From a virus: a DNA stretch of 55,042 nt. The notes beneath the pieces are model-generated. The model was not told the origin of the DNA. It ran no database searches and saw only the letters and a program-made list of their open reading frames with translations. The DNA lies in the IMG/VR virus record IMGVR_UViG_3300046820_000403, positions 1 to 55,042 of that record; one strand, 5' to 3'. Position numbers and translations under genes: made by a program. Of this stretch, positions 1-55,042 are shown in pieces. How positions within the stretch are numbered: position 1 is the first letter of the stretch; every line of letters begins with the position of its first letter.

Positions 1-753
1 GGTGGAGGCGGTGGTGGTGTCATCTATATAGGCTCTTATTTAGTAAGTCCTGGTACAGGATATTCAATTACTATTGGTGGAGGTGGAGCTGGTGGAGCTA
101 CTAATAGTAACGGAACAGCAGGTTCAAACTCTACAGGATTTGGATATACAGCTATAGGTGGTGGCTTTGGTGGAAACATTGGAGCATCTGGTGGATCTGG
201 TGGATCTGGCGGTGGTACAGGACGAGATTCTTGGACAGCAGTTGGCGGCACTGCAACAGCTGGTCAAGGTCATAATGGAGGAGGTCAACAAAGAGATAGT
301 TATGGATCTGCTGGTGGAGGAGGAGGAGCTTGGGAAACTGGATATAGCGGATGGCTTGATCAATTTGCTAGAGCCCGAGTCTTAACTAGTGCAGGAGGTA
401 CAGGTTGGCCTATAGCTTGGACAGGTACAACAATATATTATGGTCCTGGTGGAGGTGGATCTTGGTACATAGCTGGAGGTAGTGCTCCAGGTAACGTTGG
501 TCCACCAGGAGGTGGGGACTTAGGTGACGGTGCTGGTAGAGGAAGTCTTCAAGATAATGGTAATGCTACAAGCGGTACTGCAAATAGAGGAGCAGGTGGT
601 GGAGGAGCTAGATTTGGAGCTGGTGGAACTGGAGGATCTGGAAGATGCGTACTACGTTACTATGGACCACAACGAGGATCAGGCGGAACTGTAACTTCAT
701 CTGGTGGATATACAATACACACATTTGATTCTGCAGGAACTTTTACAGCATAA
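1..753 (+). CDS. Glycine-rich tail fibre/adhesin protein, 5' end missing
   Basis: The frame is open from the first base to the stop at 751-753, so the start lies outside the window. About 250 residues are visible, very rich in Gly with Ser, Thr and aromatic residues in GGxGG runs. The end, GTVTSSGGYTIHTFDSAGTF, is the small beta domain that typically closes glycine-rich phage tail proteins. The next gene ends the same way and shares the Gly-Gly-Val-Ile-Tyr block near its middle, so the two are paralogues. A receptor-contacting tail adhesin is inferred from composition and neighbours; no enzymatic motif is seen. Confidence 0.8.
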   Translation, partial: GGGGGGVIYIGSYLVSPGTGYSITIGGGGAGGATNSNGTAGSNSTGFGYTAIGGGFGGNIGASGGSGGSGGGTGRDSWTAVGGTATAGQGHNGGGQQRDSYGSAGGGGGAWETGYSGWLDQFARARVLTSAGGTGWPIAWTGTTIYYGPGGGGSWYIAGGSAPGNVGPPGGGDLGDGAGRGSLQDNGNATSGTANRGAGGGGARFGAGGTGGSGRCVLRYYGPQRGSGGTVTSSGGYTIHTFDSAGTFTA

Positions 754-756
754 ATC

Positions 757-1797
757 ATGGCTTCATTAAAAAATACAACTATAAACGATACGGGAAACAT
801 CACACTACCTAATGGAACTGCTGCCCAACGGCCTTCTCCAGCAAATGGTATGATGAGGTTCAATACTGATAACGGCACTGCAGAGATATACAACAGTGCT
901 ACAGCTAACTGGAATCAAATAACAGATAGCACTTATACTGCTGAACTATTAGTGGTTGCAGGTGGAGGTGGAGGTGGAGGTTCTCAACTTTGGCAATACG
1001 GAGGTGGTGGAGGCGGAGGTGGCGGTGGTGTCATCTATGTAAGTTCGGTTACTATTACTAAGAATACATCATACACTATAACAGTAGGAGGTGGAGGTAA
1101 TGGTGGTGCGGTTGCTCAAAATCAACAAGTATCTGGAACATTTGCTACACAAGGACAAAACAGTACAGCATTTGGTTACACAGCTGTAGGTGGTGGAGCA
1201 GGAATGAGTTATGGTCAAAATACAAGTCTTACCATTTTAAATGGTGGGTCTGGAGGTGGAGGTGCACGTGATACTAATAGTAATAGAGGTACAGCTACAA
1301 GTGGTCAAGGTAATGTTGGTGGGTATGGTGGAGGAACCAGTTGTGCATCTGCTGGAGGAGGTGGCGGTGCTGGAGGAGCAGGAAATAATGGATGTACAGA
1401 TTGTAATGCTTCTCGAGCAACCAACTGTGCTAATGGTGGTGTAGGTGTAGCATATAGCTGGACAGGAACAAGTACGTATTATGGAGGGGGAGGAGGTGGA
1501 GGATACGAAGGATCAGGAGCTGGTAATCAACCTTTAGGTAATGGTGGAATTAGTGGTCCTGGTGGAAATGCTAGTATTACTCCTGGTGAGGCTGAGCCAA
1601 ATCCTTATGGAAGTCCTGGAGCACAAGGTACAGGACAAGGTGGTGGGGGTGGTAAAAGTACTGGTGGTTTTGCTGGAGGATCTGGTATAGTTATGATTAG
1701 ATATTCAGGTACTCCTATTGGTGAAGGTGGAACAATTGTTTTTTCATCAGGAGTTACGACTCACATATTTTATGGATCAGGAACTTATAAAGGATAG
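757..1797 (+). CDS. Glycine-rich tail fibre/adhesin protein
   Basis: 346 residues. The first 60 (MASLKNTTINDTGNITLPNG and on) form a compact module common at the N-terminus of phage tail proteins, with the typical TAAQRPSPANGMMRFNTDNG pattern. Residues 65-300 are a Gly-rich repeat region with scattered Asn, Ser and Tyr, including a small Cys patch (NNGCTDCNASRATNCANGG). The C-terminal 40 residues resemble the end of the preceding gene. It starts 3 bp after that gene's stop, so they are co-expressed. Likely an exposed, fast-evolving receptor-binding or decoration fibre. Host specificity is an inference. Confidence 0.8.
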   Translation: MASLKNTTINDTGNITLPNGTAAQRPSPANGMMRFNTDNGTAEIYNSATANWNQITDSTYTAELLVVAGGGGGGGSQLWQYGGGGGGGGGGVIYVSSVTITKNTSYTITVGGGGNGGAVAQNQQVSGTFATQGQNSTAFGYTAVGGGAGMSYGQNTSLTILNGGSGGGGARDTNSNRGTATSGQGNVGGYGGGTSCASAGGGGGAGGAGNNGCTDCNASRATNCANGGVGVAYSWTGTSTYYGGGGGGGYEGSGAGNQPLGNGGISGPGGNASITPGEAEPNPYGSPGAQGTGQGGGGGKSTGGFAGGSGIVMIRYSGTPIGEGGTIVFSSGVTTHIFYGSGTYKG

Positions 1798-1800
1798 AAC

Positions 1801-1977
1801 ATGGCATCATTAAAGAATACAGTAATAAATGATACTGGTTTTCTAACGTTACCAGCAGGAAGTACAGCACAGAGACCTACTGCTGCTAATGGTATGATAA
1901 GAGTAAACACAAACACCACACCATATGTATTGGAGATATACAATGGTGCATGGAGAGTATTAAAAGTATTATTCTAA
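1801..1977 (+). CDS. Short paralogue of the tail-adhesin N-terminal module
   Basis: 58 residues that align along their whole length with the N-terminal module of the preceding adhesin: MASLKNTVINDTGFLTLPAG, then the TAQRP...NGMIRVNT pattern, and an end of LEIYNGAWRVLKVLF. The glycine-rich shaft is absent. The ATG is 3 bp after the upstream stop and the stop overlaps the next start (TAATG), so it is probably translated. It is either a complete small capping protein or a stub left by loss or swapping of an adhesin shaft. Confidence 0.75.
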   Translation: MASLKNTVINDTGFLTLPAGSTAQRPTAANGMIRVNTNTTPYVLEIYNGAWRVLKVLF

Positions 1978-2345
1978 TGGCACACTTTTCACAACTAGAT
2001 GAGAACAATATTGTCATCCAGGTACTTGTAGTATCGGATGATCAAGAACACAGAGGAGAAGAATTCTTATCTGTTGACCTAGGACTAGGTGGTAGATGGG
2101 TTCAAACATCTTATAACACTATAGGAGGACAACATTTATATGGAGGTACTCCGTTTAGAAAGAACTTTGGGGCTATAGGTTATCAATACAGAGAAGACCT
2201 AGATGCTTTCATCAGTCCTAAACCTTATCCTTCTTGGGATATATTGAATGAAGAAACAGGACTATATGAATGCCCTGTTCCTTATCCTGGTAATGGATCA
2301 TATAAATGGGATGAAGAAACTCTATCTTGGATTGAGTCTTACTAA
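1977..2345 (+). CDS. Small phage tail-associated protein
   Basis: 122 residues beginning MAHFSQLDENNIVIQVLVVS, with GGRWVQTSYNT and, near the end, a PYPSWDILNEETG stretch and a Tyr/Pro/Gly-rich tail. This pattern (MAHF...NNIV.QV, WVQTSYN, FPSW) is typical of a small structural protein found beside tail fibres in marine T4-like phages. The ATG overlaps the previous stop; a longer in-frame start exists 27 bp upstream but would overlap that gene. The last 24 bp overlap the 3' end of a gene on the opposite strand. Exact role unknown. Confidence 0.75.
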   Translation: MAHFSQLDENNIVIQVLVVSDDQEHRGEEFLSVDLGLGGRWVQTSYNTIGGQHLYGGTPFRKNFGAIGYQYREDLDAFISPKPYPSWDILNEETGLYECPVPYPGNGSYKWDEETLSWIESY

Positions 2346-3386
2346 AGAATTAATTACATCATCTACAGAGATACTCTTATGGCATTCAAACTGTCTAGGA
2401 GTATCTTCGTGTTCAGGACACCAGTTCCAATCTCCCTTGTTGAATCTAAACTTAGGGTTATTCCAACATCCATTGCACACCTTTCTATTATCTACACGTA
2501 TACATTCGAACTCGTGATTTGCTTCTGTGAAGTTAGCAATCATAACCACTTGTGCATTTACTGCCCAGGCTAACCAACTTATTCCACTACTTAGTCCTAT
2601 ATAGAACTCACATCCACGGAGGTGATTTATAACACTATCTAGAGAAGTATCTTCTAACTTTTCTGCACCATAATCATTTGCTTCTTTAGATAGTTCTATC
2701 ACTCTGTATCCTTGATCTTTCAATCTACTAATCAGCTCTGGCCACTTATCCCAATGTTTACATTGAGAGGTACTCATTGTAGATATACATACATACTTCT
2801 CACCTTCTAGTAATACTCCTGGTAGATCAATGATCCTTGGTCTTATCTCTTTGTAAGGTAGATGTAATATATTACATGCGGCTTGTTGTAATGGTATTGT
2901 TACAGGATTGACAGGTTCTTTGTCTTTGTTCCAGTGCCATCCTAGCTGAGGCATAGCTACAATGTTATTCACAACAGATCCTGGTTCTACAAACTCAAGC
3001 TCAGGATATTCAAACAAGAAGTTCTTGAACGTGCTTACAATAACATCACACTGATACTTCTTCTTGAACTCTAAGCAATACGGCATCCATGCTATGGTAT
3101 CTCCTAGCGATGAGCTATCAAAAGATATGAACACACGCTTACCACGTAGATGTTGTAAGAAGCTTATGCGATGTTTCAATACACCCTTGCTGTTTCTAGC
3201 CTCCACAAAGAAGTTACCTATGTAGCGTACATCTAGTTTCATCCACGTGTTCTTACTAAGAGTTGTACCATAGTGTTCTTTACGTTCACCATCTATCTCT
3301 TCAATGAATGTACACACGTAATCTTCCTCACAGTCTGTCACCTCAAAGAAAAGCCCATCAATATTGTAGAAGTTATAATTAAACAT
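2322..3386 (-). CDS. GT9 heptosyltransferase-like protein (Aah/TibC type)
   Basis: 354 residues. An N-terminal beta-rich domain (about 1-85) is followed by a GT-B fold of the ADP-heptose transferase type: FISFDSSSLGDTIAWMPYC near the middle, then KYVCISTMSTSQCKHWDKWP and the nucleotide-sugar loop SGISWLAWAVNAQVVMI. The C-terminus has a cysteine cluster (VCNGCWNNP, WNWCPEHED, FECH). An extra N-terminal domain plus a C-terminal Cys metal finger is the layout of TibC/Aah protein O-heptosyltransferases, which modify serines of autotransporter repeats. It converges on the tail-adhesin genes, so modification of the fibres is a fair inference; lipopolysaccharide is the other possible acceptor. Confidence 0.75.
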   Translation of the reverse strand: MFNYNFYNIDGLFFEVTDCEEDYVCTFIEEIDGERKEHYGTTLSKNTWMKLDVRYIGNFFVEARNSKGVLKHRISFLQHLRGKRVFISFDSSSLGDTIAWMPYCLEFKKKYQCDVIVSTFKNFLFEYPELEFVEPGSVVNNIVAMPQLGWHWNKDKEPVNPVTIPLQQAACNILHLPYKEIRPRIIDLPGVLLEGEKYVCISTMSTSQCKHWDKWPELISRLKDQGYRVIELSKEANDYGAEKLEDTSLDSVINHLRGCEFYIGLSSGISWLAWAVNAQVVMIANFTEANHEFECIRVDNRKVCNGCWNNPKFRFNKGDWNWCPEHEDTPRQFECHKSISVDDVINSLVRLNPR

Positions 3387-4395
3387 ATGATTCTATATAA
3401 GCTTTAGTTGTATCTGCACTCGTCCACTTCTTACTAATAATTCCTGCAGCGTCGTACATCTTCTTAAGCTGTAGACATATCCAGAACCAATCATGACTTC
3501 TACGCTGCTCCATTTGATCAGTGTAGTATCTGTACCACTGTCTATCTAATACAACTAATCCTTTGATTGCCTCCTGTGTACTTATCTCTGACATCCTGTA
3601 CATACCAGGAAGCTCAGCATTACATGTACCAATAATTGGTAGGCCGCAGCTCATTGCTTCTAGGACGGATAGATTAGGATGACCATACTCTAACATTGAT
3701 GGAGCCATAAAGATACTATGTGTTTGGTATAGTTCTAATGTTTCTGCATCTGTAGGATTTGTACACTTGAGCGTAAGCCTTTCATACTCTAATAGATCTG
3801 GATGACCCTTAAAGAACTCTAGGTTATTCTCAGGACCAGCGATTGTGATATCTAAACCAAAGCGCTTAGCTGCCTCAATAGCATATCTAAATCCTTTACG
3901 ATCAATAGTACTATCACCTGCCATACCATTGTTACATATCATTAATATTTTTTTCTTTGTACGCTCTTCTGGTATAATGGGCTTGAAGAAATCTGTGTCT
4001 ACGCCATGACGTAGATAGAATAGCTTATCTGTACCATCAAAGTAACCAATGATGTGTTTACTATGACATATAGAGAACACAGATCCCTTGATAGCTGCTA
4101 GGTTGTTATGGTATACACCACTATCCTTACCATAGTATTCAGCATGATGATCATGTAGAGAGTATACATACGGTATACCTCTGTCTCTCATCTCTAGAGC
4201 TGTGTTGGCCATGTGACAATGCACAAGCTGATTGTTTTTCTTCTCTACTTGATTAGAGTATAGCACACTAACATTCATACCAAGTCTAGTAAGTCTATCC
4301 TGGTACATTGCTATGATGCGCTCTACAGCTCCCCAACCATTTGGTGGTATGCTGATTAGTCCTGTTGCTACTTGTACTATGTCCATATGTTCCAT
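3379..4395 (-). CDS. GT4-family glycosyltransferase
   Basis: 338 residues, GT-B fold. The N-terminal part has the Gly-rich acceptor loop IPPNGWGAVERIIAMY and an HCHMANTALEMRDRGIP strand, then SICHSKHIIGYF. The nucleotide-sugar part shows RHGVDTDFFKP, DRKGFRYAIEAAKRFGLDI and the EX7E-like signature in MLEYGHPNLSVLEAMSCGLP, which is diagnostic of GT4. It overlaps genes on both sides by a few bases, so it belongs to the same operon. A second ATG lies three codons in and could be the true start. Donor and acceptor cannot be told from sequence. Confidence 0.85.
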   Translation of the reverse strand: MEHMDIVQVATGLISIPPNGWGAVERIIAMYQDRLTRLGMNVSVLYSNQVEKKNNQLVHCHMANTALEMRDRGIPYVYSLHDHHAEYYGKDSGVYHNNLAAIKGSVFSICHSKHIIGYFDGTDKLFYLRHGVDTDFFKPIIPEERTKKKILMICNNGMAGDSTIDRKGFRYAIEAAKRFGLDITIAGPENNLEFFKGHPDLLEYERLTLKCTNPTDAETLELYQTHSIFMAPSMLEYGHPNLSVLEAMSCGLPIIGTCNAELPGMYRMSEISTQEAIKGLVVLDRQWYRYYTDQMEQRRSHDWFWICLQLKKMYDAAGIISKKWTSADTTKAYIESYV

Positions 4396-5045
4396 TTGGT
4401 TCTAAATTTCAATTCATCTTCTGCCAATTTCTCTATCTTCTCCTCACTCATTGGCATACCTATAGTGTGAGTGTTTTTGTGATCTGCTAGTGAGTCTTTT
4501 ACAAGCGCATGTTTTATTCCTTTTTGTTTTAAGCACTCTGCAAGATCATTGTCCTGATAGTACATATCAAACTGTTCGTCTAAAGGAAAGATCTTATATA
4601 ACACCGTGCGCTTAAGTAATACACTCCATCCCTGGAATAATTCTGTCACGTTATATCCTTCATGATGTGTTTCTTTATTACTGAATAGATGTGGAAACCA
4701 CACCTTGTGTAACACTGTATCTCTAGGAGAGAATGATTCTATATTAGGATGTTGTTCATGTACCTTCATCATTTCATTGAACCAGTCTGGGTGGTATGTT
4801 ACGTCATCATTGGAGATGAGCACCCAATCATTACTTATATACTCTAGCGCATGATTAATGAATCTATTGTAGTTGAACTTCTCTTTAATCACCACGTATG
4901 TACCTATACCTCGGTATATTCTATAGTCTTCTCGTTTGCACACTAGTATGATACTCACATTACCTCCAGACTTTATGGAGTCAATTGTTCGTTGAGTCAT
5001 CTCAGGATCCCTGCTGTCGGTTAATATAATTGCGTCTATATTCAT
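4377..5045 (-). CDS. GT2-like glycosyltransferase (GT-A fold)
   Basis: 222 residues. The N-terminus MNIDAIILTDSRDPEMTQRT starts a GT-A fold, and VLISNDDVTYHPDWFNEMM carries the DD metal/nucleotide-binding motif. FQGWSVLLKRTVLYKIFPLD and DMYYQDNDLAECLKQKGIK match the acceptor-side part of rhamnosyl-type GT2 enzymes. It is short for GT2 but has the catalytic domain. The start overlaps the end of the upstream methyltransferase and the stop overlaps the downstream GT4 gene. It should add one sugar from a nucleotide donor; specificity unknown. Confidence 0.8.
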   Translation of the reverse strand: MNIDAIILTDSRDPEMTQRTIDSIKSGGNVSIILVCKREDYRIYRGIGTYVVIKEKFNYNRFINHALEYISNDWVLISNDDVTYHPDWFNEMMKVHEQHPNIESFSPRDTVLHKVWFPHLFSNKETHHEGYNVTELFQGWSVLLKRTVLYKIFPLDEQFDMYYQDNDLAECLKQKGIKHALVKDSLADHKNTHTIGMPMSEEKIEKLAEDELKFRTKWNIWT

Positions 5046-5566
5046 TTCTTTATTCCGTAAAAGTATAAGTCGTGTGTAAAATGATTAACATCAAATTGGA
5101 ACTCAGAGAATTCGTTCTCTAAGTCTAATGCTGTTCTCACATCATGTTCATTAATGTTCATATAGTAGTCTTGTGTAGCAGGAGAGTCTGCAGGTGATGT
5201 ACGTCGTGTACCGTGTTCATGTCTACCATCTGTAGCACATGTAAAGATAAACATACCTCCTGGTCTTAATAGTTTACGTACAATGTTTCTTAATGTATAC
5301 GTATAGTGTTCATCATGCTCAAAACATTCTGAACTAATCACTACATCAAAGTGAATCAATGGTTTGAACTCATGACCTTTTATCACTACATCTACATTAC
5401 GCCCTGGACAAATGTCCACACCTACATATTTGTAATCTTCAAAGAGATAACGATTGTTACCATTAATGTCTAGCGATCCTATATCACATACATGTACGTT
5501 CCTGAAGAACTCAGGACGCTTTTCCTTTACATAGTTGCACCATTGCTTCTGTTCTTGATGTGCCAT
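5042..5566 (-). CDS. Class I SAM-dependent methyltransferase
   Basis: 174 residues of Rossmann-type methyltransferase. HVCDIGSLDINGNNRYLF is a motif I region, YVGVDICPGRNVDVV motif II, FDVVISSECFEHDEHY motif IV with the usual ECFEH, and LLRPGGMFIFTCA motif V/VI. It lies inside the glycosyltransferase operon, overlapping the neighbour on each side, so its substrate is probably a sugar or glycan precursor, for example O-methylation that caps a chain. That substrate is inferred only from context. Confidence 0.85.
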   Translation of the reverse strand: MAHQEQKQWCNYVKEKRPEFFRNVHVCDIGSLDINGNNRYLFEDYKYVGVDICPGRNVDVVIKGHEFKPLIHFDVVISSECFEHDEHYTYTLRNIVRKLLRPGGMFIFTCATDGRHEHGTRRTSPADSPATQDYYMNINEHDVRTALDLENEFSEFQFDVNHFTHDLYFYGIKK

Positions 5567-8187
5567 TACTTTCTAAATGTTTTAAACTGTTGGTCAATTA
5601 ATGAATAGCCATCTGCTTGTGTGGTCAAACGCTTATGTACAATACCCATGTTGTATCCACTACCATAGTATATACTATTGAAGTACATATCTGCAGCATC
5701 CCAAGGATGTGTTCTTAGTTTATTCTTCAGATAGCTTTTAGCAAATTTAGGGAACATGATACATTGCATACCTATAAGATGATCCGTGATGTACATATCA
5801 TCGTTCACTTCCTTCACTACAGGACTTTGTGGCCAGCCAAATTCTAGAGTGTCCTTGTCACCAAATGACATGAATCCTATGTTATTAGCTTCTAGCTTTG
5901 ATGCACACCCTTCTACCATGTAAACAAATTTGTTTATATCTTCTTCTATGATACAATCACCTTCACATACTATTAGGTAGTCACATTCGTCGAACTCTGA
6001 GAGGATTGCGTTTTTAAATGCCTCGTAACATCCATAATGAGCTGGGGTAAGGGCTGTACCCAATCTAGCAACTGTTTCTGAATCGAAGAGTTCCATTGAG
6101 ACGCAGTCTGGCCTGATACAGTTATGTCTTGGTGGCAGATCCTTATATGGGTGGTTTGTGTGGAGGATGTACTCCCAACCGTAATTTCGAACTCGTTCGA
6201 GTGAACTTCTACTTGACTGCTCTCTGTCATCGTTTAGTGTGGTTTGAATATGTACTAGTTTAATCTTTGGTTTATCAACAACTGGCTTACTTCCAGTTAG
6301 CGTCTTTATAACTCCTATTGGATTATCTACGCAAAATTCTCTTACAGAATTATTTTCTTCTAGCTCTAACTTAGCTGTATAAACATCATCATCTAATTTT
6401 AAATAGTATTCTCTATTTCCAGTATGCCAAAGAGTTAATGAGTTTCCTTCTTTATCATATGTATTAAGACTATAGAAAGGAACTGTATCATTATATGTAT
6501 AGAAATAGAAGTAGTTACAATTGTCTTCCTCACACCTAACAATACCTACATACTCACTGTTAGAAGACTTACCCTCACCTGTGTGTAATAATAATGTTTC
6601 AAACACTGGATGCTCCACCCACACGCCTTCTGTTTTCTGCACCTTCTTCATCATGTAATCTTCTAAGAAGTTATGAGCTCCTATAGATTCACATAACATA
6701 TTGTATTCCTCTGGCGTACGTACATCATCTAATAGTGTAGTGACAAAGTTTGTATTGAAGAACATGCCATTAGTCTGTATACCTTTACCAAATGGTGTGT
6801 TCAATGTAGCCAGTACAGCTTTCCACTCACCACTTAACTTACCAAAATATGTATTGATTGTTGGGTAATCAAGGTTACTTATTACATGATCAAAGGTTAC
6901 GTAGAACATCTTGGTATAACCAAATCCCTTAGCAGCTTTACCTGCATTAATTAAGTTGGTTAACACTGTTAATGATTGATTACTCTTTCCTTCAATACGC
7001 ATCTCTACACTATAGTCCTCTGCACTACGAGTGAATCTATTGTAGTAGCTATGATGTGTCAACGGATTGTGCTTATCATAAACATAGTAATCTACCATAT
7101 CTTGTACCTCTCTATTCACAGGATAATGACTAACCAACATAATTGGTCTACCTAACTCCTTAGCACTCTTGATACATTCAATAGTGAGGTCTTCTCTAGC
7201 CTTAGTGTCAGGATATGTACCTATGACAACAAGCTCATTGTTTTTTTCTTGTAGGTTTAATATACGTTTCATATTTATACTGTCAGTATAACTATCGCCA
7301 GTTAAATAAACTACGTCCTTATAATCATTGTACTTATTACAATATACATCTAAGTTGTACATCATCTTAGGTAGGTCTGGATAGCACATAGCTTCCTTAA
7401 TAGCAATAGGGTTGAGCTCTTTGTTACCTCTGTCTCCCTTGGATGGAAATAAGAACAGGTCAGACTCAAACACCCATTGATTAATTATACTTGACTCTCC
7501 ATGTACTATACAGTTGTCTGGTAGATCTTCCATCAATGGTTTCCAGTAGTCTTCAAAGTTGCCTGCTTGGTTACCTAAGAAGTGGAACTTTACATTGTAG
7601 TCTACAAGATGTCTTGCTATCTCTATAGCATATCCCTGGTTCTTACGCTGTGTCCACAGTCCAACAATTATGACATGTTTGAATTCTCCATTGTGTCTAT
7701 CACGCCCAGCCTCATCTACAGGATACTCAATAACACGCATTGGTACTTCTAGATGAGAATACTTAAAGATGTTGTATGCACTAACAAACACAAACTCATC
7801 TGGCATCCATCTTTTATGATCAGGATTGAATGAGCTATCATGTGTACTCTCTACAATACGATATGTTCTATCCTCACTGTATACTTCTCTAGCTAGATCA
7901 TTGTCCATGAACATCTCAGGAAACTCTTCCATAGATATGACATCTGGATTGAACTGTTCGATAAAATCTAACAGTTCCTTTTTGTTCTCTCCTAAAGACA
8001 AGAAGTTCTTTCCGACAATGTCAATAATCTTATTACGTTGCACTACAAAGTTCCATGCAAGGAACGCATACTCCACCACCAAGATGTCAAAGTGATCGTT
8101 AAGTAGTCTTACTTTGTTTAATGTTACCTGTGGCGCTCCTCCTGTAGAGAAATGAGGAGATACTATTAGGAGCCTTTTTCGTGACAT
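5566..8187 (-). CDS. Large multidomain glycosyltransferase
   Basis: 873 residues with three recognisable parts. Residues 1 to about 310 are GT4-like (GT-B): VSPHFSTGGAPQVTLNKV, HVIIVGLWTQRKNQGYAIEI and an E...E signature in NKELNPIAIKEAMCY. Residues about 325-600 form an unidentified domain starting NELVVIGTYPDTKAREDLTI. Residues about 640-873 look like a GT-A domain: KIKLVHIQTTLNDDREQSSR, then CDYLIVCEGDCIIEEDINKF with an acidic EGD motif and a C-terminal IDQQFKTF. Fusion of two transferases suggests that consecutive sugars are added by one polypeptide. It ends at a TAATG junction with the methyltransferase. Confidence 0.75.
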   Translation of the reverse strand: MSRKRLLIVSPHFSTGGAPQVTLNKVRLLNDHFDILVVEYAFLAWNFVVQRNKIIDIVGKNFLSLGENKKELLDFIEQFNPDVISMEEFPEMFMDNDLAREVYSEDRTYRIVESTHDSSFNPDHKRWMPDEFVFVSAYNIFKYSHLEVPMRVIEYPVDEAGRDRHNGEFKHVIIVGLWTQRKNQGYAIEIARHLVDYNVKFHFLGNQAGNFEDYWKPLMEDLPDNCIVHGESSIINQWVFESDLFLFPSKGDRGNKELNPIAIKEAMCYPDLPKMMYNLDVYCNKYNDYKDVVYLTGDSYTDSINMKRILNLQEKNNELVVIGTYPDTKAREDLTIECIKSAKELGRPIMLVSHYPVNREVQDMVDYYVYDKHNPLTHHSYYNRFTRSAEDYSVEMRIEGKSNQSLTVLTNLINAGKAAKGFGYTKMFYVTFDHVISNLDYPTINTYFGKLSGEWKAVLATLNTPFGKGIQTNGMFFNTNFVTTLLDDVRTPEEYNMLCESIGAHNFLEDYMMKKVQKTEGVWVEHPVFETLLLHTGEGKSSNSEYVGIVRCEEDNCNYFYFYTYNDTVPFYSLNTYDKEGNSLTLWHTGNREYYLKLDDDVYTAKLELEENNSVREFCVDNPIGVIKTLTGSKPVVDKPKIKLVHIQTTLNDDREQSSRSSLERVRNYGWEYILHTNHPYKDLPPRHNCIRPDCVSMELFDSETVARLGTALTPAHYGCYEAFKNAILSEFDECDYLIVCEGDCIIEEDINKFVYMVEGCASKLEANNIGFMSFGDKDTLEFGWPQSPVVKEVNDDMYITDHLIGMQCIMFPKFAKSYLKNKLRTHPWDAADMYFNSIYYGSGYNMGIVHKRLTTQADGYSLIDQQFKTFRK

Positions 8188-9122
8188 GTTATTGTTTTTG
8201 CAAGGTTATACACTCTATCTACATCTGGGTGACACTCAAATGTTTCTTTCTTTTCTAGACATCCAATCAATGGTTGTACGTAATCTATTGTAGGCCAATA
8301 CTCTAATGCATACTTCATATTAGAACAACAGTGCAGACTGCACGACCCCTCTACATAGTGGTATCGATATGTCTGACTATTAGCCCTATAAGGTATTCTG
8401 AATTCAGGAGCTAGTGAAGATCCTAGATGTATGATCTCACTGCGTGTTGTACCTGCTAGATGTAGCAGTCCGCTATCCATAGTGATAAAGCATGCGGCTT
8501 TATTTATGAGGTGCCAGCAATCAGATATGCTGGTCTTGTTCATGAGGTTCATGCCTAGAGGTATCTCAAAGTTGAACACAGGTTTCTCTACATTGAAGAA
8601 TCCAGTCTCACTACTATCCTTACCTATACTGATGACATGTATACCTATTGCGTTGAGTCTCTCTGTTAACTCCATCCACTTCTCAGCTGGCCACGTTCTG
8701 TTAGCCCATGTGGTTACAGGATGTATTAATACATAATGTTCAGGTAGTTCCATCTCAAAGTTTGTGAGAGGGATGTAATCACACTTCATCTCATCTTTAC
8801 GTAACATAAAGCCTAGATGTATTGCATGGAACTGGCGTATGTCCATGGTGTTGTGCTTCATCTCTATACCGCGTTCATCTTTTTTGCCCACCAAATAGAA
8901 TGAATTATGCACAATGAAATGTTCATTGAAGTAATCCCAATCGATTGATGTGGATTTGTAACTAGTCTCTACGTATGGTAGTTTCTTGAACAACTCTGGC
9001 ATAGGACTCACCACAGTTATCTTCTGCTGATATGATTCTGACAGTTTTCTTATTGTGGGTGTTGCACATATAAGATCGCCTAGAGCAGGACATTCGCTAA
9101 GATTTAAGCAAACAGGCTTCAT
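8166..9122 (-). CDS. GT9 heptosyltransferase-like protein
   Basis: 318 residues. LSECPALGDLICATPTIRKL is the N-terminal GT9 signature; KITVVSPMPELFKKLPYVE, YVLIHPVTTWANRTWPAEKW and the donor loop CFITMDSGLLHLAGTTRSEI follow in family order. The C-terminus has Cys residues (SCSLHCCSNM) like the other GT9 gene in the cluster. An in-frame ATG exists 57 bp upstream, but the start at 9122 is chosen because it follows the AAACCAACAACTAT leader and lies just inside a Bacteroidota-type promoter. It is the first gene of the leftward sugar operon. Acceptor unknown. Confidence 0.8.
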   Translation of the reverse strand: MKPVCLNLSECPALGDLICATPTIRKLSESYQQKITVVSPMPELFKKLPYVETSYKSTSIDWDYFNEHFIVHNSFYLVGKKDERGIEMKHNTMDIRQFHAIHLGFMLRKDEMKCDYIPLTNFEMELPEHYVLIHPVTTWANRTWPAEKWMELTERLNAIGIHVISIGKDSSETGFFNVEKPVFNFEIPLGMNLMNKTSISDCWHLINKAACFITMDSGLLHLAGTTRSEIIHLGSSLAPEFRIPYRANSQTYRYHYVEGSCSLHCCSNMKYALEYWPTIDYVQPLIGCLEKKETFECHPDVDRVYNLAKTITCHEKGS

Positions 9123-9126
9123 ATAG

Positions 9127-9157
9127 TTGTTGGTTTGTTCAAAGTTAAATATATTTA
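9127..9157 (+). promoter_or_regulatory. Bacteroidota-type promoter facing right
   Basis: TTG at 9127-9129, a 20-nt spacer and TATATTTA at 9150-9157 match the same consensus with one mismatch (final A for G). It overlaps the leftward promoter, so the two polymerases would compete. The predicted start lies about 10 nt before the ATG at 9174. Confidence 0.45.
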
Positions 9158-9170
9158 CATAAAAATACAA
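9140..9170 (-). promoter_or_regulatory. Bacteroidota-type promoter for the leftward sugar operon
   Basis: On the - strand TTG (9170-9168), a 20-nt spacer and TAACTTTG (9147-9140) match the Bacteroidota primary-sigma consensus (TTTG at -33, TAnnTTTG at -7). Transcription would begin about 10 nt before the ATG at 9122. The leader carries AAACCAACAACTA and no Shine-Dalgarno sequence. Confidence 0.6.
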
Positions 9171-9173
9171 GAC

Positions 9174-9542
9174 ATGCAAATAGAAGTTAGTATAGGTGAA
9201 GCGCTGGATAAAGTATCCATCCTCACAATTAAGTTAAACAAGATACAGGAGACTGATAAACTACGTAACATTGCCAAAGAACTTAACTCCATTACTAAAG
9301 AGTTGCCTAGAGGAATACTAGAAGACAACCTGTATGAAAAGTTATGTAGTGTGAACCTACGTCTATGGGAGATAGAAGATGAGATAAGAGAGTGTGAGCG
9401 CACAGGTGACTTTAATCTTAACTTTATACGTCTAGCACGTGCAGTTTATCATCGTAATGATGAGAGAGCTAATATAAAAAGAGAGATAAACATAAAGTAT
9501 AAGTCTGAGCTAATAGAAGAAAAATCCTATAAGCCCTATTAA
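9174..9542 (+). CDS. DUF6165 family protein
   Basis: 122 residues. The N-terminus MQIEVSIGEALDKVSILTIK with LNKIQETDKLRNIAKEL is the DUF6165 signature; the rest is predicted helical and highly charged (LWEIEDEIRECERTGDF, RAVYHRNDERANIKREIN). Members of this family often lie near glycosyltransferase genes, as here, where it diverges from the sugar operon. Biochemical function unknown. The ATG at 9174 is preferred to one 39 bp upstream because the conserved domain begins there and a promoter lies immediately before it. Confidence 0.7.
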   Translation: MQIEVSIGEALDKVSILTIKLNKIQETDKLRNIAKELNSITKELPRGILEDNLYEKLCSVNLRLWEIEDEIRECERTGDFNLNFIRLARAVYHRNDERANIKREINIKYKSELIEEKSYKPY

Positions 9543-9697
9543 TTAAAAATTTATTTGCATAATTCAATTAGATTACAGATCTTTGTTATAAGTCTCCGAG
9601 ATCCTCTCGCATTTATTATACTTACCATTTCATTTCATCAACTACATAGCACTCTAACCACATGTTGGTCTGGCAGTGCTATTTTATTTTTATACCT

Positions 9698-9994
9698 ATG
9701 GCATCGTTTCAAGACTTTAAAGACAAGGCACTAACTGGCGTGGTAGCATTTGCATTTGGTATGATGTGGTATGATATAAGAGAAATGAAAAACGATCTAA
9801 AGACATTGATCTCACAGACAAGCGAGAGCAGAACAAAGATAGAAGCTTTGGAACGTCAAGTGTATAAAGCCTCTGTAGGATTACATGCACCAGTTCCTCC
9901 ATATAAACTACCTCTACAAGTAGACATGCGTGAAGTGGTAGCTATTGTTAATGAGAATGACCTAACCCCTAAAGAATATGAAACATTTAATTGA
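9698..9994 (+). CDS. Small membrane protein of the lysis region
   Basis: 98 residues. A hydrophobic stretch at about residues 10-24 (LTGVVAFAFGMMWYDI) is followed by a coiled-coil-like segment (EMKNDLKTLISQTSESRTKI) and a Pro-rich tail. It precedes a two-helix membrane protein and an endolysin, so it may be a holin, antiholin or membrane anchor. The ATG at 9698 is used rather than one 36 bp upstream that would add an unlikely hydrophobic leader. The 155 bp before it hold only a weak hairpin (9597-9609) and no clear promoter. Confidence 0.6.
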   Translation: MASFQDFKDKALTGVVAFAFGMMWYDIREMKNDLKTLISQTSESRTKIEALERQVYKASVGLHAPVPPYKLPLQVDMREVVAIVNENDLTPKEYETFN

Positions 9995-10280
9995 GCCTCC
10001 TAAAGAGAACTTCTTTAGTATATTCAAAGATGATAACGATTGGAATGAGAAGTCCATCATTGGATTTATTGCACTTGTTGTTATGTGTATTGTAGTGGCT
10101 GTAGATTTAATTACAGGATACCAAGGTAAAGAGTTAGTGATTAATGATTATGTATTCAATGCGTTTACAATTATTGTACTAGGATGCTTTGGTATTTCTG
10201 GTGCAGAGAACATCATGGGCAAGAAGACTAAAAGTAATGATGGCCTGAATGAGAAACCACTTCCAGAAGATGAAGGATAA
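9978..10280 (+). CDS. Holin-like two-helix membrane protein
   Basis: 100 residues with two hydrophobic helices: about 29-46 (GFIALVVMCIVVAVDLI) and about 60-76 (VFNAFTIIVLGCFGISG), then a charged Lys/Glu tail. Size, two transmembrane segments and a charged C-terminus are as in class II holins, and the endolysin lies three genes downstream. It overlaps both neighbours. A holin role is inferred from topology and context; no family signature was recognised. Confidence 0.55.
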   Translation: MKHLIEPPKENFFSIFKDDNDWNEKSIIGFIALVVMCIVVAVDLITGYQGKELVINDYVFNAFTIIVLGCFGISGAENIMGKKTKSNDGLNEKPLPEDEG

Positions 10281-10890
10281 AATAACAGGATTGATTATTG
10301 TTGGACTTGTAGGCTTTATATTTTTTAATAGAGGTTGCGAGAAAGGATCACAAGCTAAAGGACCTGATACATTAGTTGTACACGATACTACTTGGCAGAT
10401 ACATGATAAGACAATCGTTAAAGAAGTACCTATTCTTAAAGAAATACCAGTACCACACGAAGTACTCATAAAGACGTACCAAGCTGATACTAATTATCCT
10501 GTACTGAAGAAACAATACGAAGAGCTTGCTAAGAAATATGCATCTCGTCGTATCTATAAAGATTCAGTGAAGGTGGGCACACATGGTTATATTGAAGTGG
10601 TAGATACAGTGAGTGAGAACAAGTTGGGCAAGCGCACTACCAAGGATAACTTCAAGATCCCTATTGTAAAGGAAACTATGACAATAACCAAATATGCAGA
10701 ACCAACAAGACAGCTCTATGTGGGCGGTGGTATTAACAACTCTTCCCTTACTAATTTTAGAAGTGTGGAGGCAGGTGTACTATACAAGACAAAGAAAGAT
10801 CAAATCTTTGGAGGAAAAGTAAATGTTAATGTGGATGGGTCTATCACCTACGGTGTACAGTCCTATTGGAAAATCAAAATGAAGAAGTAA
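10270..10890 (+). CDS. Membrane-anchored envelope protein, spanin-like candidate
   Basis: 206 residues. One N-terminal transmembrane helix (ITGLIIVGLVGFIFF, about residues 4-18) is followed by a periplasmic part with beta-rich, charged stretches (TLVVHDTTWQIHDKTIVKEV) and a C-terminal region in which alternating residues suggest beta strands (RQLYVGGGINNSSLTNFRS, VNVNVDGSITYGVQSYW). An inner-membrane anchor with a periplasm-spanning body between holin and endolysin genes fits a spanin or envelope-bridging role. Bacteroidota phages carry similar membrane proteins of unknown function here. The ATG at 10270 is the one nearest the upstream stop. Confidence 0.5.
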   Translation: MKDKITGLIIVGLVGFIFFNRGCEKGSQAKGPDTLVVHDTTWQIHDKTIVKEVPILKEIPVPHEVLIKTYQADTNYPVLKKQYEELAKKYASRRIYKDSVKVGTHGYIEVVDTVSENKLGKRTTKDNFKIPIVKETMTITKYAEPTRQLYVGGGINNSSLTNFRSVEAGVLYKTKKDQIFGGKVNVNVDGSITYGVQSYWKIKMKK

Positions 10891-11018
10891 TGAAATTCTT
10901 AGACTTTTTAAAATCGTTATTGTGGACTCCTAAGTCTGTAGAGCAAGTGGTAGAACCAGAGTTGAAAGGTGAAGCTGTAGTGGTTAAGAAGAAAGCGCCT
11001 GCTAAAAAGAAGAAATAG
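10890..11018 (+). CDS. Tiny amphipathic, lysine-tailed protein
   Basis: 42 residues: an amphipathic N-terminus (MKFLDFLKSLLW), an acidic/valine middle and the end KKKAPAKKKK. The start overlaps the upstream stop (TAATG) and the stop is followed directly by the endolysin ATG, so it is translated with the lysis genes. The lysine tail resembles those of the tiny proteins at 22-23.8 kb. Function unknown; membrane association of the N-terminal helix is plausible. Confidence 0.6.
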   Translation: MKFLDFLKSLLWTPKSVEQVVEPELKGEAVVVKKKAPAKKKK

Positions 11019-11903
11019 ATGTCAACATTGCGTAGAGGTGATGAAGGTCCGCTGGTAACCAAGCTCCAAGAGAAGCTAGGGGTGGATCCTATTGGTAAGT
11101 TTGGACCTAAGACAGAGACTGCTCTTAAAGAATGGCAAACTGCTAATGGTCTACAAGCTGACGGTATAGCTGGTCCTTTTACACTAGCTAAGCTAGGTAT
11201 TGAGGCTCTTCCTCAAGCTCCTGTAATAACACTTCCAAATATTACTTCATCTACACATACAGCTGTAGTACCAAACCCCGTAGCTGTTCCTGATAACTCA
11301 GGATTCAAACTAGATAAACTTAAAGGACATATTCCTGATGCAGTGATTGCACAGATACCTGATACAGCTGCAAGGTTTAACATCACTAATGCACTACGCC
11401 TGGCCCACTTCTTGTCACAATGTGGACATGAGAGTGGTAGCTGGAAAGCTGTACGTGAGAACTTAAACTATTCAGCTAAGGGACTGATGGGAATCTTCAA
11501 GAAGTATTTCCCTACAGCAACATTAGCTACAGCATATGAAAGACAACCTGAAAAAATTGCTAACCGTGTGTACGCTAGTCGTATGGGTAATGGCAACGAG
11601 AACTCTGGAGATGGATATAAGTTTAGAGGACGGGGATATATCCAACTAACAGGTAAAGAAAACTACACAAGATTTGACGCTACAGTTCCTGAAAGTATTG
11701 TGAACGATCCTGATCTTGTAGCTACAAAGTATCCACTAGCGTCTGCTGCATTCTTCTTTAATAGCAATAAGCTATGGGCTATATGTGACAAAGGTGCTAC
11801 GCCTGAAGTAGTGACAGCTGTAACCAAACGAGTTAATGGTGGAACCATTGGCTTAGCAGACCGTGTAAAACATTTTAATGAATATTATAAACTACTAGTA
11901 TAA
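11019..11903 (+). CDS. Endolysin: PG-binding domain plus GH19-type muramidase/chitinase
   Basis: 294 residues. Residues 1-60 are a PG_binding_1 domain (LRRGDEGPLVTKLQEKLG, GKFGPKTETALKEWQ, DGIAGPFTL). A Pro-rich linker leads to a GH19-type catalytic domain from about residue 95, with the candidate catalytic Glu138 in SQCGHESGSW and the family block YKFRGRGYIQLTGKENY at about 200-216. There is no signal peptide, so it needs the holin for export. It should cut the glycan backbone of peptidoglycan during lysis. Very secure on domain evidence. Confidence 0.95.
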   Translation: MSTLRRGDEGPLVTKLQEKLGVDPIGKFGPKTETALKEWQTANGLQADGIAGPFTLAKLGIEALPQAPVITLPNITSSTHTAVVPNPVAVPDNSGFKLDKLKGHIPDAVIAQIPDTAARFNITNALRLAHFLSQCGHESGSWKAVRENLNYSAKGLMGIFKKYFPTATLATAYERQPEKIANRVYASRMGNGNENSGDGYKFRGRGYIQLTGKENYTRFDATVPESIVNDPDLVATKYPLASAAFFFNSNKLWAICDKGATPEVVTAVTKRVNGGTIGLADRVKHFNEYYKLLV

Positions 11904-12034
11904 TGGCAAAGGCAAAAGGCTCCGCAGAATCTAAGAAGATTGTATTTGGTGTAAGACGTAAAGGTAAGCATCAGAAATCATTTGGCCCCAAGGCTACACC
12001 AACTAAAAAGAAATACAGAGGACAGGGAAGGTAA
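11903..12034 (+). CDS. Tiny basic protein
   Basis: 43 residues (MAKAKGSAESKKIVFGVRRK, then GKHQKSFGPK and a Lys/Arg-rich end). The start overlaps the endolysin stop (TAATG) and the stop codon sits in the loop of a terminator hairpin, so it is the last gene of the lysis transcript. Its composition matches the tiny basic proteins near 22-23.8 kb. Nucleic-acid or virion binding is a guess from charge only. Confidence 0.65.
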   Translation: MAKAKGSAESKKIVFGVRRKGKHQKSFGPKATPTKKKYRGQGR

Positions 12035-12050
12035 ACATCTTCCCTTTTCT
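12025..12050 (+). terminator. Rho-independent terminator of the lysis operon
   Basis: GGGAAG (12025-12030) pairs with CTTCCC (12039-12044) around an 8-nt loop and is followed by TTTTCT. The TAA of the preceding tiny gene (12032-12034) lies in the loop. Confidence 0.75.
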
Positions 12051-12065
12051 ATAAACCAAACCACT

Positions 12066-12581
12066 ATGAAACTATTCAAAATCACCTATGCAATTGTCTC
12101 GATGATTGTAGGATCATCAATGATGATTCAAGCTGTATACATCTACAGACATTTCTTTCCTACAGAACCAATCACTGTAGCTTCTGTAGAGAACAAGATA
12201 GTGATAGGTCAATTAGCAGGCAGTCGTAATCTTGCATTTGGTGTGAAGAACATCACAGAAGAATTCTTGCAAGAGCAAGGATATGAAGTGACAGATGATT
12301 CACACAAGAAGATAAAGATAGAACTTCTATACCTAGATGTATTAAAGACACAAGCAAGCTTGTCTGTATTCCATCGTAACTCAGATGCTGTAGTGATACG
12401 CATGAGAGGACAGCTTATAGAAGATGATAAAGTTAAAAAGACTGCAGTGGTAGAAGAGTCTGCAAAAGAAGTATCAATGGCTACCGTGGTTATAGACCAG
12501 GGTGGTAAGTTTAATCAAACCAACCTTAGTACAGCTTTAAAAAAATCATGTAACACTCTAATAACTAAGCTCTTGAAATGA
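12066..12581 (+). CDS. Membrane-anchored periplasmic protein, CsgG-like fold candidate
   Basis: 171 residues. An N-terminal hydrophobic anchor or uncleaved signal (about 5-30) is followed by an alpha/beta domain: LAFGVKNITEEFLQEQGYEV, then IELLYLDVLKTQASLSVF, DAVVIRMRGQLIEDDK and an end of NLSTALKKSCNTLITKLLK. The first and last blocks parallel those of the CsgG-like protein at 15018, suggesting the same fold. The start follows the leader AAACCAAACCACT right after the lysis terminator. It is the first gene of a seven-gene envelope operon. Function unknown. Confidence 0.55.
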   Translation: MKLFKITYAIVSMIVGSSMMIQAVYIYRHFFPTEPITVASVENKIVIGQLAGSRNLAFGVKNITEEFLQEQGYEVTDDSHKKIKIELLYLDVLKTQASLSVFHRNSDAVVIRMRGQLIEDDKVKKTAVVEESAKEVSMATVVIDQGGKFNQTNLSTALKKSCNTLITKLLK

Positions 12582-14302
12582 AAAAACTACTGCTTCTAGT
12601 TCTAACCCTAATAACATTTAATACTCTTGCTCAGGACGTCAAGTTAAAACTTGGTTCTGATTCAACTAAAGTTGATATTAATGGTGGAGTGATTGATAAA
12701 GGAGATGACTTTATTGTTCCTGTACTATTAAACGGTAATGCAAACACGACAGCTCGTGCTTTGTATTTTGATTTCGAATTCAATAATGCCGCATTCACAT
12801 TCGTTAGTGTAAATCATACAGGAACAGGTGGTAATGGTGGTGTGCTTCCTCCAGGTGCATCTATTACGATGACTAACTATACGTATCCTGGATACTCATT
12901 TGCAACTAACGCAAACAACACAACTACAAATGGTAATGCTAACTACAATGCTGCAGCGTACAATTATACACAAGGTGGTCCTAAGACTATCATTCGTGTG
13001 TATTTAAACTGGGCAACTAATAGTCCTCTACCATATAACAACTATAGTACATTATTGAATCTACGATTCACATTGAAGGCTAATGCTGTAGGAGATTCTT
13101 GGGATCCAATCAAGATGAACTTTGCCGCTGTGTTCAATGCAAACGGTGGTAGTGGATCTACACTAATGGAGATTCCTCTCACAACAGTGATTACACAGAA
13201 CCCTGATGCTAAGAAGTATGTAAAGGCTAATGTAGACCTAGGTGCTAACATTAATCCTGCTTACATGAAGGTAGCATTCCTTAAGCAAGATAATACAGGA
13301 CCATTGTTTAATGTTACATCTACAGGTGCTGTAAACATTGTTGACTCTTTACTTACAGCTAATACACAGTATAGGATAATGGCAATGTATAACATGGATC
13401 AGTTATACAACTTATATAATGCTGCTGTCACGGTCTCTGACTATACATCTGCACAGGCAGAGTTTATATCTCAGAACCTAGATGGTACATTTAAGAACAC
13501 AACAATTGTTACTGGTGCAGGATATAAAGCAGCTGATGTCAATCGTAATGATAAACTAGATGGTGGTGACCTTGTTAAACTATTTGCTCAGGCAGTGAAT
13601 GTTAATCAACTAGTAGTGCTACCTACAGGATACACAGTTGGATCTAATGGACATATGAGTTTGATGACATTTAAAGGAGCTACATTTGATGCTGCTACTC
13701 CTGCTGATTGGGCTACGTTGTTCCCAGGTAATACACAGCCTGTTTATACATTCACTACGCCACCTACGCCAGGTACGCCATCTACTATTACTATCAAGTA
13801 TTTAATTGATGGAGACATTAATCGTTCTATGTCATCTAACGTTGTACGAAGTGGTAGTGTTGTAGCAAATAGAACATTGGCTAAGAACAATGTAACAGTT
13901 AACTTAAAGAACACTGTAGTTACATCTAACAAGGTGGACATCCCCGTAGCTATTAATACTAATGGAGAGAATGTATCTGGACTACAGTTCCAGTTTGAAT
14001 ATGATAAGACAAAGATTAAGTTTGAGGAGTTAGTTAATGAGATGCCTAATACATGGTATGTGTTTGCTAACAATGCAGACGGTATAATTAAGTTTGGCGC
14101 AGTGGATAAGGATCTGAAGACTCCTATATCAGGACAATCAATTCCTTTCAAAGTGAGATTCTCCACTCTACAGAATGGATTGGACATCAACACTTACATC
14201 AAGGTGAGCCCTATTATGGACGCAGCTTCTAAAGATGGTTCACAGTTGGGGATTGACTTGAGTACAGATGTAATCAAGCTTACAGGATACAATAACTTTT
14301 AA
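12578..14302 (+). CDS. Secreted cohesin/dockerin-type protein
   Basis: 574 residues. The signal peptide MKKLLLLVLTLITFNTLAQ ends in an AQ cleavage site usual for Bacteroidota. Residues about 40-205 form a beta-sandwich resembling a cohesin-type domain (FIVPVLLNGN, LYFDFEFNNAAFTFVSV). A dockerin-like calcium loop is at 320-331 (DVNRNDKLDGGD). A second cohesin-like sandwich occupies about 430-555 (VDIPVAINTNGENVSGLQFQ, then GIIKFGAVDK). Cohesins and dockerins normally pair to assemble extracellular complexes; having both in one chain suggests self-assembly or surface attachment. ATGA overlap with the previous gene. Assignments are from motif recognition. Confidence 0.6.
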   Translation: MKKLLLLVLTLITFNTLAQDVKLKLGSDSTKVDINGGVIDKGDDFIVPVLLNGNANTTARALYFDFEFNNAAFTFVSVNHTGTGGNGGVLPPGASITMTNYTYPGYSFATNANNTTTNGNANYNAAAYNYTQGGPKTIIRVYLNWATNSPLPYNNYSTLLNLRFTLKANAVGDSWDPIKMNFAAVFNANGGSGSTLMEIPLTTVITQNPDAKKYVKANVDLGANINPAYMKVAFLKQDNTGPLFNVTSTGAVNIVDSLLTANTQYRIMAMYNMDQLYNLYNAAVTVSDYTSAQAEFISQNLDGTFKNTTIVTGAGYKAADVNRNDKLDGGDLVKLFAQAVNVNQLVVLPTGYTVGSNGHMSLMTFKGATFDAATPADWATLFPGNTQPVYTFTTPPTPGTPSTITIKYLIDGDINRSMSSNVVRSGSVVANRTLAKNNVTVNLKNTVVTSNKVDIPVAINTNGENVSGLQFQFEYDKTKIKFEELVNEMPNTWYVFANNADGIIKFGAVDKDLKTPISGQSIPFKVRFSTLQNGLDINTYIKVSPIMDAASKDGSQLGIDLSTDVIKLTGYNNF

Positions 14303-14315
14303 CCTAGTTCTTATA

Positions 14316-14672
14316 ATGAAAAAATTAATCATATTTGCATCTTTATTTCTTACAGCATGTGCTGACGTAGAGTTACCTGCCCCAGAGATAAACTTAGGTG
14401 TTGCACCTACAAACAAAACAGATATCCTTAGTGTAGTTACACAAGGAACAAAAGCTACAGTGATGTACAATGTTACTGTAGGCGCTAAGTATTCTGTACA
14501 AGTGTATGAGTTTGGTAAGACAGATCCTACTAAAACTCTACCACTAACTGCAGAAGAAACCATCACCACTAAGGTGTATGAGTTTACAGATTTACAAGAT
14601 GGTATATATGACATCATCCTTACAGATGTATCAGGTGTATCAGTTAAGAAACCTTTAGTAATTAAACGTTAA
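14316..14672 (+). CDS. Small lipoprotein
   Basis: 118 residues. KKLIIFASLFLTAC is a lipoprotein signal with lipobox LTAC, so Cys17 should be lipidated. The mature part is predicted to be all beta (TKATVMYNVTVGAKYSVQVY, TTKVYEFTDLQDGIYDIIL) and ends VKKPLVIKR, the pattern of a small fibronectin/Ig-like domain. Thirteen bp separate it from the secreted protein upstream. Probably anchored in the outer membrane beside the other proteins of this operon. No specific family recognised. Confidence 0.65.
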   Translation: MKKLIIFASLFLTACADVELPAPEINLGVAPTNKTDILSVVTQGTKATVMYNVTVGAKYSVQVYEFGKTDPTKTLPLTAEETITTKVYEFTDLQDGIYDIILTDVSGVSVKKPLVIKR

Positions 14673-14677
14673 ATAAT

Positions 14678-14989
14678 ATGTCAGAAGAATCAAATGATGG
14701 TACTTGGTCAGGATTGGTCAAGACTATAGTCGGAACAGTAGGAACTATTGTAACAGCTGGTGGTGCATATCTAGGCTCACAGATGTTTGGTGGTGGAGAT
14801 GAGAAGGCTGAGACTGCACAACCTGCAGCTGTAACAGCTCCTGCTCCAGTGATTAACATCACTACTAACAATCAACAAAATGCTAACTCTGCTGGTGGTA
14901 AGACTGTTATTATCAAGGAGAAAGCTGCTCCTGTTAAGCCTAAGGCTAAGACAGCTAAAGAGGAACTTGAAGAAGCTCCTAAGTGGTAA
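14678..14989 (+). CDS. Small membrane protein with Ala/Lys-rich tail
   Basis: 103 residues. After a short polar start there is one transmembrane segment (LVKTIVGTVGTIVTAGGAYL, about 12-31), then QMFGGGDEKAETAQPAAVTA, an Asn/Thr-rich strand (VINITTNNQQN) and a Lys/Ala/Glu tail. The tail composition is typical of periplasmic spacers. It begins 5 bp after the lipoprotein stop. It may hold part of the envelope complex in the inner membrane; function unknown. Confidence 0.55.
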   Translation: MSEESNDGTWSGLVKTIVGTVGTIVTAGGAYLGSQMFGGGDEKAETAQPAAVTAPAPVINITTNNQQNANSAGGKTVIIKEKAAPVKPKAKTAKEELEEAPKW

Positions 14990-15017
14990 CCAAACCCCCT
15001 TTTAATGAGAAAACTAT

Positions 15018-15740
15018 ATGAAGAGATTAAGCTTATTATTCAGTTTATTGTTGAGTGTGTTACTAACGTACAACAGTAGTGCACAGATTGCTACAACTAA
15101 GACAGAAGCTTACACAGCTTCATTTGAAAAGAAGATTAACATAGACTCATTGATGGACTATGATGGTCCTAAGATACCTATACAATTGTTGTCACTAGGT
15201 ATTAATGAAGAAGTGTATGCTTCCTATCCAGAGCTCAAGGATAAACGAGTGGGACTAGGTGTCACGAATATAGTTGTAGAATACTTAGAAGAGACCAATA
15301 GGTTCACCTTCACTGAAGATAAGGCTGAGATAAAGAACAGGATGGTAAAACAATTCCAAGCGTCTCAGTCTGGTATTACACAAGATAAGCTTGATGGTAG
15401 AGGGAAAATAAGATTGGCCCACTACTTTGTGTATATTGAGGTATATGATTTTTCTGTTTCTGAAGACGAATCTGTATCTTTAAAAGATGGTGTTAAACAA
15501 ACTGTAGTTACGAGACTGGGGCTACAGGTAAAATTTGTTAACGCTGAGACTGGTGAATACTTCACTGGTTCTGGTCTAGGTGAAGCTAAGACTACTAGAG
15601 AAGCCACCATGATGAATGATGGTAACTTTGCTGAGGTTAAGTTTAACCAAAGCACAATTGGAACCACTACAAAGAAAGCTCTTGAAACAGCTAGTAGTAA
15701 AATCATTGTGCGCATGATTAAAAAGAAACTGTTTAAATAA
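15018..15740 (+). CDS. CsgG-like outer-membrane secretion protein
   Basis: 240 residues with an N-terminal signal (KRLSLLFSLLLSVLLTYNSS). The mature part has the CsgG order: LGVTNIVVEYLEETNRFTF, HYFVYIEVYDFSV, VVTRLGLQVKFVNAETGEYF and FTGSGLGEAKTTREATMM, ending in a helical segment. The strand pattern V.....F.V...TGE..... and the later K.T. stretch fit the curli secretion pore family, which forms ring channels in the outer membrane. No Cys lipobox is seen, unlike bacterial CsgG. It sits between a membrane protein and a coiled-coil protein in the same operon. Confidence 0.6.
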   Translation: MKRLSLLFSLLLSVLLTYNSSAQIATTKTEAYTASFEKKINIDSLMDYDGPKIPIQLLSLGINEEVYASYPELKDKRVGLGVTNIVVEYLEETNRFTFTEDKAEIKNRMVKQFQASQSGITQDKLDGRGKIRLAHYFVYIEVYDFSVSEDESVSLKDGVKQTVVTRLGLQVKFVNAETGEYFTGSGLGEAKTTREATMMNDGNFAEVKFNQSTIGTTTKKALETASSKIIVRMIKKKLFK

Positions 15741-15748
15741 AACCAATT

Positions 15749-16087
15749 ATGTTAGAGAAACTAATTATTGCAGGATCGATAGCACTAGCACTGTCAGTGT
15801 ACCCAGCTATCAAGATTTATAAAGGAGCATCTATTCCTATGTATCAAACAAAGATTACAAAGTTTGAACGTAAGATTCAGGAGATCAAGATTCTTGAACA
15901 AGACCCAGCTACACGCTATGTAAAGATTACACGTCTAGAAGGTAAGATTGTTAAACTACGTGAGAAGATTGTAGAGCGTGATAGAGTACAAAGGTTACGT
16001 GCTAAGTGGGATTATCAAGATGAGATATTGAGACTTAAGCGTAAACATGTAGTTATAGATAGTACAATAAAGATTGAACTTAAATAA
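15749..16087 (+). CDS. Inner-membrane-anchored coiled-coil protein
   Basis: 112 residues. An N-terminal membrane segment (LIIAGSIALALSVYPAI, about 5-21) is followed by long charged helices with heptad spacing (KITKFERKIQEIKILEQD, ITRLEGKIVKLREKIVERDR). The start follows AAACCAATT, and the stop overlaps the next ATG (TAATG). A periplasmic coiled coil next to a CsgG-like protein could bridge membranes or gate a channel. No family recognised. Confidence 0.55.
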   Translation: MLEKLIIAGSIALALSVYPAIKIYKGASIPMYQTKITKFERKIQEIKILEQDPATRYVKITRLEGKIVKLREKIVERDRVQRLRAKWDYQDEILRLKRKHVVIDSTIKIELK

Positions 16088-17268
16088 TGAAAAAACTTTT
16101 GTTGATCCTGTTCCTGATTGGAACAAGTTTCCTTACAAAGGGACAGGTATTAACACAAGTGTATGTAGATCCCTGTTCAGGCAAGGTGCTTACAGTGACT
16201 GTTCCTTTAAACAATGGGACAGTTACAATCGTTTATAGAGGTATGTCAAAGGTTGTAACAGCTGATGACATAACCTCAGGAGCTTTGACAGCTTGGATAA
16301 CAATGGTGAACACTACACCATGTCCTGCAGCACAACAAGCTACAACATTAGTGGTGACACAAGCTGTAGCACAAGCCACTCAAGCTGCTACACAAGCCGC
16401 TACACAGGCTGCAACAGCAGCGGCCACTCAAGCAGCTACTTCTGCAGCAACTTCGAGTGCTACATCAAGTGCTACAGCAGCAGCAACCACTGCAGCTAGT
16501 TCAGCAGTGAGTACACCTGCGCCAGCTCCAACATCTTCATCATCAACTTCCTCAGGCGGTGGTGGAGAAACTAAATCAGAAACCAAAACAGAAACCAATG
16601 AGTCTAAATCCGACAGTAAAGAGGAAACTAAGAGTGAATCCAAATCAGAGAAAAAGAGTGAAGAGAAAAAAAGTAGTTCTAATAAGGCTGCTGCGAGACT
16701 TAACCCCATTATTTATAGTAGTGATCTTACTCTTGCTGGCGCAGACATTAGTGGCATCTCTGCTATCATATCGTTAGGTATGTCTCAGAGTTCTCTTATG
16801 GGGAACGTGAGTTGGGGAGTTACATCTATGATATGGAGTACGTTTAATCAGTTTGCCCTATCTGCTAGGTATACTAAGATGGGTAAGAGTATAATGAACT
16901 TTGGCCTAACAGGTGTTTACTTACAAGGTACATATGTAGAGTTTGCTACAGCTGCTGTTATAAGACCCTTAGGTAAATATGGAGTGACAGGTTTCAACTA
17001 CGCATTGACATACACTGACCAGCTTGGTCATGGACTTATGACGTTCTATACAAAGCCCATCACCTTTAGTAAACGTCTCACTATATCACCAGACATATAC
17101 CTATCAAACTCTCTTACAAAGGATATAGGAGTGTTAACAGGAGCTAGCTTTGATATAGCTCTTACTAAAAGGTTCAAGTTTAACTTTGGACTAAAGACAG
17201 GATTCAACACAAATCCTGACGTTCCAATGATGTACATGTCTATGATAGGTACAAAGATCAATCTCTAA
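16087..17268 (+). CDS. Secreted barrel-like protein with Ala-rich and charged low-complexity neck
   Basis: 393 residues. The signal peptide MKKLLLILFLIGTSFLTKGQ is followed by a small domain with two Cys (VDPCSG, NTTPCPA). Residues about 95-150 are an Ala/Thr/Gln/Ser repeat (QAATQAATQAATAAATQAAT), then a Ser/Glu/Lys-rich stretch to about 200. The C-terminal 190 residues have alternating beta strands ending VPMMYMSMIGTKINL, as expected of an outer-membrane beta-barrel. The Ala repeat resembles trimeric stalk neck regions. Last gene of the operon, with a hairpin at its stop. Confidence 0.55.
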   Translation: MKKLLLILFLIGTSFLTKGQVLTQVYVDPCSGKVLTVTVPLNNGTVTIVYRGMSKVVTADDITSGALTAWITMVNTTPCPAAQQATTLVVTQAVAQATQAATQAATQAATAAATQAATSAATSSATSSATAAATTAASSAVSTPAPAPTSSSSTSSGGGGETKSETKTETNESKSDSKEETKSESKSEKKSEEKKSSSNKAAARLNPIIYSSDLTLAGADISGISAIISLGMSQSSLMGNVSWGVTSMIWSTFNQFALSARYTKMGKSIMNFGLTGVYLQGTYVEFATAAVIRPLGKYGVTGFNYALTYTDQLGHGLMTFYTKPITFSKRLTISPDIYLSNSLTKDIGVLTGASFDIALTKRFKFNFGLKTGFNTNPDVPMMYMSMIGTKINL

Positions 17269-17283
17269 TCAAATTAGTTAGAG
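17263..17283 (+). terminator. Weak terminator-like hairpin at the envelope operon end
   Basis: CTCTAA (17263-17268) pairs with TTAGAG (17278-17283) across a 9-nt loop. The stop codon is part of the left arm. There is no clean U tract, so termination is uncertain. Confidence 0.35.
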
Positions 17284-17347
17284 ATGGTGTAATAGAAATG
17301 ATTAATCTAAATTTTAGCAATAGTAACAATCTTTGTTAAAACAATAA

Positions 17348-17355
17348 TATATTTG
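17348..17355 (+). promoter_or_regulatory. Candidate promoter -7 element TATATTTG
   Basis: TATATTTG matches the Bacteroidota TAnnTTTG element exactly and lies 18 bp before the ATG of the collagen-like gene. No TTG is present at the 20-nt spacing; a TTTG sits only 12 nt upstream. It lies in the longest gap of this part of the + strand. Confidence 0.4.
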
Positions 17356-17373
17356 TTAATTAATGCATACACT

Positions 17374-18558
17374 ATGCCTACATTCATAAAAGCTGGCTTC
17401 TGGGAAGAAACATGTAAGACATGTAAAGGGTACAACGGATGGTTGAACCTTGATCAATTCATGGGAGGCACTGGCACTAGTGGCACTTCAGGTATCACAG
17501 GTACAGCAGGTACTAGTGGTGGATCAGGAACTGCAGGTTCGTCTGGTACCACAGGATTAAGTGGTAGCTCAGGATCCTCAGGACGTAGTGGCACGTCTGG
17601 ATTGTCTGGAGATAGATACTTCAGTACGTTATCTACATCATTTACATTAGGAACAACTACATCATTAACTATTGGAACAGGACTAGCTTATAGCCCTGCT
17701 CAAGATGTTATCATCTCTTACGATGTTAATAATCATGAGATATGTACAGTGGTTAGTTATAACCCTGCCACGGGTGCCATGGTTATTGGACCTCCAATCA
17801 CTGTTGTTGGTTCAGGTACATACACTGGTATGACTATTAACCTTAACGGTGCGGCTGGTGGAGATGGTAGTTCTGGTACCTCAGGTTCCGCAGGAACTAG
17901 TGGAGCTGGCACAGCAGGAACTTCAGGTGCAGCTGGTACTTCTGGCTCAGCTGGAACCTCAGGAGCTAATGGCTCTTCAGGGATTTCTGGAACCTCAGGT
18001 GTATCAGGTTCATCAGGAACTAGTCCTATCCTTCCTTTACCTGTAGTGTATGGACTATATGCTCAAACAGCTAATAGTGCCACCGTTACTAATACTACTG
18101 CAGAAACAACTATAATTGGTACTGGCGTAGGTTCATTAAGTGTACCTGCTAATGGGTTTGCTGTTGGTGATTCTTTTAGAGGAATTCTAGGAGGTATTAT
18201 AAATGCTGGAAATAATCAAACTATAAGAATTAGACTTAGAACAGGGTCTGTTCTTCTTTTAGATAGTGGTTTACAAAATCTTGGAAGTGCTGTTACAGAT
18301 GATGTATGGTCTTTGAATGTTGATTTTACAGTTAGACAAATTGGAACTGCTGGTGTAGCATCTATTGTATCATTAGGATCATTTCATTACACAAAAACTA
18401 ACAACGCTTCTGTTCAAGGATTTGGATTTAATGTAGTAAACAATACAACGTTTAACACTACAGTGAGTAACACATTAGATGTAACAGTTGAATGGGGAGC
18501 TGCTAGTACAGAAAACAATATTTACAGCGACACATTTGTATTGAATAAGATATATTAA
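17374..18558 (+). CDS. Collagen-like repeat structural protein
   Basis: 394 residues. A short N-terminal head with two CxxC-like Cys (ETCKTCKGYNGWLNLDQF) leads into two collagen-like blocks of Gly-x-Ser/Thr/Ala triplets, about residues 37-87 and 165-215 (GTSGTSGITGTAGTSGGSG). They flank a beta domain, and a C-terminal beta domain of about 180 residues follows. Ser/Thr-rich, proline-poor triplets are typical of phage collagen-like fibres that trimerise and project from the virion. A glycosyltransferase lies two genes downstream, so glycosylation is plausible. A start 21 bp upstream is possible but lies in the candidate promoter. Confidence 0.8.
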   Translation: MPTFIKAGFWEETCKTCKGYNGWLNLDQFMGGTGTSGTSGITGTAGTSGGSGTAGSSGTTGLSGSSGSSGRSGTSGLSGDRYFSTLSTSFTLGTTTSLTIGTGLAYSPAQDVIISYDVNNHEICTVVSYNPATGAMVIGPPITVVGSGTYTGMTINLNGAAGGDGSSGTSGSAGTSGAGTAGTSGAAGTSGSAGTSGANGSSGISGTSGVSGSSGTSPILPLPVVYGLYAQTANSATVTNTTAETTIIGTGVGSLSVPANGFAVGDSFRGILGGIINAGNNQTIRIRLRTGSVLLLDSGLQNLGSAVTDDVWSLNVDFTVRQIGTAGVASIVSLGSFHYTKTNNASVQGFGFNVVNNTTFNTTVSNTLDVTVEWGAASTENNIYSDTFVLNKIY

Positions 18559-18570
18559 AATAATAATAAC

Positions 18571-18723
18571 ATGGCAATACCAGCAAAACCCATTAGTCAA
18601 GATCCACAATCCCAATTGCTTTGGAACATCTCAAAGCAAATGGAGCAATTGATTGGACAGGTAGGAGCGTTAGTACAACTATCAACTCCTACCACTACAA
18701 CAACAACAACTGCTGCTCCTTAG
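18571..18723 (+). CDS. Small protein with Thr-rich tail
   Basis: 50 residues: a helical head (SQDPQSQLLWNISKQMEQLI) followed by TPTTTTTTTAAP. The ATG is 12 bp after the collagen-like gene. The Thr run matches that at the end of the protein at 20206-20451, suggesting a shared exposed or glycosylated tail. Function unknown; probably a small virion component. Confidence 0.65.
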   Translation: MAIPAKPISQDPQSQLLWNISKQMEQLIGQVGALVQLSTPTTTTTTTAAP

Positions 18724-18758
18724 TAAAAGCTTGAATTAAAACCAACAACTAACTACAT

Positions 18759-19775
18759 ATGAGGGAATTAAAGTTTATCTGCGTTCAGCCAGATGATGCA
18801 TACTATACATGGCAAGTCCATGCGTGGTTGGAATCATTGAGGAATCATGGAAAATCAGACAAAGCTATTGTATTGGTGTTCACGCCAAACTTTAGAGAGA
18901 GGAACGAGAACTGGAAACAGGTGGTGAACCTCTATCCAGAAGCAACATTTGCTTTCATTCGTGATGAGCACAATATCTCTAGTCAACTAGGTCTATACAT
19001 TTCTATCCTTAGACCTTACACACTTGCAAGGTATTGGGAACAACATCCAGAACTTAAAGATTGTGCAATCTTCTATTGTGATTGTGACATCTTGTTCACA
19101 GACAGCTTTAATATTGATGCGTATATTGATGATGACATAAACTATTTGTCAGATACCAATAGCTACATCAACGCTTCATATTTCGATAGTAAAACAGAAC
19201 AAGTTCTTCCTCATAAGTTGGAAGACTTTAAACAGATAGATGTCTTACAAGAGATAACATCTCGTGTAGGAATCAGTAGAGAGATAGCTGAGAAGTATAA
19301 CATGCACTCTGGCGGTGCACAATATCTCTTAAAGAACATCGATCTATCCTTCTGGGAGAAGATGGTGGGAGATACTCTGACGATTAGAAAGTACTTACTT
19401 GATATAAACAGAAAATACTTCCAAAATGAAAGTTCAGGATATCAAAGCTGGTGTGCCGACATGTGGGGCTTATTGTGGGGTTTATGGGCTAAGGGTGCGG
19501 AAACGAAAGTTATTCCTGAAATGGAGTTCTCTTGGGCTACAGATCCTATTGACAAGGTGCAACGACTAGGTATCTATCATAACGCTGGAGTGACTAGTGA
19601 AACATTGAATGGTTTCCGTGCATTCTATAAAGGTAAGTATCACGAAGGTGCTGATCCATTTAAGGATCCTACACTACAACTAATACTAGATGATGAGATT
19701 AGTAAGACTAAGGGCACCTATTACTATTTAACACAACTACTAAAAGTTAAAAACAAGTATAATTTAAACTATTAA
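18759..19775 (+). CDS. GT-A-type glycosyltransferase-like protein
   Basis: 338 residues. FICVQPDDAYYTWQVHAWL starts a GT-A-like fold and IFYCDCDILFTDSFNIDAYI carries a DxD metal motif. SYINASYFDS, MHSGGAQYLLKNIDLSFW and YQSWCADMWGLLWGL follow as in protein-modifying transferases related to peptidyl-serine/hydroxyproline enzymes. It lies between a Thr-rich mini-protein and two further small surface-type proteins, on the structural strand and apart from the sugar operons. Modification of Ser/Thr on nearby fibres is an inference. The start follows AAAACCAACAACTAACTACAT. Confidence 0.65.
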   Translation: MRELKFICVQPDDAYYTWQVHAWLESLRNHGKSDKAIVLVFTPNFRERNENWKQVVNLYPEATFAFIRDEHNISSQLGLYISILRPYTLARYWEQHPELKDCAIFYCDCDILFTDSFNIDAYIDDDINYLSDTNSYINASYFDSKTEQVLPHKLEDFKQIDVLQEITSRVGISREIAEKYNMHSGGAQYLLKNIDLSFWEKMVGDTLTIRKYLLDINRKYFQNESSGYQSWCADMWGLLWGLWAKGAETKVIPEMEFSWATDPIDKVQRLGIYHNAGVTSETLNGFRAFYKGKYHEGADPFKDPTLQLILDDEISKTKGTYYYLTQLLKVKNKYNLNY

Positions 19776-19780
19776 TAAAC

Positions 19781-20203
19781 ATGGCTAATCAGAGAAATCT
19801 TAAAGCATTTGTCCGCTTCGATGGAAGTGGAAGGATTGTCGCAGGCAGTCTTATTCTGAGAAAGAACAAGCCCAAAGTAGGTAGATGGCAAGAGATTCCA
19901 GCATACGAATGCTGTAATGACGTTCCTACAGTGTTGACAGACACTATCCCAGGAGAGTTTCCTTTAACTTATATTTCTGTTAGGATACTCTGTGATGAAT
20001 CTAATTCAGAAACAGTATATACAAGTGAAGATGCTGCTACAATGGAAGAGTTAATTGCCCTTCTAAACAGTAACACAGAGCTTAGGGCATTTGGAACATA
20101 TGTTGCACTTAATGAAACTACTGTGCAACTAACTGTACCTTTATCAGTAAAGAACGCATTGTGTCCTAACGGAGTATTATCATTTAACATTTTTGAAGAC
20201 TAA
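19781..20203 (+). CDS. Small virion-type protein with shared N-terminal domain
   Basis: 140 residues. The first 45 (LKAFVRFDGSGRIVAGSLIL, then KPKVGRWQEIPAYECC) recur nearly identically in the next gene. Here they are followed by a separate 90-residue alpha/beta domain (TYISVRILCDESNSETVYT, ATMEELIALLNSNTELRAF) in place of a Thr tail. The pair looks like a duplicated attachment head carrying different tails. Placement among fibre genes suggests a virion protein; no named family recognised. Confidence 0.65.
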   Translation: MANQRNLKAFVRFDGSGRIVAGSLILRKNKPKVGRWQEIPAYECCNDVPTVLTDTIPGEFPLTYISVRILCDESNSETVYTSEDAATMEELIALLNSNTELRAFGTYVALNETTVQLTVPLSVKNALCPNGVLSFNIFED

Positions 20204-20205
20204 TC

Positions 20206-20451
20206 ATGGGACAGCAACTAAATACAAAACTTAAAGCATTCGTTCGTTTTGATGGAACAGGACGTGTAATACCTGGTAGCTTAATCTTACAGAGATTTAA
20301 GCCTAAGGTAGGTAATTGGCAAGAGATCAATGCTACAGAATGTTGCAGTGATATTACTACCACTACAACAACAACAACAGCTCCTGCAACTACGACTACT
20401 ACAACTACTGCAACACCTGTTACTACCACAACTACTACAACTATAGTATAA
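20206..20451 (+). CDS. Small protein with shared head and poly-Thr tail
   Basis: 81 residues. The head (LKAFVRFDGTGRVIPGSLIL, KPKVGNWQEINATECC) duplicates that of the previous gene; from residue 48 it is almost entirely Thr with single Ala, Pro and Val interruptions, encoded by ACA/ACT/ACC runs. The changing third bases show that the Thr run is kept at protein level and is not only a simple DNA repeat. Such a tail suits dense O-glycosylation by the nearby transferase. Its stop overlaps the next ATG. Confidence 0.65.
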   Translation: MGQQLNTKLKAFVRFDGTGRVIPGSLILQRFKPKVGNWQEINATECCSDITTTTTTTTAPATTTTTTTATPVTTTTTTTIV

Positions 20452-20870
20452 TGGCCAAGTCATTGTTTCCACAAGAAATGCTAAGCTCTGCTTCAGGAGA
20501 ACTATCTCCTGATAGCATTGCTACAAAGCTCACATACTTTGAGCTTCAGCTACATAATTTGCATTGGGCTACACGCTCTTATGCAGAACACATGGCTCTT
20601 GGTGGATTGTATGATGCTGTGTTCGATCTTAAAGATGAAATCATTGAGAAGATCATGGGATATACAGGCACTAGAGCAAAGATTGGTAACCCAGGACAGT
20701 TGAAAGAATACTCTCCAGGAGTATCCACAGGAGTTGTATCTGAATTAATGACATTCGCAAAGCAATTAGAAAACTATGGAGCTGGTAATAACATGCCAGA
20801 CATAGAAAACATTGCTCAAGGATTGTCAGGAACTGCAGCTAAGACTAAATACTTATTAACCTTGTCATAA
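20451..20870 (+). CDS. Dps/ferritin-like small protein (DUF5856 type)
   Basis: 139 residues, predicted all-helical. KLTYFELQLHNLHWATRSYA followed by HMALGGLYDAVFDLKDEI is the first-helix signature of Dps-like proteins, with His, Trp and acidic residues at the places where the ferroxidase site forms. The C-terminal helix is shorter than in bacterial Dps. Bacteroidota phages carry this group as DUF5856. Whether it binds iron or DNA is unproven. It is encoded among virion genes, so it might travel in the particle. Confidence 0.65.
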   Translation: MAKSLFPQEMLSSASGELSPDSIATKLTYFELQLHNLHWATRSYAEHMALGGLYDAVFDLKDEIIEKIMGYTGTRAKIGNPGQLKEYSPGVSTGVVSELMTFAKQLENYGAGNNMPDIENIAQGLSGTAAKTKYLLTLS

Positions 20871-21155
20871 ATGCAGGTAGAGAAGAAGTTCTTCCCCAAG
20901 ATAATGAGGTATAACGATGAGTTGTACTTCGCACATCTTGAAGGAGTTGTAGAATCTGTTGACGAGCTCTGTAGTATGGAGATAACCAACCGTCAGAGTT
21001 CCTTCTCATTCAGAATCGCTCCTTCTCTACCTAAATATACAAACCTGTTAATAGAAGAACTGTTTAAGTTTCACAACAGGTTTGGAATCAAGCTTGATAT
21101 GTCAAAGAGTATTAAAACAAATGCAGTTATTTCCTTTGATATTAAACTTGAATAA
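20871..21155 (+). CDS. Hypothetical protein
   Basis: 94 residues, alpha/beta: EKKFFPKIMRYNDELYFAHL, then a Ser/Phe-rich strand (SSFSFRIAPSLPKY) and a helical segment LLIEELFKFHNRF. The ATG follows the previous stop directly, so it is co-translated with the Dps-like gene. No family recognised. Confidence 0.6.
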   Translation: MQVEKKFFPKIMRYNDELYFAHLEGVVESVDELCSMEITNRQSSFSFRIAPSLPKYTNLLIEELFKFHNRFGIKLDMSKSIKTNAVISFDIKLE

Positions 21156-21185
21156 CATAAATTTGAACAAACCAATAACAAATAC

Positions 21186-21446
21186 ATGATGGAAATAGTA
21201 AAAGATGAAGAAACAAGTGCAACAGTTGCACCCACTTTCGATCCAAGTAAGAAGTACAAGTGGACTCCTGAGACTACATTCACTATGAATGGTCAACAAT
21301 TTGCAATCGTACTAAACTCTATAAGAGGAATCTTAAGTACAGATCTTGCACAAAGCTTATTTGCATCTCAAGGTGCTGCTGACGCTTTAGAAAACTTGTT
21401 GAAGAGTGCAGTAGAGGATGGTCGTGCTATTGAGATGGAAGACTAA
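21186..21446 (+). CDS. Hypothetical small acidic protein
   Basis: 86 residues. A disordered N-terminus precedes KYKWTPETTFTMNGQQFAIV, helices (SIRGILSTDLAQSLF, ADALENLLKSAVEDG) and an acidic end. The leader carries AAACCAATAACAAATAC, the recurring start context of this genome. A second ATG lies one codon later. Last gene before a non-coding gap. No function can be assigned. Confidence 0.6.
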   Translation: MMEIVKDEETSATVAPTFDPSKKYKWTPETTFTMNGQQFAIVLNSIRGILSTDLAQSLFASQGAADALENLLKSAVEDGRAIEMED

Positions 21447-21462
21447 CAACATTACTTCTCCT

Positions 21463-21480
21463 GCATCTCGTAAGATCTGC
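21463..21480 (+). repeat. 18-bp direct repeat, copy 1
   Basis: GCATCTCGTAAGATCTGC. It differs at one base from the copy at 21618-21635, about 155 bp away, and has short self-complementary ends (GCA/TGC). Confidence 0.75.
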
Positions 21481-21609
21481 ACGCTTAGGCTGGGGCTCTT
21501 GGTGTACAACAATCCCCTTAAAGAAGAAACCCCACCATAGTCTCTGTATTATGGTCCCAGTGCCCCTCTATACTATGCTATAGTAGCAGCACTTTAAAAA
21601 GTAACAGTA

Positions 21610-21650
21610 CCTATGTTGCATCCCGTAAGATCTGCTCATAGGTCTTTTTA
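21610..21650 (+). terminator. Repeat-bearing hairpin with T run (repeat copy 2)
   Basis: CCTATG (21610-21615) pairs with CATAGG (21637-21642) around a loop holding the second repeat copy, GCATCCCGTAAGATCTGC (21618-21635), and is followed by TCTTTTTAGAC. It reads as a terminator but ends only a few bases before the ATG at 21655, so an attenuator role is also possible. Confidence 0.5.
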
Positions 21651-21654
21651 GACT

Positions 21655-21852
21655 ATGATCTACGAACCTACCAATCGATTAGAAGTCACTACTCCTAAAG
21701 GAGATGGCGTTGTTTGGTTGGTTATAGATTATGGTTACGAAACAGACACAATTTACACCATTATAATTAATGCCACTGGGGAGCTCTGGCAATTTACTCA
21801 TAAGGACATTATCGTTAAACCTAATATTACATTTAGGAGAAACGGTAAATAA
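21655..21852 (+). CDS. Hypothetical small beta-barrel-like protein
   Basis: 65 residues, beta-rich: RLEVTTPKGDGVVWLVIDYG, DTIYTIIINATGELWQFTHK, DIIVKPNITFRR. The spacing of strands and the Gly-Asp-Gly turn suggest a small SH3/KOW-like barrel, as in many phage accessory proteins. It begins right after the hairpin and T run at 21610-21650, so it may be controlled by that element. Function unknown. Confidence 0.55.
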   Translation: MIYEPTNRLEVTTPKGDGVVWLVIDYGYETDTIYTIIINATGELWQFTHKDIIVKPNITFRRNGK

Positions 21853-21864
21853 ACGATAAAGAAT

Positions 21865-22044
21865 ATGTCTTGGAAAAATCATGATGATGGAAGCCTTATA
21901 ACAAATGAGCAACATCAAGCCTTATCTGACCATGATAAAGCAAAGTTTTATGAAACTTCAGAAGAAGTAATTGTAGCATCTCCTAAAAAACAAAAGAATG
22001 GCAAAGCAGTGGATTCAGAAAGCGACAGCATCGATCAAGCGTAG
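21865..22044 (+). CDS. Hypothetical small charged protein
   Basis: 59 residues: MSWKNHDDGSLITNEQHQAL, then DHDKAKFYETSEEVIVASPK and a polar end. Probably helical and mostly soluble. Its last 47 bp overlap the next gene in another frame. No family recognised. Confidence 0.5.
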   Translation: MSWKNHDDGSLITNEQHQALSDHDKAKFYETSEEVIVASPKKQKNGKAVDSESDSIDQA

Positions 22045-22153
22045 AGGTACAGAAGGTAAATGTACACCAATCACTAAGCCTGGATGCACAGGAAGAGCTA
22101 AGGCCCTTGCTAAGACATTCAAGAAGATGGCTGCTAAACGTAAGAAGAAATAA
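21998..22153 (+). CDS. Tiny basic WIQKA-type protein
   Basis: 51 residues: AKQWIQKATASIKRRGTEGK, then CTPITKPGCTGRAKALAKTF and KKMAAKRKKK. The WIQKA start, two Cys and the ALAKTF Lys/Arg tail form a pattern seen in tiny proteins of many tailed phages. It is strongly basic and the stop overlaps the next ATG (TAATG). Packaging or DNA-associated function is inferred from charge alone. Confidence 0.65.
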   Translation: MAKQWIQKATASIKRRGTEGKCTPITKPGCTGRAKALAKTFKKMAAKRKKK

Positions 22154-22308
22154 TGGCAATCACACCTGTACCTAACGGACATCTTATTAAGAAGGATGGA
22201 ACATCATTAAAGAATGGTGGTAAGATAAGCTGCTGGAAAGGCTATGTTAAGAAGGGCACAAAGAAAAAGGGTGGTAGAACAGTTAATAACTGTGTAAAGA
22301 AGAAGTAA
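22153..22308 (+). CDS. Tiny basic cysteine-containing protein
   Basis: 51 residues: AITPVPNGHLIKKDGTSLKN, then SCWKGYVKKGTKKKGGRTVN and NCVKKK. The CWKGY...KGTKKK..R.VNNCVKK arrangement with two Cys recurs in tiny phage proteins. TAATG overlaps at both ends tie it into the array. Function unknown. Confidence 0.65.
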   Translation: MAITPVPNGHLIKKDGTSLKNGGKISCWKGYVKKGTKKKGGRTVNNCVKKK

Positions 22309-22421
22309 TGAAGAAGGATGCATTCAGTAAGGTAAAGAAGTCCATGAAGGCTCCTAAGCAGAAGTTCTGGATGGACAAGGTAAAGAAAGATTTATCTAAG
22401 GTTCAACCTAAAAAGAAATAA
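22308..22421 (+). CDS. Tiny lysine-rich peptide
   Basis: 37 residues (KKDAFSKVKKSMKAPKQKFW, then MDKVKKDLSKVQPKKK), nearly half Lys or Arg and probably helical. Both ends overlap neighbours (TAATG), which supports real translation despite the short length. Function unknown. Confidence 0.6.
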   Translation: MKKDAFSKVKKSMKAPKQKFWMDKVKKDLSKVQPKKK

Positions 22422-22846
22422 TGAATATTAAAGAATTTGATATGGGAAAGTATATCTTACTAGTAGGTAAGGATGCTACTGACATATTCAAATACTATAA
22501 GGTTAAAGAAATGCATGGGCTTAATCTTAAAGATGCCCAAGCAGAAGAGGTTGATAAGACAAAGGGTAATGGAGTGTACATCTATGGATTAACAAACTAC
22601 GATCCTGCAGATAAGAAACTTACAGCCAAAGACCCTTATAAGCCCTTCTTGTTCTTAAACATGGGGACGTTTAAAAGATACAGTGCTGATGAACAAAAGA
22701 CAGCTATTATGCATGAAACAATGCACGTAGCTCTTCTCTTGTACAAATGGGATGCTGAGAAGAAAGCAGAAGAGATAGTAACTATGGCTGAGGATGAGGC
22801 CAATAAGATTATTAGAAAACTTAAAGGAATTAAACTTATAAAATAA
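22421..22846 (+). CDS. HExxH-motif protein, putative metallopeptidase
   Basis: 141 residues. The centre, KTAIMHETMHVALLLY, contains a zincin-type HExxH (HETMH) in a helix flanked by hydrophobic residues, as in metallopeptidases. A beta-rich N-terminal part (YILLVGKDATDIF, GVYIYGLTNYDP) precedes it and an acidic helix follows (EEIVTMAEDEANKIIRKL), which could supply the third zinc ligand. It is the only enzyme-like gene in an array of tiny basic proteins, translationally coupled on both sides. Processing of those proteins or of head proteins is speculation. Confidence 0.55.
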   Translation: MNIKEFDMGKYILLVGKDATDIFKYYKVKEMHGLNLKDAQAEEVDKTKGNGVYIYGLTNYDPADKKLTAKDPYKPFLFLNMGTFKRYSADEQKTAIMHETMHVALLLYKWDAEKKAEEIVTMAEDEANKIIRKLKGIKLIK

Positions 22847-23100
22847 TGGCAAAGTCTCCAGCATGGCAACGTAAAGAAGGCAAGAGCGCTTCTGGTGGCC
22901 TCAACGCAAAAGGTAGGGCATCCTACAATAGAGCTAACCCAGGTAAGCCTGGTCTTAAAGCTCCACAACCTGAAGGCGGTCCTCGCAAGAAATCATTCTG
23001 TGCTAGGATGTCAGGTATGAAAAAGAAACTTACTAGCTCTAAGACAGCTAACGATCCTAATTCTCGTATCAATAAATCTCTACGTAAGTGGAAGTGCTAA
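22846..23100 (+). CDS. DUF6321-like small basic protein
   Basis: 84 residues: AKSPAWQRKEGKSASGGLNA, KGRASYNRANPGKPGLKAPQ and a C-terminal PRKKSFCARMSGMKKKL with NSRINKSLRKWKC. The SPAWQRKEGK...GGLN.KGRASYNRANPG block is the DUF6321 signature, found in many marine and Bacteroidota phages. Strongly basic. Function not established; association with DNA or the capsid is inferred. Confidence 0.75.
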   Translation: MAKSPAWQRKEGKSASGGLNAKGRASYNRANPGKPGLKAPQPEGGPRKKSFCARMSGMKKKLTSSKTANDPNSRINKSLRKWKC

Positions 23101-23111
23101 ACTAATATACT

Positions 23112-23267
23112 ATGGCAAAGCAAATGATTAAACGTGCTGATGGTTCAACATCACAACGCGGATTGTGGGATAACATCCGTGCTAATAAAGGTTCAGGTAA
23201 GAAGCCTACAGCTGAGATGTTAAAACAAGAAAGAAAAATTAAAGCTAACACTAAAAAGAAGAAATAA
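23112..23267 (+). CDS. Tiny lysine-rich protein
   Basis: 51 residues: AKQMIKRADGSTSQRGLWDN, then IRANKGSGKKPTAEMLKQER and KIKANTKKKK. The same Lys-run ending occurs in its neighbours. The stop overlaps the following ATG. Function unknown. Confidence 0.6.
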   Translation: MAKQMIKRADGSTSQRGLWDNIRANKGSGKKPTAEMLKQERKIKANTKKKK

Positions 23268-23713
23268 TGGGCAAAGATAAAGTAGCTGCAGGAGTAAAAG
23301 GCAAGTCTCCTAAAGCAGGGATGGTAGATCCTAAAGGTGCTTGGACAAAAGTTCAAGAGCGTACACTTGCTAAGAATGGTATGATGATGAAGCCTAAAGG
23401 TAAAGGATTACCTCCAGCAGGTAAGCAACGTCCTGTAGACTTTGAACCTAAGTCTAAGTTTCCTGTTACAAAAGGTGGTGGAGATAACTACGATGAGACT
23501 ATGAAGCGTGAGAAAGAACTTAAGGCAAAAGGTATGATGAAGATGGGTGGTAAGATGAAGAAAGCAAAAGACGGTACAGCATTTGGTATGTTGTCAGTTA
23601 AAGCTGGTATTGATAAGAACCCTAACCCTACAGCTGCTGATCGTATTGCAGGTGCTAAAAAGATGGCTAAGTCTGGCGCATCTATGAAGAAGTGTCGTTA
23701 TGGCTGCAAGTAA
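23267..23713 (+). CDS. Basic Gly/Lys-rich protein
   Basis: 148 residues, low in hydrophobics, rich in Lys, Gly and Met: GKDKVAAGVKGKSPKAGMVD, MMMKPKGKGLPPAGKQRP, and MMKMGGKMKKAKDG in the middle. It ends KSGASMKKCRYGCK with two Cys. Probably disordered, as expected of a nucleic-acid-binding or internal virion protein. Largest of the basic set. Function unknown. Confidence 0.6.
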   Translation: MGKDKVAAGVKGKSPKAGMVDPKGAWTKVQERTLAKNGMMMKPKGKGLPPAGKQRPVDFEPKSKFPVTKGGGDNYDETMKREKELKAKGMMKMGGKMKKAKDGTAFGMLSVKAGIDKNPNPTAADRIAGAKKMAKSGASMKKCRYGCK

Positions 23714-23870
23714 TATGACTGCTGGCAAAGCTAAGAAATCTGGCAAGCCACGCAACGCACCTAAGGTAAATAACCCTAATCCTAAAGGAAACTTTATGAG
23801 AGAGGCTGACGTACCGTCAAGGCTCAAGAGCCCTATGTGGCCCATGAAACAAAAAAGATTAAGTAAATAA
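23700..23870 (+). CDS. Tiny basic protein, last of the array
   Basis: 56 residues: AASNMTAGKAKKSGKPRNAP, then KVNNPNPKGNFMREADVPSR and PMWPMKQKRLSK. It overlaps the previous gene by 14 bp (ATG at 23700; a second ATG five codons later is also possible). The terminator follows about 40 bp downstream. Function unknown. Confidence 0.55.
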   Translation: MAASNMTAGKAKKSGKPRNAPKVNNPNPKGNFMREADVPSRLKSPMWPMKQKRLSK

Positions 23871-23907
23871 TTTCGTTTCGATTTTTGTGATTCATTCCAA
23901 AGATGTA

Positions 23908-23938
23908 AAAAAGGCTCCTCATGGGAGCCCTTTTTCTT
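23908..23938. terminator. Strong bidirectional terminator
   Basis: GGCTCC (23913-23918) pairs with GGAGCC (23924-23929) around a 5-nt loop, with an A run on the left and CTTTTTCTTTA on the right. It serves the converging + strand array and - strand sugar cluster. Confidence 0.85.
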
Positions 23939-24726
23939 TATTTGAAATAACGTTCTTTATACCACTGATTAATCTTATCAGGATTGTCTTCTATCCACTT
24001 ATAGTATGGTGCATAGAAGTCATGTAACTCTTTATCACTTATACCATACAGAGGGCGTTTAGCATAGTCTCCTGAGGCAAGCTTGTGATTCTCAAAGTTG
24101 TCTGGATTATTGATGTCTCCACTTTGCTTATGCCCTGCTAATTCAGAAGGATCGCTCCAGTTGAAGCAGTACGATGGTAGGTAGTTAAGATTGTTCTCAT
24201 CTAGTTGACCCTCATCTCTAAGCTTATCGTACCAGCTTAACCCTTCATATCCTGTGATGTCACTACGAAATCCAATCTCACGGATTCTATTCATGTTAAC
24301 AATCACAGAAGCCTCTAGTGTGTTGTTAACTAATTGTATACCTGCAGCGTTAGCAAAGAAACTACAGTGAGGTTTCCATGCGTCTGTACCTCTAGTGAGA
24401 ACACCTTCTACTGCTTGTTGGATGTGCCATGGAAGATAAACGTCATCATCGTCTGCAAGCATGAAATAATCTCCTGTAGCATGGGTAACAGCGTCTCTGC
24501 AGATTTGTCCTCGGTTTGCATATGGCTCTCCTGTTTGGTAGTCTAGATGGTTATTAACAAGAATGATTGATGGATCGTCTTCTCCTAAGGTATAAGGAAA
24601 ATCTTCATCTGTATTAAAGATGATGAGCTCTTTATTAGGATATGTTTGTGCATGGTATTGCGCTACAATCCTTTGTACACAATAGAATCTTCTAAATGAT
24701 GTACAAACAAAGCTTACTTTGTTCAT
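23938..24726 (-). CDS. GT2-family glycosyltransferase
   Basis: 262 residues, GT-A fold. NKVSFVCTSFRRFYCVQRIV begins the domain, and DYFMLADDDDVYLPWHIQQA carries a strong acidic (DDDD) metal/nucleotide motif. Later blocks are RIREIGFRSDITGYEGLSWY and LNYLPSYCFNWSDPS, the acceptor side. It is the last gene of a three-gene sugar cluster that ends at the bidirectional terminator. Donor and acceptor unknown. Confidence 0.8.
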   Translation of the reverse strand: MNKVSFVCTSFRRFYCVQRIVAQYHAQTYPNKELIIFNTDEDFPYTLGEDDPSIILVNNHLDYQTGEPYANRGQICRDAVTHATGDYFMLADDDDVYLPWHIQQAVEGVLTRGTDAWKPHCSFFANAAGIQLVNNTLEASVIVNMNRIREIGFRSDITGYEGLSWYDKLRDEGQLDENNLNYLPSYCFNWSDPSELAGHKQSGDINNPDNFENHKLASGDYAKRPLYGISDKELHDFYAPYYKWIEDNPDKINQWYKERYFK

Positions 24727-25373
24727 TTGATGTGTTGGTTATAAGCGTTTCTATAAATTTGTTCTGAGTTGCTCTTTATCCATAAGTCAGAAGGATACTT
24801 ATCATCATCTTGCCACACTAATAATTCTTTAGCAATAAAGAACTTTTTAGTAGTTACATCATGATTTAGGTAGATGATGTCTATAAGGTGTCTATCATTA
24901 GGAAATCCTAGTATCTCATTGTAAAAGCTATGATGTACAGCATACGCATGTGCACCATACACTCCATTAGTCTTACAGATGTTATGCGTAACTGCAGGAC
25001 ATTCACTAGCAGGTTCTCCACCAAAGAAAAACATGTGCCAGTCTAATGTCTGTAACTCATTGACACAGGCTTGTGCTTTTATTACAAAGTCTGGATCGAA
25101 GATTGCATCATCCTCAAAGATTAGCACTGACTCCCAGCCGTTATCTCTAGCCATCTCTACACATTTCTGATGAGATGCTGTACAACTAACTTTCTTATGC
25201 CATTCTGGATCTTCAGGATTCTTATACACCTCATCAGGAGAGAATGAGAATGCGCTAAAACGAGGAATAGATAGACCAGCCGCTTGAGACTTAGCCTCAA
25301 ATGACTCACGCCTATCTATTCTTCTGTCTAGATTAATATAATACGCACCATCAAAATATCCTAGATGCTTCAT
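24723..25373 (-). CDS. GT25-family glycosyltransferase
   Basis: 216 residues. The GT25 signatures are clear: YYINLDRRIDRRESFEAKSQ at the N-terminus, SCTASHQKCVEMARDNGWES, then VLIFEDDAIFDPDF with the EDDA motif. VYGAHAYAVHHSFYNEIL matches the later family block. GT25 enzymes transfer galactose or similar sugars in lipopolysaccharide or protein modification. Overlaps both neighbours by 4 bp. Confidence 0.85.
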   Translation of the reverse strand: MKHLGYFDGAYYINLDRRIDRRESFEAKSQAAGLSIPRFSAFSFSPDEVYKNPEDPEWHKKVSCTASHQKCVEMARDNGWESVLIFEDDAIFDPDFVIKAQACVNELQTLDWHMFFFGGEPASECPAVTHNICKTNGVYGAHAYAVHHSFYNEILGFPNDRHLIDIIYLNHDVTTKKFFIAKELLVWQDDDKYPSDLWIKSNSEQIYRNAYNQHIK

Positions 25374-25927
25374 CGTTGCAGTAACACTTGACTGTCTATG
25401 TAGTAGACCACCTTAAACCCTGCGCTGATTAGATATGGGATAGACTTTTCACCTTTACCAGCCCAATGATCATTGAACACATCATCGATTAGTATGAACG
25501 CTTTGTCGTTTAGTTTATTCCAAGAAGCAAACACTTCGTTCAATGAATGATCATGACACGCTCTAATGTTCTCCTCATCCCCACAATAGTCAAAGCTATC
25601 TAAGAACAATAGATCTATCTTACCAGGAAAGTTTGCTAAGTAGTGTACAGAATCATCCTGTGTATATTCAACATACTCACTAGGTGGTACAATCTTTTTT
25701 GACTGATTTAGATGGTTCTCATCGATGTCTACAACATATACCTTTGAGCCAGTTTTCTTGGCGTAGTATTCCCAGTTAAGAGTACTCCATCCATCACCAA
25801 ACTTGCTCTCTTCTGTTACGTTACGAATACACCCCGTCTCTACAATAGTGATGGGATGATTGTACGTTTGCTCAAGAATCTCTAAGACCTTTACAAACGA
25901 TCCGTTTCTACCTGTTTCTGGTTTCAT
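25370..25927 (-). CDS. Class I methyltransferase-like protein of the sugar cluster
   Basis: 185 residues. TIVETGCIRNVTEESKFGDG is motif-I-like, KVYVVDIDENHLNQSKKIV motif II, KIDLLFLDSFDYCGDEEN motif IV, and DKAFILIDDVFNDHW with the DD of the Methyltransf_24 type. The ATG at 25927 forms a TAATG junction with the upstream gene; a TTG two codons earlier is less likely. Probably modifies a sugar or a nucleotide-linked intermediate used by the two adjacent transferases. Confidence 0.7.
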   Translation of the reverse strand: MKPETGRNGSFVKVLEILEQTYNHPITIVETGCIRNVTEESKFGDGWSTLNWEYYAKKTGSKVYVVDIDENHLNQSKKIVPPSEYVEYTQDDSVHYLANFPGKIDLLFLDSFDYCGDEENIRACHDHSLNEVFASWNKLNDKAFILIDDVFNDHWAGKGEKSIPYLISAGFKVVYYIDSQVLLQR

Positions 25928-26217
25928 TACCAAATAAGGATTACGTCAAATGGAGATACTAGTATCTTCTCTTTCCCACCAATAACATACTTTACTGATT
26001 TGCCTTGTAGTGCTCCCATGTCTACTAAAACCTCATCTCCTACATTGATATCTGTAATAGTATCACCTATAGCATACACTGTAAGTCTATAAAATTTTGA
26101 TACTTGTTCTTGTTTAAGAGCTTCTTTTGTCTCATCATCTAAATAAAGATTAGGCTCCTCTAGATTAGGATGATCTAGTAATATTCTATTGCCACGTAAT
26201 TTTTTAAAATCTGTCAT
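25927..26217 (-). CDS. GroES-like co-chaperonin
   Basis: 96 residues. KKLRGNRILLDHPNLEEPNL begins the barrel, and FYRLTVYAIGDTITDINVGD is followed by EVLVDMGALQGKSVKYVIGG and KEKILVSPFDVILIW, the order of a GroES barrel (AxG...VGD.V......K...E.ILV...I..). The mobile loop would lie within residues 20-35. Large phages such as T4 (gp31) encode such co-chaperonins to fold capsid protein with host GroEL. Sequence identity to GroES is low, so this is a fold-level call. Confidence 0.6.
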   Translation of the reverse strand: MTDFKKLRGNRILLDHPNLEEPNLYLDDETKEALKQEQVSKFYRLTVYAIGDTITDINVGDEVLVDMGALQGKSVKYVIGGKEKILVSPFDVILIW

Positions 26218-26594
26218 TGGTTTATTTGGTTTAATAATTGAATACGTCTTCTATTAACTTCTTCATACCTATACATGTCTGCTTCGACATTAGTATGTTC
26301 ATCCAAAGTTAATAAAATAATATTACATTTATCGTATGCCAATTCAGGATATTTATTTTTTGGTAGTATGTGATGGAAGTATGTGCTCATAGCTTCCTTA
26401 CCTAGATAGGTACCACTCACCTCACTCTCATGCTTACGTTCGTTCCATATTTGTTTAAAGAATACGTGCATAGGATTAGGTTCCGTACGTGCAGGCGTAA
26501 TAGATTTAGATAATGGTTTTTTGGGGATGTGATTACTACACACCCCCTTAGACCATACACGGTTGTTACAACCTTCTACACTACACGTCTTCAC
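26214..26594 (-). CDS. HNH-type nuclease-like protein with Cys cluster
   Basis: 126 residues from a GTG start, with TTG at 26600 as alternative; no ATG fits. CSVEGCNNRVWSKGVCSNH is an N-terminal Cys/His zinc site. The C-terminal half, YFHHILPKNKYPELAYDKCN followed by IILLTLDEHTNVE, has the HH...N...H pattern of an HNH/NinG-like fold. It overlaps both neighbours. A role in recombination-intermediate processing is likely by analogy. Confidence 0.6.
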   Translation of the reverse strand: MKTCSVEGCNNRVWSKGVCSNHIPKKPLSKSITPARTEPNPMHVFFKQIWNERKHESEVSGTYLGKEAMSTYFHHILPKNKYPELAYDKCNIILLTLDEHTNVEADMYRYEEVNRRRIQLLNQINQ

Positions 26595-26835
26595 GATCAA
26601 TCTCTCGTTGAATGTACCAGATAGCTTTCTTCAGATCTTGTTTCCTAGCACCTTTCTTGTCAGCTCTAAGGATGTACTTGATAGCATTACCTAGAGAGAA
26701 TCCTAAGTCATAGTTCTCAATGATATCTATAACTTCCATACCACCATTACCCTGATAATGATCAGGATGATTGACCATCTCTTTCAACTTACTACCTTGT
26801 AGTCTGTGCTCAATTTCCTGTTGATCCATGTCCAT
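26581..26835 (-). CDS. DUF3310 protein
   Basis: 84 residues. VNHPDHYQGNGGMEVIDIIE, then SLGNAIKYILRADKKGARKQ and DLKKAIWYIQREID, match DUF3310 in full: the HPxHY start, the AIKYI.R helix and the DLKKA.WY.....I end. Common in phage genomes near nucleotide-metabolism genes, as here beside dUTPase; biochemical role not settled. Its start overlaps the dUTPase end. Confidence 0.85.
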   Translation of the reverse strand: MDMDQQEIEHRLQGSKLKEMVNHPDHYQGNGGMEVIDIIENYDLGFSLGNAIKYILRADKKGARKQDLKKAIWYIQREIDREDV

Positions 26836-27241
26836 CTGTTCCCCTTTGTGTTTCTGATAATTCTTCTACTTCTGTATACTGTACTAATGGTACAGGCATG
26901 ATTACTAACTGAGCAATACGATCACCCACTTTGTAAACATCATCAGGTGACCATGGATTCTTTAAGTTAAATGTAGCCATAATCTCACCACGATAACCAC
27001 TATCAATAACTCCTACACCATTAGACAATACAAGATCTTTGTCTCGTACAGAGGAACGTGGGAACACTAGTCCCACCATTCCTTCTGGTATCTCTACCGC
27101 AATACCTGTACCATATACTATTTGACCTTCTCTAGTAGATAAATCAACTGATGTAGCTACAAGATCTGCACCTGCATCTCCTGGCTTACCAAACTTAGGC
27201 TTTACTGCCTCAGGATGTAACTTTTTAAATAAGATCTTCAT
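26810..27241 (-). CDS. dut: dUTP diphosphatase
   Basis: 143 residues with all five trimeric dUTPase motifs in order: GDAGADL (I), PRSSVRDKDLVLSNG (II), GVIDSGYRGEIMATF (III), GDRIAQLVI (IV) and the C-terminal arm RGTDGHGSTG (V). It hydrolyses dUTP to dUMP, keeping uracil out of phage DNA and feeding dTMP synthesis. It lies between RecA and DUF3310, overlapping both. Confidence 0.95.
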   Translation of the reverse strand: MKILFKKLHPEAVKPKFGKPGDAGADLVATSVDLSTREGQIVYGTGIAVEIPEGMVGLVFPRSSVRDKDLVLSNGVGVIDSGYRGEIMATFNLKNPWSPDDVYKVGDRIAQLVIMPVPLVQYTEVEELSETQRGTDGHGSTGN

Positions 27242-28292
27242 CTTTTACTTCTGCGTTTAGTGTTAATACTTCGTTTTCGTCTACTTCAATAATATGATCA
27301 GAATCATTATTGTTTATACCAATAACAATGTCTGCACGAATTTGATCAAAGAACTCTGGGTTGTCTATTAATAATTTAACAAACTCATCCATTGGATATT
27401 TGTGATCTTTGTATGTAACAATCTTTCTCCATTCAGAAAGAATTTTAAACTGCTTACCAAAAGTTACAATTTCTTTATACTTATCAATACCCTGACCAAA
27501 CTTAACTAAGAACTCTGATACACGATATGGAGGTGCCATCTTATTCTTGATAGCTTTTACCTTAGTCTCATTACCATATACGTCGGTACCATCTTTAGCT
27601 AATGTCTTAGTCATCTCTATGGTAACATCCGCAGTATACTTTAATGTATGACCACCTTGAGTTGTCTTAGGATCACCATACATCACACCAATCTTTTCTC
27701 TCCACTGAGAGATAACAATCACACACGTACCGTTAACAGATATCAAATTCTTTAGTTTTGGATAAGCTCCTGAATTAAGTCTAGCCTTTTTACCGATAGA
27801 TGAATCGCCCATCTCACCCTCTACAACAGACCTAGGAAGTAAGCCGTTATCTGAATCGATGATTACAAGATCAATCTCTCCTGTCTTAATTAAATCACTA
27901 GCAATCTGAAAACCCTCCTCACCATCGTTTGGTTGACAGAATAACATCTCGTCAATATTTACTCCTAGAATAGCAAAATAATCCTTATCAACAGCACACT
28001 CGCTATCGATATACAATACCTTACCACCTTTTCTTTGACATTCTGCTGCAGCATGACCACAGATAGTTGACTTACCTGTGCCCTCCCATCCTCTAATCTC
28101 ATACATCTTACCCTTAACAAATCCTCCTACACCTAATGTGATGTAGTCGATAGCCAATGACCCTGTAGAGATTACATCGTAGTTACCATGCGCTTTCTGG
28201 TTGAGAGTAAGTACGGTACCTTCACCATACTTCTTGTTTAAATTAGCCAAAGCCTCACTCAATGAAGCTTTTTCTTCTTGTTTTTTTGCCAT
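27225..28292 (-). CDS. recA: RecA recombinase
   Basis: 355 residues with cell-type RecA features: Walker A GWEGTGKST at about 68-76, Walker B DLVIIDSDNGLL, and the L2 region VISQWREKIGVMYGD followed by KTTQGGHTLKYTADV. The C-terminus continues as a charged tail (DEFVKLLIDNPEFFDQI). It forms filaments on ssDNA for strand exchange. Host-type RecA rather than T4 UvsX. The start follows CACAAAAAACATATCGAA, and a terminator for the upstream gene lies about 50 bp before it. Confidence 0.95.
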   Translation of the reverse strand: MAKKQEEKASLSEALANLNKKYGEGTVLTLNQKAHGNYDVISTGSLAIDYITLGVGGFVKGKMYEIRGWEGTGKSTICGHAAAECQRKGGKVLYIDSECAVDKDYFAILGVNIDEMLFCQPNDGEEGFQIASDLIKTGEIDLVIIDSDNGLLPRSVVEGEMGDSSIGKKARLNSGAYPKLKNLISVNGTCVIVISQWREKIGVMYGDPKTTQGGHTLKYTADVTIEMTKTLAKDGTDVYGNETKVKAIKNKMAPPYRVSEFLVKFGQGIDKYKEIVTFGKQFKILSEWRKIVTYKDHKYPMDEFVKLLIDNPEFFDQIRADIVIGINNNDSDHIIEVDENEVLTLNAEVKDEDLI

Positions 28293-28332
28293 TTCGATAT
28301 GTTTTTTGTGTATTTAAAGATACGAATAATTC

Positions 28333-28375
28333 ATGAAAAAAGAAATAGCCTAGACGTAAAACACCTAGGCTATTT
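28333..28375 (-). terminator. Rho-independent terminator of the nrdJ transcript
   Basis: An 11-bp stem AAATAGCCTAG (28343-28353) with CTAGGCTATTT (28365-28375) and an 11-nt loop. Read on the - strand it is followed by CTTTTTTCATG. It ends the transcript of nrdJ and the DUF5522 mini-gene just before recA. Confidence 0.9.
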
Positions 28376-28400
28376 AGAAGTACACAATCAAAATTCACAA

Positions 28401-28505
28401 TCAATGAATGTTTTTTGTTCCTGCCGTATGGCGAGGATAATAAGGGCAATTCTTACACATGTTTCCACAACAGACTCCTCTGTTGTATAGATACTCTCTA
28501 CTCAA
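28401..28505 (-). CDS. DUF5522-like cysteine-rich mini-protein, TTG start
   Basis: 34 residues with REYLYNRGVCCGNMCKNCPY followed by YPRH. The RG.CC...C.NCPY motif is the hallmark of DUF5522, a short Cys protein seen mainly in Bacteroidota. The frame starts at TTG (28505-28503) in the last codons of nrdJ and ends 60 bp later than that gene. An internal ATG (28460) would cut the motif, so TTG is favoured. The transcript terminator lies just downstream. Metal binding is likely from the four Cys; role unknown. Confidence 0.6.
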   Translation of the reverse strand: MSREYLYNRGVCCGNMCKNCPYYPRHTAGTKNIH

Positions 28506-30411
28506 TGGAGCAGGTACCTCCTGCACACGCTGCGGTCTGTGAGAACTCAACGTTGTCTTCTGCTTCTCTGACATTTGTAAGGTCTAATTCTTTTAGTGTT
28601 ACAATACGTTTGTTATACTCTTCTTCAGAGATGTCTTCAAATGGAGCTTGTTGATATGTTCCGCCCCAATAAGGTAATACAGATAGGCCATTGTAATACT
28701 CACGGTTTTCCCACATCCAATTACCTACAGCTTCCCATTCATTTATTAATACAGATTTAGAATTATCAGTCCATGCTTCAGGAACATTTGATTCATATAG
28801 TCTTGTACTATCAATAGAAACAGTAGCTGATACATTGTGTGTATTGTCTCCTGTATTGTGTCCAGCTCTTATCCATTCAGTAGAGAACTTCTTAACACGA
28901 TTTAATGTTTGAATAGCTGTCTCGGTACGTAAGATAGAGTTCTCTGGAGCCTTAACAGGGATGCGTACACATACAGTATCTGTAGGACGTAATACATCAT
29001 CTTCACATAGCTCAGGATGATTTTCCATTAAGTACATAGCAATGTCTTCATTCTTGTTGAATCTCATTGTACGTAAGTAATAATCATTGTGCCAAGCATG
29101 AATACCAGATGCAGTTCCTAACACTAGTGACGTAGTACCTGAAGGTTTGATACAAGTGATACGAGCTGCCTCGTTTGTACCAGTCTTCTCAGTAATCATA
29201 CGGTTAACAGTCTTAGCTACGTGCGCTGCAATCTCTAAGTCATACTTCAAGATCTCACCTGATCCAATACCTGTCATACCAATACCTAGGAGAGCATCCT
29301 TCTGTGTAGTTGCAGCCCATATAGGACGCAAGTAGTGGAAGTTTGTAAACCCTGCTTGTAAGGTACCGAAGTACGCAGCAGCTGCTACACGCTCATTAAG
29401 ATCGTATTGATCTTTTACATCACTAACATTCACCTCACATAGGTTACAGAACTGATAAGGACGCAAAGCAATCTCACAACATGGATTGGTTCCCCAGTCA
29501 AGATCATTACTCCAATACAATCCTGGTTCTCCTGATCCTGATGCTTCTACACGTTTCCATAACGCCATGAATTCTTCTTCGCTCACTTCTCCACGTGGTA
29601 ACACTGCAGAGTTATTAGAACGACCACGTTGTTCATTAAGCTCCCACCAGTTACCATACTTGCATGTGATCATCTCTTCATCTGTGTAATCAAACAAGCA
29701 GATCATAGCTGATCTACGGATACCACCAGCCAACACTGAGTTAGCAATGTGGCACATGATATCATGACACTCTAGAGAAGATAATGTTTCTCCTGGAGTC
29801 TTTCTATCTAAGATGGCCTGAACGTGTGTGAGACAAATCTTAAGAGGCTCTGGACCTGGTGCTTTACCACCTGCTGTTACAAGACGTGCACCTTTCTCAC
29901 GAATAGCACGGAAGTCAAACTTAGGCATGAATCCGCCTTCTAGGTAAGCTTTCATCAATACCTTTACAGCATCAGCCCAGCCCATGATACTATCCTCAAT
30001 AAGGTAGGTGCGAGCTTTACCTGGTTTAGTGATGTTTGGTAGTTCACTTACGTGATGATATTGTACTGAGTATCCTACACCTGTACCTCCTAACAATAAG
30101 AACATTGCTTCAGAGAATGAATGAATACTATCTACTGGTAAGAAACAACAGTTGTAAATACGAGCGTTGTTTACTTCAGCTGCAGGACCTGCAAACTGTA
30201 AAGCCCTCATTGATGGGAGAATCTTCTTCTCTCTAATCATAGGAATCGTACTCTTGATTCCATTTTCTAGAAACGGGTATTTCTTGATCATCATAGCCTC
30301 ATAACGGTCTACGATCTCATCCCATGTTTCTCTTCTTCCCTTCTCGGGAATGTACTTGGCGTACTTGCTAAAAACGGTGATGTTTGACAGGGCTTCTAGT
30401 CCTAAATCCAT
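28498..30411 (-). CDS. nrdJ: Adenosylcobalamin-dependent ribonucleotide reductase (class II)
   Basis: 637 residues, alpha/beta barrel. NNARIYNCCFLPVDSIHSFS carries the candidate radical-chain Cys near 88-89; TNPCCEIALRPYQFCNLCE (309-325) has the NPC.E active-site pattern with Glu313. KPSGTTSLVLGTASGIHAWH is the phosphate-binding loop, and the C-terminal CAGGTCSIE gives the redox pair Cys629/Cys634 for re-reduction. These fit a monomeric, B12-dependent NrdJ; no subunit or activase gene is near. It reduces ribonucleotides using host cobalamin. No cobalamin riboswitch was seen upstream. Confidence 0.9.
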   Translation of the reverse strand: MDLGLEALSNITVFSKYAKYIPEKGRRETWDEIVDRYEAMMIKKYPFLENGIKSTIPMIREKKILPSMRALQFAGPAAEVNNARIYNCCFLPVDSIHSFSEAMFLLLGGTGVGYSVQYHHVSELPNITKPGKARTYLIEDSIMGWADAVKVLMKAYLEGGFMPKFDFRAIREKGARLVTAGGKAPGPEPLKICLTHVQAILDRKTPGETLSSLECHDIMCHIANSVLAGGIRRSAMICLFDYTDEEMITCKYGNWWELNEQRGRSNNSAVLPRGEVSEEEFMALWKRVEASGSGEPGLYWSNDLDWGTNPCCEIALRPYQFCNLCEVNVSDVKDQYDLNERVAAAAYFGTLQAGFTNFHYLRPIWAATTQKDALLGIGMTGIGSGEILKYDLEIAAHVAKTVNRMITEKTGTNEAARITCIKPSGTTSLVLGTASGIHAWHNDYYLRTMRFNKNEDIAMYLMENHPELCEDDVLRPTDTVCVRIPVKAPENSILRTETAIQTLNRVKKFSTEWIRAGHNTGDNTHNVSATVSIDSTRLYESNVPEAWTDNSKSVLINEWEAVGNWMWENREYYNGLSVLPYWGGTYQQAPFEDISEEEYNKRIVTLKELDLTNVREAEDNVEFSQTAACAGGTCSIE

Positions 30412-30424
30412 ATGTATTTTTGTT

Positions 30425-30467
30425 TAAAATTTTAAAAAGAAAGGACCGCAAACATAGTGCGATCCTT
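30425..30467 (-). terminator. Rho-independent terminator upstream of nrdJ
   Basis: AAGGACCGCA (30441-30450) pairs with TGCGATCCTT (30458-30467; one G-U pair) around a 7-nt loop. On the - strand TTCTTTTTAAAATTTT follows. It ends the transcript of the gene at 30499, leaving only about 30 bp for an nrdJ promoter. Confidence 0.8.
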
Positions 30468-30498
30468 CCTAATTACCAAGCCTTTTACAAAATGTACA

Positions 30499-30858
30499 CT
30501 AACTAATTTTGTTATTCAACATCTCCACTGCGTTCTCTAATAAATAGACCTCAGCATCGTGTCTATTATCAAATTTAGCCTCGCTCACTACAGCATTTAT
30601 ATCAACAGCAAATATAGGTTCACCGTCACTATAACCGATAACTAGTGTAGCGTGTATACCATGCTCATCTAATAAATCTAGTATTGCTCTAGGATTCTTT
30701 TCAAGCATGATAGCTACGCCTCTTGTAACTACATCATCTGTTAGGAATTCTTCTAGCTCTCGTGCAAGATTTGCACCACCTGCCATTACTCCTCTATAAT
30801 GATCCATAATAATCTTACCTGCTACTGGGTAAGTCACTAATAATTCACGCGTCCTCAT
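30499..30858 (-). CDS. Hypothetical protein
   Basis: 119 residues, mostly helical: LVTYPVAGKIIMDHYRGVMA, NLARELEEFLTDDVV, LEKNPRAILDLLDEHGI, then a strand ATLVIGYSDGEPIFAVDI and a C-terminal helix YLLENAVEMLNN. It overlaps the upstream gene by 14 bp and is followed by a terminator. No family recognised. Confidence 0.6.
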   Translation of the reverse strand: MRTRELLVTYPVAGKIIMDHYRGVMAGGANLARELEEFLTDDVVTRGVAIMLEKNPRAILDLLDEHGIHATLVIGYSDGEPIFAVDINAVVSEAKFDNRHDAEVYLLENAVEMLNNKIS

Positions 30859-31408
30859 ATAATTCTTGTTTTACTTTGTCTAAATCTAAACTCTCTGTTA
30901 ATAAATCAAATCCTCCCCACACTTCCATCTCCTCATCAAAATCCATACCAACCCTGTTCTCCCAATATTCACGTAAGTCCTGACTCTTCTTGAAAATACG
31001 AAACTGGATAGAGATCTCATCTCTATGCAAACCGTTCTTCATTATCTTAATCACCTTAGGAAATATACCTTGGAAATCATTGGAGGTTTTGGAATATTGA
31101 CCTCTCATGACAAGATCAAAATCGTTGTCATATTTTCTGTTTAGTTTATATACCAACACAACAAACCCATCTTCATAATCATAATCATCTATGATCATGT
31201 GATCTCTGTCATACTCTCCTTCTACAAACTCTCTAAATCTATCTAGGTTATCAGGCTTGAAGAGAAGATATACAGCATTTTCATACTGTACATCTTTTCT
31301 TAAGTCCGAGATATAGCCATTCAGGAAGTTATTATCCTTCAGGCTCTCCTTCTTTATCTTGAGAGTGGGAACAATAAATATACTGGTCACAGTCTTCTTA
31401 ATATCCAT
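30845..31408 (-). CDS. Hypothetical protein
   Basis: 187 residues. A beta start (VTSIFIVPTLKIKKESLKDN), an alpha/beta middle (NAVYLLFKPDNLDRFREFVE, GFVVLVYKLNRKYDNDFDLV) and an acidic C-terminus. Similar conserved unknowns occur in replication blocks of Bacteroidota phages. It overlaps the nuclease gene upstream (TAATG) and may work with it. Confidence 0.55.
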   Translation of the reverse strand: MDIKKTVTSIFIVPTLKIKKESLKDNNFLNGYISDLRKDVQYENAVYLLFKPDNLDRFREFVEGEYDRDHMIIDDYDYEDGFVVLVYKLNRKYDNDFDLVMRGQYSKTSNDFQGIFPKVIKIMKNGLHRDEISIQFRIFKKSQDLREYWENRVGMDFDEEMEVWGGFDLLTESLDLDKVKQELYEDA

Positions 31409-32451
31409 TATTTAATCTTTACACGTCCTCCACTAAGATAGTTATTTCTAGAGATATTCCAAACGTCCATTTCCTTGGCCCACTTAATATCTTCAATGAT
31501 TTCTAGAATACCTCTATACTTAGTCCCTTTATACTCAAACCCATTCATACCTTCTAGGATATCGTTATCACTTAGATCATAGATGAGAGGAGCATAATAC
31601 GCACCGCTATCACAAACTATGAAACTAGGTGGCTTAACTGTATATCCTTCTTTAACTAGATCGTTGAAGTGATATAGGGATAGTGTATAATAAACTGCAG
31701 CCTGAATATCACCACGACGATACAGATAGTACTCACGATAGAAGTTCTCTACAGCCCATGTACATTTGAGGTCGTAGATGTGGATAGTCTTCTCCTGGTG
31801 ATCTACTATCACCTTATCCAACATACCTTTCATCTTCAGTCCTCCAATAGATACATCGCTTATCTGTAGCTGATTGTATACATCATATCTAGCAGTCTTA
31901 CCTTGATTAACAATAGGACCAATGAATGGATCGTTTTGCATTTGCTCTACAATACGCTCAGCATTACCTGCATCTCTTAATGAGATAACAGTTAGTCCTT
32001 TGCTTCTCACCTCACGAATCTCCTGATAATACACCTCTGCTTCAGACCCCATGAATTTCTTCATGACTGCCTCATAAGCAATTTTGTAACCAGAATCTGC
32101 ATAAGCATCTCTAGAGATGTCTTCAAACGTTCTTGTCACCTCACCATTTTCATCTGTAGATTCTTTTGTATGCTTATACAATGCTTCTACAAACTTTAAC
32201 ATTCCTTCTGTCGGAACAGTTTCACATACAGATGGAAAGAATCTATCATCGAATAACTCTGGTTCCATAAGCTTAGTCTCTACGACACGGCCCATAGTAA
32301 GCGCTTTAGTTTCATCGTCTTCAATCTTCTCTCCTAGTACATATCTACGATAGTACTTCTTTCTGTCTTTATCAAAGTCCTTTAGACTAGAAGAGCTATC
32401 CATCTCGATAGCTCTATAAAATTTCTCTGCGTTAACTTCTGCTATTATCAT
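31408..32451 (-). CDS. PD-(D/E)XK-family nuclease (RecB/RecE/Cas4-like)
   Basis: 347 residues. The conserved core is in KMKGMLDKVIVDHQEKTIHI followed by YDLKCTWAVENF: the Asp in GMLD, the DLK (D-x-K) and the following QAAVYYTL helix match motifs II-III of exonuclease VIII/Cas4-like enzymes. Upstream, SSSSLKDFDKDRKKYYRRYV and TKALTMGRVVETKLM fit the N-terminal helices of that family. It probably resects DNA ends to make substrate for the RecA or Sak4-like recombinase. Confidence 0.75.
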   Translation of the reverse strand: MIIAEVNAEKFYRAIEMDSSSSLKDFDKDRKKYYRRYVLGEKIEDDETKALTMGRVVETKLMEPELFDDRFFPSVCETVPTEGMLKFVEALYKHTKESTDENGEVTRTFEDISRDAYADSGYKIAYEAVMKKFMGSEAEVYYQEIREVRSKGLTVISLRDAGNAERIVEQMQNDPFIGPIVNQGKTARYDVYNQLQISDVSIGGLKMKGMLDKVIVDHQEKTIHIYDLKCTWAVENFYREYYLYRRGDIQAAVYYTLSLYHFNDLVKEGYTVKPPSFIVCDSGAYYAPLIYDLSDNDILEGMNGFEYKGTKYRGILEIIEDIKWAKEMDVWNISRNNYLSGGRVKIK

Positions 32452-32692
32452 CTTGTCTCATTTCTAAATACTGTTGAACAATCTGATCACTCATTCTTCT
32501 AATTTCCATAGGAACTTGTTTGAAAAACCATCTCACCTCTATCTCATACATATTCCCTGCTGGGTCTGGTGTTTGAGGATCAATGAGCCAAAACTTGTGA
32601 TCTGTACCTTCTAAAGTTACAGAACCTTCGTACCACACCTCAACTATTGAGGGCTTACGCTGTATGCTAACCTCCGCGTTAGTCTTCATCAT
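32432..32692 (-). CDS. Hypothetical small protein
   Basis: 86 residues, beta-rich: IVEVWYEGSVTLEGTDHKFW, MYEIEVRWFFKQVPMEIRRM, and a C-terminal helix. It overlaps the nuclease by 20 bp and the preceding mini-gene by 14 bp, so all three are one translation unit. A possible nuclease partner by position; no family recognised. Confidence 0.55.
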   Translation of the reverse strand: MMKTNAEVSIQRKPSIVEVWYEGSVTLEGTDHKFWLIDPQTPDPAGNMYEIEVRWFFKQVPMEIRRMSDQIVQQYLEMRQDDNSRS

Positions 32693-32825
32693 CTTCTTCT
32701 TCTACGCGAATAATAGACCCAGCTATAAAGTTCTTCATAGCTTCTTCTTTAGAGTTAGCACGAACGTGCATCCATTCTTTATCCTCTCTCCCAAAAGGAA
32801 TAAAGATCACTTTAAATAGTTTCAT
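32679..32825 (-). CDS. Small acidic-tailed hypothetical protein
   Basis: 48 residues: KLFKVIFIPFGREDKEWMHV, RANSKEEAMKNFIAGSII, ending RVEEEDDED. The pattern (beta strand, then ANS.EEA helix) is usual in small phage proteins. The ATG overlaps the upstream stop (ATGA) and its 3' end overlaps the next gene by 14 bp. Confidence 0.6.
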   Translation of the reverse strand: MKLFKVIFIPFGREDKEWMHVRANSKEEAMKNFIAGSIIRVEEEDDED

Positions 32826-33220
32826 TTTCTTTCGTTTTGTGTTTTAATATCATGACACTTCTCACACAACACCTGTAAGTTATCTTGCTCACAGAACAGA
32901 CGCTCTATGAATCCTGGAAGATCACTAGAACAAGTTAGTGTACCTGCAGGGATAATATGATCCACGTTGATTTGCTTCTCTGGGTACCATCCTTTGCACT
33001 CGTTACACTGATACTCATACTTCATTCTCTTGTTAGGTCCTGTGTACGGCCTCCTGGATTTCTGTTTACACTCAGTGATTGGTTTCCACCATCTACTCTT
33101 ATTTCTAAGTGCACTGCGTATAAACGACCAGAAGGCCGACTCAGTCATTGTTCCACTATTTCTAGTTTTAGCAACTCTTGATCTCTTAACAGGTAACTTC
33201 TTTTGTATTCTCTTAGCCAT
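32822..33220 (-). CDS. HNH endonuclease
   Basis: 132 residues. A basic N-terminus (MAKRIQKKLPVKRSRVAKTR) precedes the zinc-bound HNH core: YQCNECKGWYPEKQINVDHI (first CxxC and the DH pair) and QDNLQVLCEKCHDIKT (second CxxC and final His). The N of HNH is in QDNLQ. Isolated HNH genes in phages are either homing enzymes or packaging/recombination nucleases; this one lies in a coherent operon behind its own promoter-like site. Confidence 0.85.
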   Translation of the reverse strand: MAKRIQKKLPVKRSRVAKTRNSGTMTESAFWSFIRSALRNKSRWWKPITECKQKSRRPYTGPNKRMKYEYQCNECKGWYPEKQINVDHIIPAGTLTCSSDLPGFIERLFCEQDNLQVLCEKCHDIKTQNERK

Positions 33221-33221
33221 A

Positions 33222-33249
33222 TGTCACAAATATACAAATAATTGTGACA
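33222..33249 (-). promoter_or_regulatory. Candidate promoter with palindromic operator
   Basis: In the 39-bp gap after rIIB, TGTCACAA (33222-33229) and TTGTGACA (33242-33249) form an 8-bp inverted repeat with a 12-bp spacer. A - strand TATATTTG (33234-33227), matching TAnnTTTG, overlaps one arm. The transcript of the HNH gene at 33220 would be nearly leaderless. Repressor binding is inferred from symmetry only. Confidence 0.4.
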
Positions 33250-33259
33250 AGATAGCTTG

Positions 33260-34726
33260 TTAGATATTCTTAACTCTTGCAGAAATAATAAACTGCATTC
33301 TAGAAAGATTGCTAACAATGTTATCCACCTCTTCCATAGAAACGGTAGGGAAGTTAACAGAATACTTCTTAGCTTCTGCTGTGAATCCTTCTACTACCTT
33401 CTCCTTAAGACCTAACATCTCCTTGATGGTAAACTCTTCATCAAGCTCAAGAGTATCAAAGTCTAGATCATGAAGAAGTTTTGTAGCCTCCTCACGAGGA
33501 ACAGTCATGATAGGAAGATACTCCCAACATCTACCCTTGCTCTCACCAATACCAACAACCTTCATTGGATTGATTAACACAAGAACAGACTGATCGCCAC
33601 AGCCTACATAATGAATCTCATCAGATGTGAAGTGCAAACCTTCTGCACCACAATCGTCTGTATTCCAACGACATTTAGCAGGATCCATGTGTACCACTTG
33701 TCCAATACGAATGTCGAATGTCTGAGTGTGAGCATCTGTAAAACGATTCTCCTCACGATTAGGTAGATCAAGATAAAGATCTGTTAAGTGACCAACGAAT
33801 TCACCGTGTTCTTTCTCAACAACATCATTGTATCCACCTTCTCCATCACATGTTGGGCATCCGCAATCCTCGTCATCACAATCCTCACCATAGCAATAAC
33901 TACACTCTACCCACTCCTCAGTTGTCAAATCGTCCTCATGTACAATCTTGTACTGACCGTTCTCTAGATATACATCATAGTCATTTGGACTCTTCTTCCA
34001 TACAGCTTTCACTTTGTTGTAAGACTCACTGACAAACTGTACAAACTCTGTACCACCATGGATGGTAACAACATTACGAAGAGCTGTGAAGAATCCCTGC
34101 TTGGTAATCTTAAAGCTATTCTTCTTCAGGAAGTTGAATAACTTATCAGCTACCTCAGCACGTGGATTCAAGCAGCACCACATCCAGAAGTTGTATAGAG
34201 CTGTGAAGTTATCATCATGGTCTAAGCTCACTAATGGATTGTGTCTAGATATAACCAACAAGAATTCCTCTACTAATAATGGAGGAAGACTACGATTGAT
34301 ACCTTTAACATACACAGAACCATCACGCACTTCGAAGTAATCAGGATGAGCCGCAAGCTTCTTAGCACCTTCTGCCAAAGCTTTCATCTTCTCAATCTCT
34401 TCTTCTTTCTTGCGCTTGTCATCATACACCTCTGCTACCATACAGATAGCAAACAATTCTGTCTCGCTCTTAGCAGTACGTGCTCTTTGGAAATCATCAG
34501 CTGTAGCAGGATGCTTGCTGATAATGTTCCCATCGTTTAGCACAACAGTTAGAACGTCGTTAACAAACTTGATGTTTGAATACGGCTTAAGTAGAAATGT
34601 ACTACTAGTGTTACTAGACGTAGTAGTAAGGGTGTACCCTGGAGCTGTTGTGTCTTTTAACAACATCTCTGCAATCTTTGTGTCTCTCTCAATCAGAGAC
34701 TTGAAGAACTCTAAACTTGTGTTCAT
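33260..34726 (-). CDS. rIIB-like protein
   Basis: 488 residues. The rIIB order is visible: a beta N-terminal part with NDVLTVVLNDGNIISKH, an ADDFQRARTAKSETELFAI helix, GSVYVKGINRSLPPLLVEEF, then FTALYNFWMWCCLNPRAEVA and FFTALRNVVTI. Residues about 283-305 hold an unusual Cys cluster (CSYCYGEDCDDEDCGCPTCD), reminiscent of a DnaJ zinc finger. It lies directly downstream of the rIIA-like gene, as in T4. In T4 these proteins affect lysis inhibition and resistance to Rex exclusion. Confidence 0.7.
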   Translation of the reverse strand: MNTSLEFFKSLIERDTKIAEMLLKDTTAPGYTLTTTSSNTSSTFLLKPYSNIKFVNDVLTVVLNDGNIISKHPATADDFQRARTAKSETELFAICMVAEVYDDKRKKEEEIEKMKALAEGAKKLAAHPDYFEVRDGSVYVKGINRSLPPLLVEEFLLVISRHNPLVSLDHDDNFTALYNFWMWCCLNPRAEVADKLFNFLKKNSFKITKQGFFTALRNVVTIHGGTEFVQFVSESYNKVKAVWKKSPNDYDVYLENGQYKIVHEDDLTTEEWVECSYCYGEDCDDEDCGCPTCDGEGGYNDVVEKEHGEFVGHLTDLYLDLPNREENRFTDAHTQTFDIRIGQVVHMDPAKCRWNTDDCGAEGLHFTSDEIHYVGCGDQSVLVLINPMKVVGIGESKGRCWEYLPIMTVPREEATKLLHDLDFDTLELDEEFTIKEMLGLKEKVVEGFTAEAKKYSVNFPTVSMEEVDNIVSNLSRMQFIISARVKNI

Positions 34727-34737
34727 TTTGTGATTGT

Positions 34738-37062
34738 TTATACTATTTTATAATTACTAAGATTCATACGCATATTCTTGTAACGACACATATCTTTTAA
34801 GACATCCATCATTGCATTGTTGTGCAACACTTGGCCAGAATAACCTGTCATCGTACTACAGATCTTGTTAATGAAAGGATGTTTAGATAACAGCTTCTCC
34901 ACACGAGAGAGCTTTGTAAACATCTCTAAGTCATAAAGATTGTACTTAGCGGCATGTTCTTCTAGCTTAAGCTCTTTACCAGTAGCTTCACCTTTTGCCC
35001 ATGTCCAGTTTCTAAACTCATAGTATGCAGCCAGATCATTTAGATCATCACTCAATTGTTCAGACAAGCCTGATAATCCTTTACGACAATTGAATGTGTT
35101 TCTATAAACTTCCCTTACACGCCCTATCAACAAAGCTGTCATCATTCTCTTGAATGGTTTGTTATGACCCTTCAGGAATGTATCTAGAGGCATGAAGTTA
35201 TGAAGTTCATACATCTCCAACACCTTAATCTCTCTATCAGACATGACAACAAATACTATCTCATTCTCTACCTTCTTGAATAAACCAAATAGATAGTCAA
35301 GCTTAGCACGATCTTCTTCCTTACCGTATACAGTGAGCATCTTTCTCTTGTGAAGAAGTTTACCATCATACACTGTAGGAACAAACTTAGCGTTAAAGCC
35401 TGTATCTCTTTCTGGAGATGTAGCTTGCTTAACATTAACATCACCCTTCTCCTTCACCTTACCATTCTTGGCAGCTTTAGGTTTAGGCTTGTAGTTCTTA
35501 AGCTTGTCTGCAACAATCCATGCTTCAGGAACATCAATAGCATCTAAGTCTACAAATCCTTTAGTGAGTCCAGCTTGCAATGTTTGGAACTCTGTAATGA
35601 TAGCTCTCCACTGTGCTTTAGGATAATGATACAACTTTAACAAGTCATGATAACAGCGCATGTCTGGATTACTAAATACACTATTAGTTGTCCAGTCTTT
35701 ACTCTTAGAGAACAATGTAAAAGGTTTACTCTTTCTAATGAACTTGACACTCTGTCCTTTCCATAGCTCCTTGATGTAACGACGCTTGCGATCAGGGAAT
35801 GATCCTTCGTACACTGCTAGCTTGGTGTTACGATTTATATTACTTAACCTAACATCCTGGTCCCAGTGACTCTTACACTCAGACATTCTACCTCTGTAGC
35901 TACTTAGTTCATACTTACCCTCATATTCGTTAAGTAAATAGTCTCTAAGCTTGTACACTTGCTCTGCTGTGAAATACTTAGAGTTAAGAAGCGTAGGTGT
36001 GCGCTGTGGTACACTAGCAAACTTCAATATGTCAGATATCTCCCACTGGTCACCTTTGTGATCTTTGATATGTTTGTTATGATTAGAATAATAATCAATC
36101 ACAGCACGTACATTATCTGTATCTACAATAGTTGCATTATACTTAACCATCAAGTCATTAGCAATCAGCTCAATCTTATTCTTGATGAGTTGCTTAGCTT
36201 CCTGTGTATATCGTAATGACTCACGATTAGGCGTAGGAAATAAACCATCTGTCAAGCTGAAGCGTAAACCTATACCAACAGATAGACGCTTGTATGAGTT
36301 ACCTGATTTATCTGTAAGGCCAAGCTTGTCTAGTTCTAATGGATAATAAACATTGTCTAGACAAACATGTATATAGCTGTCAGTACAAAGCTCTGATACC
36401 TGATAATGTTCAGCACGATGTATCTTGAATTTGTTATCAATACCTTCTACATTGAAATACACGTTCTCAAAATACGCTAACTGTTCCTTAATCTTGTTGG
36501 TAAAGTCATAACGGTCACCGTATTTAACAGGGATCATGATCTTAACACCATTGCGTTCAGATGTTGGTTTCTCATATAGCAAATCTATGGAGTTGGTTTC
36601 TTCGCCCTCATACATCATATACTTCCTTTCCATGCCATCTTTGCGACATGTAAAATAGAAACTGGAAGCATATGCAAGTGGAGCCTTGAACCCTAAGCCC
36701 ATCATACCAAGCTCAGTTGTACTGTTACGCTTGGTTGACTTACCATACTTACTGATGATATTTGCAACATCATCTGAGTCTAAACCTATCCCGAAATCCT
36801 CTACTGTGAATTCCCACGAGCTAGACCCTCCGCTCTGTTGCAAACCTACAATGATGGGATCTGATATCCCTGCTCTACGGTGACTGTCAAGAGCATTACT
36901 AGCACATTCCCTAACGGTAGAACCGATAGCGTCTGAATATAAACTTTTACTCAACATCTGCATCAACACCTGTGCACTGTCCAAGTCTAAGGACATTTCT
37001 ACAGTGTCGCAAGATGCTCCATCTTGATAAATTAATGATTGTGTTTGTTTTTCTAAGATCAT
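34738..37062 (-). CDS. rIIA-like GHKL ATPase
   Basis: 774 residues. The N-terminal Bergerat (GHKL) ATPase fold is clear: N box STVRECASNALDSHR (Glu52, Asn56), G1 box VEDFGIGLD (Asp89, Gly91, Gly93) and G2 box ELGMMGLGFKAPLAY. The transducer-like region follows, and the long C-terminal half has a Lys-rich linker (KLKNYKPKPKAAKNGKVKEK). T4 rIIA has this ATPase; the adjacent rIIB-like gene supports the call. A membrane-associated role in lysis timing or exclusion is known for the family; ATP use is inferred from motifs. Confidence 0.8.
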   Translation of the reverse strand: MILEKQTQSLIYQDGASCDTVEMSLDLDSAQVLMQMLSKSLYSDAIGSTVRECASNALDSHRRAGISDPIIVGLQQSGGSSSWEFTVEDFGIGLDSDDVANIISKYGKSTKRNSTTELGMMGLGFKAPLAYASSFYFTCRKDGMERKYMMYEGEETNSIDLLYEKPTSERNGVKIMIPVKYGDRYDFTNKIKEQLAYFENVYFNVEGIDNKFKIHRAEHYQVSELCTDSYIHVCLDNVYYPLELDKLGLTDKSGNSYKRLSVGIGLRFSLTDGLFPTPNRESLRYTQEAKQLIKNKIELIANDLMVKYNATIVDTDNVRAVIDYYSNHNKHIKDHKGDQWEISDILKFASVPQRTPTLLNSKYFTAEQVYKLRDYLLNEYEGKYELSSYRGRMSECKSHWDQDVRLSNINRNTKLAVYEGSFPDRKRRYIKELWKGQSVKFIRKSKPFTLFSKSKDWTTNSVFSNPDMRCYHDLLKLYHYPKAQWRAIITEFQTLQAGLTKGFVDLDAIDVPEAWIVADKLKNYKPKPKAAKNGKVKEKGDVNVKQATSPERDTGFNAKFVPTVYDGKLLHKRKMLTVYGKEEDRAKLDYLFGLFKKVENEIVFVVMSDREIKVLEMYELHNFMPLDTFLKGHNKPFKRMMTALLIGRVREVYRNTFNCRKGLSGLSEQLSDDLNDLAAYYEFRNWTWAKGEATGKELKLEEHAAKYNLYDLEMFTKLSRVEKLLSKHPFINKICSTMTGYSGQVLHNNAMMDVLKDMCRYKNMRMNLSNYKIV

Positions 37063-37067
37063 GATTT

Positions 37068-37379
37068 CTAGTATTTAACTGGTAGAATCTTTGTTTCTCT
37101 TATTATTTCTAATGCTTCTTCTAATACTTCTCTATCCTTTGTTACAAAATCTGGATGGCTTTTTATAACTCTCCAATTCTTGGATCGTCCAAATACAACC
37201 TCCAACCTAGGCTTACCACCGTTTTTGCTAGCCCAGATAATACTACGAGGATCTATCACTTGAATAGTGCCATTGCCCGTTCCTTTATAGAACCCATAGT
37301 ATAAGTTGTTTTGAGTAGTATACACTACAAAATCACCTGGTTCTAATTCATCGTTATACTTTGCTTCTTTGTAAATCAT
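37068..37379 (-). CDS. Hypothetical small barrel protein
   Basis: 103 residues. EPGDFVVYTTQNNLYYGFYK and GNGTIQVIDPRSIIWASKNG form an SH3/KOW-like barrel; RSKNWRVIKSHPDFV and a helical end follow. The ATG at 37379 overlaps the upstream stop as ATGA, so it is preferred to one 21 bp earlier. No family recognised. Confidence 0.55.
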   Translation of the reverse strand: MIYKEAKYNDELEPGDFVVYTTQNNLYYGFYKGTGNGTIQVIDPRSIIWASKNGGKPRLEVVFGRSKNWRVIKSHPDFVTKDREVLEEALEIIRETKILPVKY

Positions 37380-38092
37380 ACCGTTACTGATTGTAACCAT
37401 TCAATAGGAAAGCCATTAGGACCATCCGTATGTAGGTTAAGTTTGTTAAATAAACCTTCTGCATCCCACTCAGAATTCTTATATGATGCAGATGCTGGAT
37501 GTGAAACAATGTAACTATAAGTCATAGGACTCATGTATCGCTTCAACTTCCCTGCCTCTTTACCAAAGAATACCACTGGGGCATTATGAAATGCTAGTAC
37601 CTCTCCTAGTAGATACTTCATAAACGGTTCCCATATTAATAGATGAGAGCCTGCTTTATTAATCTCTGTAGTGAGTGCTGCATTACACATTAACACGCCT
37701 TGGTGTGCAAGATATGACACATCAGCTGGTTTAGTAGCACCTAGCAATAAACCTCTGTGAAGATCTCTCTCTATACCACCATAGAACTGCTCTAGTGACG
37801 GTTGTAATCTACCTGTCGTAGAACAACCCATCATTAAACCGTCTGCCACTGGTACACCATTGTATGCTGTATGATATGGACACAATCCAATGAACACAAC
37901 CTTGAGATTGGTGAATGGAGTTTCTTTAAAGCATCTAAAGACATTGTGAGAGAGAGGAGCAATTTGCTTGCCCCTCCCACTTTCACTCTTTAAATACGCA
38001 TAAATATCATCACACTCTTTACTCTCAATGAATGGTCTCATTTTGTCATGCCAACTCTCATGAAACATATCCTTGAACTTTTCCCAAATCAT
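37376..38092 (-). CDS. Uracil-DNA glycosylase family protein with altered catalytic motif
   Basis: 238 residues of UDG family 1 fold. The water-activating loop reads VVFIGLCPYHTAYNG instead of GQDPYH: the catalytic Asp (Asp64 in E. coli Ung) is Cys71 here. Other blocks are kept: GVLMCNAALTTE with the base-binding Asn137, and IVSHPASASYK with His198 of the HPSP loop. ADGLMMGCS replaces the usual HGLAFSV. Loss of the Asp predicts weak or absent uracil excision, so a binding or structural role as in poxvirus D4 is possible. It overlaps both neighbours. Confidence 0.8.
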   Translation of the reverse strand: MIWEKFKDMFHESWHDKMRPFIESKECDDIYAYLKSESGRGKQIAPLSHNVFRCFKETPFTNLKVVFIGLCPYHTAYNGVPVADGLMMGCSTTGRLQPSLEQFYGGIERDLHRGLLLGATKPADVSYLAHQGVLMCNAALTTEINKAGSHLLIWEPFMKYLLGEVLAFHNAPVVFFGKEAGKLKRYMSPMTYSYIVSHPASASYKNSEWDAEGLFNKLNLHTDGPNGFPIEWLQSVTV

Positions 38093-38874
38093 AATGATAA
38101 TTCTAATTGTTGATAGGCTAATTGATGTGCAGTAATCACTACAGGTTTTCTTTGTGCAATCAGCTCACCTTGAGCATTAACAAAGAAACTGTGTGCACTC
38201 ATGTGATCAGTCATCCAATTGGTAGGATGTGTCTCCTTCAAAGAGAATGTAGTGTGCTGGTATAGCTCCCACAAACTGTTCTCAGCACCATAATTGTGCG
38301 TAGGATGTTGTAACTCCTTACGGATGATGTTTAATTCACTAGAGCTAATAAATCCTTCCTCTACAATCATACGTCCAATCAACTCACCTTGCTGTCTTTT
38401 AGTGAGCTCTACTTGCTTCATCAACTCGCGTTGAATCTGCATCTCACGAAATGAATCACCTGCACTCTTGATGTACTCAGTGATGGATTGTGGTGTGAAC
38501 TCTTGAACATCACCTGTATGCTTACGCTTAAACGTACCCATATCACCATTCACCATACCATTAGAACAGATGAATACTTGTATGCCAATAGCAAACTTCA
38601 AGCTCACTTGCTTGTTGTAGCTATTCTGCCATGCAATCTGTATCTGCATCTCACGATCTGCAATATTGCTGATGGTGTATTTACCATTGGCCACTTGTCC
38701 ATCACCTGCCCAGTTATAGGATTGTTTGTCAAGCTTGAATCCTGCTTTCTCTATACCGTTCAAGGTGAGATCGATTAACTGTCCGTGACTAACTGGCTTA
38801 TAACGCTTAGTTTGTTCTGGTAACTTCACTGCTACCAAGTCTTCCAATGTTGTTTTATACTCTGGTCTTTTCAT
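38089..38874 (-). CDS. DUF932-like phage protein
   Basis: 261 residues. AIGIQVFICSNGMVNGDMGT followed by FKRKHTGDVQEFTPQSITEY is the central DUF932 signature (CSNGMV....KRKHT..). The C-terminal part has NYGAENSLWELYQHTTFSLK, also usual in the family, and a Gln-rich end. DUF932 proteins are frequent on phages and plasmids near replication genes, function unknown. ATGA overlaps on both sides. Confidence 0.65.
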   Translation of the reverse strand: MKRPEYKTTLEDLVAVKLPEQTKRYKPVSHGQLIDLTLNGIEKAGFKLDKQSYNWAGDGQVANGKYTISNIADREMQIQIAWQNSYNKQVSLKFAIGIQVFICSNGMVNGDMGTFKRKHTGDVQEFTPQSITEYIKSAGDSFREMQIQRELMKQVELTKRQQGELIGRMIVEEGFISSSELNIIRKELQHPTHNYGAENSLWELYQHTTFSLKETHPTNWMTDHMSAHSFFVNAQGELIAQRKPVVITAHQLAYQQLELSL

Positions 38875-39044
38875 GATTGTGATAAATTAATTTCAATTCC
38901 AAAAAATGCTGATAATATTCCTTCTAGGTTCTCAATACCTATACACTCGATAGAGTCTCCCTCTGTAGTCTCTAACCATTCTATTTCTTGCTGTATCTCA
39001 TATGTGAGTTCTTCTAGCGCTACTGCTAATTTTTCTACGCTCAT
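38871..39044 (-). CDS. Small acidic helical protein
   Basis: 57 residues: SVEKLAVALEELTYEIQQEI, then EWLETTEGDSIECIGIENLE and FFGIEINLSQS. Helical N-terminus, acidic. The start overlaps the end of the upstream gene by 4 bp and the stop overlaps the DUF932-like gene (ATGA). No family recognised. Confidence 0.6.
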   Translation of the reverse strand: MSVEKLAVALEELTYEIQQEIEWLETTEGDSIECIGIENLEGILSAFFGIEINLSQS

Positions 39045-39292
39045 AACTTTTCTATTTCTTGTTTAACTTCTTTCCAATATGGATCATAGTAAACATTTGT
39101 ATTTACTTTAGATTCTCTACCATCAAGATATGCCTCAGCATGAGAAATTTCATACTTTGTAGCTTCGATTATCTCATCAATTTCAGCTAATGCACAATAC
39201 TTTGCACATAACATATTCCAATGTCCAGTATCATCTTCAAATAATTTAAAGTATTTATTTACTCTTTCTTCTGCTTTTTCTTTTGGTGTCAT
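39041..39292 (-). CDS. Hypothetical small helical protein
   Basis: 83 residues: TPKEKAEERVNKYFKLFEDD, then CAKYCALAEIDEIIEATKYE and a Tyr-rich PYWKEVKQEIEKL end. The AERV..YF....A....D.II pattern is common in small phage proteins that follow a DNA primase, as here. Overlaps both neighbours by 4 bp. Confidence 0.6.
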   Translation of the reverse strand: MTPKEKAEERVNKYFKLFEDDTGHWNMLCAKYCALAEIDEIIEATKYEISHAEAYLDGRESKVNTNVYYDPYWKEVKQEIEKL

Positions 39293-40299
39293 ATTAGTTC
39301 TTTCTCTTTTAAATAATCTTCTATTGCTTGCATACCATGGGCTTTTGCTAAATCAGCCCAATCCTTAATGCCCTCAGCTAAATACTTCCTGGGTACATTA
39401 CAATAACCAAAGTCAAACATCTGTGTGATCTGTTGTGAATTCTCTACGCCTGTCACATCGCTATCAAATGATAATATCTGGCTAGCAGAATTAGTCTTGA
39501 TATACTCAACGTTCTCAGGAGAGAAACAACCTAGTCCCTCATTCTGTACAGCACAACTGCACGGAAAGAGTTTCTTCATCACCATATAGTCCTTCTTTGA
39601 TTTATTGATAAATGCTACGTCACATTGTTTTATATCCTCCTTACCATCCATAGTAGTGATGGGTACATTATTTGGTACCCACTTGCTACGTTTATCCTTT
39701 GCGTGTGGACGATATATCTTCCATCTGTCATCATACAGATAACCAAACCTAAGTTCGTCTAAAGGTGCAGGAAACAATTGCTTGTTTAGATAAACCTTAG
39801 ACACACTATAAACATTGTTAGCCTTGAGTTCATCTTCAGATATATGATACTGATTCCAATATGCCAACTCTTCATTAGTGAATCGTTTAACCGTCACCTG
39901 AATATTAGTGTATTGTTTTATACGAACTATAGGCTGTTTATACTCAGAGATGATACGTTTATACTCTTGAGTGTTTGTAGTTCTGGTCATGCCTAGTCCT
40001 AGGTCTCTGTCTATTATCTTGAGCGCTTCATCTAAGTTCACATTGAACAACAAGCGTACAAAATCAAAGCAAGAACCTCGTTTACTAGTGTCACCAAAGT
40101 CTATAAACGTGAGTCTACCGTGTTTATTACCTATAAGGAACGATGGATTACGCTCATTTCTAAACGGAGAATATGTAACTACATTAATCTGCCAATCAGT
40201 TCTTGGCATGTAATAGCGAAATATATCATACTCGCTAACTTTCTCAAGCAGCCTCTCTGGTTTTAGAGGAAGCTGTTTCTTCATTCCGTTTACTGGCAT
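39289..40299 (-). CDS. DNA primase (Toprim)
   Basis: 336 residues. TYSPFRNERNPSFLIGNKHG, FIDFGDTSKRGSCFDFVRLL and EALKIIDRDLGLG match the N-terminal part of phage primases; the CHC2 zinc cysteines are absent, as often in phages. The Toprim part has YMVMKKLFPCSCAVQNEG and LSFDSDVTGVENSQQI with the DxD metal motif. It makes RNA primers for the DnaB-type helicase/polymerase system encoded upstream. The ATG at 40299 is chosen because a longer reading frame would span a terminator hairpin; an ATG at 40284 is also possible. Confidence 0.85.
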   Translation of the reverse strand: MPVNGMKKQLPLKPERLLEKVSEYDIFRYYMPRTDWQINVVTYSPFRNERNPSFLIGNKHGRLTFIDFGDTSKRGSCFDFVRLLFNVNLDEALKIIDRDLGLGMTRTTNTQEYKRIISEYKQPIVRIKQYTNIQVTVKRFTNEELAYWNQYHISEDELKANNVYSVSKVYLNKQLFPAPLDELRFGYLYDDRWKIYRPHAKDKRSKWVPNNVPITTMDGKEDIKQCDVAFINKSKKDYMVMKKLFPCSCAVQNEGLGCFSPENVEYIKTNSASQILSFDSDVTGVENSQQITQMFDFGYCNVPRKYLAEGIKDWADLAKAHGMQAIEDYLKEKELI

Positions 40300-40318
40300 A
40301 TTGTTAGTTTTCGTAAAC

Positions 40319-40350
40319 GAGAGAGCCCAAACTAAAATAGAATGGGCTCT
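40319..40350 (-). terminator. Hairpin before the primase gene
   Basis: AGAGCCCA (40322-40329) pairs with TGGGCTCT (40343-40350), with a 13-nt loop; on the - strand CTCGTTTACG follows. The U run is weak, so partial termination or RNA processing between the candidate SSB and the primase is possible. Confidence 0.55.
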
Positions 40351-40378
40351 ACAACGCTCACGGTATTTAAACAACTAA

Positions 40379-41245
40379 TTAATAATCAGCTCCATCTGTA
40401 GAAATAACCTTACCGTTCTCAGGGCTATTCTCTGGATCATATAAAGACAACTCTTTGAACTCATAGATCCATCTACATCCTCCACTTTCAGATGTAACGT
40501 TTTTAACAAACTTCTCCCATGGCCAAGCACCTTTCTTATTAGCAATTCCTGCTAACACTGTAGTGTTTGTTAAATCAACCATACGCATGTTTCTTATAGA
40601 ATATCCTGGGAAGAATGCTTTAGGAAATATTTTCTGAGAAGATCTAGGTCCATCAGGTCCATCATATACACTAATAGCAGCCAATGCTCCTACAGTGATA
40701 GTCCACTCATGACCAATTAGATCCTTCCACTCTTTCAAGTTGCCCGAGATAACCTTCTTCCAATCAAGTTGTAATACAGCTTCTTCTTTCTTAAAGTCAA
40801 GCTTACCTAACCAAGTCTTTAAGAAGTGAACAAACTCAATCTCACCATCATATGCTTGACGATAGTCTCTACCATCTTTTAAGAAATATTGATTAAGAGT
40901 GTCTTCGCTACTAGCACAAGCGCTATCACCAATTGTGTTGATGAAATACTTACTACCTGTTTTTGCAATCTTCTTAACATCTCTCAGTTTAAACCATATC
41001 TGAAATATGTTCTTAGTCTTAACATCTTGAATGTGAACAACCACATTACACTTAGCTGTGCCGTCTGGTTCTGTCTCAAGATAGTTCAAAGACTTTTCTG
41101 TAGCCTCCCTTTGATAAATATCATAATACTCTTCTGCTGTAGGATTGATTCCTACTACTGTTCCTTCGAAATAACCGCTATACTTAGGGAAATTACCTGT
41201 TCCTGTACTAGCTGGTTTAACTTTTTCTTCTGCAAATAATGCCAT
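40379..41245 (-). CDS. Candidate phage single-stranded DNA-binding protein
   Basis: 288 residues. An N-terminal OB-like region (YSGYFEGTVVGINPTAEEYY, CNVVVHIQDVKTKNIFQIWF) is followed by a mixed domain with DWKKVISGNLKEWKDLIGHE and TITVGALAAISVYDGPDGP. The C-terminal tail is acidic and Gly/Pro-rich (LYDPENSPENGK), as in SSBs. It lies between the Sak4-like ATPase and the primase in a replication operon. The OB-fold call is by pattern and position only, so it may prove to be another replication accessory protein. Confidence 0.45.
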   Translation of the reverse strand: MALFAEEKVKPASTGTGNFPKYSGYFEGTVVGINPTAEEYYDIYQREATEKSLNYLETEPDGTAKCNVVVHIQDVKTKNIFQIWFKLRDVKKIAKTGSKYFINTIGDSACASSEDTLNQYFLKDGRDYRQAYDGEIEFVHFLKTWLGKLDFKKEEAVLQLDWKKVISGNLKEWKDLIGHEWTITVGALAAISVYDGPDGPRSSQKIFPKAFFPGYSIRNMRMVDLTNTTVLAGIANKKGAWPWEKFVKNVTSESGGCRWIYEFKELSLYDPENSPENGKVISTDGADY

Positions 41246-41259
41246 TTTCTTACGTTGTT

Positions 41260-41931
41260 TTAGTTATAATAATTGTCAATTGTTTCAGATACTAATTGTA
41301 GGTTGTTAGGGATCATTAGATCAACAAACATTCCGTCAGGACTCTTTGCTGGGAACTTACGATATCTATTAGTTACAAAGTGATACTTAGGTGAGCCATC
41401 TTTAGTCTCCTCAACGTAAGTGTAGAGAACCACAGTGAACAATCCTTCTAGATTGATTTGGTTATCTAACAACTTACCAGCTGTCTTGATCTTATAGACT
41501 ACCACCTCACCTGAATCCTCAACAGCTTCAGGATGTGTAAAATAGAATACCTTTAAGTCATCACGTAGTTTACGTGCCTCCCTAAATAATTCAACCATAT
41601 CTCTAGCCATGATTGAGAACTTCTCAAAGCCCTTCTCCATTGCACGAGATACCATGTTGAAACCCATGATGTAATTAGAATCTTCGATTACGATGTTTTT
41701 GATGTGCGGTGCCTTCTCAGAAATCACATGTAACAAACGTGTGATCTCTACTGCATCATCAATCTCTTTGTAGTTTTTCTTTTCTGTGTTATACAACTTC
41801 TCAGATCCTTTGAAAGGAAGCTCTTTCTTAGCCACGTTGATAATATACGTGGTAGCTGGATCCAAGTGCTTTACTGATGTGGATTTACCCGTACCAGTGA
41901 AGCCCACTACTCCAATTAGTTTACTTGCCAT
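41260..41931 (-). CDS. Sak4-like RecA-fold ATPase
   Basis: 223 residues. ASKLIGVVGFTGTGKSTSVK has a Walker A (GFTGTGKST); IVIEDSNYIMGFNMV is Walker B-like, and LKVFYFTHPEAVEDSGEVVV and NLEGLFTVVLYTYVEET match later motifs. The compact single domain and its place next to a candidate SSB and replication genes are typical of phage Sak4 recombinases (AAA_24 group). It probably anneals or pairs ssDNA with the SSB partner; the genome also has a RecA. Confidence 0.7.
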   Translation of the reverse strand: MASKLIGVVGFTGTGKSTSVKHLDPATTYIINVAKKELPFKGSEKLYNTEKKNYKEIDDAVEITRLLHVISEKAPHIKNIVIEDSNYIMGFNMVSRAMEKGFEKFSIMARDMVELFREARKLRDDLKVFYFTHPEAVEDSGEVVVYKIKTAGKLLDNQINLEGLFTVVLYTYVEETKDGSPKYHFVTNRYRKFPAKSPDGMFVDLMIPNNLQLVSETIDNYYN

Positions 41932-41964
41932 GATTTAGTTATTTATTAATTTTGTTATACTAAT

Positions 41965-43059
41965 TTACGGAATTTTATCAACATCAACAACTTTTATCTT
42001 GTCTTTGTCAAAGAATTCCAAGGCTTTATTCAACCACTTTTGCTCAATCGATTCATTGGTAGATATGATATAAATCTGTGCTTTCTTGTCTGGATTATTA
42101 TACTCCATAGCCATACATCTGTTTACCTTCTGAGCTAGATTTTCTGCATTGCTGTCAAAATAGTTTAGTACCACCTTGTTTAAGGGTTTGTATGTAACAC
42201 CTGTATTACCAATCTTGACAACAGCCATATGATTTCCTTCGCCTTCTGCAAACCTTTTGAAGCCCTCTTTGTCGGACGATTTGCTATGGTGAGAAGGGAT
42301 GTCTAAACTGTCTGCAATATCAGTAGTACCACAAAACACAAGTATACGCTCTTTACTATACTTGTTTAATATTGCCTTAGTCATCTTTAACTTAGCAATA
42401 CTTGATTGGATGAGTCTCATTCTCTTCAAGCGTAAGTGCATAGTGTCCTTACCTAGCTCTGATAATTGATCAATCACCCAACTACACGCGTCAAAATGTT
42501 TCTTCTCTGTTCTAGTCTTACCCTTAATCGTAATAGCTTTACTATTATCCAAAGGCACCTTAACAACAGTGATTTGATAGTCTACAATAACTCCTTCTTC
42601 TATTGCTTGCTGAATAGAATAGTTGGCTATAACAGGAAGACGTAAACGTTCCCATATCTCAGACTCTGTCCATGCAGACAATGTGCCTGTAAGGCCCAAC
42701 ACTTGCTTGTTAGTCTCAAGCAATTCTTCACAAGCTTCCACCTGGGCATCACTCAACAAATGTATCTCATCAATAATGACTAGATCAAACTCCTCTTGTC
42801 TATGCTTATGCAAAGATAGATGTGTTGTATAGGTGATGTTTGAATTGTTGTATCCACGTGCTTTAAAATCTTGTTCCCAAGAATCCTTGATTTTAACGTC
42901 AGGATAGGCGATTAGGATAGAAATATCACAATTCATTTTCTCCAAGATGTTAATTGTTGTGTAGATTTTGCCGAAGCGTGGACAGAGATTTAGGATACCC
43001 CATCTCTTCTGTAACCACACATCAGCAAACTCTTTCTGTCTCTGGTCTCTAAGGCTCAT
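41965..43059 (-). CDS. SF2 DNA helicase (UvsW-like)
   Basis: 364 residues. NLCPRFGKIYTTINIL is motif I, EFDLVIIDEIHLLSD motif II (DEIH), VLGLTGTLSAWTES motif III and, in the C-terminal domain, ILVFCGTTDIADSL, VVKIGNTGVTYKPL and NLAQKVNRCMAMEY are motifs IV-VI. The P-loop has Ile where Ser/Thr is usual (GKI rather than GKT/S). Related enzymes such as T4 UvsW remodel forks and recombination intermediates. It overlaps the upstream gene by 11 bp. Confidence 0.8.
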   Translation of the reverse strand: MSLRDQRQKEFADVWLQKRWGILNLCPRFGKIYTTINILEKMNCDISILIAYPDVKIKDSWEQDFKARGYNNSNITYTTHLSLHKHRQEEFDLVIIDEIHLLSDAQVEACEELLETNKQVLGLTGTLSAWTESEIWERLRLPVIANYSIQQAIEEGVIVDYQITVVKVPLDNSKAITIKGKTRTEKKHFDACSWVIDQLSELGKDTMHLRLKRMRLIQSSIAKLKMTKAILNKYSKERILVFCGTTDIADSLDIPSHHSKSSDKEGFKRFAEGEGNHMAVVKIGNTGVTYKPLNKVVLNYFDSNAENLAQKVNRCMAMEYNNPDKKAQIYIISTNESIEQKWLNKALEFFDKDKIKVVDVDKIP

Positions 43060-43384
43060 TGTTTAGTTCTTTAGATACTTGTTCTCTCATCTTACGTATT
43101 TTCTCATTTCTAATATCAATCTCTAACTGCAAATGAGCAATTTTCTTTTCAGATAGTTCAACTATAGATGGATATAACTCCTCTTCTCTAAATTGTTTAT
43201 TATGTTTATCCCATCTATAAGAAAACAAATCATACCAAGCAGGGGCGTTATTTACCTTATAGAGTACTGAAGAACGATGTTTACTAGCTGAGATATCCAA
43301 GTCTACAATTTTACCTTTTTCTATTGAATCGTAATAATCAAAGAAAACTGTATCTCCAACATTGTATTTAGTTTCTATTTTCAT
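43049..43384 (-). CDS. Hypothetical protein with barrel and coiled coil
   Basis: 111 residues. ETKYNVGDTVFFDYYDSIEK and GKIVDLDISASKHRSSVLYK form a small barrel; WYDLFSYRWDKHNKQF follows and the C-terminus is a charged helix (KKIAHLQLEIDIRNEKIRKM). Located between two helicases with overlaps on both sides, so an accessory replication role is possible. No family recognised. Confidence 0.55.
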   Translation of the reverse strand: MKIETKYNVGDTVFFDYYDSIEKGKIVDLDISASKHRSSVLYKVNNAPAWYDLFSYRWDKHNKQFREEELYPSIVELSEKKIAHLQLEIDIRNEKIRKMREQVSKELNNEP

Positions 43385-44448
43385 TATGGTTCTAAAAAGA
43401 ATGTTTTATTAACTACGGATTGATACTCATAATCACTCATGTCCTTAAGTCTTGGTAGCTCTTTGAACATACCTATCTGACCTAAGAAACCTAGTCCTAT
43501 GCGCACATCATCTTCACCATAGCTATTCTTGATTAGTCTTAAACTCCTGAAGTATTTAGCACCATGCTCATCCTTTAGCCTATCTATGTCATAACCACTA
43601 GGGTCAGCAACTTTATAGCGCATAGGATCAAATAATGCTAATACAACGTCCGCATCGTTCTGTGTACTAGAACTCTCTGCAAAGTCCTCAAGCTGAGGCT
43701 CTACATCACCATTCTTAATCCTGATAGGATTAGAAATGTCACGATTAAACTGACTCACTAGTACAGGACTATAGCCAAAGAAGTCACGAGCATATCGCAT
43801 CTCATCAGAGAGCTTATCGATAGCTTGTTTCTTGGTGGTCTGGTCCTTAGTGGTCTTAGTTAAACCGATGTGATCAACTACAACAAGAGTTATCTCATTA
43901 TCATGATGAGGGATATACACCTTGTTGAATTCATCAAGCTCCTCTATCACACCATTTTGCATAGCATGCTTATTAACTTGCTTAGCAATACCTATGGCGT
44001 TCTCTGGTCCACTGACGATTGTGATCACTTCATTCATCTCACCGATATAGTTCTCATATGTGAGAAACAAATCGTGTTGATCTTTGGTCATCTTATCTGT
44101 CCAGCCTAAAAGCTTAGGCACAGGTATAATAGTGCCATGGTCTAGGAATATCTTACGAGATATCCATTTGGCCATCTTATACGTACCACTACGCTCCATG
44201 GATCGATAGATGATCTTTAGCTTAATATCAGTGGTGTTCTTCTGTGATATGTACCAATCAAATGGATTGAGCACATATGCATCATCAATAAAACTAGTCT
44301 TCCCAGAACCTGTTAGGCCACCTACAAGGGTGTAAATAGACTTACGGATACCAATGTATCTATTAAGCCTATTAAACCCCATAGGTATACCACTGTTTCT
44401 ACCATCTAGGCCCAGCTGGACCTCTTTTGCCAAATCTTGAAAACTCAT
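43384..44448 (-). CDS. DnaB-type replicative helicase (RecA-like domain only)
   Basis: 354 residues. SIYTLVGGLTGSGKTSFIDD has the Walker A; IYRSMERSGTYKMAKWISRK is the H1a Glu region, EITLVVVDHIGLTKTT Walker B, and PVLVSQFNRDISN and FAESSSTQNDADVVLALF are motifs H3/H4. The usual N-terminal domain of DnaB is missing: residues 1-35 lead directly into the RecA core. It unwinds DNA as a ring ahead of the polymerase; the upstream gene is a likely loader. Confidence 0.85.
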   Translation of the reverse strand: MSFQDLAKEVQLGLDGRNSGIPMGFNRLNRYIGIRKSIYTLVGGLTGSGKTSFIDDAYVLNPFDWYISQKNTTDIKLKIIYRSMERSGTYKMAKWISRKIFLDHGTIIPVPKLLGWTDKMTKDQHDLFLTYENYIGEMNEVITIVSGPENAIGIAKQVNKHAMQNGVIEELDEFNKVYIPHHDNEITLVVVDHIGLTKTTKDQTTKKQAIDKLSDEMRYARDFFGYSPVLVSQFNRDISNPIRIKNGDVEPQLEDFAESSSTQNDADVVLALFDPMRYKVADPSGYDIDRLKDEHGAKYFRSLRLIKNSYGEDDVRIGLGFLGQIGMFKELPRLKDMSDYEYQSVVNKTFFLEP

Positions 44449-45074
44449 ATATCAGTCCCTCCTTTACTTATTGGTTTAGAAATCTCTATCTTATGTCCCT
44501 CTTTAATGAGTTCTATGAATGGCTCAAACGTGCGCTGATTTAGATATGTAAGAGTGTTCTGCAGAAAAGTCAGTCTATTCGTATTTGTTCTTAACGAATT
44601 CTCTTTCTTCTGCAAGACATCAAACTCTATTGCTGCAATCAAATCATCGGCTGTATAATCACCTTCATTGAGGATAGAATTAAACTTCACTTGGCAATCT
44701 TCTTTCTTAGCTCTAAATGCACGAGTACCTTGAAACTTTACACCATTATATGTAAACGTATCAGTGCCTGGATAAGCTTTCCACCATCTCTCAAAATCGT
44801 CTGCATTAGTCTTCACCTTAACAATCTTCTCTTCAGGAGCATCCTCGCTGAGAAAATTGATAAGGTTACGACCCATTAATGTTATCTTGTACTGTGGTGT
44901 GATGAGACCTTTCCTAAGGATTCCTTGTAAGATGATTTCTAGCTTTGCATTACCTAAGCATACTATGCCTAAGTTTGCTCCTTCTTCAGCTAGCTTCAAT
45001 AGAAAGATCATGTCAAGAGTGAAACCTAACCTCTGTAGTTCCTTAAAATGGAAGAGCGTTAACTTGACGTTCAT
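44445..45074 (-). CDS. Helicase loader/primosomal-type protein
   Basis: 209 residues. An N-terminal winged-helix-like part (HFKELQRLGFTLDMIFLLKL, KLEIILQGILRKGLITPQYK) precedes an acidic linker. The C-terminal motif DFERWWKAYPGTDTF, then RAFRAKKEDCQVKFNSILNE and TFLQNTLTYLNQRTFEPF, is the W..YP...A....TYLNQ.R pattern of phage replication-initiation and helicase-loading proteins. It overlaps the DnaB-type gene by 4 bp. The ATG at 45074 is chosen to limit overlap; one at 45131 is possible. Confidence 0.6.
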   Translation of the reverse strand: MNVKLTLFHFKELQRLGFTLDMIFLLKLAEEGANLGIVCLGNAKLEIILQGILRKGLITPQYKITLMGRNLINFLSEDAPEEKIVKVKTNADDFERWWKAYPGTDTFTYNGVKFQGTRAFRAKKEDCQVKFNSILNEGDYTADDLIAAIEFDVLQKKENSLRTNTNRLTFLQNTLTYLNQRTFEPFIELIKEGHKIEISKPISKGGTDI

Positions 45075-45318
45075 AATATTTAAGTAGTCTCCTATCTCCC
45101 TTAACAATAATGCTAGCAGGGATTGATTCATTTAGTTTTGCGTTTGCTTGAAGAACCTTAATAGTTTCTAGCTCAATAACATTCTCTTTTGAGCTCATAA
45201 AAGTTTCAATCTGAGCTTTACCAGGATCATTTAATGAGCTATAAAACTCTAACATTTCTTCTTGCAAATATACTAAATTCTTCTGGAATTCATGCTCCCA
45301 GTCAATTGTATGTATCAT
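45043..45318 (-). CDS. Hypothetical helical protein
   Basis: 91 residues: HTIDWEHEFQKNLVYLQEEM, LEFYSSLNDPGKAQIETFMS, then IKVLQANAKLNESIPASIIV and a basic end. Probably helical. TAATG overlap with the upstream gene, and its 3' part overlaps the helicase-loader gene by 32 bp. No family recognised. Confidence 0.5.
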   Translation of the reverse strand: MIHTIDWEHEFQKNLVYLQEEMLEFYSSLNDPGKAQIETFMSSKENVIELETIKVLQANAKLNESIPASIIVKGDRRLLKYYERQVNALPF

Positions 45319-45521
45319 TATTCTGTATCATTATAATTTTCATACTCTCTAAACTTTGGGTCCAAGGTGCGTCCTTCATTATCCCAATACTGTTCACATT
45401 TATCCCCCTCACGAGGTGATTCAGCAAAGATTGATTGTCTAAACTGATTCCACGGTGCTGTGTGCCTGTAGCACCTAAATTTAACAGGACATTTCATGTC
45501 CATACACATTGTTCCATCCAT
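45318..45521 (-). CDS. Small four-cysteine protein
   Basis: 67 residues with CMDMKCPVKFRCYRHTAPWN and EGDKCEQYW: Cys spacing and the CYRHTAP..Q.F....PR....CEQY pattern suggest a small metal-binding domain, common in Bacteroidota phages. TAATG overlaps on both sides. Function unknown. Confidence 0.65.
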   Translation of the reverse strand: MDGTMCMDMKCPVKFRCYRHTAPWNQFRQSIFAESPREGDKCEQYWDNEGRTLDPKFREYENYNDTE

Positions 45522-45679
45522 TATATTTGGTTTTTAATGTAAATGTAGTAACCAAAAGCTTTAATACGAGGCTTTACACCCAATAAGACATTTAATGGAA
45601 TATCCATCCAATCTTTATGATGCTTAATAATAAGCTTTCTACTACCAATTCTCATGATCAATCCTTTGTTATCACTCAT
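45521..45679 (-). CDS. Small hypothetical protein
   Basis: 52 residues: GLIMRIGSRKLIIKHHKDWM, then DIPLNVLLGVKPRIKAFGYY and IYIKNQI. Its ATG overlaps the upstream gene by 8 bp and its stop overlaps the next ATG. Beta-rich. No family recognised. Confidence 0.5.
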   Translation of the reverse strand: MSDNKGLIMRIGSRKLIIKHHKDWMDIPLNVLLGVKPRIKAFGYYIYIKNQI

Positions 45680-45884
45680 CGTTTTGTTGTTTAGGTGATT
45701 TAATCACTGCCCAGTGCGTGATTGAATTGTGATTATAGGCCCATCCAGAACCATTCCATTGCTCCCAATGAATCTTACCATCTTTTCTACATACTAGATA
45801 CTTACCATAAGACGTTGGTCTAGTAGATAAGTCGTTGAAGTCAAACTTAACCCAATGACTAAGTGCTATATCATTCATCATCAT
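45672..45884 (-). CDS. DUF551-like small protein
   Basis: 70 residues. WVKFDFNDLSTRPTSYGKYL, VCRKDGKIHWEQWNGSGWAY, then NHNSITHWAVIKSPKQQ. The P..YGKYLV.......W.G..W......ITHW..IP pattern resembles DUF551. ATG is repeated at the start (three in a row), so the exact start is open. Function unknown. Confidence 0.6.
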   Translation of the reverse strand: MMMNDIALSHWVKFDFNDLSTRPTSYGKYLVCRKDGKIHWEQWNGSGWAYNHNSITHWAVIKSPKQQNDE

Positions 45885-46110
45885 TATCTATATAATTGTT
45901 ATGTAATCTAACAAAGTGTTCAGCTAGTTCTTTGTTAAGTTCACCTGGACGTACTATTGTATAATCTTGTGCTACATTCCAGTCATCTTCTAAAAATGAA
46001 ATAGGTACGATAGGAACAATAGTTCTACACCAACATTCCTCACCTTGAATACAAGTATCTGTCTTCCACTTTACTTGTAATGATATTTCTTGCGCTTCTT
46101 CGTATGTCAT
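45871..46110 (-). CDS. Hypothetical acidic protein
   Basis: 79 residues: TYEEAQEISLQVKWKTDTCI, with CIQGEECWCRTIVPIVP (three Cys), then NVAQDYTIVRPGELNKELAE and an acidic end. ATGA-type overlaps with both neighbours. No family recognised. Confidence 0.5.
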   Translation of the reverse strand: MTYEEAQEISLQVKWKTDTCIQGEECWCRTIVPIVPISFLEDDWNVAQDYTIVRPGELNKELAEHFVRLHNNYIDNDDE

Positions 46111-46298
46111 TTTTCTTGTTGTTTAACTATGTTAAAATTATGTCCAACATAAGGCAATTTTGGATCATCTCCATAACCAAGAGTTTGTAATAAATCCTCT
46201 AGTTCTGAATCTGACAAATTGCCACATTGTAATGCGTAATCTAAAACAAGGGCAAGAGCTTGTGTCCTTGTTATATCAATTGTTGACTTCCATCCCAT
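46107..46298 (-). CDS. Hypothetical small protein
   Basis: 63 residues: GWKSTIDITRTQALALVLDY, ALQCGNLSDSELEDLLQTLG, then a polar end. Two predicted helices in a small domain (DITR.QA....L......SD.ELE..L..LG), a recurring phage pattern. Overlaps both neighbours. Confidence 0.55.
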   Translation of the reverse strand: MGWKSTIDITRTQALALVLDYALQCGNLSDSELEDLLQTLGYGDDPKLPYVGHNFNIVKQQEK

Positions 46299-46686
46299 TG
46301 TCTTGTTGTTTAGCTATTTCTATAAGTTTATCTATACAAGCATTCTCTGCTTCTTGATATATATCGTGATTAAAATTACCAACCTCAAAAGAACCATTTA
46401 TATTACAAACAGAATAAATCCATTTTATTGAGCCTTTGTACACATTACTTACTTCTACTATTTGGTATAATCCATATTTTTTTCTAAACCACCTAAATAC
46501 TTGTTGTTTAAGTGGAGCAAAAGTAAAATAACCTCCTTGTGTATCAGATATTTTTTTAATAACCAAAAAAGGATTTGGCACTTCTACATCTACATAATAA
46601 CCAAAACAAGGTTCATCAAACTTTAATCCCTTTAAGGATTTGGCTTGCTCATAAGTGACAAATTCTTTTTCTAAGTTATTTTCCAT
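46276..46686 (-). CDS. Conserved phage protein of unknown function
   Basis: 136 residues. TYEQAKSLKGLKFDEPCFGY followed by FAPLKQQVFRWFRKKYGLYQ is a pattern often seen in Bacteroidota phage proteins (LK.LGFDEPC.GYY, PL.QQ.FRWFREKY), with a C-terminal EAENACIDKLIEIAKQ helix. The ATG at 46686 is favoured over one 27 bp upstream because of the overlap. Function not known. Confidence 0.65.
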   Translation of the reverse strand: MENNLEKEFVTYEQAKSLKGLKFDEPCFGYYVDVEVPNPFLVIKKISDTQGGYFTFAPLKQQVFRWFRKKYGLYQIVEVSNVYKGSIKWIYSVCNINGSFEVGNFNHDIYQEAENACIDKLIEIAKQQDNGMEVNN

Positions 46687-46903
46687 AAGTTTCGTTGTAA
46701 TATTGTTCTGCATCTAATTTACATTCTATTCCATCAGTAATATTTGATACCCAGCATTTTACAAAAGCATCTTTTATCTGCTCTTTCTCCATTTGTTTGG
46801 CTTGTTCAAAAATATAATCGGGCAGACAAATTGCATCTTCAAGCCAATTCTTTAATTCTATTTCAAGCCATCCTACTGCCGTTTGTTTAGTTTCCATCTT
46901 CAT
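46676..46903 (-). CDS. Conserved small phage protein
   Basis: 75 residues: KQTAVGWLEIELKNWLEDAI, then IFEQAKQMEKEQIKDAFVKC and AEQYYNETYGK. The QTAV.WL...L, IFEQAK.MEK.QI..A and AE.YYNETY blocks recur in many Bacteroidota phages, usually beside the preceding type of protein. Function unknown. A second ATG lies two codons in. Confidence 0.7.
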   Translation of the reverse strand: MKMETKQTAVGWLEIELKNWLEDAICLPDYIFEQAKQMEKEQIKDAFVKCWVSNITDGIECKLDAEQYYNETYGK

Positions 46904-47135
46904 TATGTTTGACGTTATACCTTACTTTCCACTCTGGATTAAATCTATGAAAGGAATAGAACCCATTCACTGAGAACCGTGCTATCAGCTTACCATTACA
47001 TGATGTACAATATGTTGTAACAGCAGAAGAGTTGCCTGTTTGTTCAAACAACTCTTCTATCACTGATACATCCTGAACATCACCACAATGAAGACATTCC
47101 ATCTTGTCTTGTGTTAGTTTAGGCTTCTTAGGCAT
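46887..47135 (-). CDS. Zinc-ribbon-like small protein
   Basis: 82 residues. MECLHCGDVQDVSVIEELFE and TYCTSCNGKLIARFSVNGFY provide two CxxC knuckles about 30 residues apart, fitting a zinc ribbon. The basic N-terminus (PKKPKLTQDK) could contact nucleic acid. It overlaps the next gene by 17 bp. Function unknown. Confidence 0.6.
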   Translation of the reverse strand: MPKKPKLTQDKMECLHCGDVQDVSVIEELFEQTGNSSAVTTYCTSCNGKLIARFSVNGFYSFHRFNPEWKVRYNVKHNEDGN

Positions 47136-47136
47136 A

Positions 47137-47688
47137 TTAACAAGCGGCTATACCAAATATTACATACTCACCCTCTGTCTCTTGTGTAGAGTGTTTGTAT
47201 TTAATAGTGGCTACGTTAGGATCCTGATCAATAAGTTTCTTCTCCATACGAACGAACGTGGTGTCTTTTGTTTTCTCTGTGTGCTCACGAGCAAACTTAA
47301 CTGCATCACCTTTTGTTTTGAATGATTTCAACTGATGATCTTCCCATCCTGTATACACATTGTAACGAAGCTCCCATTTACTGGTACCTCTTACAAAGTT
47401 ATGATACACGGTTGTTTTGATCTTGTTATCATTCTTAACAGGTGCTTTCTCTTCAATAATGAAACAATCACGTTTACTGGCTCTATACAATAAGCTATTA
47501 ATAAACTCTTTCTTATTAAGAGAACCTCTTTTATACATTACTGTAACGTCATTATAACCATGACATGTACTTACTGTACCGTTATAGATATCATCACCAT
47601 ACTCAGTGATGGCTGTTTCTACAGCAAGAGTGAATGCTTCCTTAGCACTGCTTGCTCGTTGTCTAATGTAAAAATCTTGTGCTCCCAT
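47137..47688 (-). CDS. Hypothetical protein
   Basis: 183 residues. QDFYIRQRASSAKEAFTLAV opens with the S..EAF..AV pattern common in phage unknowns, then GTVSTCHGYNDVTVMYKRGS and WELRYNVYTGWEDHQLKSFK with TKGDAVKFAREHTEKT, and a beta-rich end. It is the first gene after a 300-bp regulatory gap. The end is strong in beta residues (EGEYVIFGIAAC). No family recognised. Confidence 0.55.
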   Translation of the reverse strand: MGAQDFYIRQRASSAKEAFTLAVETAITEYGDDIYNGTVSTCHGYNDVTVMYKRGSLNKKEFINSLLYRASKRDCFIIEEKAPVKNDNKIKTTVYHNFVRGTSKWELRYNVYTGWEDHQLKSFKTKGDAVKFAREHTEKTKDTTFVRMEKKLIDQDPNVATIKYKHSTQETEGEYVIFGIAAC

Positions 47689-47990
47689 GTGTTTAAATAA
47701 ATGTGTGAATGTATAATATACTATGTCTGTAACTTTTTGTTTAAAAATGCTGAATAGAGCATGTAATAGCCATATTTCATTTTGGTTTTCTATATTTTTT
47801 AAACAAAAAAGCCCCAGTTTTTTCTGAGGCTTTAGTAAATGCGCTTATTATTTTCGAATTGCACCTATTTTTGTAACAGATTTTGTCAATTTTTGTTACA
47901 TAATTCGAAATAATTCCGAATAATGTGTCATATAATGCACTATTATATGCAATTGTGTTCCTTTTAAGGGATATTACAAAAAATAGTGCA
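47689..47990. other. AT-rich intergenic region, candidate promoter or origin
   Basis: About 300 bp without a gene. From left to right: an A/T-rich leader of the gene at 47688 (47689-47760), a terminator hairpin (47808-47833), two TTTTTGTWACA copies near 47870-47900, TTCGAA-type repeats (near 47857 and 47903, with a variant at 47915), and a 14-bp inverted repeat (47931-47995). The density of symmetric elements suggests a regulatory site or replication origin; neither is proven. Confidence 0.5.
47800..47833 (-). terminator. Rho-independent terminator after the polymerase operon
   Basis: AAAGCCCCAG (47808-47817) pairs with CTGAGGCTTT (47824-47833; one C/A mismatch) around TTTTTT. On the - strand it is followed by TTTGTTTAAAAAA. 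Confidence 0.75.
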
Positions 47991-47995
47991 TTATA
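47931..47995. repeat. 14-bp inverted repeat
   Basis: TATAATGCACTATT (47931-47944) and AATAGTGCATTATA (47982-47995) are perfect inverted copies with a 37-bp spacer. The right arm includes the stop codon of the gene at 47991. Confidence 0.8.
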
Positions 47996-48371
47996 GTGTA
48001 TAATATCCTATAAAAAACTTCTTGACCTTCTGCCAGAATGTAGGCTGTTGGTCTTTCAGAATGTACGCTTCAGGTGGTATTGTTGTGTGGATGTACGTTG
48101 TTTCAATAGGTTCATCCTGTATGCGTAAACCAAGCTGAAGCTCAAACATGCTCATGGTGAGCAATGCTTTCTTCTTATTACATTTGAATGTCTTCTGAAT
48201 AAGCTTTATTGCATCCTTACGCCACGCTTCTGTTTGTTCTGTAGTCAATGTATACACTCTCCAGAACTCTGGTGTGCTCATTGCATCCTCATAGGATAGC
48301 CCTATGATTTCCATTTGCATAGAGACCAACTTCCTGTTGATCTCTTCACGTTGTTTTTCTGTTCCTGCCAT
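47991..48371 (-). CDS. Hypothetical protein next to DNA polymerase
   Basis: 126 residues, helical N-terminal two thirds: EKQREEINRKLVSMQMEIIG, SYEDAMSTPEFWRVYTLTTE, then AIKLIQKTFKCNKKKALLTM and an aromatic basic end (WQKVKKFFIGYY). It directly follows the polymerase (TAATG). An accessory replication role is possible from position. No family recognised. Confidence 0.55.
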   Translation of the reverse strand: MAGTEKQREEINRKLVSMQMEIIGLSYEDAMSTPEFWRVYTLTTEQTEAWRKDAIKLIQKTFKCNKKKALLTMSMFELQLGLRIQDEPIETTYIHTTIPPEAYILKDQQPTFWQKVKKFFIGYYTL

Positions 48372-50320
48372 TAGAATAAACTTAATTGGTTAGCGATAAT
48401 TACAGGAGCTTTCTTGCCTCTATAATTAATCTTGTTAATAATAGTGTAAGCCCTATCTATATAATAAGAATAGTTAATGTTATTCAAAAGATGTGTGGGC
48501 TCAAGATAATTACACACTGTTACTAGCCAGTCACCTGCCTCCACTTGTGATACAGATGCGGCATTAGATGCAGAGTCTTCATTCTTTACCTTGAATAGTT
48601 TCTCTCCTGTGTTTGAGACATAGTATCTAATAAGTTTATTGTAGACCGTTGTCTTACCTTTAGCTCTGCCCTCAAAATGGAAGTCTCTCGTAGATCTTTG
48701 ACGCATAGCAAAATCATAAATATTGCCATGCTTGCAAATAGTATCAACCACGGAATCACCGTTAATAAAATAACGCTCGAGCGCAATAGGAACAATCCTA
48801 GCAGACTTATTTTTATGCAACTCAAAATCAGTAAGAAAATCGCCTTTCTTCTTGACTTCTCCACTTGTTTTGATCGCAAGGTAATCATTAACAGTCGAGA
48901 AGATAATCTTTCTATAGTCAGTTCGTTCGAGTTCATATCCCGTTAAAGTTTCCCACCATTCATTGATGTCATACATTTTGTGAATGAGTGCTTTTTGTAT
49001 TTTGATTGTGACACCATCAGTATTAGCTGATATAACTTCTATACCTGCTAAGGAATATGCTTCAATAAGCATAAGCAAGCTAAGCTCACCAGTAATAGTA
49101 GTGAACATAGTATATTGACGGTCGTAGATCCAGGACTGCATATCAGAACTCTTACCGTATACAGAATTGACAGCAAGCTTAAGGGCACCAACAATCCCCT
49201 TAATGCGTTTGTCCTTCTTAGCTTGTGGCTTAAGTTCCAAACGCCTATCAAACATCTTCTTATAACCTGTAAGGAATGATTTACCAAGGTGAGCAGGATA
49301 TCTGCCATTATTAATACCGATAGCAGGATAGTAAGAACTAACATCCCAATCAATAATCTCATGTTCTTCATCCGCTTCAAATATCTCAGGTTTATTCTCA
49401 GTATGGAGACCACCCTTTGCAAAAGTGTACGTGTTGCCATAGAATTCTATACTCTCTTTGAAATCATCTTGTAATCCTAGTGTTATATCACTGATTCTCT
49501 TCAAGAATGACTTTAGTTGTAATGTATGAAACTTAATGTTAGGAGCTATACAATGCTTCACCTTAATCTCCTTACGAAAGTATCCTTTCCTAGGTAGATC
49601 TTTAAGCTCTATGTTCTTCTCCTGACAATAGTATTTCTTAATCATCTCATCACCAATCTTACTATCAGAATAGTTAAGACATGGTATACCAAACTCAGCT
49701 TCAATATCTTGCCGTAGCTCGATTTGATTGTTGCCCTCATATAATGGGTGCGTGGTATTACCTGTGGTTATCTTATAGAATTCATAAGTGGCGTGAACGT
49801 CATTACGACAGTATTCTCTAATGAGAGCAATATCTCTCTGGGTCATGTCCACCTTTGTATGATGAATGGGCATCTCTTCAATGTTCTCAAGGTCCATCTC
49901 AAACTCTAATCTCTTCAAACTCACCATACGATTCTTATTATCGTAATGATTGATCTTAAACAAATCTATTTGCTTGAGGGTGAGAGCATCTTCTCTGTAT
50001 TCTGCAAACACATCATAGTTGGCGTCATGAATAACATCCTGAGCTTTCTGTGCTATCTTAGCACATATCTCTAGGCGTGTACACTCATGCCAGTATTCAT
50101 AGTTACGAATGATCCATTCAACCACTTGACTATCAAAGCGTAGGTTATTATAGCCCACCCAATAATAGCTTTTATGGTTTTCTACATAGTTCATAAACGC
50201 ATCAAGACTATAATGCCATTTGCTCACCATAAACTCTTTACTAGTATCCTCTTCAGGATCGTAGATATTGATGAGGAAGAGCTCCTGCATGGTCTCAATA
50301 TCGTATATTAATACATTCAT
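48371..50320 (-). CDS. Family B DNA polymerase with 3'-5' exonuclease
   Basis: 649 residues. Exo I YDIET (Asp7, Glu9), Exo II VGYNNLRFDSQVV (Asp63) and Exo III IREYCRNDVHATYE (Asp174) give a proofreading domain. Polymerase motif A is IIDWDVSSYYPAIG (about 323-334), motif B GALKLAVNSVYGK (378-390) and motif C ISANTDGVTIK (430-440), where the first Asp of DTD is Asn; the catalytic Asp435 is kept. The protein ends in QLSLF, a bacterial sliding-clamp-binding motif. This is the replicative polymerase; no phage clamp was found, so it may use host DnaN. Confidence 0.9.
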   Translation of the reverse strand: MNVLIYDIETMQELFLINIYDPEEDTSKEFMVSKWHYSLDAFMNYVENHKSYYWVGYNNLRFDSQVVEWIIRNYEYWHECTRLEICAKIAQKAQDVIHDANYDVFAEYREDALTLKQIDLFKINHYDNKNRMVSLKRLEFEMDLENIEEMPIHHTKVDMTQRDIALIREYCRNDVHATYEFYKITTGNTTHPLYEGNNQIELRQDIEAEFGIPCLNYSDSKIGDEMIKKYYCQEKNIELKDLPRKGYFRKEIKVKHCIAPNIKFHTLQLKSFLKRISDITLGLQDDFKESIEFYGNTYTFAKGGLHTENKPEIFEADEEHEIIDWDVSSYYPAIGINNGRYPAHLGKSFLTGYKKMFDRRLELKPQAKKDKRIKGIVGALKLAVNSVYGKSSDMQSWIYDRQYTMFTTITGELSLLMLIEAYSLAGIEVISANTDGVTIKIQKALIHKMYDINEWWETLTGYELERTDYRKIIFSTVNDYLAIKTSGEVKKKGDFLTDFELHKNKSARIVPIALERYFINGDSVVDTICKHGNIYDFAMRQRSTRDFHFEGRAKGKTTVYNKLIRYYVSNTGEKLFKVKNEDSASNAASVSQVEAGDWLVTVCNYLEPTHLLNNINYSYYIDRAYTIINKINYRGKKAPVIIANQLSLF

Positions 50321-50406
50321 TTCTTTTGTGTTCTATCAATCCACCAGCCAGCTATTCGCATAATACGTACAACAATCTTGAACGCAATATCTTCTAACAG
50401 TCTCAT
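50317..50406 (-). CDS. Possible 29-residue leader peptide before the polymerase
   Basis: MRLLEDIAFKIVVRIMRIAG followed by WWIDRTQKK; the stop overlaps the polymerase ATG (ATGA). Hydrophobic and amphipathic. Against it, a promoter-like TACATTTG lies directly before its ATG, so a transcript starting there might lack this start codon. It could be a translationally coupled leader or chance. Confidence 0.3.
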   Translation of the reverse strand: MRLLEDIAFKIVVRIMRIAGWWIDRTQKK

Positions 50407-50407
50407 A

Positions 50408-50415
50408 CAAATGTA
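50408..50415 (-). promoter_or_regulatory. Candidate promoter -7 element TACATTTG
   Basis: On the - strand TACATTTG matches TAnnTTTG and lies just downstream of a terminator hairpin, where a promoter for the polymerase would be needed. No TTG is found at the expected upstream distance. Confidence 0.35.
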
Positions 50416-50416
50416 G

Positions 50417-50445
50417 TTAAAAGGGAGCACATTACATGCCCCCTT
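50417..50445 (-). terminator. Terminator-like hairpin upstream of the polymerase
   Basis: AAGGGAGCA (50421-50429) pairs with TGCCCCCTT (50437-50445; one A/C mismatch), loop of 7 nt, followed on the - strand by TTAAC. The U tract is short. Confidence 0.55.
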
Positions 50446-50450
50446 ATTAA

Positions 50451-50633
50451 TTAAGCTTCTAATGCTGTTCTCGTACGACGTGTTGGTAACTCTTTCATAC
50501 CATACTTCTCCAAGAACTCCTGCTTCCTACGAACGTAAGCAAGCTCCAGTTCTTCTCGATGTTTAGCAACAGCCACAGCTACTGTGGTGTTGATGTCTAC
50601 GTAAACTTCTTTACCGTCTTCTATCAATGTCAT
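50451..50633 (-). CDS. Small charged helical protein
   Basis: 60 residues: TLIEDGKEVYVDINTTVAVA, then VAKHREELELAYVRRKQEFL and a basic end PTRRTRTALEA. Mostly helical. TAATG overlap with the upstream gene; a terminator follows. No family recognised. Confidence 0.5.
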   Translation of the reverse strand: MTLIEDGKEVYVDINTTVAVAVAKHREELELAYVRRKQEFLEKYGMKELPTRRTRTALEA

Positions 50634-50977
50634 TATAAATCGATTTCTAATTCTTTAAGAACTTCTGCACCCTTGTATGGACGAGGTTTGATATCCACAC
50701 GACCGTAGATATTAATATCACCATTCTTAGCTCTAGTAATCTTAATAAATACCTTACGAGACTTCTCTTTCAAGAACAAGTCAAGACCATTAGTCTCACC
50801 CTCCATGTATTTACCATCAATAGACCAGCTATATCCTGTTGAACCCACCCAACCAATAATAGCTGAGTCTTTCATAGCAGGATTGATAGCAGCGATGGTT
50901 ACAGTACTGCCTGCACGAGTAACAACTTCGTATACACCCGTGTTGTAATTGTCAATGTTGAAATTTTGCTTTTTCAT
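50633..50977 (-). CDS. Hypothetical beta-rich protein
   Basis: 114 residues: NTGVYEVVTRAGSTVTIAAI, AIIGWVGSTGYSWSIDGKYM, then KVFIKITRAKNGDINIYGRV. Beta-rich, with the IIGW......YSW...G pattern common in Bacteroidota phage proteins of unknown function. The start follows TTAATTAAACCAA. Confidence 0.6.
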   Translation of the reverse strand: MKKQNFNIDNYNTGVYEVVTRAGSTVTIAAINPAMKDSAIIGWVGSTGYSWSIDGKYMEGETNGLDLFLKEKSRKVFIKITRAKNGDINIYGRVDIKPRPYKGAEVLKELEIDL

Positions 50978-50990
50978 TTGGTTTAATTAA

Positions 50991-51242
50991 TTAAAGATTA
51001 TCTAATTTACTTTTAACTTCATCATATGATAGTACACATGTGAAATCCTCCCCACCTGTAAACAGCCTACAATATTCTCTTTGTTCTTCATCATCTAGAT
51101 CGATGTGAGTAGATATAGCATCTATTCTGTAGAAGGTAACAAACCTAGTTTCATGATCCTTAAGAGGTATCGCAAGATTTAATATCTCAGCGGCCTCTGT
51201 AGCATCATTGTTGTAGAAGATTTCTAATTCTATGCCTTTCAT
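50991..51242 (-). CDS. Hypothetical small acidic protein
   Basis: 83 residues: GIELEIFYNNDATEAAEILN, ETRFVTFYRIDAISTHIDLD, then REYCRLFTGGEDFTCVLSYD. Acidic alpha/beta domain with two Cys. Leader AAATAAATATTAT, no Shine-Dalgarno. No family recognised. Confidence 0.55.
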   Translation of the reverse strand: MKGIELEIFYNNDATEAAEILNLAIPLKDHETRFVTFYRIDAISTHIDLDDEEQREYCRLFTGGEDFTCVLSYDEVKSKLDNL

Positions 51243-51253
51243 ATAATATTTAT

Positions 51254-51529
51254 TTAATTGTCATCACCATCAAAACCATCAGCCATTATATCTATACCAT
51301 CCATTAACTCCTCGTTGGTCACCCAATCAGGTAATGGCGTACCTTTAGGAACAGGTTTATCGTTGTATGCTACTAACGCAACATCATCGATATCTAAGTC
51401 TTCATAAGGTGGATCATAGTAATCACCATGGTCATATGAATATATCCAATTCACTTTAACTTCACACCACTCATCCTCATTTGTAGGATGATAGCATGTG
51501 ATGTATGAACGTCCTGCTATTTGTGTCAT
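51254..51529 (-). CDS. Hypothetical acidic protein
   Basis: 91 residues: SYITCYHPTNEDEWCEVKVN, YSYDHGDYYDPPYEDLDIDD, then PDWVTNEELMDGIDIMADGF. Strongly acidic with Tyr/Asp clusters, reminiscent of small DNA-mimic or inhibitor proteins, though this rests only on charge. Overlaps its upstream neighbour by 4 bp. Confidence 0.5.
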   Translation of the reverse strand: MTQIAGRSYITCYHPTNEDEWCEVKVNWIYSYDHGDYYDPPYEDLDIDDVALVAYNDKPVPKGTPLPDWVTNEELMDGIDIMADGFDGDDN

Positions 51530-51825
51530 TTTGTACGCTCTTTAACTTCATAACGAATACCCCAATCATCAGTGTATGTTGCCACAGTTTCATCATCATA
51601 TTCTTCTGTGCCTTTGATATCACCAATAGGCATAGAGAAGCTTTTAAACTTCTCATAGCCTATAGTGATGCTTGATTTAACTTGTCCATCCTTCATTGGA
51701 TGCACAATATAACCATATACACAACAAATAACAATAATAATGATACAGACAGCAACGACGAACACTTCGATCTTACGCTTCAAGCGTTCGATGAGCTCAT
51801 CTGCTCTCTTATCAGGAGGTAACAT
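51526..51825 (-). CDS. Single-pass membrane protein
   Basis: 99 residues. A cationic N-terminus (DKRADELIERLKRKIEV) is followed by one transmembrane helix (FVVAVCIIIIVICCVYGYIV, about 22-41) and a soluble beta part (GYEKFKSFSMPIGDIKGTEE, TDDWGIRYEVKERTK). It may modify the host envelope early in infection, for example in superinfection exclusion; this is a guess. Confidence 0.55.
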   Translation of the reverse strand: MLPPDKRADELIERLKRKIEVFVVAVCIIIIVICCVYGYIVHPMKDGQVKSSITIGYEKFKSFSMPIGDIKGTEEYDDETVATYTDDWGIRYEVKERTK

Positions 51826-52043
51826 TAGTCTAATATCTTAGATGTTAAACTACGTTCTACCTGGTCTTCGATGTTCTTACGACCGCGCTCATAAGCTACA
51901 GAAATCTCCACATCTGTGAACAGATATGGATTATACTGACCGTTCATGTTTAAGATGACAGCTTGATATGTATCATTGGCTGTTTTCTTCTTGTTCTGGT
52001 TCTTAACCTTAACAAGTTTACCTACTCGTGTTTTAATAGACAT
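51825..52043 (-). CDS. Hypothetical basic protein
   Basis: 72 residues: SIKTRVGKLVKVKNQNKKKT, then ANDTYQAVILNMNGQYNPYL and a helical end. Basic N-terminus, beta middle (FTDVEISVAYERG). The start follows TAAACCAATAAATAT. TAATG overlap downstream. No family recognised. Confidence 0.5.
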   Translation of the reverse strand: MSIKTRVGKLVKVKNQNKKKTANDTYQAVILNMNGQYNPYLFTDVEISVAYERGRKNIEDQVERSLTSKILD

Positions 52044-52055
52044 ATATTTATTGGT

Positions 52056-52538
52056 TTAGTTACTCTCTAATTCATCATCGTCATCATACTCTTGATATAT
52101 GTTGCTCATCCATGTAACAACAACTAGTCCTTCGTATAATGAAGGAACTAGTGTTGTTTCATCGTCTTCTTCCATATATATTCCAAGCATGCCGTTATGA
52201 TGCATCATTACTGCATTCATGTCATCAATGGTGAAATCATACAACTGACCTTCGTGCTCTATCCAACCGATAGAATGTTCTTCGGCTAATAAAACAAGCT
52301 GATCGTCAGGATTTTCACTGATTTGACCATATATCTCTACATGAACAGGATATCCATGCTCAGCATAGAAATCATCATAGTAATCACTATCTAATGGAAC
52401 TTCATCCATTTGATACACATGTGTGTATGTTTGTTCACCACCTAATGTGTACATAGAACGCTCTGCAATAAACAACATACCATCCTTTAGTCTAGGTGGT
52501 ATGTAGTTCTTAAATACTAGGTGTGCTGGTATGTACAT
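52056..52538 (-). CDS. Hypothetical acidic protein
   Basis: 160 residues: YIPAHLVFKNYIPPRLKDGM, YTHVYQMDEVPLDSDYYDDF, then GWIEHEGQLYDFTIDDMNAV and an acidic end YQEYDDDDELES. ATG at 52538 is used; the longer frame begins with TTG. Acidic and beta-rich. No family recognised. Confidence 0.5.
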   Translation of the reverse strand: MYIPAHLVFKNYIPPRLKDGMLFIAERSMYTLGGEQTYTHVYQMDEVPLDSDYYDDFYAEHGYPVHVEIYGQISENPDDQLVLLAEEHSIGWIEHEGQLYDFTIDDMNAVMMHHNGMLGIYMEEDDETTLVPSLYEGLVVVTWMSNIYQEYDDDDELESN

Positions 52539-52923
52539 CGACGTCAACAAATAGTTTATCTAGTTCATCTTGAAGCTCAAGTATTCTTATCCGTCTCTTG
52601 GCAACAAGCTGTTGCTCAAAACGGTGCTTAAATATAGCAATCTCTTCTTTACTACGCAAGAGTATGGCATCTAAATCTGCATCACCCACTCTAGCTATGT
52701 CAATAGTGACGGTGTTTTGCTTAAATTTATCTGCGTCATACACACCAATCTCCATCTTATTAGGGAATGCACTGAATACAATACTCATGTAGTGTGTGCC
52801 TGCAGAGTGCACTTTGATGTTATCAGAAATAACTGTAACAGTTTCAAGAATGCTCTTATGTTCTATTAGAAGATTTCTTAGGTCTGTTGCTATGCTTGAT
52901 AGCTCGTTTAACTGGTTTCTCAT
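52510..52923 (-). CDS. Hypothetical alpha/beta protein
   Basis: 137 residues: helical N-terminus (NQLNELSSIATDLRNLLIEH), a beta middle (HYMSIVFSAFPNKMEIGVYD) and C-terminal charged helices (RSKEEIAIFKHRFEQQLVAK). It overlaps both neighbours by tens of bases. No family recognised. Confidence 0.5.
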   Translation of the reverse strand: MRNQLNELSSIATDLRNLLIEHKSILETVTVISDNIKVHSAGTHYMSIVFSAFPNKMEIGVYDADKFKQNTVTIDIARVGDADLDAILLRSKEEIAIFKHRFEQQLVAKRRIRILELQDELDKLFVDVDVHTSTPSI

Positions 52924-53173
52924 CTTTCTTCTTAAAGTTTAAATGGAATGCTGATGCATCCACGTTACAGAATAGTTTTTTATTGAGATACACTTTGTAG
53001 TATGGTCCATAAACACCCAAAGGATGGTGCTCATAGAAATGCTCATCACCACAACGATATGTAATGTCTGTATTGAATACCTTGTAATCTTTTACACATA
53101 TACATCTACCGTTATTGTATTTCGGTTTGTTAGGCTTCTTGTTCTTTGGCCCTGGTCTAAATACGATACGCAT
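52856..53173 (-). CDS. Hypothetical basic protein
   Basis: 105 residues: RIVFRPGPKNKKPNKPKYNN, CICVKDYKVFNTDITYRCGD and a Lys-rich end (NFKKKDEKPVKRAIKHSNRP). Strongly basic, beta-rich centre. Its 3' end overlaps the next gene by 68 bp. No family recognised. Confidence 0.5.
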   Translation of the reverse strand: MRIVFRPGPKNKKPNKPKYNNGRCICVKDYKVFNTDITYRCGDEHFYEHHPLGVYGPYYKVYLNKKLFCNVDASAFHLNFKKKDEKPVKRAIKHSNRPKKSSNRT

Positions 53174-53175
53174 GA

Positions 53176-53346
53176 CTATTTATTTCTAGTCTCATACATA
53201 AACGCAAGTGAGAACGTGGCAAAGAATAGTGCTGATATCATAGCTAAGTCTGGATGATTAATAATAACCATCCAAACTGTATTAGCCATGCTCATCACAC
53301 ACAATAAGGCCATGATGACTAATGATACTACATCTGGCTTTCTCAT
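53176..53346 (-). CDS. Small two-helix membrane protein
   Basis: 56 residues: MRKPDVVSLVIMALLCVMSM and a second hydrophobic stretch LAMISALFFATFSLAFMYE, ending in polar residues. Two predicted transmembrane helices. TAATG overlap with the upstream gene. Function unknown. Confidence 0.6.
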   Translation of the reverse strand: MRKPDVVSLVIMALLCVMSMANTVWMVIINHPDLAMISALFFATFSLAFMYETRNK

Positions 53347-53660
53347 TAGTACACAATCTCTTTAAGTGCTTCAACTGTGAATGGGATACAAAACTGTGTA
53401 CCCTCTTCAATCTGTTGTTGCAATGCTTCTACTTCTTGAGAGTGTAGTGATTTAATCATCTCATTGTAATGATAATTTACTACGTTCTCAACAATAGTTC
53501 CAAGCCTAAATGCTTGTTCATGTGAGACATCAGACATTGTGATTAACAATTTGTCTGATCCTTTCACCTTGGCTGGTATATGACAACTAGCCAACTCGTC
53601 TACAATCGCCTGAATAATGACATCATTCATGTCACCATACAAATCAAAGGTTATTTTCAT
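53346..53660 (-). CDS. Hypothetical protein
   Basis: 104 residues: KITFDLYGDMNDVIIQAIVD, PAKVKGSDKLLITMSDVSHE, then VENVVNYHYNEMIKSLHSQE and a C-terminal helix-strand. Probably an alpha/beta fold. The leader TAAACATTTTCAAACA is A-rich. First gene of a short operon after a terminator. No family recognised. Confidence 0.5.
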   Translation of the reverse strand: MKITFDLYGDMNDVIIQAIVDELASCHIPAKVKGSDKLLITMSDVSHEQAFRLGTIVENVVNYHYNEMIKSLHSQEVEALQQQIEEGTQFCIPFTVEALKEIVY

Positions 53661-53708
53661 TGTTTGAAAATGTTTATAATGTGAATAATATTATATACAC
53701 TGAGGAAT

Positions 53709-53745
53709 GTAAAAAGAAAGAGCTCAACAATATGTCAAGCTCTTT
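53709..53745 (-). terminator. Rho-independent terminator
   Basis: AAAGAGCT (53717-53724) pairs with AGCTCTTT (53738-53745) around a 13-nt loop; on the - strand CTTTTTACATT follows. It ends the transcript from 53963. Confidence 0.75.
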
Positions 53746-53777
53746 ACTATGCTAACCCTCAAAACCACTTAATATCT

Positions 53778-53963
53778 TTATCTGTCAGGATGAATTGCCC
53801 ATGCTGCTACACTACTAATAACAGACAATCCTGCTAACATGGACATTTGTCTAATATCCAACGAATCAACTCTAATAATACTTGGATACAAGACAATGTA
53901 TAATATCAACATTGTACAAGCCAAGAAATAATAACTTGCAAATAATCTAATGCTTCTTTTCAT
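53778..53963 (-). CDS. Small two-helix membrane protein
   Basis: 61 residues: a Lys/Arg start (MKRSIRLF), a first helix SYYFLACTMLILYIVLYPSI, a polar loop (RVDSLDIRQ) and a second helix MSMLAGLSVISSVAAWAI. Typical small phage membrane protein; possible envelope modifier. A terminator follows. Confidence 0.55.
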   Translation of the reverse strand: MKRSIRLFASYYFLACTMLILYIVLYPSIIRVDSLDIRQMSMLAGLSVISSVAAWAIHPDR

Positions 53964-53982
53964 GTGTGTGAAAATTAAATAG

Positions 53983-54186
53983 TTAAGAAATAGTTTTAAG
54001 ATGTTGCATCATTGATTGATAACGCTTGAGACAATCACTATGATATATAAGATACTCATCTCTCATTTCAGCTGTGTCATCATCTATGTATCCTTTCAAT
54101 ACAACTTCATGTGTATGTATCATATCTTCTACAAAGTCTATAAGATAGGAAACATCATCATAAGGAAACTCTAATGTAATAGCCAT
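53983..54186 (-). CDS. Small hypothetical protein
   Basis: 67 residues: AITLEFPYDDVSYLIDFVED, MIHTHEVVLKGYIDDDTAEM, then DEYLIYHSDCLKRYQSMMQH. Acidic first half, helical end. Leader AATAAATAAACACAC. 19 bp separate it from the membrane protein downstream. No family recognised. Confidence 0.5.
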   Translation of the reverse strand: MAITLEFPYDDVSYLIDFVEDMIHTHEVVLKGYIDDDTAEMRDEYLIYHSDCLKRYQSMMQHLKTIS

Positions 54187-54302
54187 GTGTGTTTATTTAT
54201 TGTTTAATGCTATATCTATTGATCAGCAACTGCTATCAACCTATATCCTAATCACCCTATAATTATCATAGATGGTATACACACCCCCTCTTTCTTCCCC
54301 AC

Positions 54303-54512
54303 TCAACATATAAATTCTGATGCTATTTTACCATTTATGAAAGAATGTCTATAATAGGCTGTGATAAAATACCACCAGTTTGTTAATGTTCTTGTAAAGT
54401 CCCACCCTTCATGGAAGCAGTATGCTATCCACCCACCCTTATATATATTAATACTCGTGCGTAAGCAATGCTTGCGTAAGCAATGCTCTTGCGTCAGCAA
54501 TGGCATTAGCAA
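54303..54512 (-). CDS. Doubtful small protein starting in the repeats
   Basis: 69 residues. The first 20 are encoded by the iteron-like repeats (LLTQEHCLRKHCLRTSI), but the rest looks protein-like (KGGWIAYCFHEGWDFTRTLT, NWWYFITAYYRHSFINGKIA). It would follow a terminator, and no leader motif precedes it. Could be a real aromatic-rich small protein or a chance frame. Confidence 0.3.
   Translation of the reverse strand: MLMPLLTQEHCLRKHCLRTSINIYKGGWIAYCFHEGWDFTRTLTNWWYFITAYYRHSFINGKIASEFIC
54457..54504. repeat. Three iteron-like direct repeats
   Basis: GTGCGTAAGCAATGC (54457-54471) and TTGCGTAAGCAATGC (54472-54486) are adjacent; TTGCGTCAGCAATGGC (54489-54504) is a diverged third copy. Each contains a TTGC/GCAA inverted pair, so the array can form alternative hairpins. 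Confidence 0.8.
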
Positions 54513-54535
54513 AAAGAGAGCCCCGAAGGGCCCTC
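54511..54535 (-). terminator. Strong UUCG-loop terminator
   Basis: GAGAGCCC (54516-54523) pairs with GGGCCCTC (54528-54535; one G-U). On the - strand the loop is TTCG closed by C-G, followed by TTTTTGC. It ends the transcript from 54928. Confidence 0.9.
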
Positions 54536-54541
54536 CTGTTG

Positions 54542-54928
54542 TTATACTCCTACTGCCAAGAGTTGCTCGATTGCCTGTTGTGACAATCCTGCTTCGCTTG
54601 CCTTCTTGGCCACCTCTTGCGCGATCTCGATATCGAGCAATGATGACTCAGAGTGAGCTGTCTTGATGGCATCACGAGTCTTGAACACTGATAGTGCTGT
54701 CAAGCGCTGATCAATGACCACACCTGTGGACTTGCCATCAGCATCGAGCTCCTCGATGTCTTTGATCTTGCCAATCGCGTAGAACGGGAATTCTACGTCC
54801 TTGTCACTTGACCAACCAAGGCTCGACATCTGACGTTGGTAGATGTGAACTCTTTCTCCCAATGCTGTGTAGCCTGAGAAGTTTCCTGCTTTCGTGAAAG
54901 CACCGTCATTAATTACGTAATTTTTCAT
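54542..54928 (-). CDS. Hypothetical protein in a GC-richer segment
   Basis: 128 residues: KNYVINDGAFTKAGNFSGYT, ALGERVHIYQRQMSSLGWSS, DVEFPFYAIGKIKDIEELDA, then DQRLTALSVFKTRDAIKTAH and helices (DIEIAQEVAKKASEAGLSQQ, AIEQLLAVGV). The first 90 residues could be an OB-like barrel, raising the possibility of a small nucleic-acid-binding protein. Codon use is visibly more GC-rich than in neighbours, and it has its own strong terminator, as for a highly expressed gene. ATG at 54928; the longer frame begins in a Cys/Pro-rich leader and is unlikely. Confidence 0.6.
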   Translation of the reverse strand: MKNYVINDGAFTKAGNFSGYTALGERVHIYQRQMSSLGWSSDKDVEFPFYAIGKIKDIEELDADGKSTGVVIDQRLTALSVFKTRDAIKTAHSESSLLDIEIAQEVAKKASEAGLSQQAIEQLLAVGV

Positions 54929-55042
54929 AATGTTATGAATTTGATTGTTTATGGCATGCACTTGACATGGGGGGCACACCGAATCCCCTCATCATCCTAC
55001 GGGGTTGTGATGTGATGTGGGCTACCCTCTCATGCATACGAT
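54929..55042 (-). other. Upstream region of the rightmost gene
   Basis: 114 bp, no gene. The A-rich leader (AAACAATCAAATTCATAACATT on the - strand, 22 nt before the ATG) is followed upstream by a GC-richer stretch containing a possible hairpin CCCC/GGGG (54985-54988 with 55001-55004). No TAnnTTTG element was seen. Confidence 0.5.

Follow-up and report, generated by a model that had tools for sequence, protein, structure and literature searches.

A conserved envelope gene module in Bacteroidota phages that may display a cohesin protein on the infected cell

Phages of Bacteroidota carry a conserved module of envelope genes, and there is about an even chance that its products form a complex that spans the envelope and shows a cohesin protein on the outside of the infected cell. 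The window, meaning the whole 55,042-nucleotide stretch of viral DNA analyzed here, holds the module at 12066-17268 as seven ORFs spaced by -4 to +28 bp (gaps or overlaps). An earlier note had proposed that an outer-envelope module lies at this place, combining CsgG-like, cohesin, lipoprotein, and barrel products, a proposal now backed by structure prediction and conserved neighborhoods. The note had named as refuting the lack of a CsgG fold at 15018 and of a cohesin or dockerin fold at 12578; for CsgG and for cohesin, the proposal withstands this check. The module and the nearby lysis genes comprise the following features.

9978..10280, plus strand: putative holin, so named for its size, membrane segment, and place
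11019..11903, plus strand: endolysin, peptidoglycan binding plus GH19 (PF01471, E 9e-12; PF00182; phrog_181, E 3e-65)
12066..12581, plus strand: YajG-like protein, 171 aa, with an N-terminal membrane anchor (PF03923 below cut-off; iterated profile)
12578..14302, plus strand: secreted cohesin protein, 574 aa (PF00963; alignment)
13535..13570, plus strand: dockerin-like EF-hand loop DVNRNDKLDGGD, residues 320-331 of the cohesin protein (three near-invariant residues)
13928..14200, plus strand: C-terminal cohesin domain, residues 451-541 (best Pfam stretch)
14316..14672, plus strand: lipoprotein, 118 aa, Cys15 (PF18962 matches in the family; hhalign; mutual exclusion)
14678..14989, plus strand: small membrane protein, 103 aa, a core gene (found with nearly every CsgG-like gene)
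15018..15740, plus strand: predicted CsgG-fold exported protein, 240 aa, with a signal peptide and no lipobox (AlphaFold2; Foldseek)
15749..16087, plus strand: membrane-anchored coiled coil, 112 aa, accessory (18 loci only)
16087..17268, plus strand: predicted outer-membrane barrel protein, 393 aa (alignment; AlphaFold2 model; Foldseek)
16708..17265, plus strand: predicted 12-stranded barrel domain, residues 208-393 (AlphaFold2 model; Foldseek)

Are all seven products exported or anchored, as first claimed? In a wider sense they are. Signal peptides ending in AQ or GQ begin the products of 12578, 15018, and 16087; N-terminal hydrophobic anchors begin those of 12066 and 15749; and the 14316 product has the lipobox already noticed, with Cys15 as the lipid cysteine. 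The exception is the 14678 product, which has no signal peptide and consists of an acidic N terminus, one internal hydrophobic segment, and a Pro/Ala/Asn-rich tail ending in KEELEEAPKW. A crude count of hydrophobic N termini failed to discriminate (870 of 1912 in the control) and was discarded. Bacteroidota promoter motifs were uninformative as operon boundaries, the pattern matches being mostly intragenic.

Co-conserved neighborhoods, which the earlier note had suggested looking for, were found in more than 100 IMG/VR loci as well as in immuto, a cultured phage of Flavobacterium. They share a core that encodes the YajG-like, cohesin, small membrane, CsgG-like, and barrel proteins, and such retention rules out chance ORFs. 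The carriers are related viruses of Bacteroidota, mostly aquatic relatives of Flavobacterium phages. A bacterial origin of close relatives was considered and dropped, the only candidates being two MAG contigs (12.6 and 254 kb) that are probably phage. The CsgG-like gene is the most conserved of the set (53-87% identity), and the small membrane protein accompanies it in 105 of 106 loci. The coiled coil is present and membrane anchored as claimed, but its restriction to 18 loci excludes it from the core. In immuto, gp014-gp019 (NC_055915) form the same module, with cohesin parts, the small protein, a CsgG-like protein (56% identity), a barrel, and a YajG-like protein; unlike in the window, the cohesin protein is split in two and T9SS tailed, and the lipoprotein gene is absent. 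Apart from the cohesin annotation, these genes were deposited as encoding hypothetical proteins.

The cohesin protein consists of a signal peptide, an N-terminal cohesin-like part, an EF-hand-like loop, and a C-terminal cohesin. PF00963 matches it in two stretches (33.4 bits, where the cut-off is 24.1), in keeping with the two cohesin-like domains first read from the sequence. Of the dockerin-like calcium loop, what stands is one conserved EF-hand-like loop in which D320, N322, and D331 are near-invariant in the alignment. A dockerin domain, which has two EF-hand-like repeats rather than a single loop, is unsupported, with no Pfam match in this protein even at an E of ≤1.

How might this protein reach its destination? 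A C-terminal T9SS type A sorting domain (TIGR04183) occurs in 10 of 27 aligned cohesin proteins, and PF18962 is over the cut-off in those of three loci (L067, L044, and L109) and in immuto gp015; neither model matches the cohesin protein of the window. The lipoprotein family, in turn, matches PF18962 in 11 of its 30 members (best E, 5.9e-5), the window lipoprotein not being one of them, and aligns to phage sorting domains by hhalign (Prob 88, E 3e-6). Judged by these comparisons, the mature part of the lipoprotein is similar to the type A sorting domains of T9SS cargo. The two features are mutually exclusive: 20 loci have the tail and no lipoprotein, about 80 have the lipoprotein and no tail, and none has both. 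The lipoprotein gene is confined to loci whose cohesin protein has no T9SS domain. Loci fetched later, which were retrieved with tail-bearing queries, comprise 33 of the first kind and 1 of the second, with zero exceptions. On the CsgG-like tree, about three changes of state are seen, at least two of them forced by supported branches. The exclusion could stem from exchange of whole cassettes, and the lipoprotein may replace the tail in function. After the lipid cysteine, the phage lipoproteins are mostly polar at +2 and acidic at +3 and +5, similar to the surface-export consensus SDDFE of F. johnsoniae lipoproteins (PMC5080379). In the tail-bearing branch, the products of neighboring genes bear a signal peptide together with a Lectin_C, Laminin_G_3, or GEVED domain.

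Because relatives bear a T9SS tail that alternates with the lipoprotein, the cohesin protein is most likely displayed on the surface of the infected cell, a location that the window branch would share. For the cohesin part, surface display is the favored reading. This alternation, the strongest functional clue, had escaped the first reading of the window.

The 14316 lipoprotein also shows a weak match to phrog_1119 (Cor) over residues 1-61 (E 0.0013) that covers the signal peptide and first part only, and it is taken as a lead only. Llp of phage T5 and phage Cor are small lipoproteins that act in superinfection exclusion from the envelope of the infected cell. Like them, the 14316 product would be a small phage lipoprotein of that envelope; its mature part instead resembles a T9SS sorting domain.

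The CsgG fold of the 15018 product is clear from predicted structure and not from sequence. Pfam CsgG (PF03783) matches none of 25 homologues, the PDB gives no match by sequence, and hhalign to E. coli CsgG finds one short motif and nothing beyond. Structure prediction, from which the immuto rows were left out, gave an AlphaFold2 model (pLDDT 72, pTM 0.58) whose best 25 Foldseek matches in the PDB are all CsgG (E 3e-8, probability 1.00, TM about 0.5) and whose best viral structural match is a phage CsgG. The claim of a CsgG-like pore fares less well than the fold, since a lipobox is absent from the window protein (the pattern is missing in 24 of 25 homologues) and near-invariant acidic residues occupy a hairpin. 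This long hairpin (residues 136-175, with the motif at S148-E151) lies where CsgG has the first of the two transmembrane hairpins that form its nonameric pore; the second hairpin region is short and unstructured in the model. The 12066 product matches YajG (PF03923) at an E of 2.4e-4, under the cut-off. An iterated YajG-like profile recovers all 106 CsgG-like ORFs and matches those of newly fetched loci (E about 1e-4 to 1e-5), and by this profile evidence the YajG-like protein is a distant paralogue of the CsgG-like protein.

The 16087 product, first described as a barrel-like protein with an Ala-repeat neck, is predicted to form a barrel of 12 strands in the outer membrane and to extend a stalk into the periplasm. 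It comprises a signal peptide, a small N-terminal domain with two cysteines (C30 and C79) that are invariant in the alignment, an Ala-rich helix, a disordered charged linker, and the barrel, for which the AlphaFold2 model gives 12 strands. The best Foldseek matches are KdgM, NanC, and FapF. FapF, the functional amyloid transporter of Pseudomonas, likewise has an outer-membrane barrel of 12 strands preceded by a helix and a disordered linker, its N terminus lying in the periplasm (PMC5557850). The agreement is in predicted architecture alone, the helix of the 16087 product being modeled at low confidence, and identity is about 10%. In contrast to FapF, the N-terminal domain is a different one with two cysteines, no plug is seen in the barrel model (residues 101-203 being of low confidence), and no amyloid subunit genes are recognized in the module.

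Phage genes of related kinds are on record. Curli-type CsgG and CsgF genes occur in pelagimyophages and the methylophage Melnitz (PMC7029224, PMC9004378), where a CsgG-fold protein likewise sits in a conserved gene group with proposed roles in adhesion and lysis. The present module differs in that no CsgF was found in it, has no lipobox on its CsgG-like protein, is too distant for Pfam CsgG, is joined to cohesin, lipoprotein or T9SS-tail, and barrel genes, and belongs to phages with Bacteroidota hosts. Cryophage encodes proteins that end in type A sorting domains and are presumably secreted via the host T9SS (PMC7468147). Its cargo is variable and accessory (endoglucanase, GH39, PA14), whereas in the module a single conserved cohesin protein belongs to a fixed gene set, and its tail is exchanged for a lipoprotein in some lineages. 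Both CsgG and T9SS cargo have been described in phages before; that the two are joined in a conserved set, and that tail and lipoprotein are exchanged, seems to be new.

How would such a complex be arranged? The module is probably expressed late. The inner membrane would hold the small membrane protein and, in the window branch, the YajG-like protein. The CsgG-fold protein would form a periplasmic ring or collar, and the FapF-like barrel would span the outer membrane while its stalk and N-terminal two-cysteine domain extend into the periplasm. In the immuto branch, the cohesin protein would reach the surface by the host T9SS through its C-terminal sorting domain; in the window branch, it would do so together with the lipoprotein bearing the sorting-domain look-alike. 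We infer that these parts join in one complex and that the displayed cohesin protein alters the outside of the dying host, its most probable purpose being (i) receptor masking against superinfection and the loss of progeny virions or (ii) adhesion. A bolder version, somewhat more likely wrong than right, is a hitherto undescribed trans-envelope display machine, spread over a broad range of Bacteroidota phages, in which the covalent T9SS domain and the free lipoprotein are interchangeable, a secretion tag having become a separate docking subunit or vice versa.

Could the module serve lysis instead? The CsgG-fold ring and the barrel would then open or destabilize the outer membrane late, as a spanin counterpart, with the cohesin protein as their surface part. 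The CsgGF genes of Melnitz have been suggested to take part in lysis (PMC9004378), and the gene neighborhood is suggestive: among 70 well-flanked loci, an endolysin lies within 6 kb in 63 and a holin in 51, and a putative holin stands immediately 5' of the CsgG-like gene in 14, while in some loci lysis genes sit between module genes. Such linkage may, however, reflect late expression only. Lysis would not need the cohesin protein to carry a T9SS tail, the window branch has a separate spanin candidate (10249-10890), and the immuto module has genes for a nuclease and for replication as neighbors and ends about 6 kb short of the annotated endolysin. A lysis role is rather unlikely.

Two other accounts are less likely still. 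A dedicated outer-membrane channel built from the CsgG-fold protein and the barrel, which would export the cohesin protein or a fiber as in curli or Fap, would suit the predicted fold of the one and the FapF-like barrel and periplasmic stalk of the other, but it is quite improbable: no Pfam match to the curli partners CsgA, CsgB, CsgE, and CsgF was found among the other six module products, nor to Fap operon partners among all seven, no FapC-like gene was recognized, the acidic residues fall in the very hairpin that CsgG inserts, the lipobox is wanting, and tailed cohesin proteins should travel via the host T9SS. The products might also be tail or fiber components, given that tail-fiber genes lie just downstream in the window and several relatives. 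This is very improbable, since Sec signal peptides, a lipobox, an outer-membrane barrel, and T9SS domains would take the proteins out of the cytoplasm, where virions are assembled.

If the display reading is true, many Bacteroidota phages devote five to seven conserved genes to rebuilding the outer envelope during infection, and they use the phylum's own secretion system to do so. In the exchange between fused and split T9SS domains, nature would have run an unusual experiment on the role of this domain after secretion. With immuto and Flavobacterium sp. LMO8 as a cultured phage-host pair, the module is testable.

The module at 12066-17268 consists of seven plus-strand genes, neighbours lying between -4 bp (an overlap) and +28 bp apart. 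The genes on either side of them are as follows.

9978: putative holin, upstream of the module
10249-10890: membrane-anchored protein, a spanin candidate, between holin and endolysin
11019: GH19-type endolysin; the module lies directly downstream of this three-gene group
17353-18558: collagen-like fibre (PF01391; repeats of the GTSG type), directly 3' of the module

The gene family of 10249-10890 is present in 54 loci of the window's branch. Beyond the fibre, two neighbouring paralogous small genes (19781-20451), of which the second has a long Thr-rich simple-repeat tract at its end, are possibly length-variable tail parts. Further right, this 55,042-base virus record carries UvsX-like and DNA polymerase genes, and adjacent RIIA-like and RIIB-like genes at 33260-37062. 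By module, the closest named phages are the immuto phages, whose host is Flavobacterium sp. LMO8 from the Baltic Sea.

How widely is the module kept? Searching IMG/VR with the CsgG-like and cohesin proteins recovered more than 100 loci, some being two views of one contig, with 77 distinct CsgG-like proteins. Nearly all loci of sufficient length retain the genes for the cohesin protein, the small protein, the CsgG-like protein, and the barrel, and the YajG-like gene is placed either 5' of the cohesin gene or 3' of the barrel gene; 35 additional loci show the same picture. Among bacterial genome contigs, two from MAGs matched the module and no others. A 254-kb contig of a Bacteroidetes MAG (CAIWBA010000291), binned as bacterial, has the module with a T9SS-tailed cohesin protein and is probably a large phage.

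The product of 15018 has no sequence match in Pfam or the PDB. Its AlphaFold2 model (24 homologues, pLDDT 72, pTM 0.58) nonetheless finds CsgG in all 25 best PDB matches (E 3e-8, probability 1.00, TM about 0.5, rmsd near 7), and a phage CsgG is its top viral structural match. The CsgG-like pore of the earlier note thus survives as a fold. As the family's sequence model and the lipobox were sought for 15018, and curli partner genes among the other six products by Pfam, and none was found, the name "CsgG pore" is unsuitable. Where CsgG has its first transmembrane hairpin, the model shows a long hairpin (residues 136-175) that carries a nearly invariant acidic motif (S148-E151), and the second hairpin region is short and lacks structure. 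The weakly YajG-like 12066 has an iterated profile that runs into the CsgG-like family, so the module probably contains two distant relatives of one fold class. In the 16087 model, a small domain at the N-terminus, in which two cysteines are invariant, is followed by an Ala-rich helix, then a disordered linker, and finally a 12-stranded barrel; KdgM, NanC, and FapF are the best structural matches. The product of 14678 is a short membrane protein; 15749 encodes a membrane-anchored coiled coil whose distribution is limited to close relatives (18 loci).

Of the cohesin and dockerin parts proposed for 12578, the cohesin domains score over the Pfam cut-off; Pfam detects no dockerin domain, and there is a single conserved EF-hand-like loop (D320/N322/D331). 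In immuto (NC_055915, 11598-13422 of its locus), gp014 matches the cohesin-family profile and gp015 combines cohesin with a T9SS tail, so that the protein seems split over two neighbouring genes. This tail, a C-terminal type A sorting domain present in many relatives including immuto gp015 (TIGR04183 in 10 of 27 cohesin proteins; PF18962 over cut-off), is a clue that the earlier note overlooked. The lipoprotein gene (14316 family) is missing from every tailed genome, and wherever it accompanies a complete cohesin gene the cohesin protein is tailless. The first set held 20 tailed loci versus about 80 with the lipoprotein, none with both; loci fetched later gave 33 versus 1. On the CsgG-like protein tree there are three changes between these states, and supported branches make two or more of them necessary. 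The T9SS sorting-domain model is independently matched by 11 of 30 lipoprotein-family members (best E 5.9e-5), and the family's profile matches that of the phage tails (probability 88, E 3e-6). The positions after the lipidated cysteine, mostly polar-acidic-x-acidic, come near SDDFE, the consensus for surface export of lipoproteins in F. johnsoniae (PMC5080379). The lipoprotein would then take the place of the sorting domain, held by a lipid anchor, and in either branch the cohesin protein would end up at the cell surface. Whole-cassette exchange between phages could have produced the exclusion, though even so a pairing this strict would call for a functional explanation.

Phage CsgG/CsgF genes (PMC7029224, PMC9004378), a marine Bacteroidetes virus with a curli gene set (PMC7198788), and phage-encoded T9SS cargo (PMC7468147) are already published. 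A literature search, with most subscription journals outside its range, found no paper joining phage CsgG/curli with T9SS cargo or reporting the tail/lipoprotein exchange.

Some relatives carry further genes with the module, including exported lectin, laminin-G, or GEVED proteins. PF01223 non-specific DNA/RNA endonucleases with signal peptides, within or beside the module at L047 9538-10152 and in immuto (9935-10513), are predicted exported phage nucleases. Between its CsgG-like gene and its endolysin gene, one sub-branch (L057 10655-11074, L108 10658-11077) has an additional 139-aa signal-peptide protein, small and outer-membrane-like. Another (L012 11860-17028, also L013, L016, and L019) has a tail-fibre-like ORF of about 1,700 aa, lacking a signal peptide, immediately 3' of the barrel gene.

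What might the module do? Seventy loci have 5 kb or more of flank on both sides; of these, 63 have an endolysin and 51 a holin within 6 kb of the module, in variable order and sometimes inserted among the module's genes. Immuto departs from this: gp014-gp019, its copy of the module, adjoins nuclease and replication genes, and the annotated endolysin lies about 6 kb past it. Because of the general linkage to lysis genes, and of the proposal already made for Melnitz (PMC9004378), a role in lysis is the main rival reading, though a rather doubtful one. A curli- or Fap-like export channel is unlikely, and that the products are virion parts is very improbable.

The predicted locations together would span the envelope, with the anchors of 12066, 14678, and 15749 in the inner membrane, the CsgG-fold protein in the periplasm, the barrel in the outer membrane with its stalk reaching into the periplasm, and the cohesin protein at the cell surface. 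We infer that these parts form one complex, as we do its stoichiometry, timing, and purpose. The reading we favour, with about an even chance of being right, is that the module remodels the infected-cell surface, for receptor masking or adhesion.

Follow-up and report, generated by a model that had tools for sequence, protein, structure and literature searches.

The window, the whole stretch of DNA analyzed here, corresponds to a virus record 55,042 bases long. Its plus strand between about 9.6 and 23.9 kb carries late-type genes, and an array of nine small genes, numbered g1 to g9, sits at the 3′ end of this block (Table 1). The array is followed by a terminator-like hairpin, recognized by consensus match only, and then by convergent minus-strand genes; the minus-strand genes of the window include those for a UvsX-like recombinase, RIIA/RIIB-like proteins, a primase and a helicase. 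The gap that precedes the array contains two copies of GCATCYCGTAAGATCTGC, against 0.01 expected by chance. The gene directly upstream, g0, is retained in close relatives and does not resemble the basic modules described below.

Table 1 Features of the late block and of the array of small genes, in window coordinates.
Feature	Coordinates	Strand	Remarks
Spanin match, weak	9662	+	late block
Small gene	10890..11018	+	Lys tail KKKAPAKKKK; between the gene ending at 10890 and the endolysin gene
Endolysin	11019	+	phrog_181, 3.3e-65
Small basic gene	11903..12034	+	43 aa; ends YRGQGR
Cohesin-domain protein and collagen-repeat protein		+	late block
DUF5856/phrog_858 protein	20451	+	late block
GCATCYCGTAAGATCTGC, two copies	21463..21635	+	21463-21480 and 21618-21635; gap upstream of array
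g0	21655..21852	+	65 aa; 6 loci including the window
g1	21865..22044	+	59 aa; acidic, pI 4.9; elsewhere only in identical relative L007
g2	21998..22153	+	51 aa; WIQKA type; 6 loci
g3	22153..22308	+	51 aa; CWKGY module; phrog_4359, 9.2e-9
g4	22308..22421	+	37 aa; 41% Lys; fused to first half of g3 in relative L011
g5	22421..22846	+	141 aa; HExxH motif; slightly basic; only in the window and relatives L007 and L012
g6	22846..23100	+	84 aa; DUF6321, Pfam PF19846, 3e-19
g7	23112..23267	+	51 aa; GLWDNI module; 8 loci
g8	23267..23713	+	148 aa; two modules (DPKGAWTKVQ; the second ends in two Cys); 10 loci
g9	23700..23870	+	56 aa; basic; 10 loci
Terminator-like hairpin	23913..23929	+	7-pair stem, then T-rich tail

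A preliminary description of this DNA had counted nine genes in 2 kb, eight of them shorter than 90 residues and most of them joined by overlaps. All nine open reading frames were confirmed at 21865-23870, but seven rather than eight are shorter than 90 residues, g5 and g8 being the longer ones. Seven of the eight junctions do overlap, five of them by a single nucleotide within a TAATG stop/start (g2/g3, g3/g4, g4/g5, g5/g6 and g7/g8) and two over a greater length (47 nt at g1/g2 and 14 nt at g8/g9), leaving g6/g7 with an 11-nt gap. Several of the junctions are gaps of 1-4 nt in the relatives L008, L011 and L015. Inspected by eye, the start sites of the window are A-rich upstream and carry no clear Shine-Dalgarno sequence, which makes re-initiation at the TAATG junctions plausible.

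Seven of the nine array proteins are strongly basic (pI 10.2-11.6), the net charges from g1 to g9 being -5, +16, +13, +12, +3, +19, +12, +24 and +12, and Lys and Arg together make up 25% of the residues in the array versus 12% in 39 other window genes. The proteins of g2, g3, g6 and g8 contain two cysteines each and the other five contain none. Most of the genes had been said to end in Lys runs; three or more terminal Lys residues are present in only four of the nine (g2, g3, g4 and g7), but three or more Lys or Arg residues among the last five occur in six of the nine, versus 5 of 39 other window genes. When the residues of each protein were permuted, none of 20,000 permutations yielded tails as basic as those observed, so the overall composition of the proteins would predict less basic tails. 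Similar tails had also been noted at 10890 and 11903, where small genes do start, but the genes that end there finish in KIKMKK and YYKLLV. For the small gene at 10890 the ATG was chosen by hand, as the list of open reading frames starts the same gene at a TTG at 10866; the gene at 11903 has no Pfam match and resembles, by eye, a small gene of Greip (L005:3056-3193).

The Lys tails could be a by-product of translation, with purine-rich codons ahead of each stop serving the start codon of the gene that follows. The A-rich upstream regions would suit such a role, and the junctions read like AAGAAGAAATAATG. We consider this explanation very improbable, because the basic tail of g9 is kept though no gene follows it on its strand, because KKK is kept in g7 relatives at other spacings, and because it leaves the basic residues throughout the proteins unexplained.

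Of the widespread phage mini-protein types that had been named for the array, DUF6321 was recovered in Pfam and CWKGY in PHROGs, whereas g2, the WIQKA type, matched neither database. The g6 protein passes the curated cut-off of PF19846 (69.9 bits versus 28.5). After removal of DUF6321 copies more than 93% identical, 66 sequences plus that of the window were retained, and four of the 66 (L023, L044, L120 and L127, which has an X) were left out of the final alignment of 63 rows, with g6 as its first row. Nine columns are invariant over these 63 sequences: G18, G23, R24, P40, R47, F51, R54, R74 and W82. The fold predicted from them consists of four helices (pLDDT 90, pTM 0.72). No relative of DUF6321 was found in the PDB, either by sequence or by fold of the predicted model; the clear matches of the model among viral structures are DUF6321 proteins where named, one of them called 'Virion protein'. 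The GenBank name 'RecA-like recombination protein', found on DUF6321 genes, was set aside, as Pfam gives DUF6321 alone for g6.

In addition to phrog_4359, g3 matches five more PHROG families below 1e-4. The predicted model of g2 is poor (pLDDT 65.7, pTM 0.32). Neither g2 nor g3 gave a match by tblastn against phages, an outcome that probably reflects masking of Lys-rich queries by the low-complexity filter. Two of the nine genes stand apart from the rest: g5 is probably an accessory insertion, and the membership of g1 in the array is doubtful. A PHROG label of 'HNH endonuclease' for g5 (2.9e-4) was not adopted, g5 having no Pfam match. PADLOC matched nothing among the nine array genes.

Relatives of g8 are encoded by nine IMG/VR contigs. 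Relative L007 is identical to the window in the array genes, and gene order, which had been proposed as a check, is kept as g2-g3-g6-g7-g8-g9 in L008/L010, L011, L012 and L015 wherever the genes are present and the contig reaches. Within this order, the first module of g8 forms its own separate gene in L008 and L011, g7 forms the end of a longer protein in L008, and an extra gene lies between g2 and g3 in L015. A lack of coding constraint had been named as a possible refutation; the dN/dS values against the window are well below 1, at 0.06-0.18 for g2, 0.015-0.03 for g3, 0.05 for g5, 0.07-0.11 for g6, 0.13-0.14 for g7, 0.27-0.57 for g8, and 0.11 and 0.22 for g9, for which two of the four pairs were saturated. 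The array is a genuine set of basic mini-proteins that is modular and under constraint.

DUF6321 was found in 549 of 50,697 phage records, mostly those of Synechococcus, Prochlorococcus and Pelagibacter phages. A scan of viral contigs confirmed at least 597 among the 600 candidates listed, the best 80 at 85-96% identity, and 37 further loci lie on contigs of prokaryote genomes, mostly metagenome bins. In 77 of 105 dereplicated DUF6321 loci, a further mini-module was present within 3 kb, with three or more modules in 49; most of the module seeds were taken from loci that were then counted, so these counts express recurrence and not an independent rate. The 28 loci that have no further module within 3 kb count against the explanation that we favor below. 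Every one of the 369 module matches near DUF6321 shares its strand; no match was obtained with reversed decoys.

The set of modules varies from locus to locus, and modules are joined in one reading frame in many combinations across the 105 loci. A GLWDNI stretch is fused to DUF6321 in P-SSM7 and a GPGTYG stretch in S-RIP2, and CWKGY and DUF6321 lie within one T4-GC 119 protein in S-SM1 and S-E7; the fusions thus show the same modules at work either as tiny genes of their own or strung together like beads in a single chain. The array genes are interchangeable mini-modules that one phage carries separately and another as fusions, often next to genes for capsid, connector, terminase or lysis proteins. 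There is a small chance that they have no common function and that a hypervariable spot at the ends of late operons gathers unrelated small genes, as might be suggested by the variable module sets, by the presence of g5 in some relatives only and by the restriction of g1 to the identical contig. Against this, modules of the same kinds are found together again and again, all on one strand, and are fused to each other in one reading frame. In the open-licence literature, as far as its text was available, we found no mention of DUF6321 and a single gene-table entry for DUF5872; a broader search of that literature found no description of this module set.

We surveyed the nearest larger plus-strand neighbors of the DUF6321 loci after excluding five close relatives of the window and removing minus-strand neighbors as likely shadow open reading frames (12 upstream, 27 downstream); two downstream open reading frames (L027, L040) were added by hand. 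The upstream neighbors include the major head families phrog_371 (6 of 75) and phrog_267 (2 of 75), as well as endolysin and baseplate families. Downstream, the unnamed family phrog_12985, of which the member shown also weakly matches a tail-protein family, accounts for 26 of 60 neighbors and the terminase large subunit phrog_2 for 6 of 60, and virion structural and major head families are also present. In individual phages, the DUF6321 gene lies between the major capsid gene and gp11 (P-SCSP1c), near the capsid gene (HTVC115P), after the holin gene (MinM2) or between gp16 and gp17 (S-SM1).

These positions bear on the idea that the proteins are helpers in prohead assembly or DNA packaging, such as scaffolds or cofactors of terminase or portal, that leave only traces in the virion. 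In several phages the genes adjoin the major capsid gene or lie between two terminase genes, and the scaffold protein and prohead protease of cyanophage S-CREM2 likewise appear at low peptide counts on its virion list (PMC10665884). At other loci, however, the modules lie beside lysis or tail genes, and many tailed phages do without them, and we regard such a helper role as unlikely.

The WIQKA type offers a link to a virion protein of known kind. Eight of 21 WIQKA relatives match the Pfam family Fusello_VP2 (PF25632) at E ≤ 1, the best at 0.0034 and below the cut-off; g2 itself gave no match to PF25632 and stays below its curated cut-off. Such weak matches are unreliable alone, as the same family matches 5 of 14 ordinary control genomes at E ≤ 1, and ORF9 of Thermus phage IN93 is therefore needed as a bridge. 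The WIQKA profile finds IN93 ORF9 at 9e-10 (35.4 bits), and in SSV1 the only open reading frame that it finds below E 1 is VP2 (2.6e-4), with 15.6 bits against 9.4 for the best of 2,000 shuffles and 12.9 for one of 1,000 other shuffles. In profile comparisons, IN93 ORF9 reached a probability of 97% to WIQKA and 97% to VP2, and the control comparison of DUF6321 with VP2 reached 0.1%. These comparisons indicate homology of the broader WIQKA family with IN93 ORF9 and, through ORF9, with SSV1 VP2. Like g2, VP2 and ORF9 are small, very basic proteins that open with W-[IV]-Q-x-A.

For g2 itself, the probability to the WIQKA profile is 83%, with one of 2,000 shuffles scoring equally high; g2 is the only one of 1,011 window open reading frames that the profile recovers at E ≤ 1, and its direct comparison with VP2 gave 7.6%, no match. 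On these scores, the link of g2 to WIQKA, and through it to VP2, is only moderate. The g2 protein differs from SSV1 VP2 in lying outside the Pfam family, in having no direct VP2 match and in being one of a row of several modules. SSV1 VP2 has been described as a DNA-binding virion protein. According to the available part of one paper, it has homologues in unrelated viruses and can be deleted without effect, and the same paper elsewhere counts vp2 as apparently essential (PMC9608457).

Virion mass spectrometry has been published for three cyanomyoviruses, whose genomes were searched in all six frames for modules of the types found in the window. In S-CREM2, ORF137 carries DUF6321 (Pfam 3.5e-10, above the cut-off) and ORF160 carries CWKGY; as given in Table 3 of the virion study, ORF137 was identified by 4 unique peptides (4.1% coverage), which may lie outside its DUF6321 part, and ORF160 by 7 (13.1% coverage) (PMC10665884). 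In S-SZBM1, protein 139 carries CWKGY and is listed in Table 1 of the corresponding study with 4 peptides (10.5%). Neither protein 192, which carries DUF6321, nor the modular protein 194 of 707 aa appears in that table, although their neighbors 190 and 195 are listed (PMC9146016). An S-AdoMet lyase match in SSZBM1_194 had suggested a delivery role, which was dropped as the protein is absent from this list. In S-SCSM1, for which 45 virion proteins are reported as detected in the available text (PMC9602691) and 48 are marked in the GenBank record by our own count, SSCSM1_29 carries both CWKGY and DUF6321 and is labeled 'virion protein' in GenBank. In these cyanomyoviruses the modules sit within larger proteins rather than in tiny genes. 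The GLWDNI and WIQKA profiles had no match in the three genomes, Syn9 gp114, which carries DUF6321, has no structural label in its record, and nothing relevant was found in the available part of a cryo-EM paper on P-SCSP1u (PMC10575957).

Four of the five proteins with CWKGY or DUF6321 (ORF137, ORF160, 139 and SSCSM1_29) are thus on the virion side, SSCSM1_29 by its GenBank label. Against background detection rates of 52/219 for S-CREM2 (the 221 features of the record, minus two tRNAs seen in the part of it examined), 30/218 for S-SZBM1 and 45/282 for S-SCSM1, this corresponds to P ~0.004 when the proteins are treated as independent and without control for length. For DUF6321 alone the count in the same sources is two of three: listed in S-CREM2, labeled in S-SCSM1 and not listed in S-SZBM1. 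There is a modest chance that the modules are instead late proteins that are not packaged but bind, within the infected cell, nucleic acid of the phage or its host or else the ribosome, for instance while DNA is being replicated or packaged, and reach virion preparations only as carry-over. The absence of the S-SZBM1 DUF6321 protein would fit this, as would the Cas9 nuclease and the kinase on the S-CREM2 list, whose authors caution, in the available text, that regulatory proteins may be carry-over (PMC10665884). The strong conservation of exact residues in DUF6321 also suits a specific partner. The share of module-bearing proteins on virion lists speaks against this alternative, as does the frequent position of the genes among head, packaging and tail genes. 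By in silico digestion, g2, g3, g4, g6 and g7 each yield 0-4 tryptic peptides of 7-30 residues; most such mini-proteins would escape mass spectrometry after standard trypsin digestion, which may account for their having been overlooked.

The preliminary description had proposed one joint function for the array. The shared strand, late-gene neighbors, fusions, virion lists and WIQKA-VP2 homology speak indirectly for a shared function as basic components of the virion, but g1 and g5 do not fit, and the S-SZBM1 virion data set, as available, speaks against it for DUF6321. With a probability of roughly one half, we propose that the array products are late, basic, DNA-associated virion proteins that work like SSV1 VP2 or the T4 internal proteins. 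The end of the late block would then make small, strongly basic proteins from a module pool common to many tailed phages; most likely these would become part of the virion and lie alongside the packaged DNA in the manner of SSV1 VP2, and, like the T4 internal proteins, they may pass into the cell together with it. We infer both the packaging in this phage and the contact with DNA. The T4 internal proteins IPI, IPII and IPIII are likewise small and of several kinds per phage, and in the available part of a published account they reside in the head and are ejected with the DNA (PMC9026906). We claim no sequence relation to them, and unlike the strongly conserved DUF6321 they show poor conservation.

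Closer in sequence is T4-GC 119 of cyanomyoviruses (S-SM1 SSM1_115, S-E7, Syn9 gp114 and S-SCSM1_29), which shares DUF6321 with g6 and, in S-SM1, S-E7 and S-SCSM1, also CWKGY with g3; it is one long bead-string protein, in contrast to the separate tiny genes of the window. Pelagiphage HTVC033P and the T7-like cyanophages P-SCSP1c and S-RIP2 have small Lys-rich genes beside DUF6321, including a GLYANI type, but these rows consist partly of other modules and belong to other phage lineages and hosts, and in S-RIP2 DUF6321 and GLYANI lie in somewhat longer open reading frames. It is possible, though doubtful, that the module pool is a viral nucleoprotein kit carried in the virions of several phage families, encoded either by tiny genes in a row or as a single bead-string protein. 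The kit would extend from tailed phages of marine and fresh waters to jumbo phages of the phiKZ type and, via its VP2-like module, as far as viruses of archaea and bacteria that are not tailed phages. Hundreds of sequenced phages from aquatic habitats carry DUF6321 and its companion modules as hypothetical proteins. A shuffled set with two modules on virion lists, as far as these are available, and a third tied to a DNA-binding virion protein reduces the matter to one testable question, namely whether the mini-proteins are carried with the DNA and how they act there.

The mini-proteins could serve to neutralize charge in part, or could be delivered in order to protect DNA or to act upon it. 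By a rough estimate, one copy each of g2-g4 and g6-g9 sums to +108. At ~360 copies each, the per-head figure cited for a T4 internal protein in the available part of the source (PMC9026906), these proteins would offset about one third of the 110,000 phosphates in a 55-kb genome.

In the 707-residue modular protein SSZBM1_194 of cyanophage S-SZBM1, whose gene (L100:2502-4625) adjoins the DUF6321 gene of that phage, a Pfam search gave an S-AdoMet_lyase match with an E-value of 6.8e-8, over the cut-off, together with a weak DUF3008 match at the N-terminus. DUF6321 genes, represented by g6 in the array, carry the name 'RecA-like recombination protein' in the records of MinM2 (L004:6001-6246) and Greip (L005:3876-4127), which is probably a mislabel that has been passed from record to record.

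DUF6321 is often adjoined in freshwater contigs by a mini-module of the SKKQHNF type. This mini-module was identified in phiKZ 165.1 (L138:4001-4177), with 84% identity across 43 residues, in gp51 of Klebsiella phage Eowyn (L139:3001-3159; labeled 'structural protein' in its record), and in BUCT555 (L140:4001-4159), where it is flanked by the terminase and major capsid genes.

Features in and upstream of the array are tabulated below. Proteins resembling the DUF5856/phrog_858 protein also lie upstream of the array in two relatives that carry it (L008 and L011). The g5 protein, which gave no match in the Pfam search, is restricted to some close relatives of the array.

Features in and upstream of the small-gene array
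Feature	Window position	Location	Chance expectation
18-base sequence, two copies	21463-21480, 21618-21635	gap 5' of array	0.01
DUF5856/phrog_858 protein	20451-20870	~1 kb upstream of array	
g5, HExxH protein	22421-22846	in array	

Within the late block that the array ends, a cohesin domain was identified at window positions 12578-14302 (5.9e-8). On a freshwater contig, a WIQKA module, the type to which g2 probably belongs, is fused with a dockerin-like stretch (L078:4416-4712; 0.029, below the cut-off). The start sites of the window genes, judged by eye, are A/T-rich and without a clear Shine-Dalgarno sequence, a pattern known from phages of Bacteroidetes.
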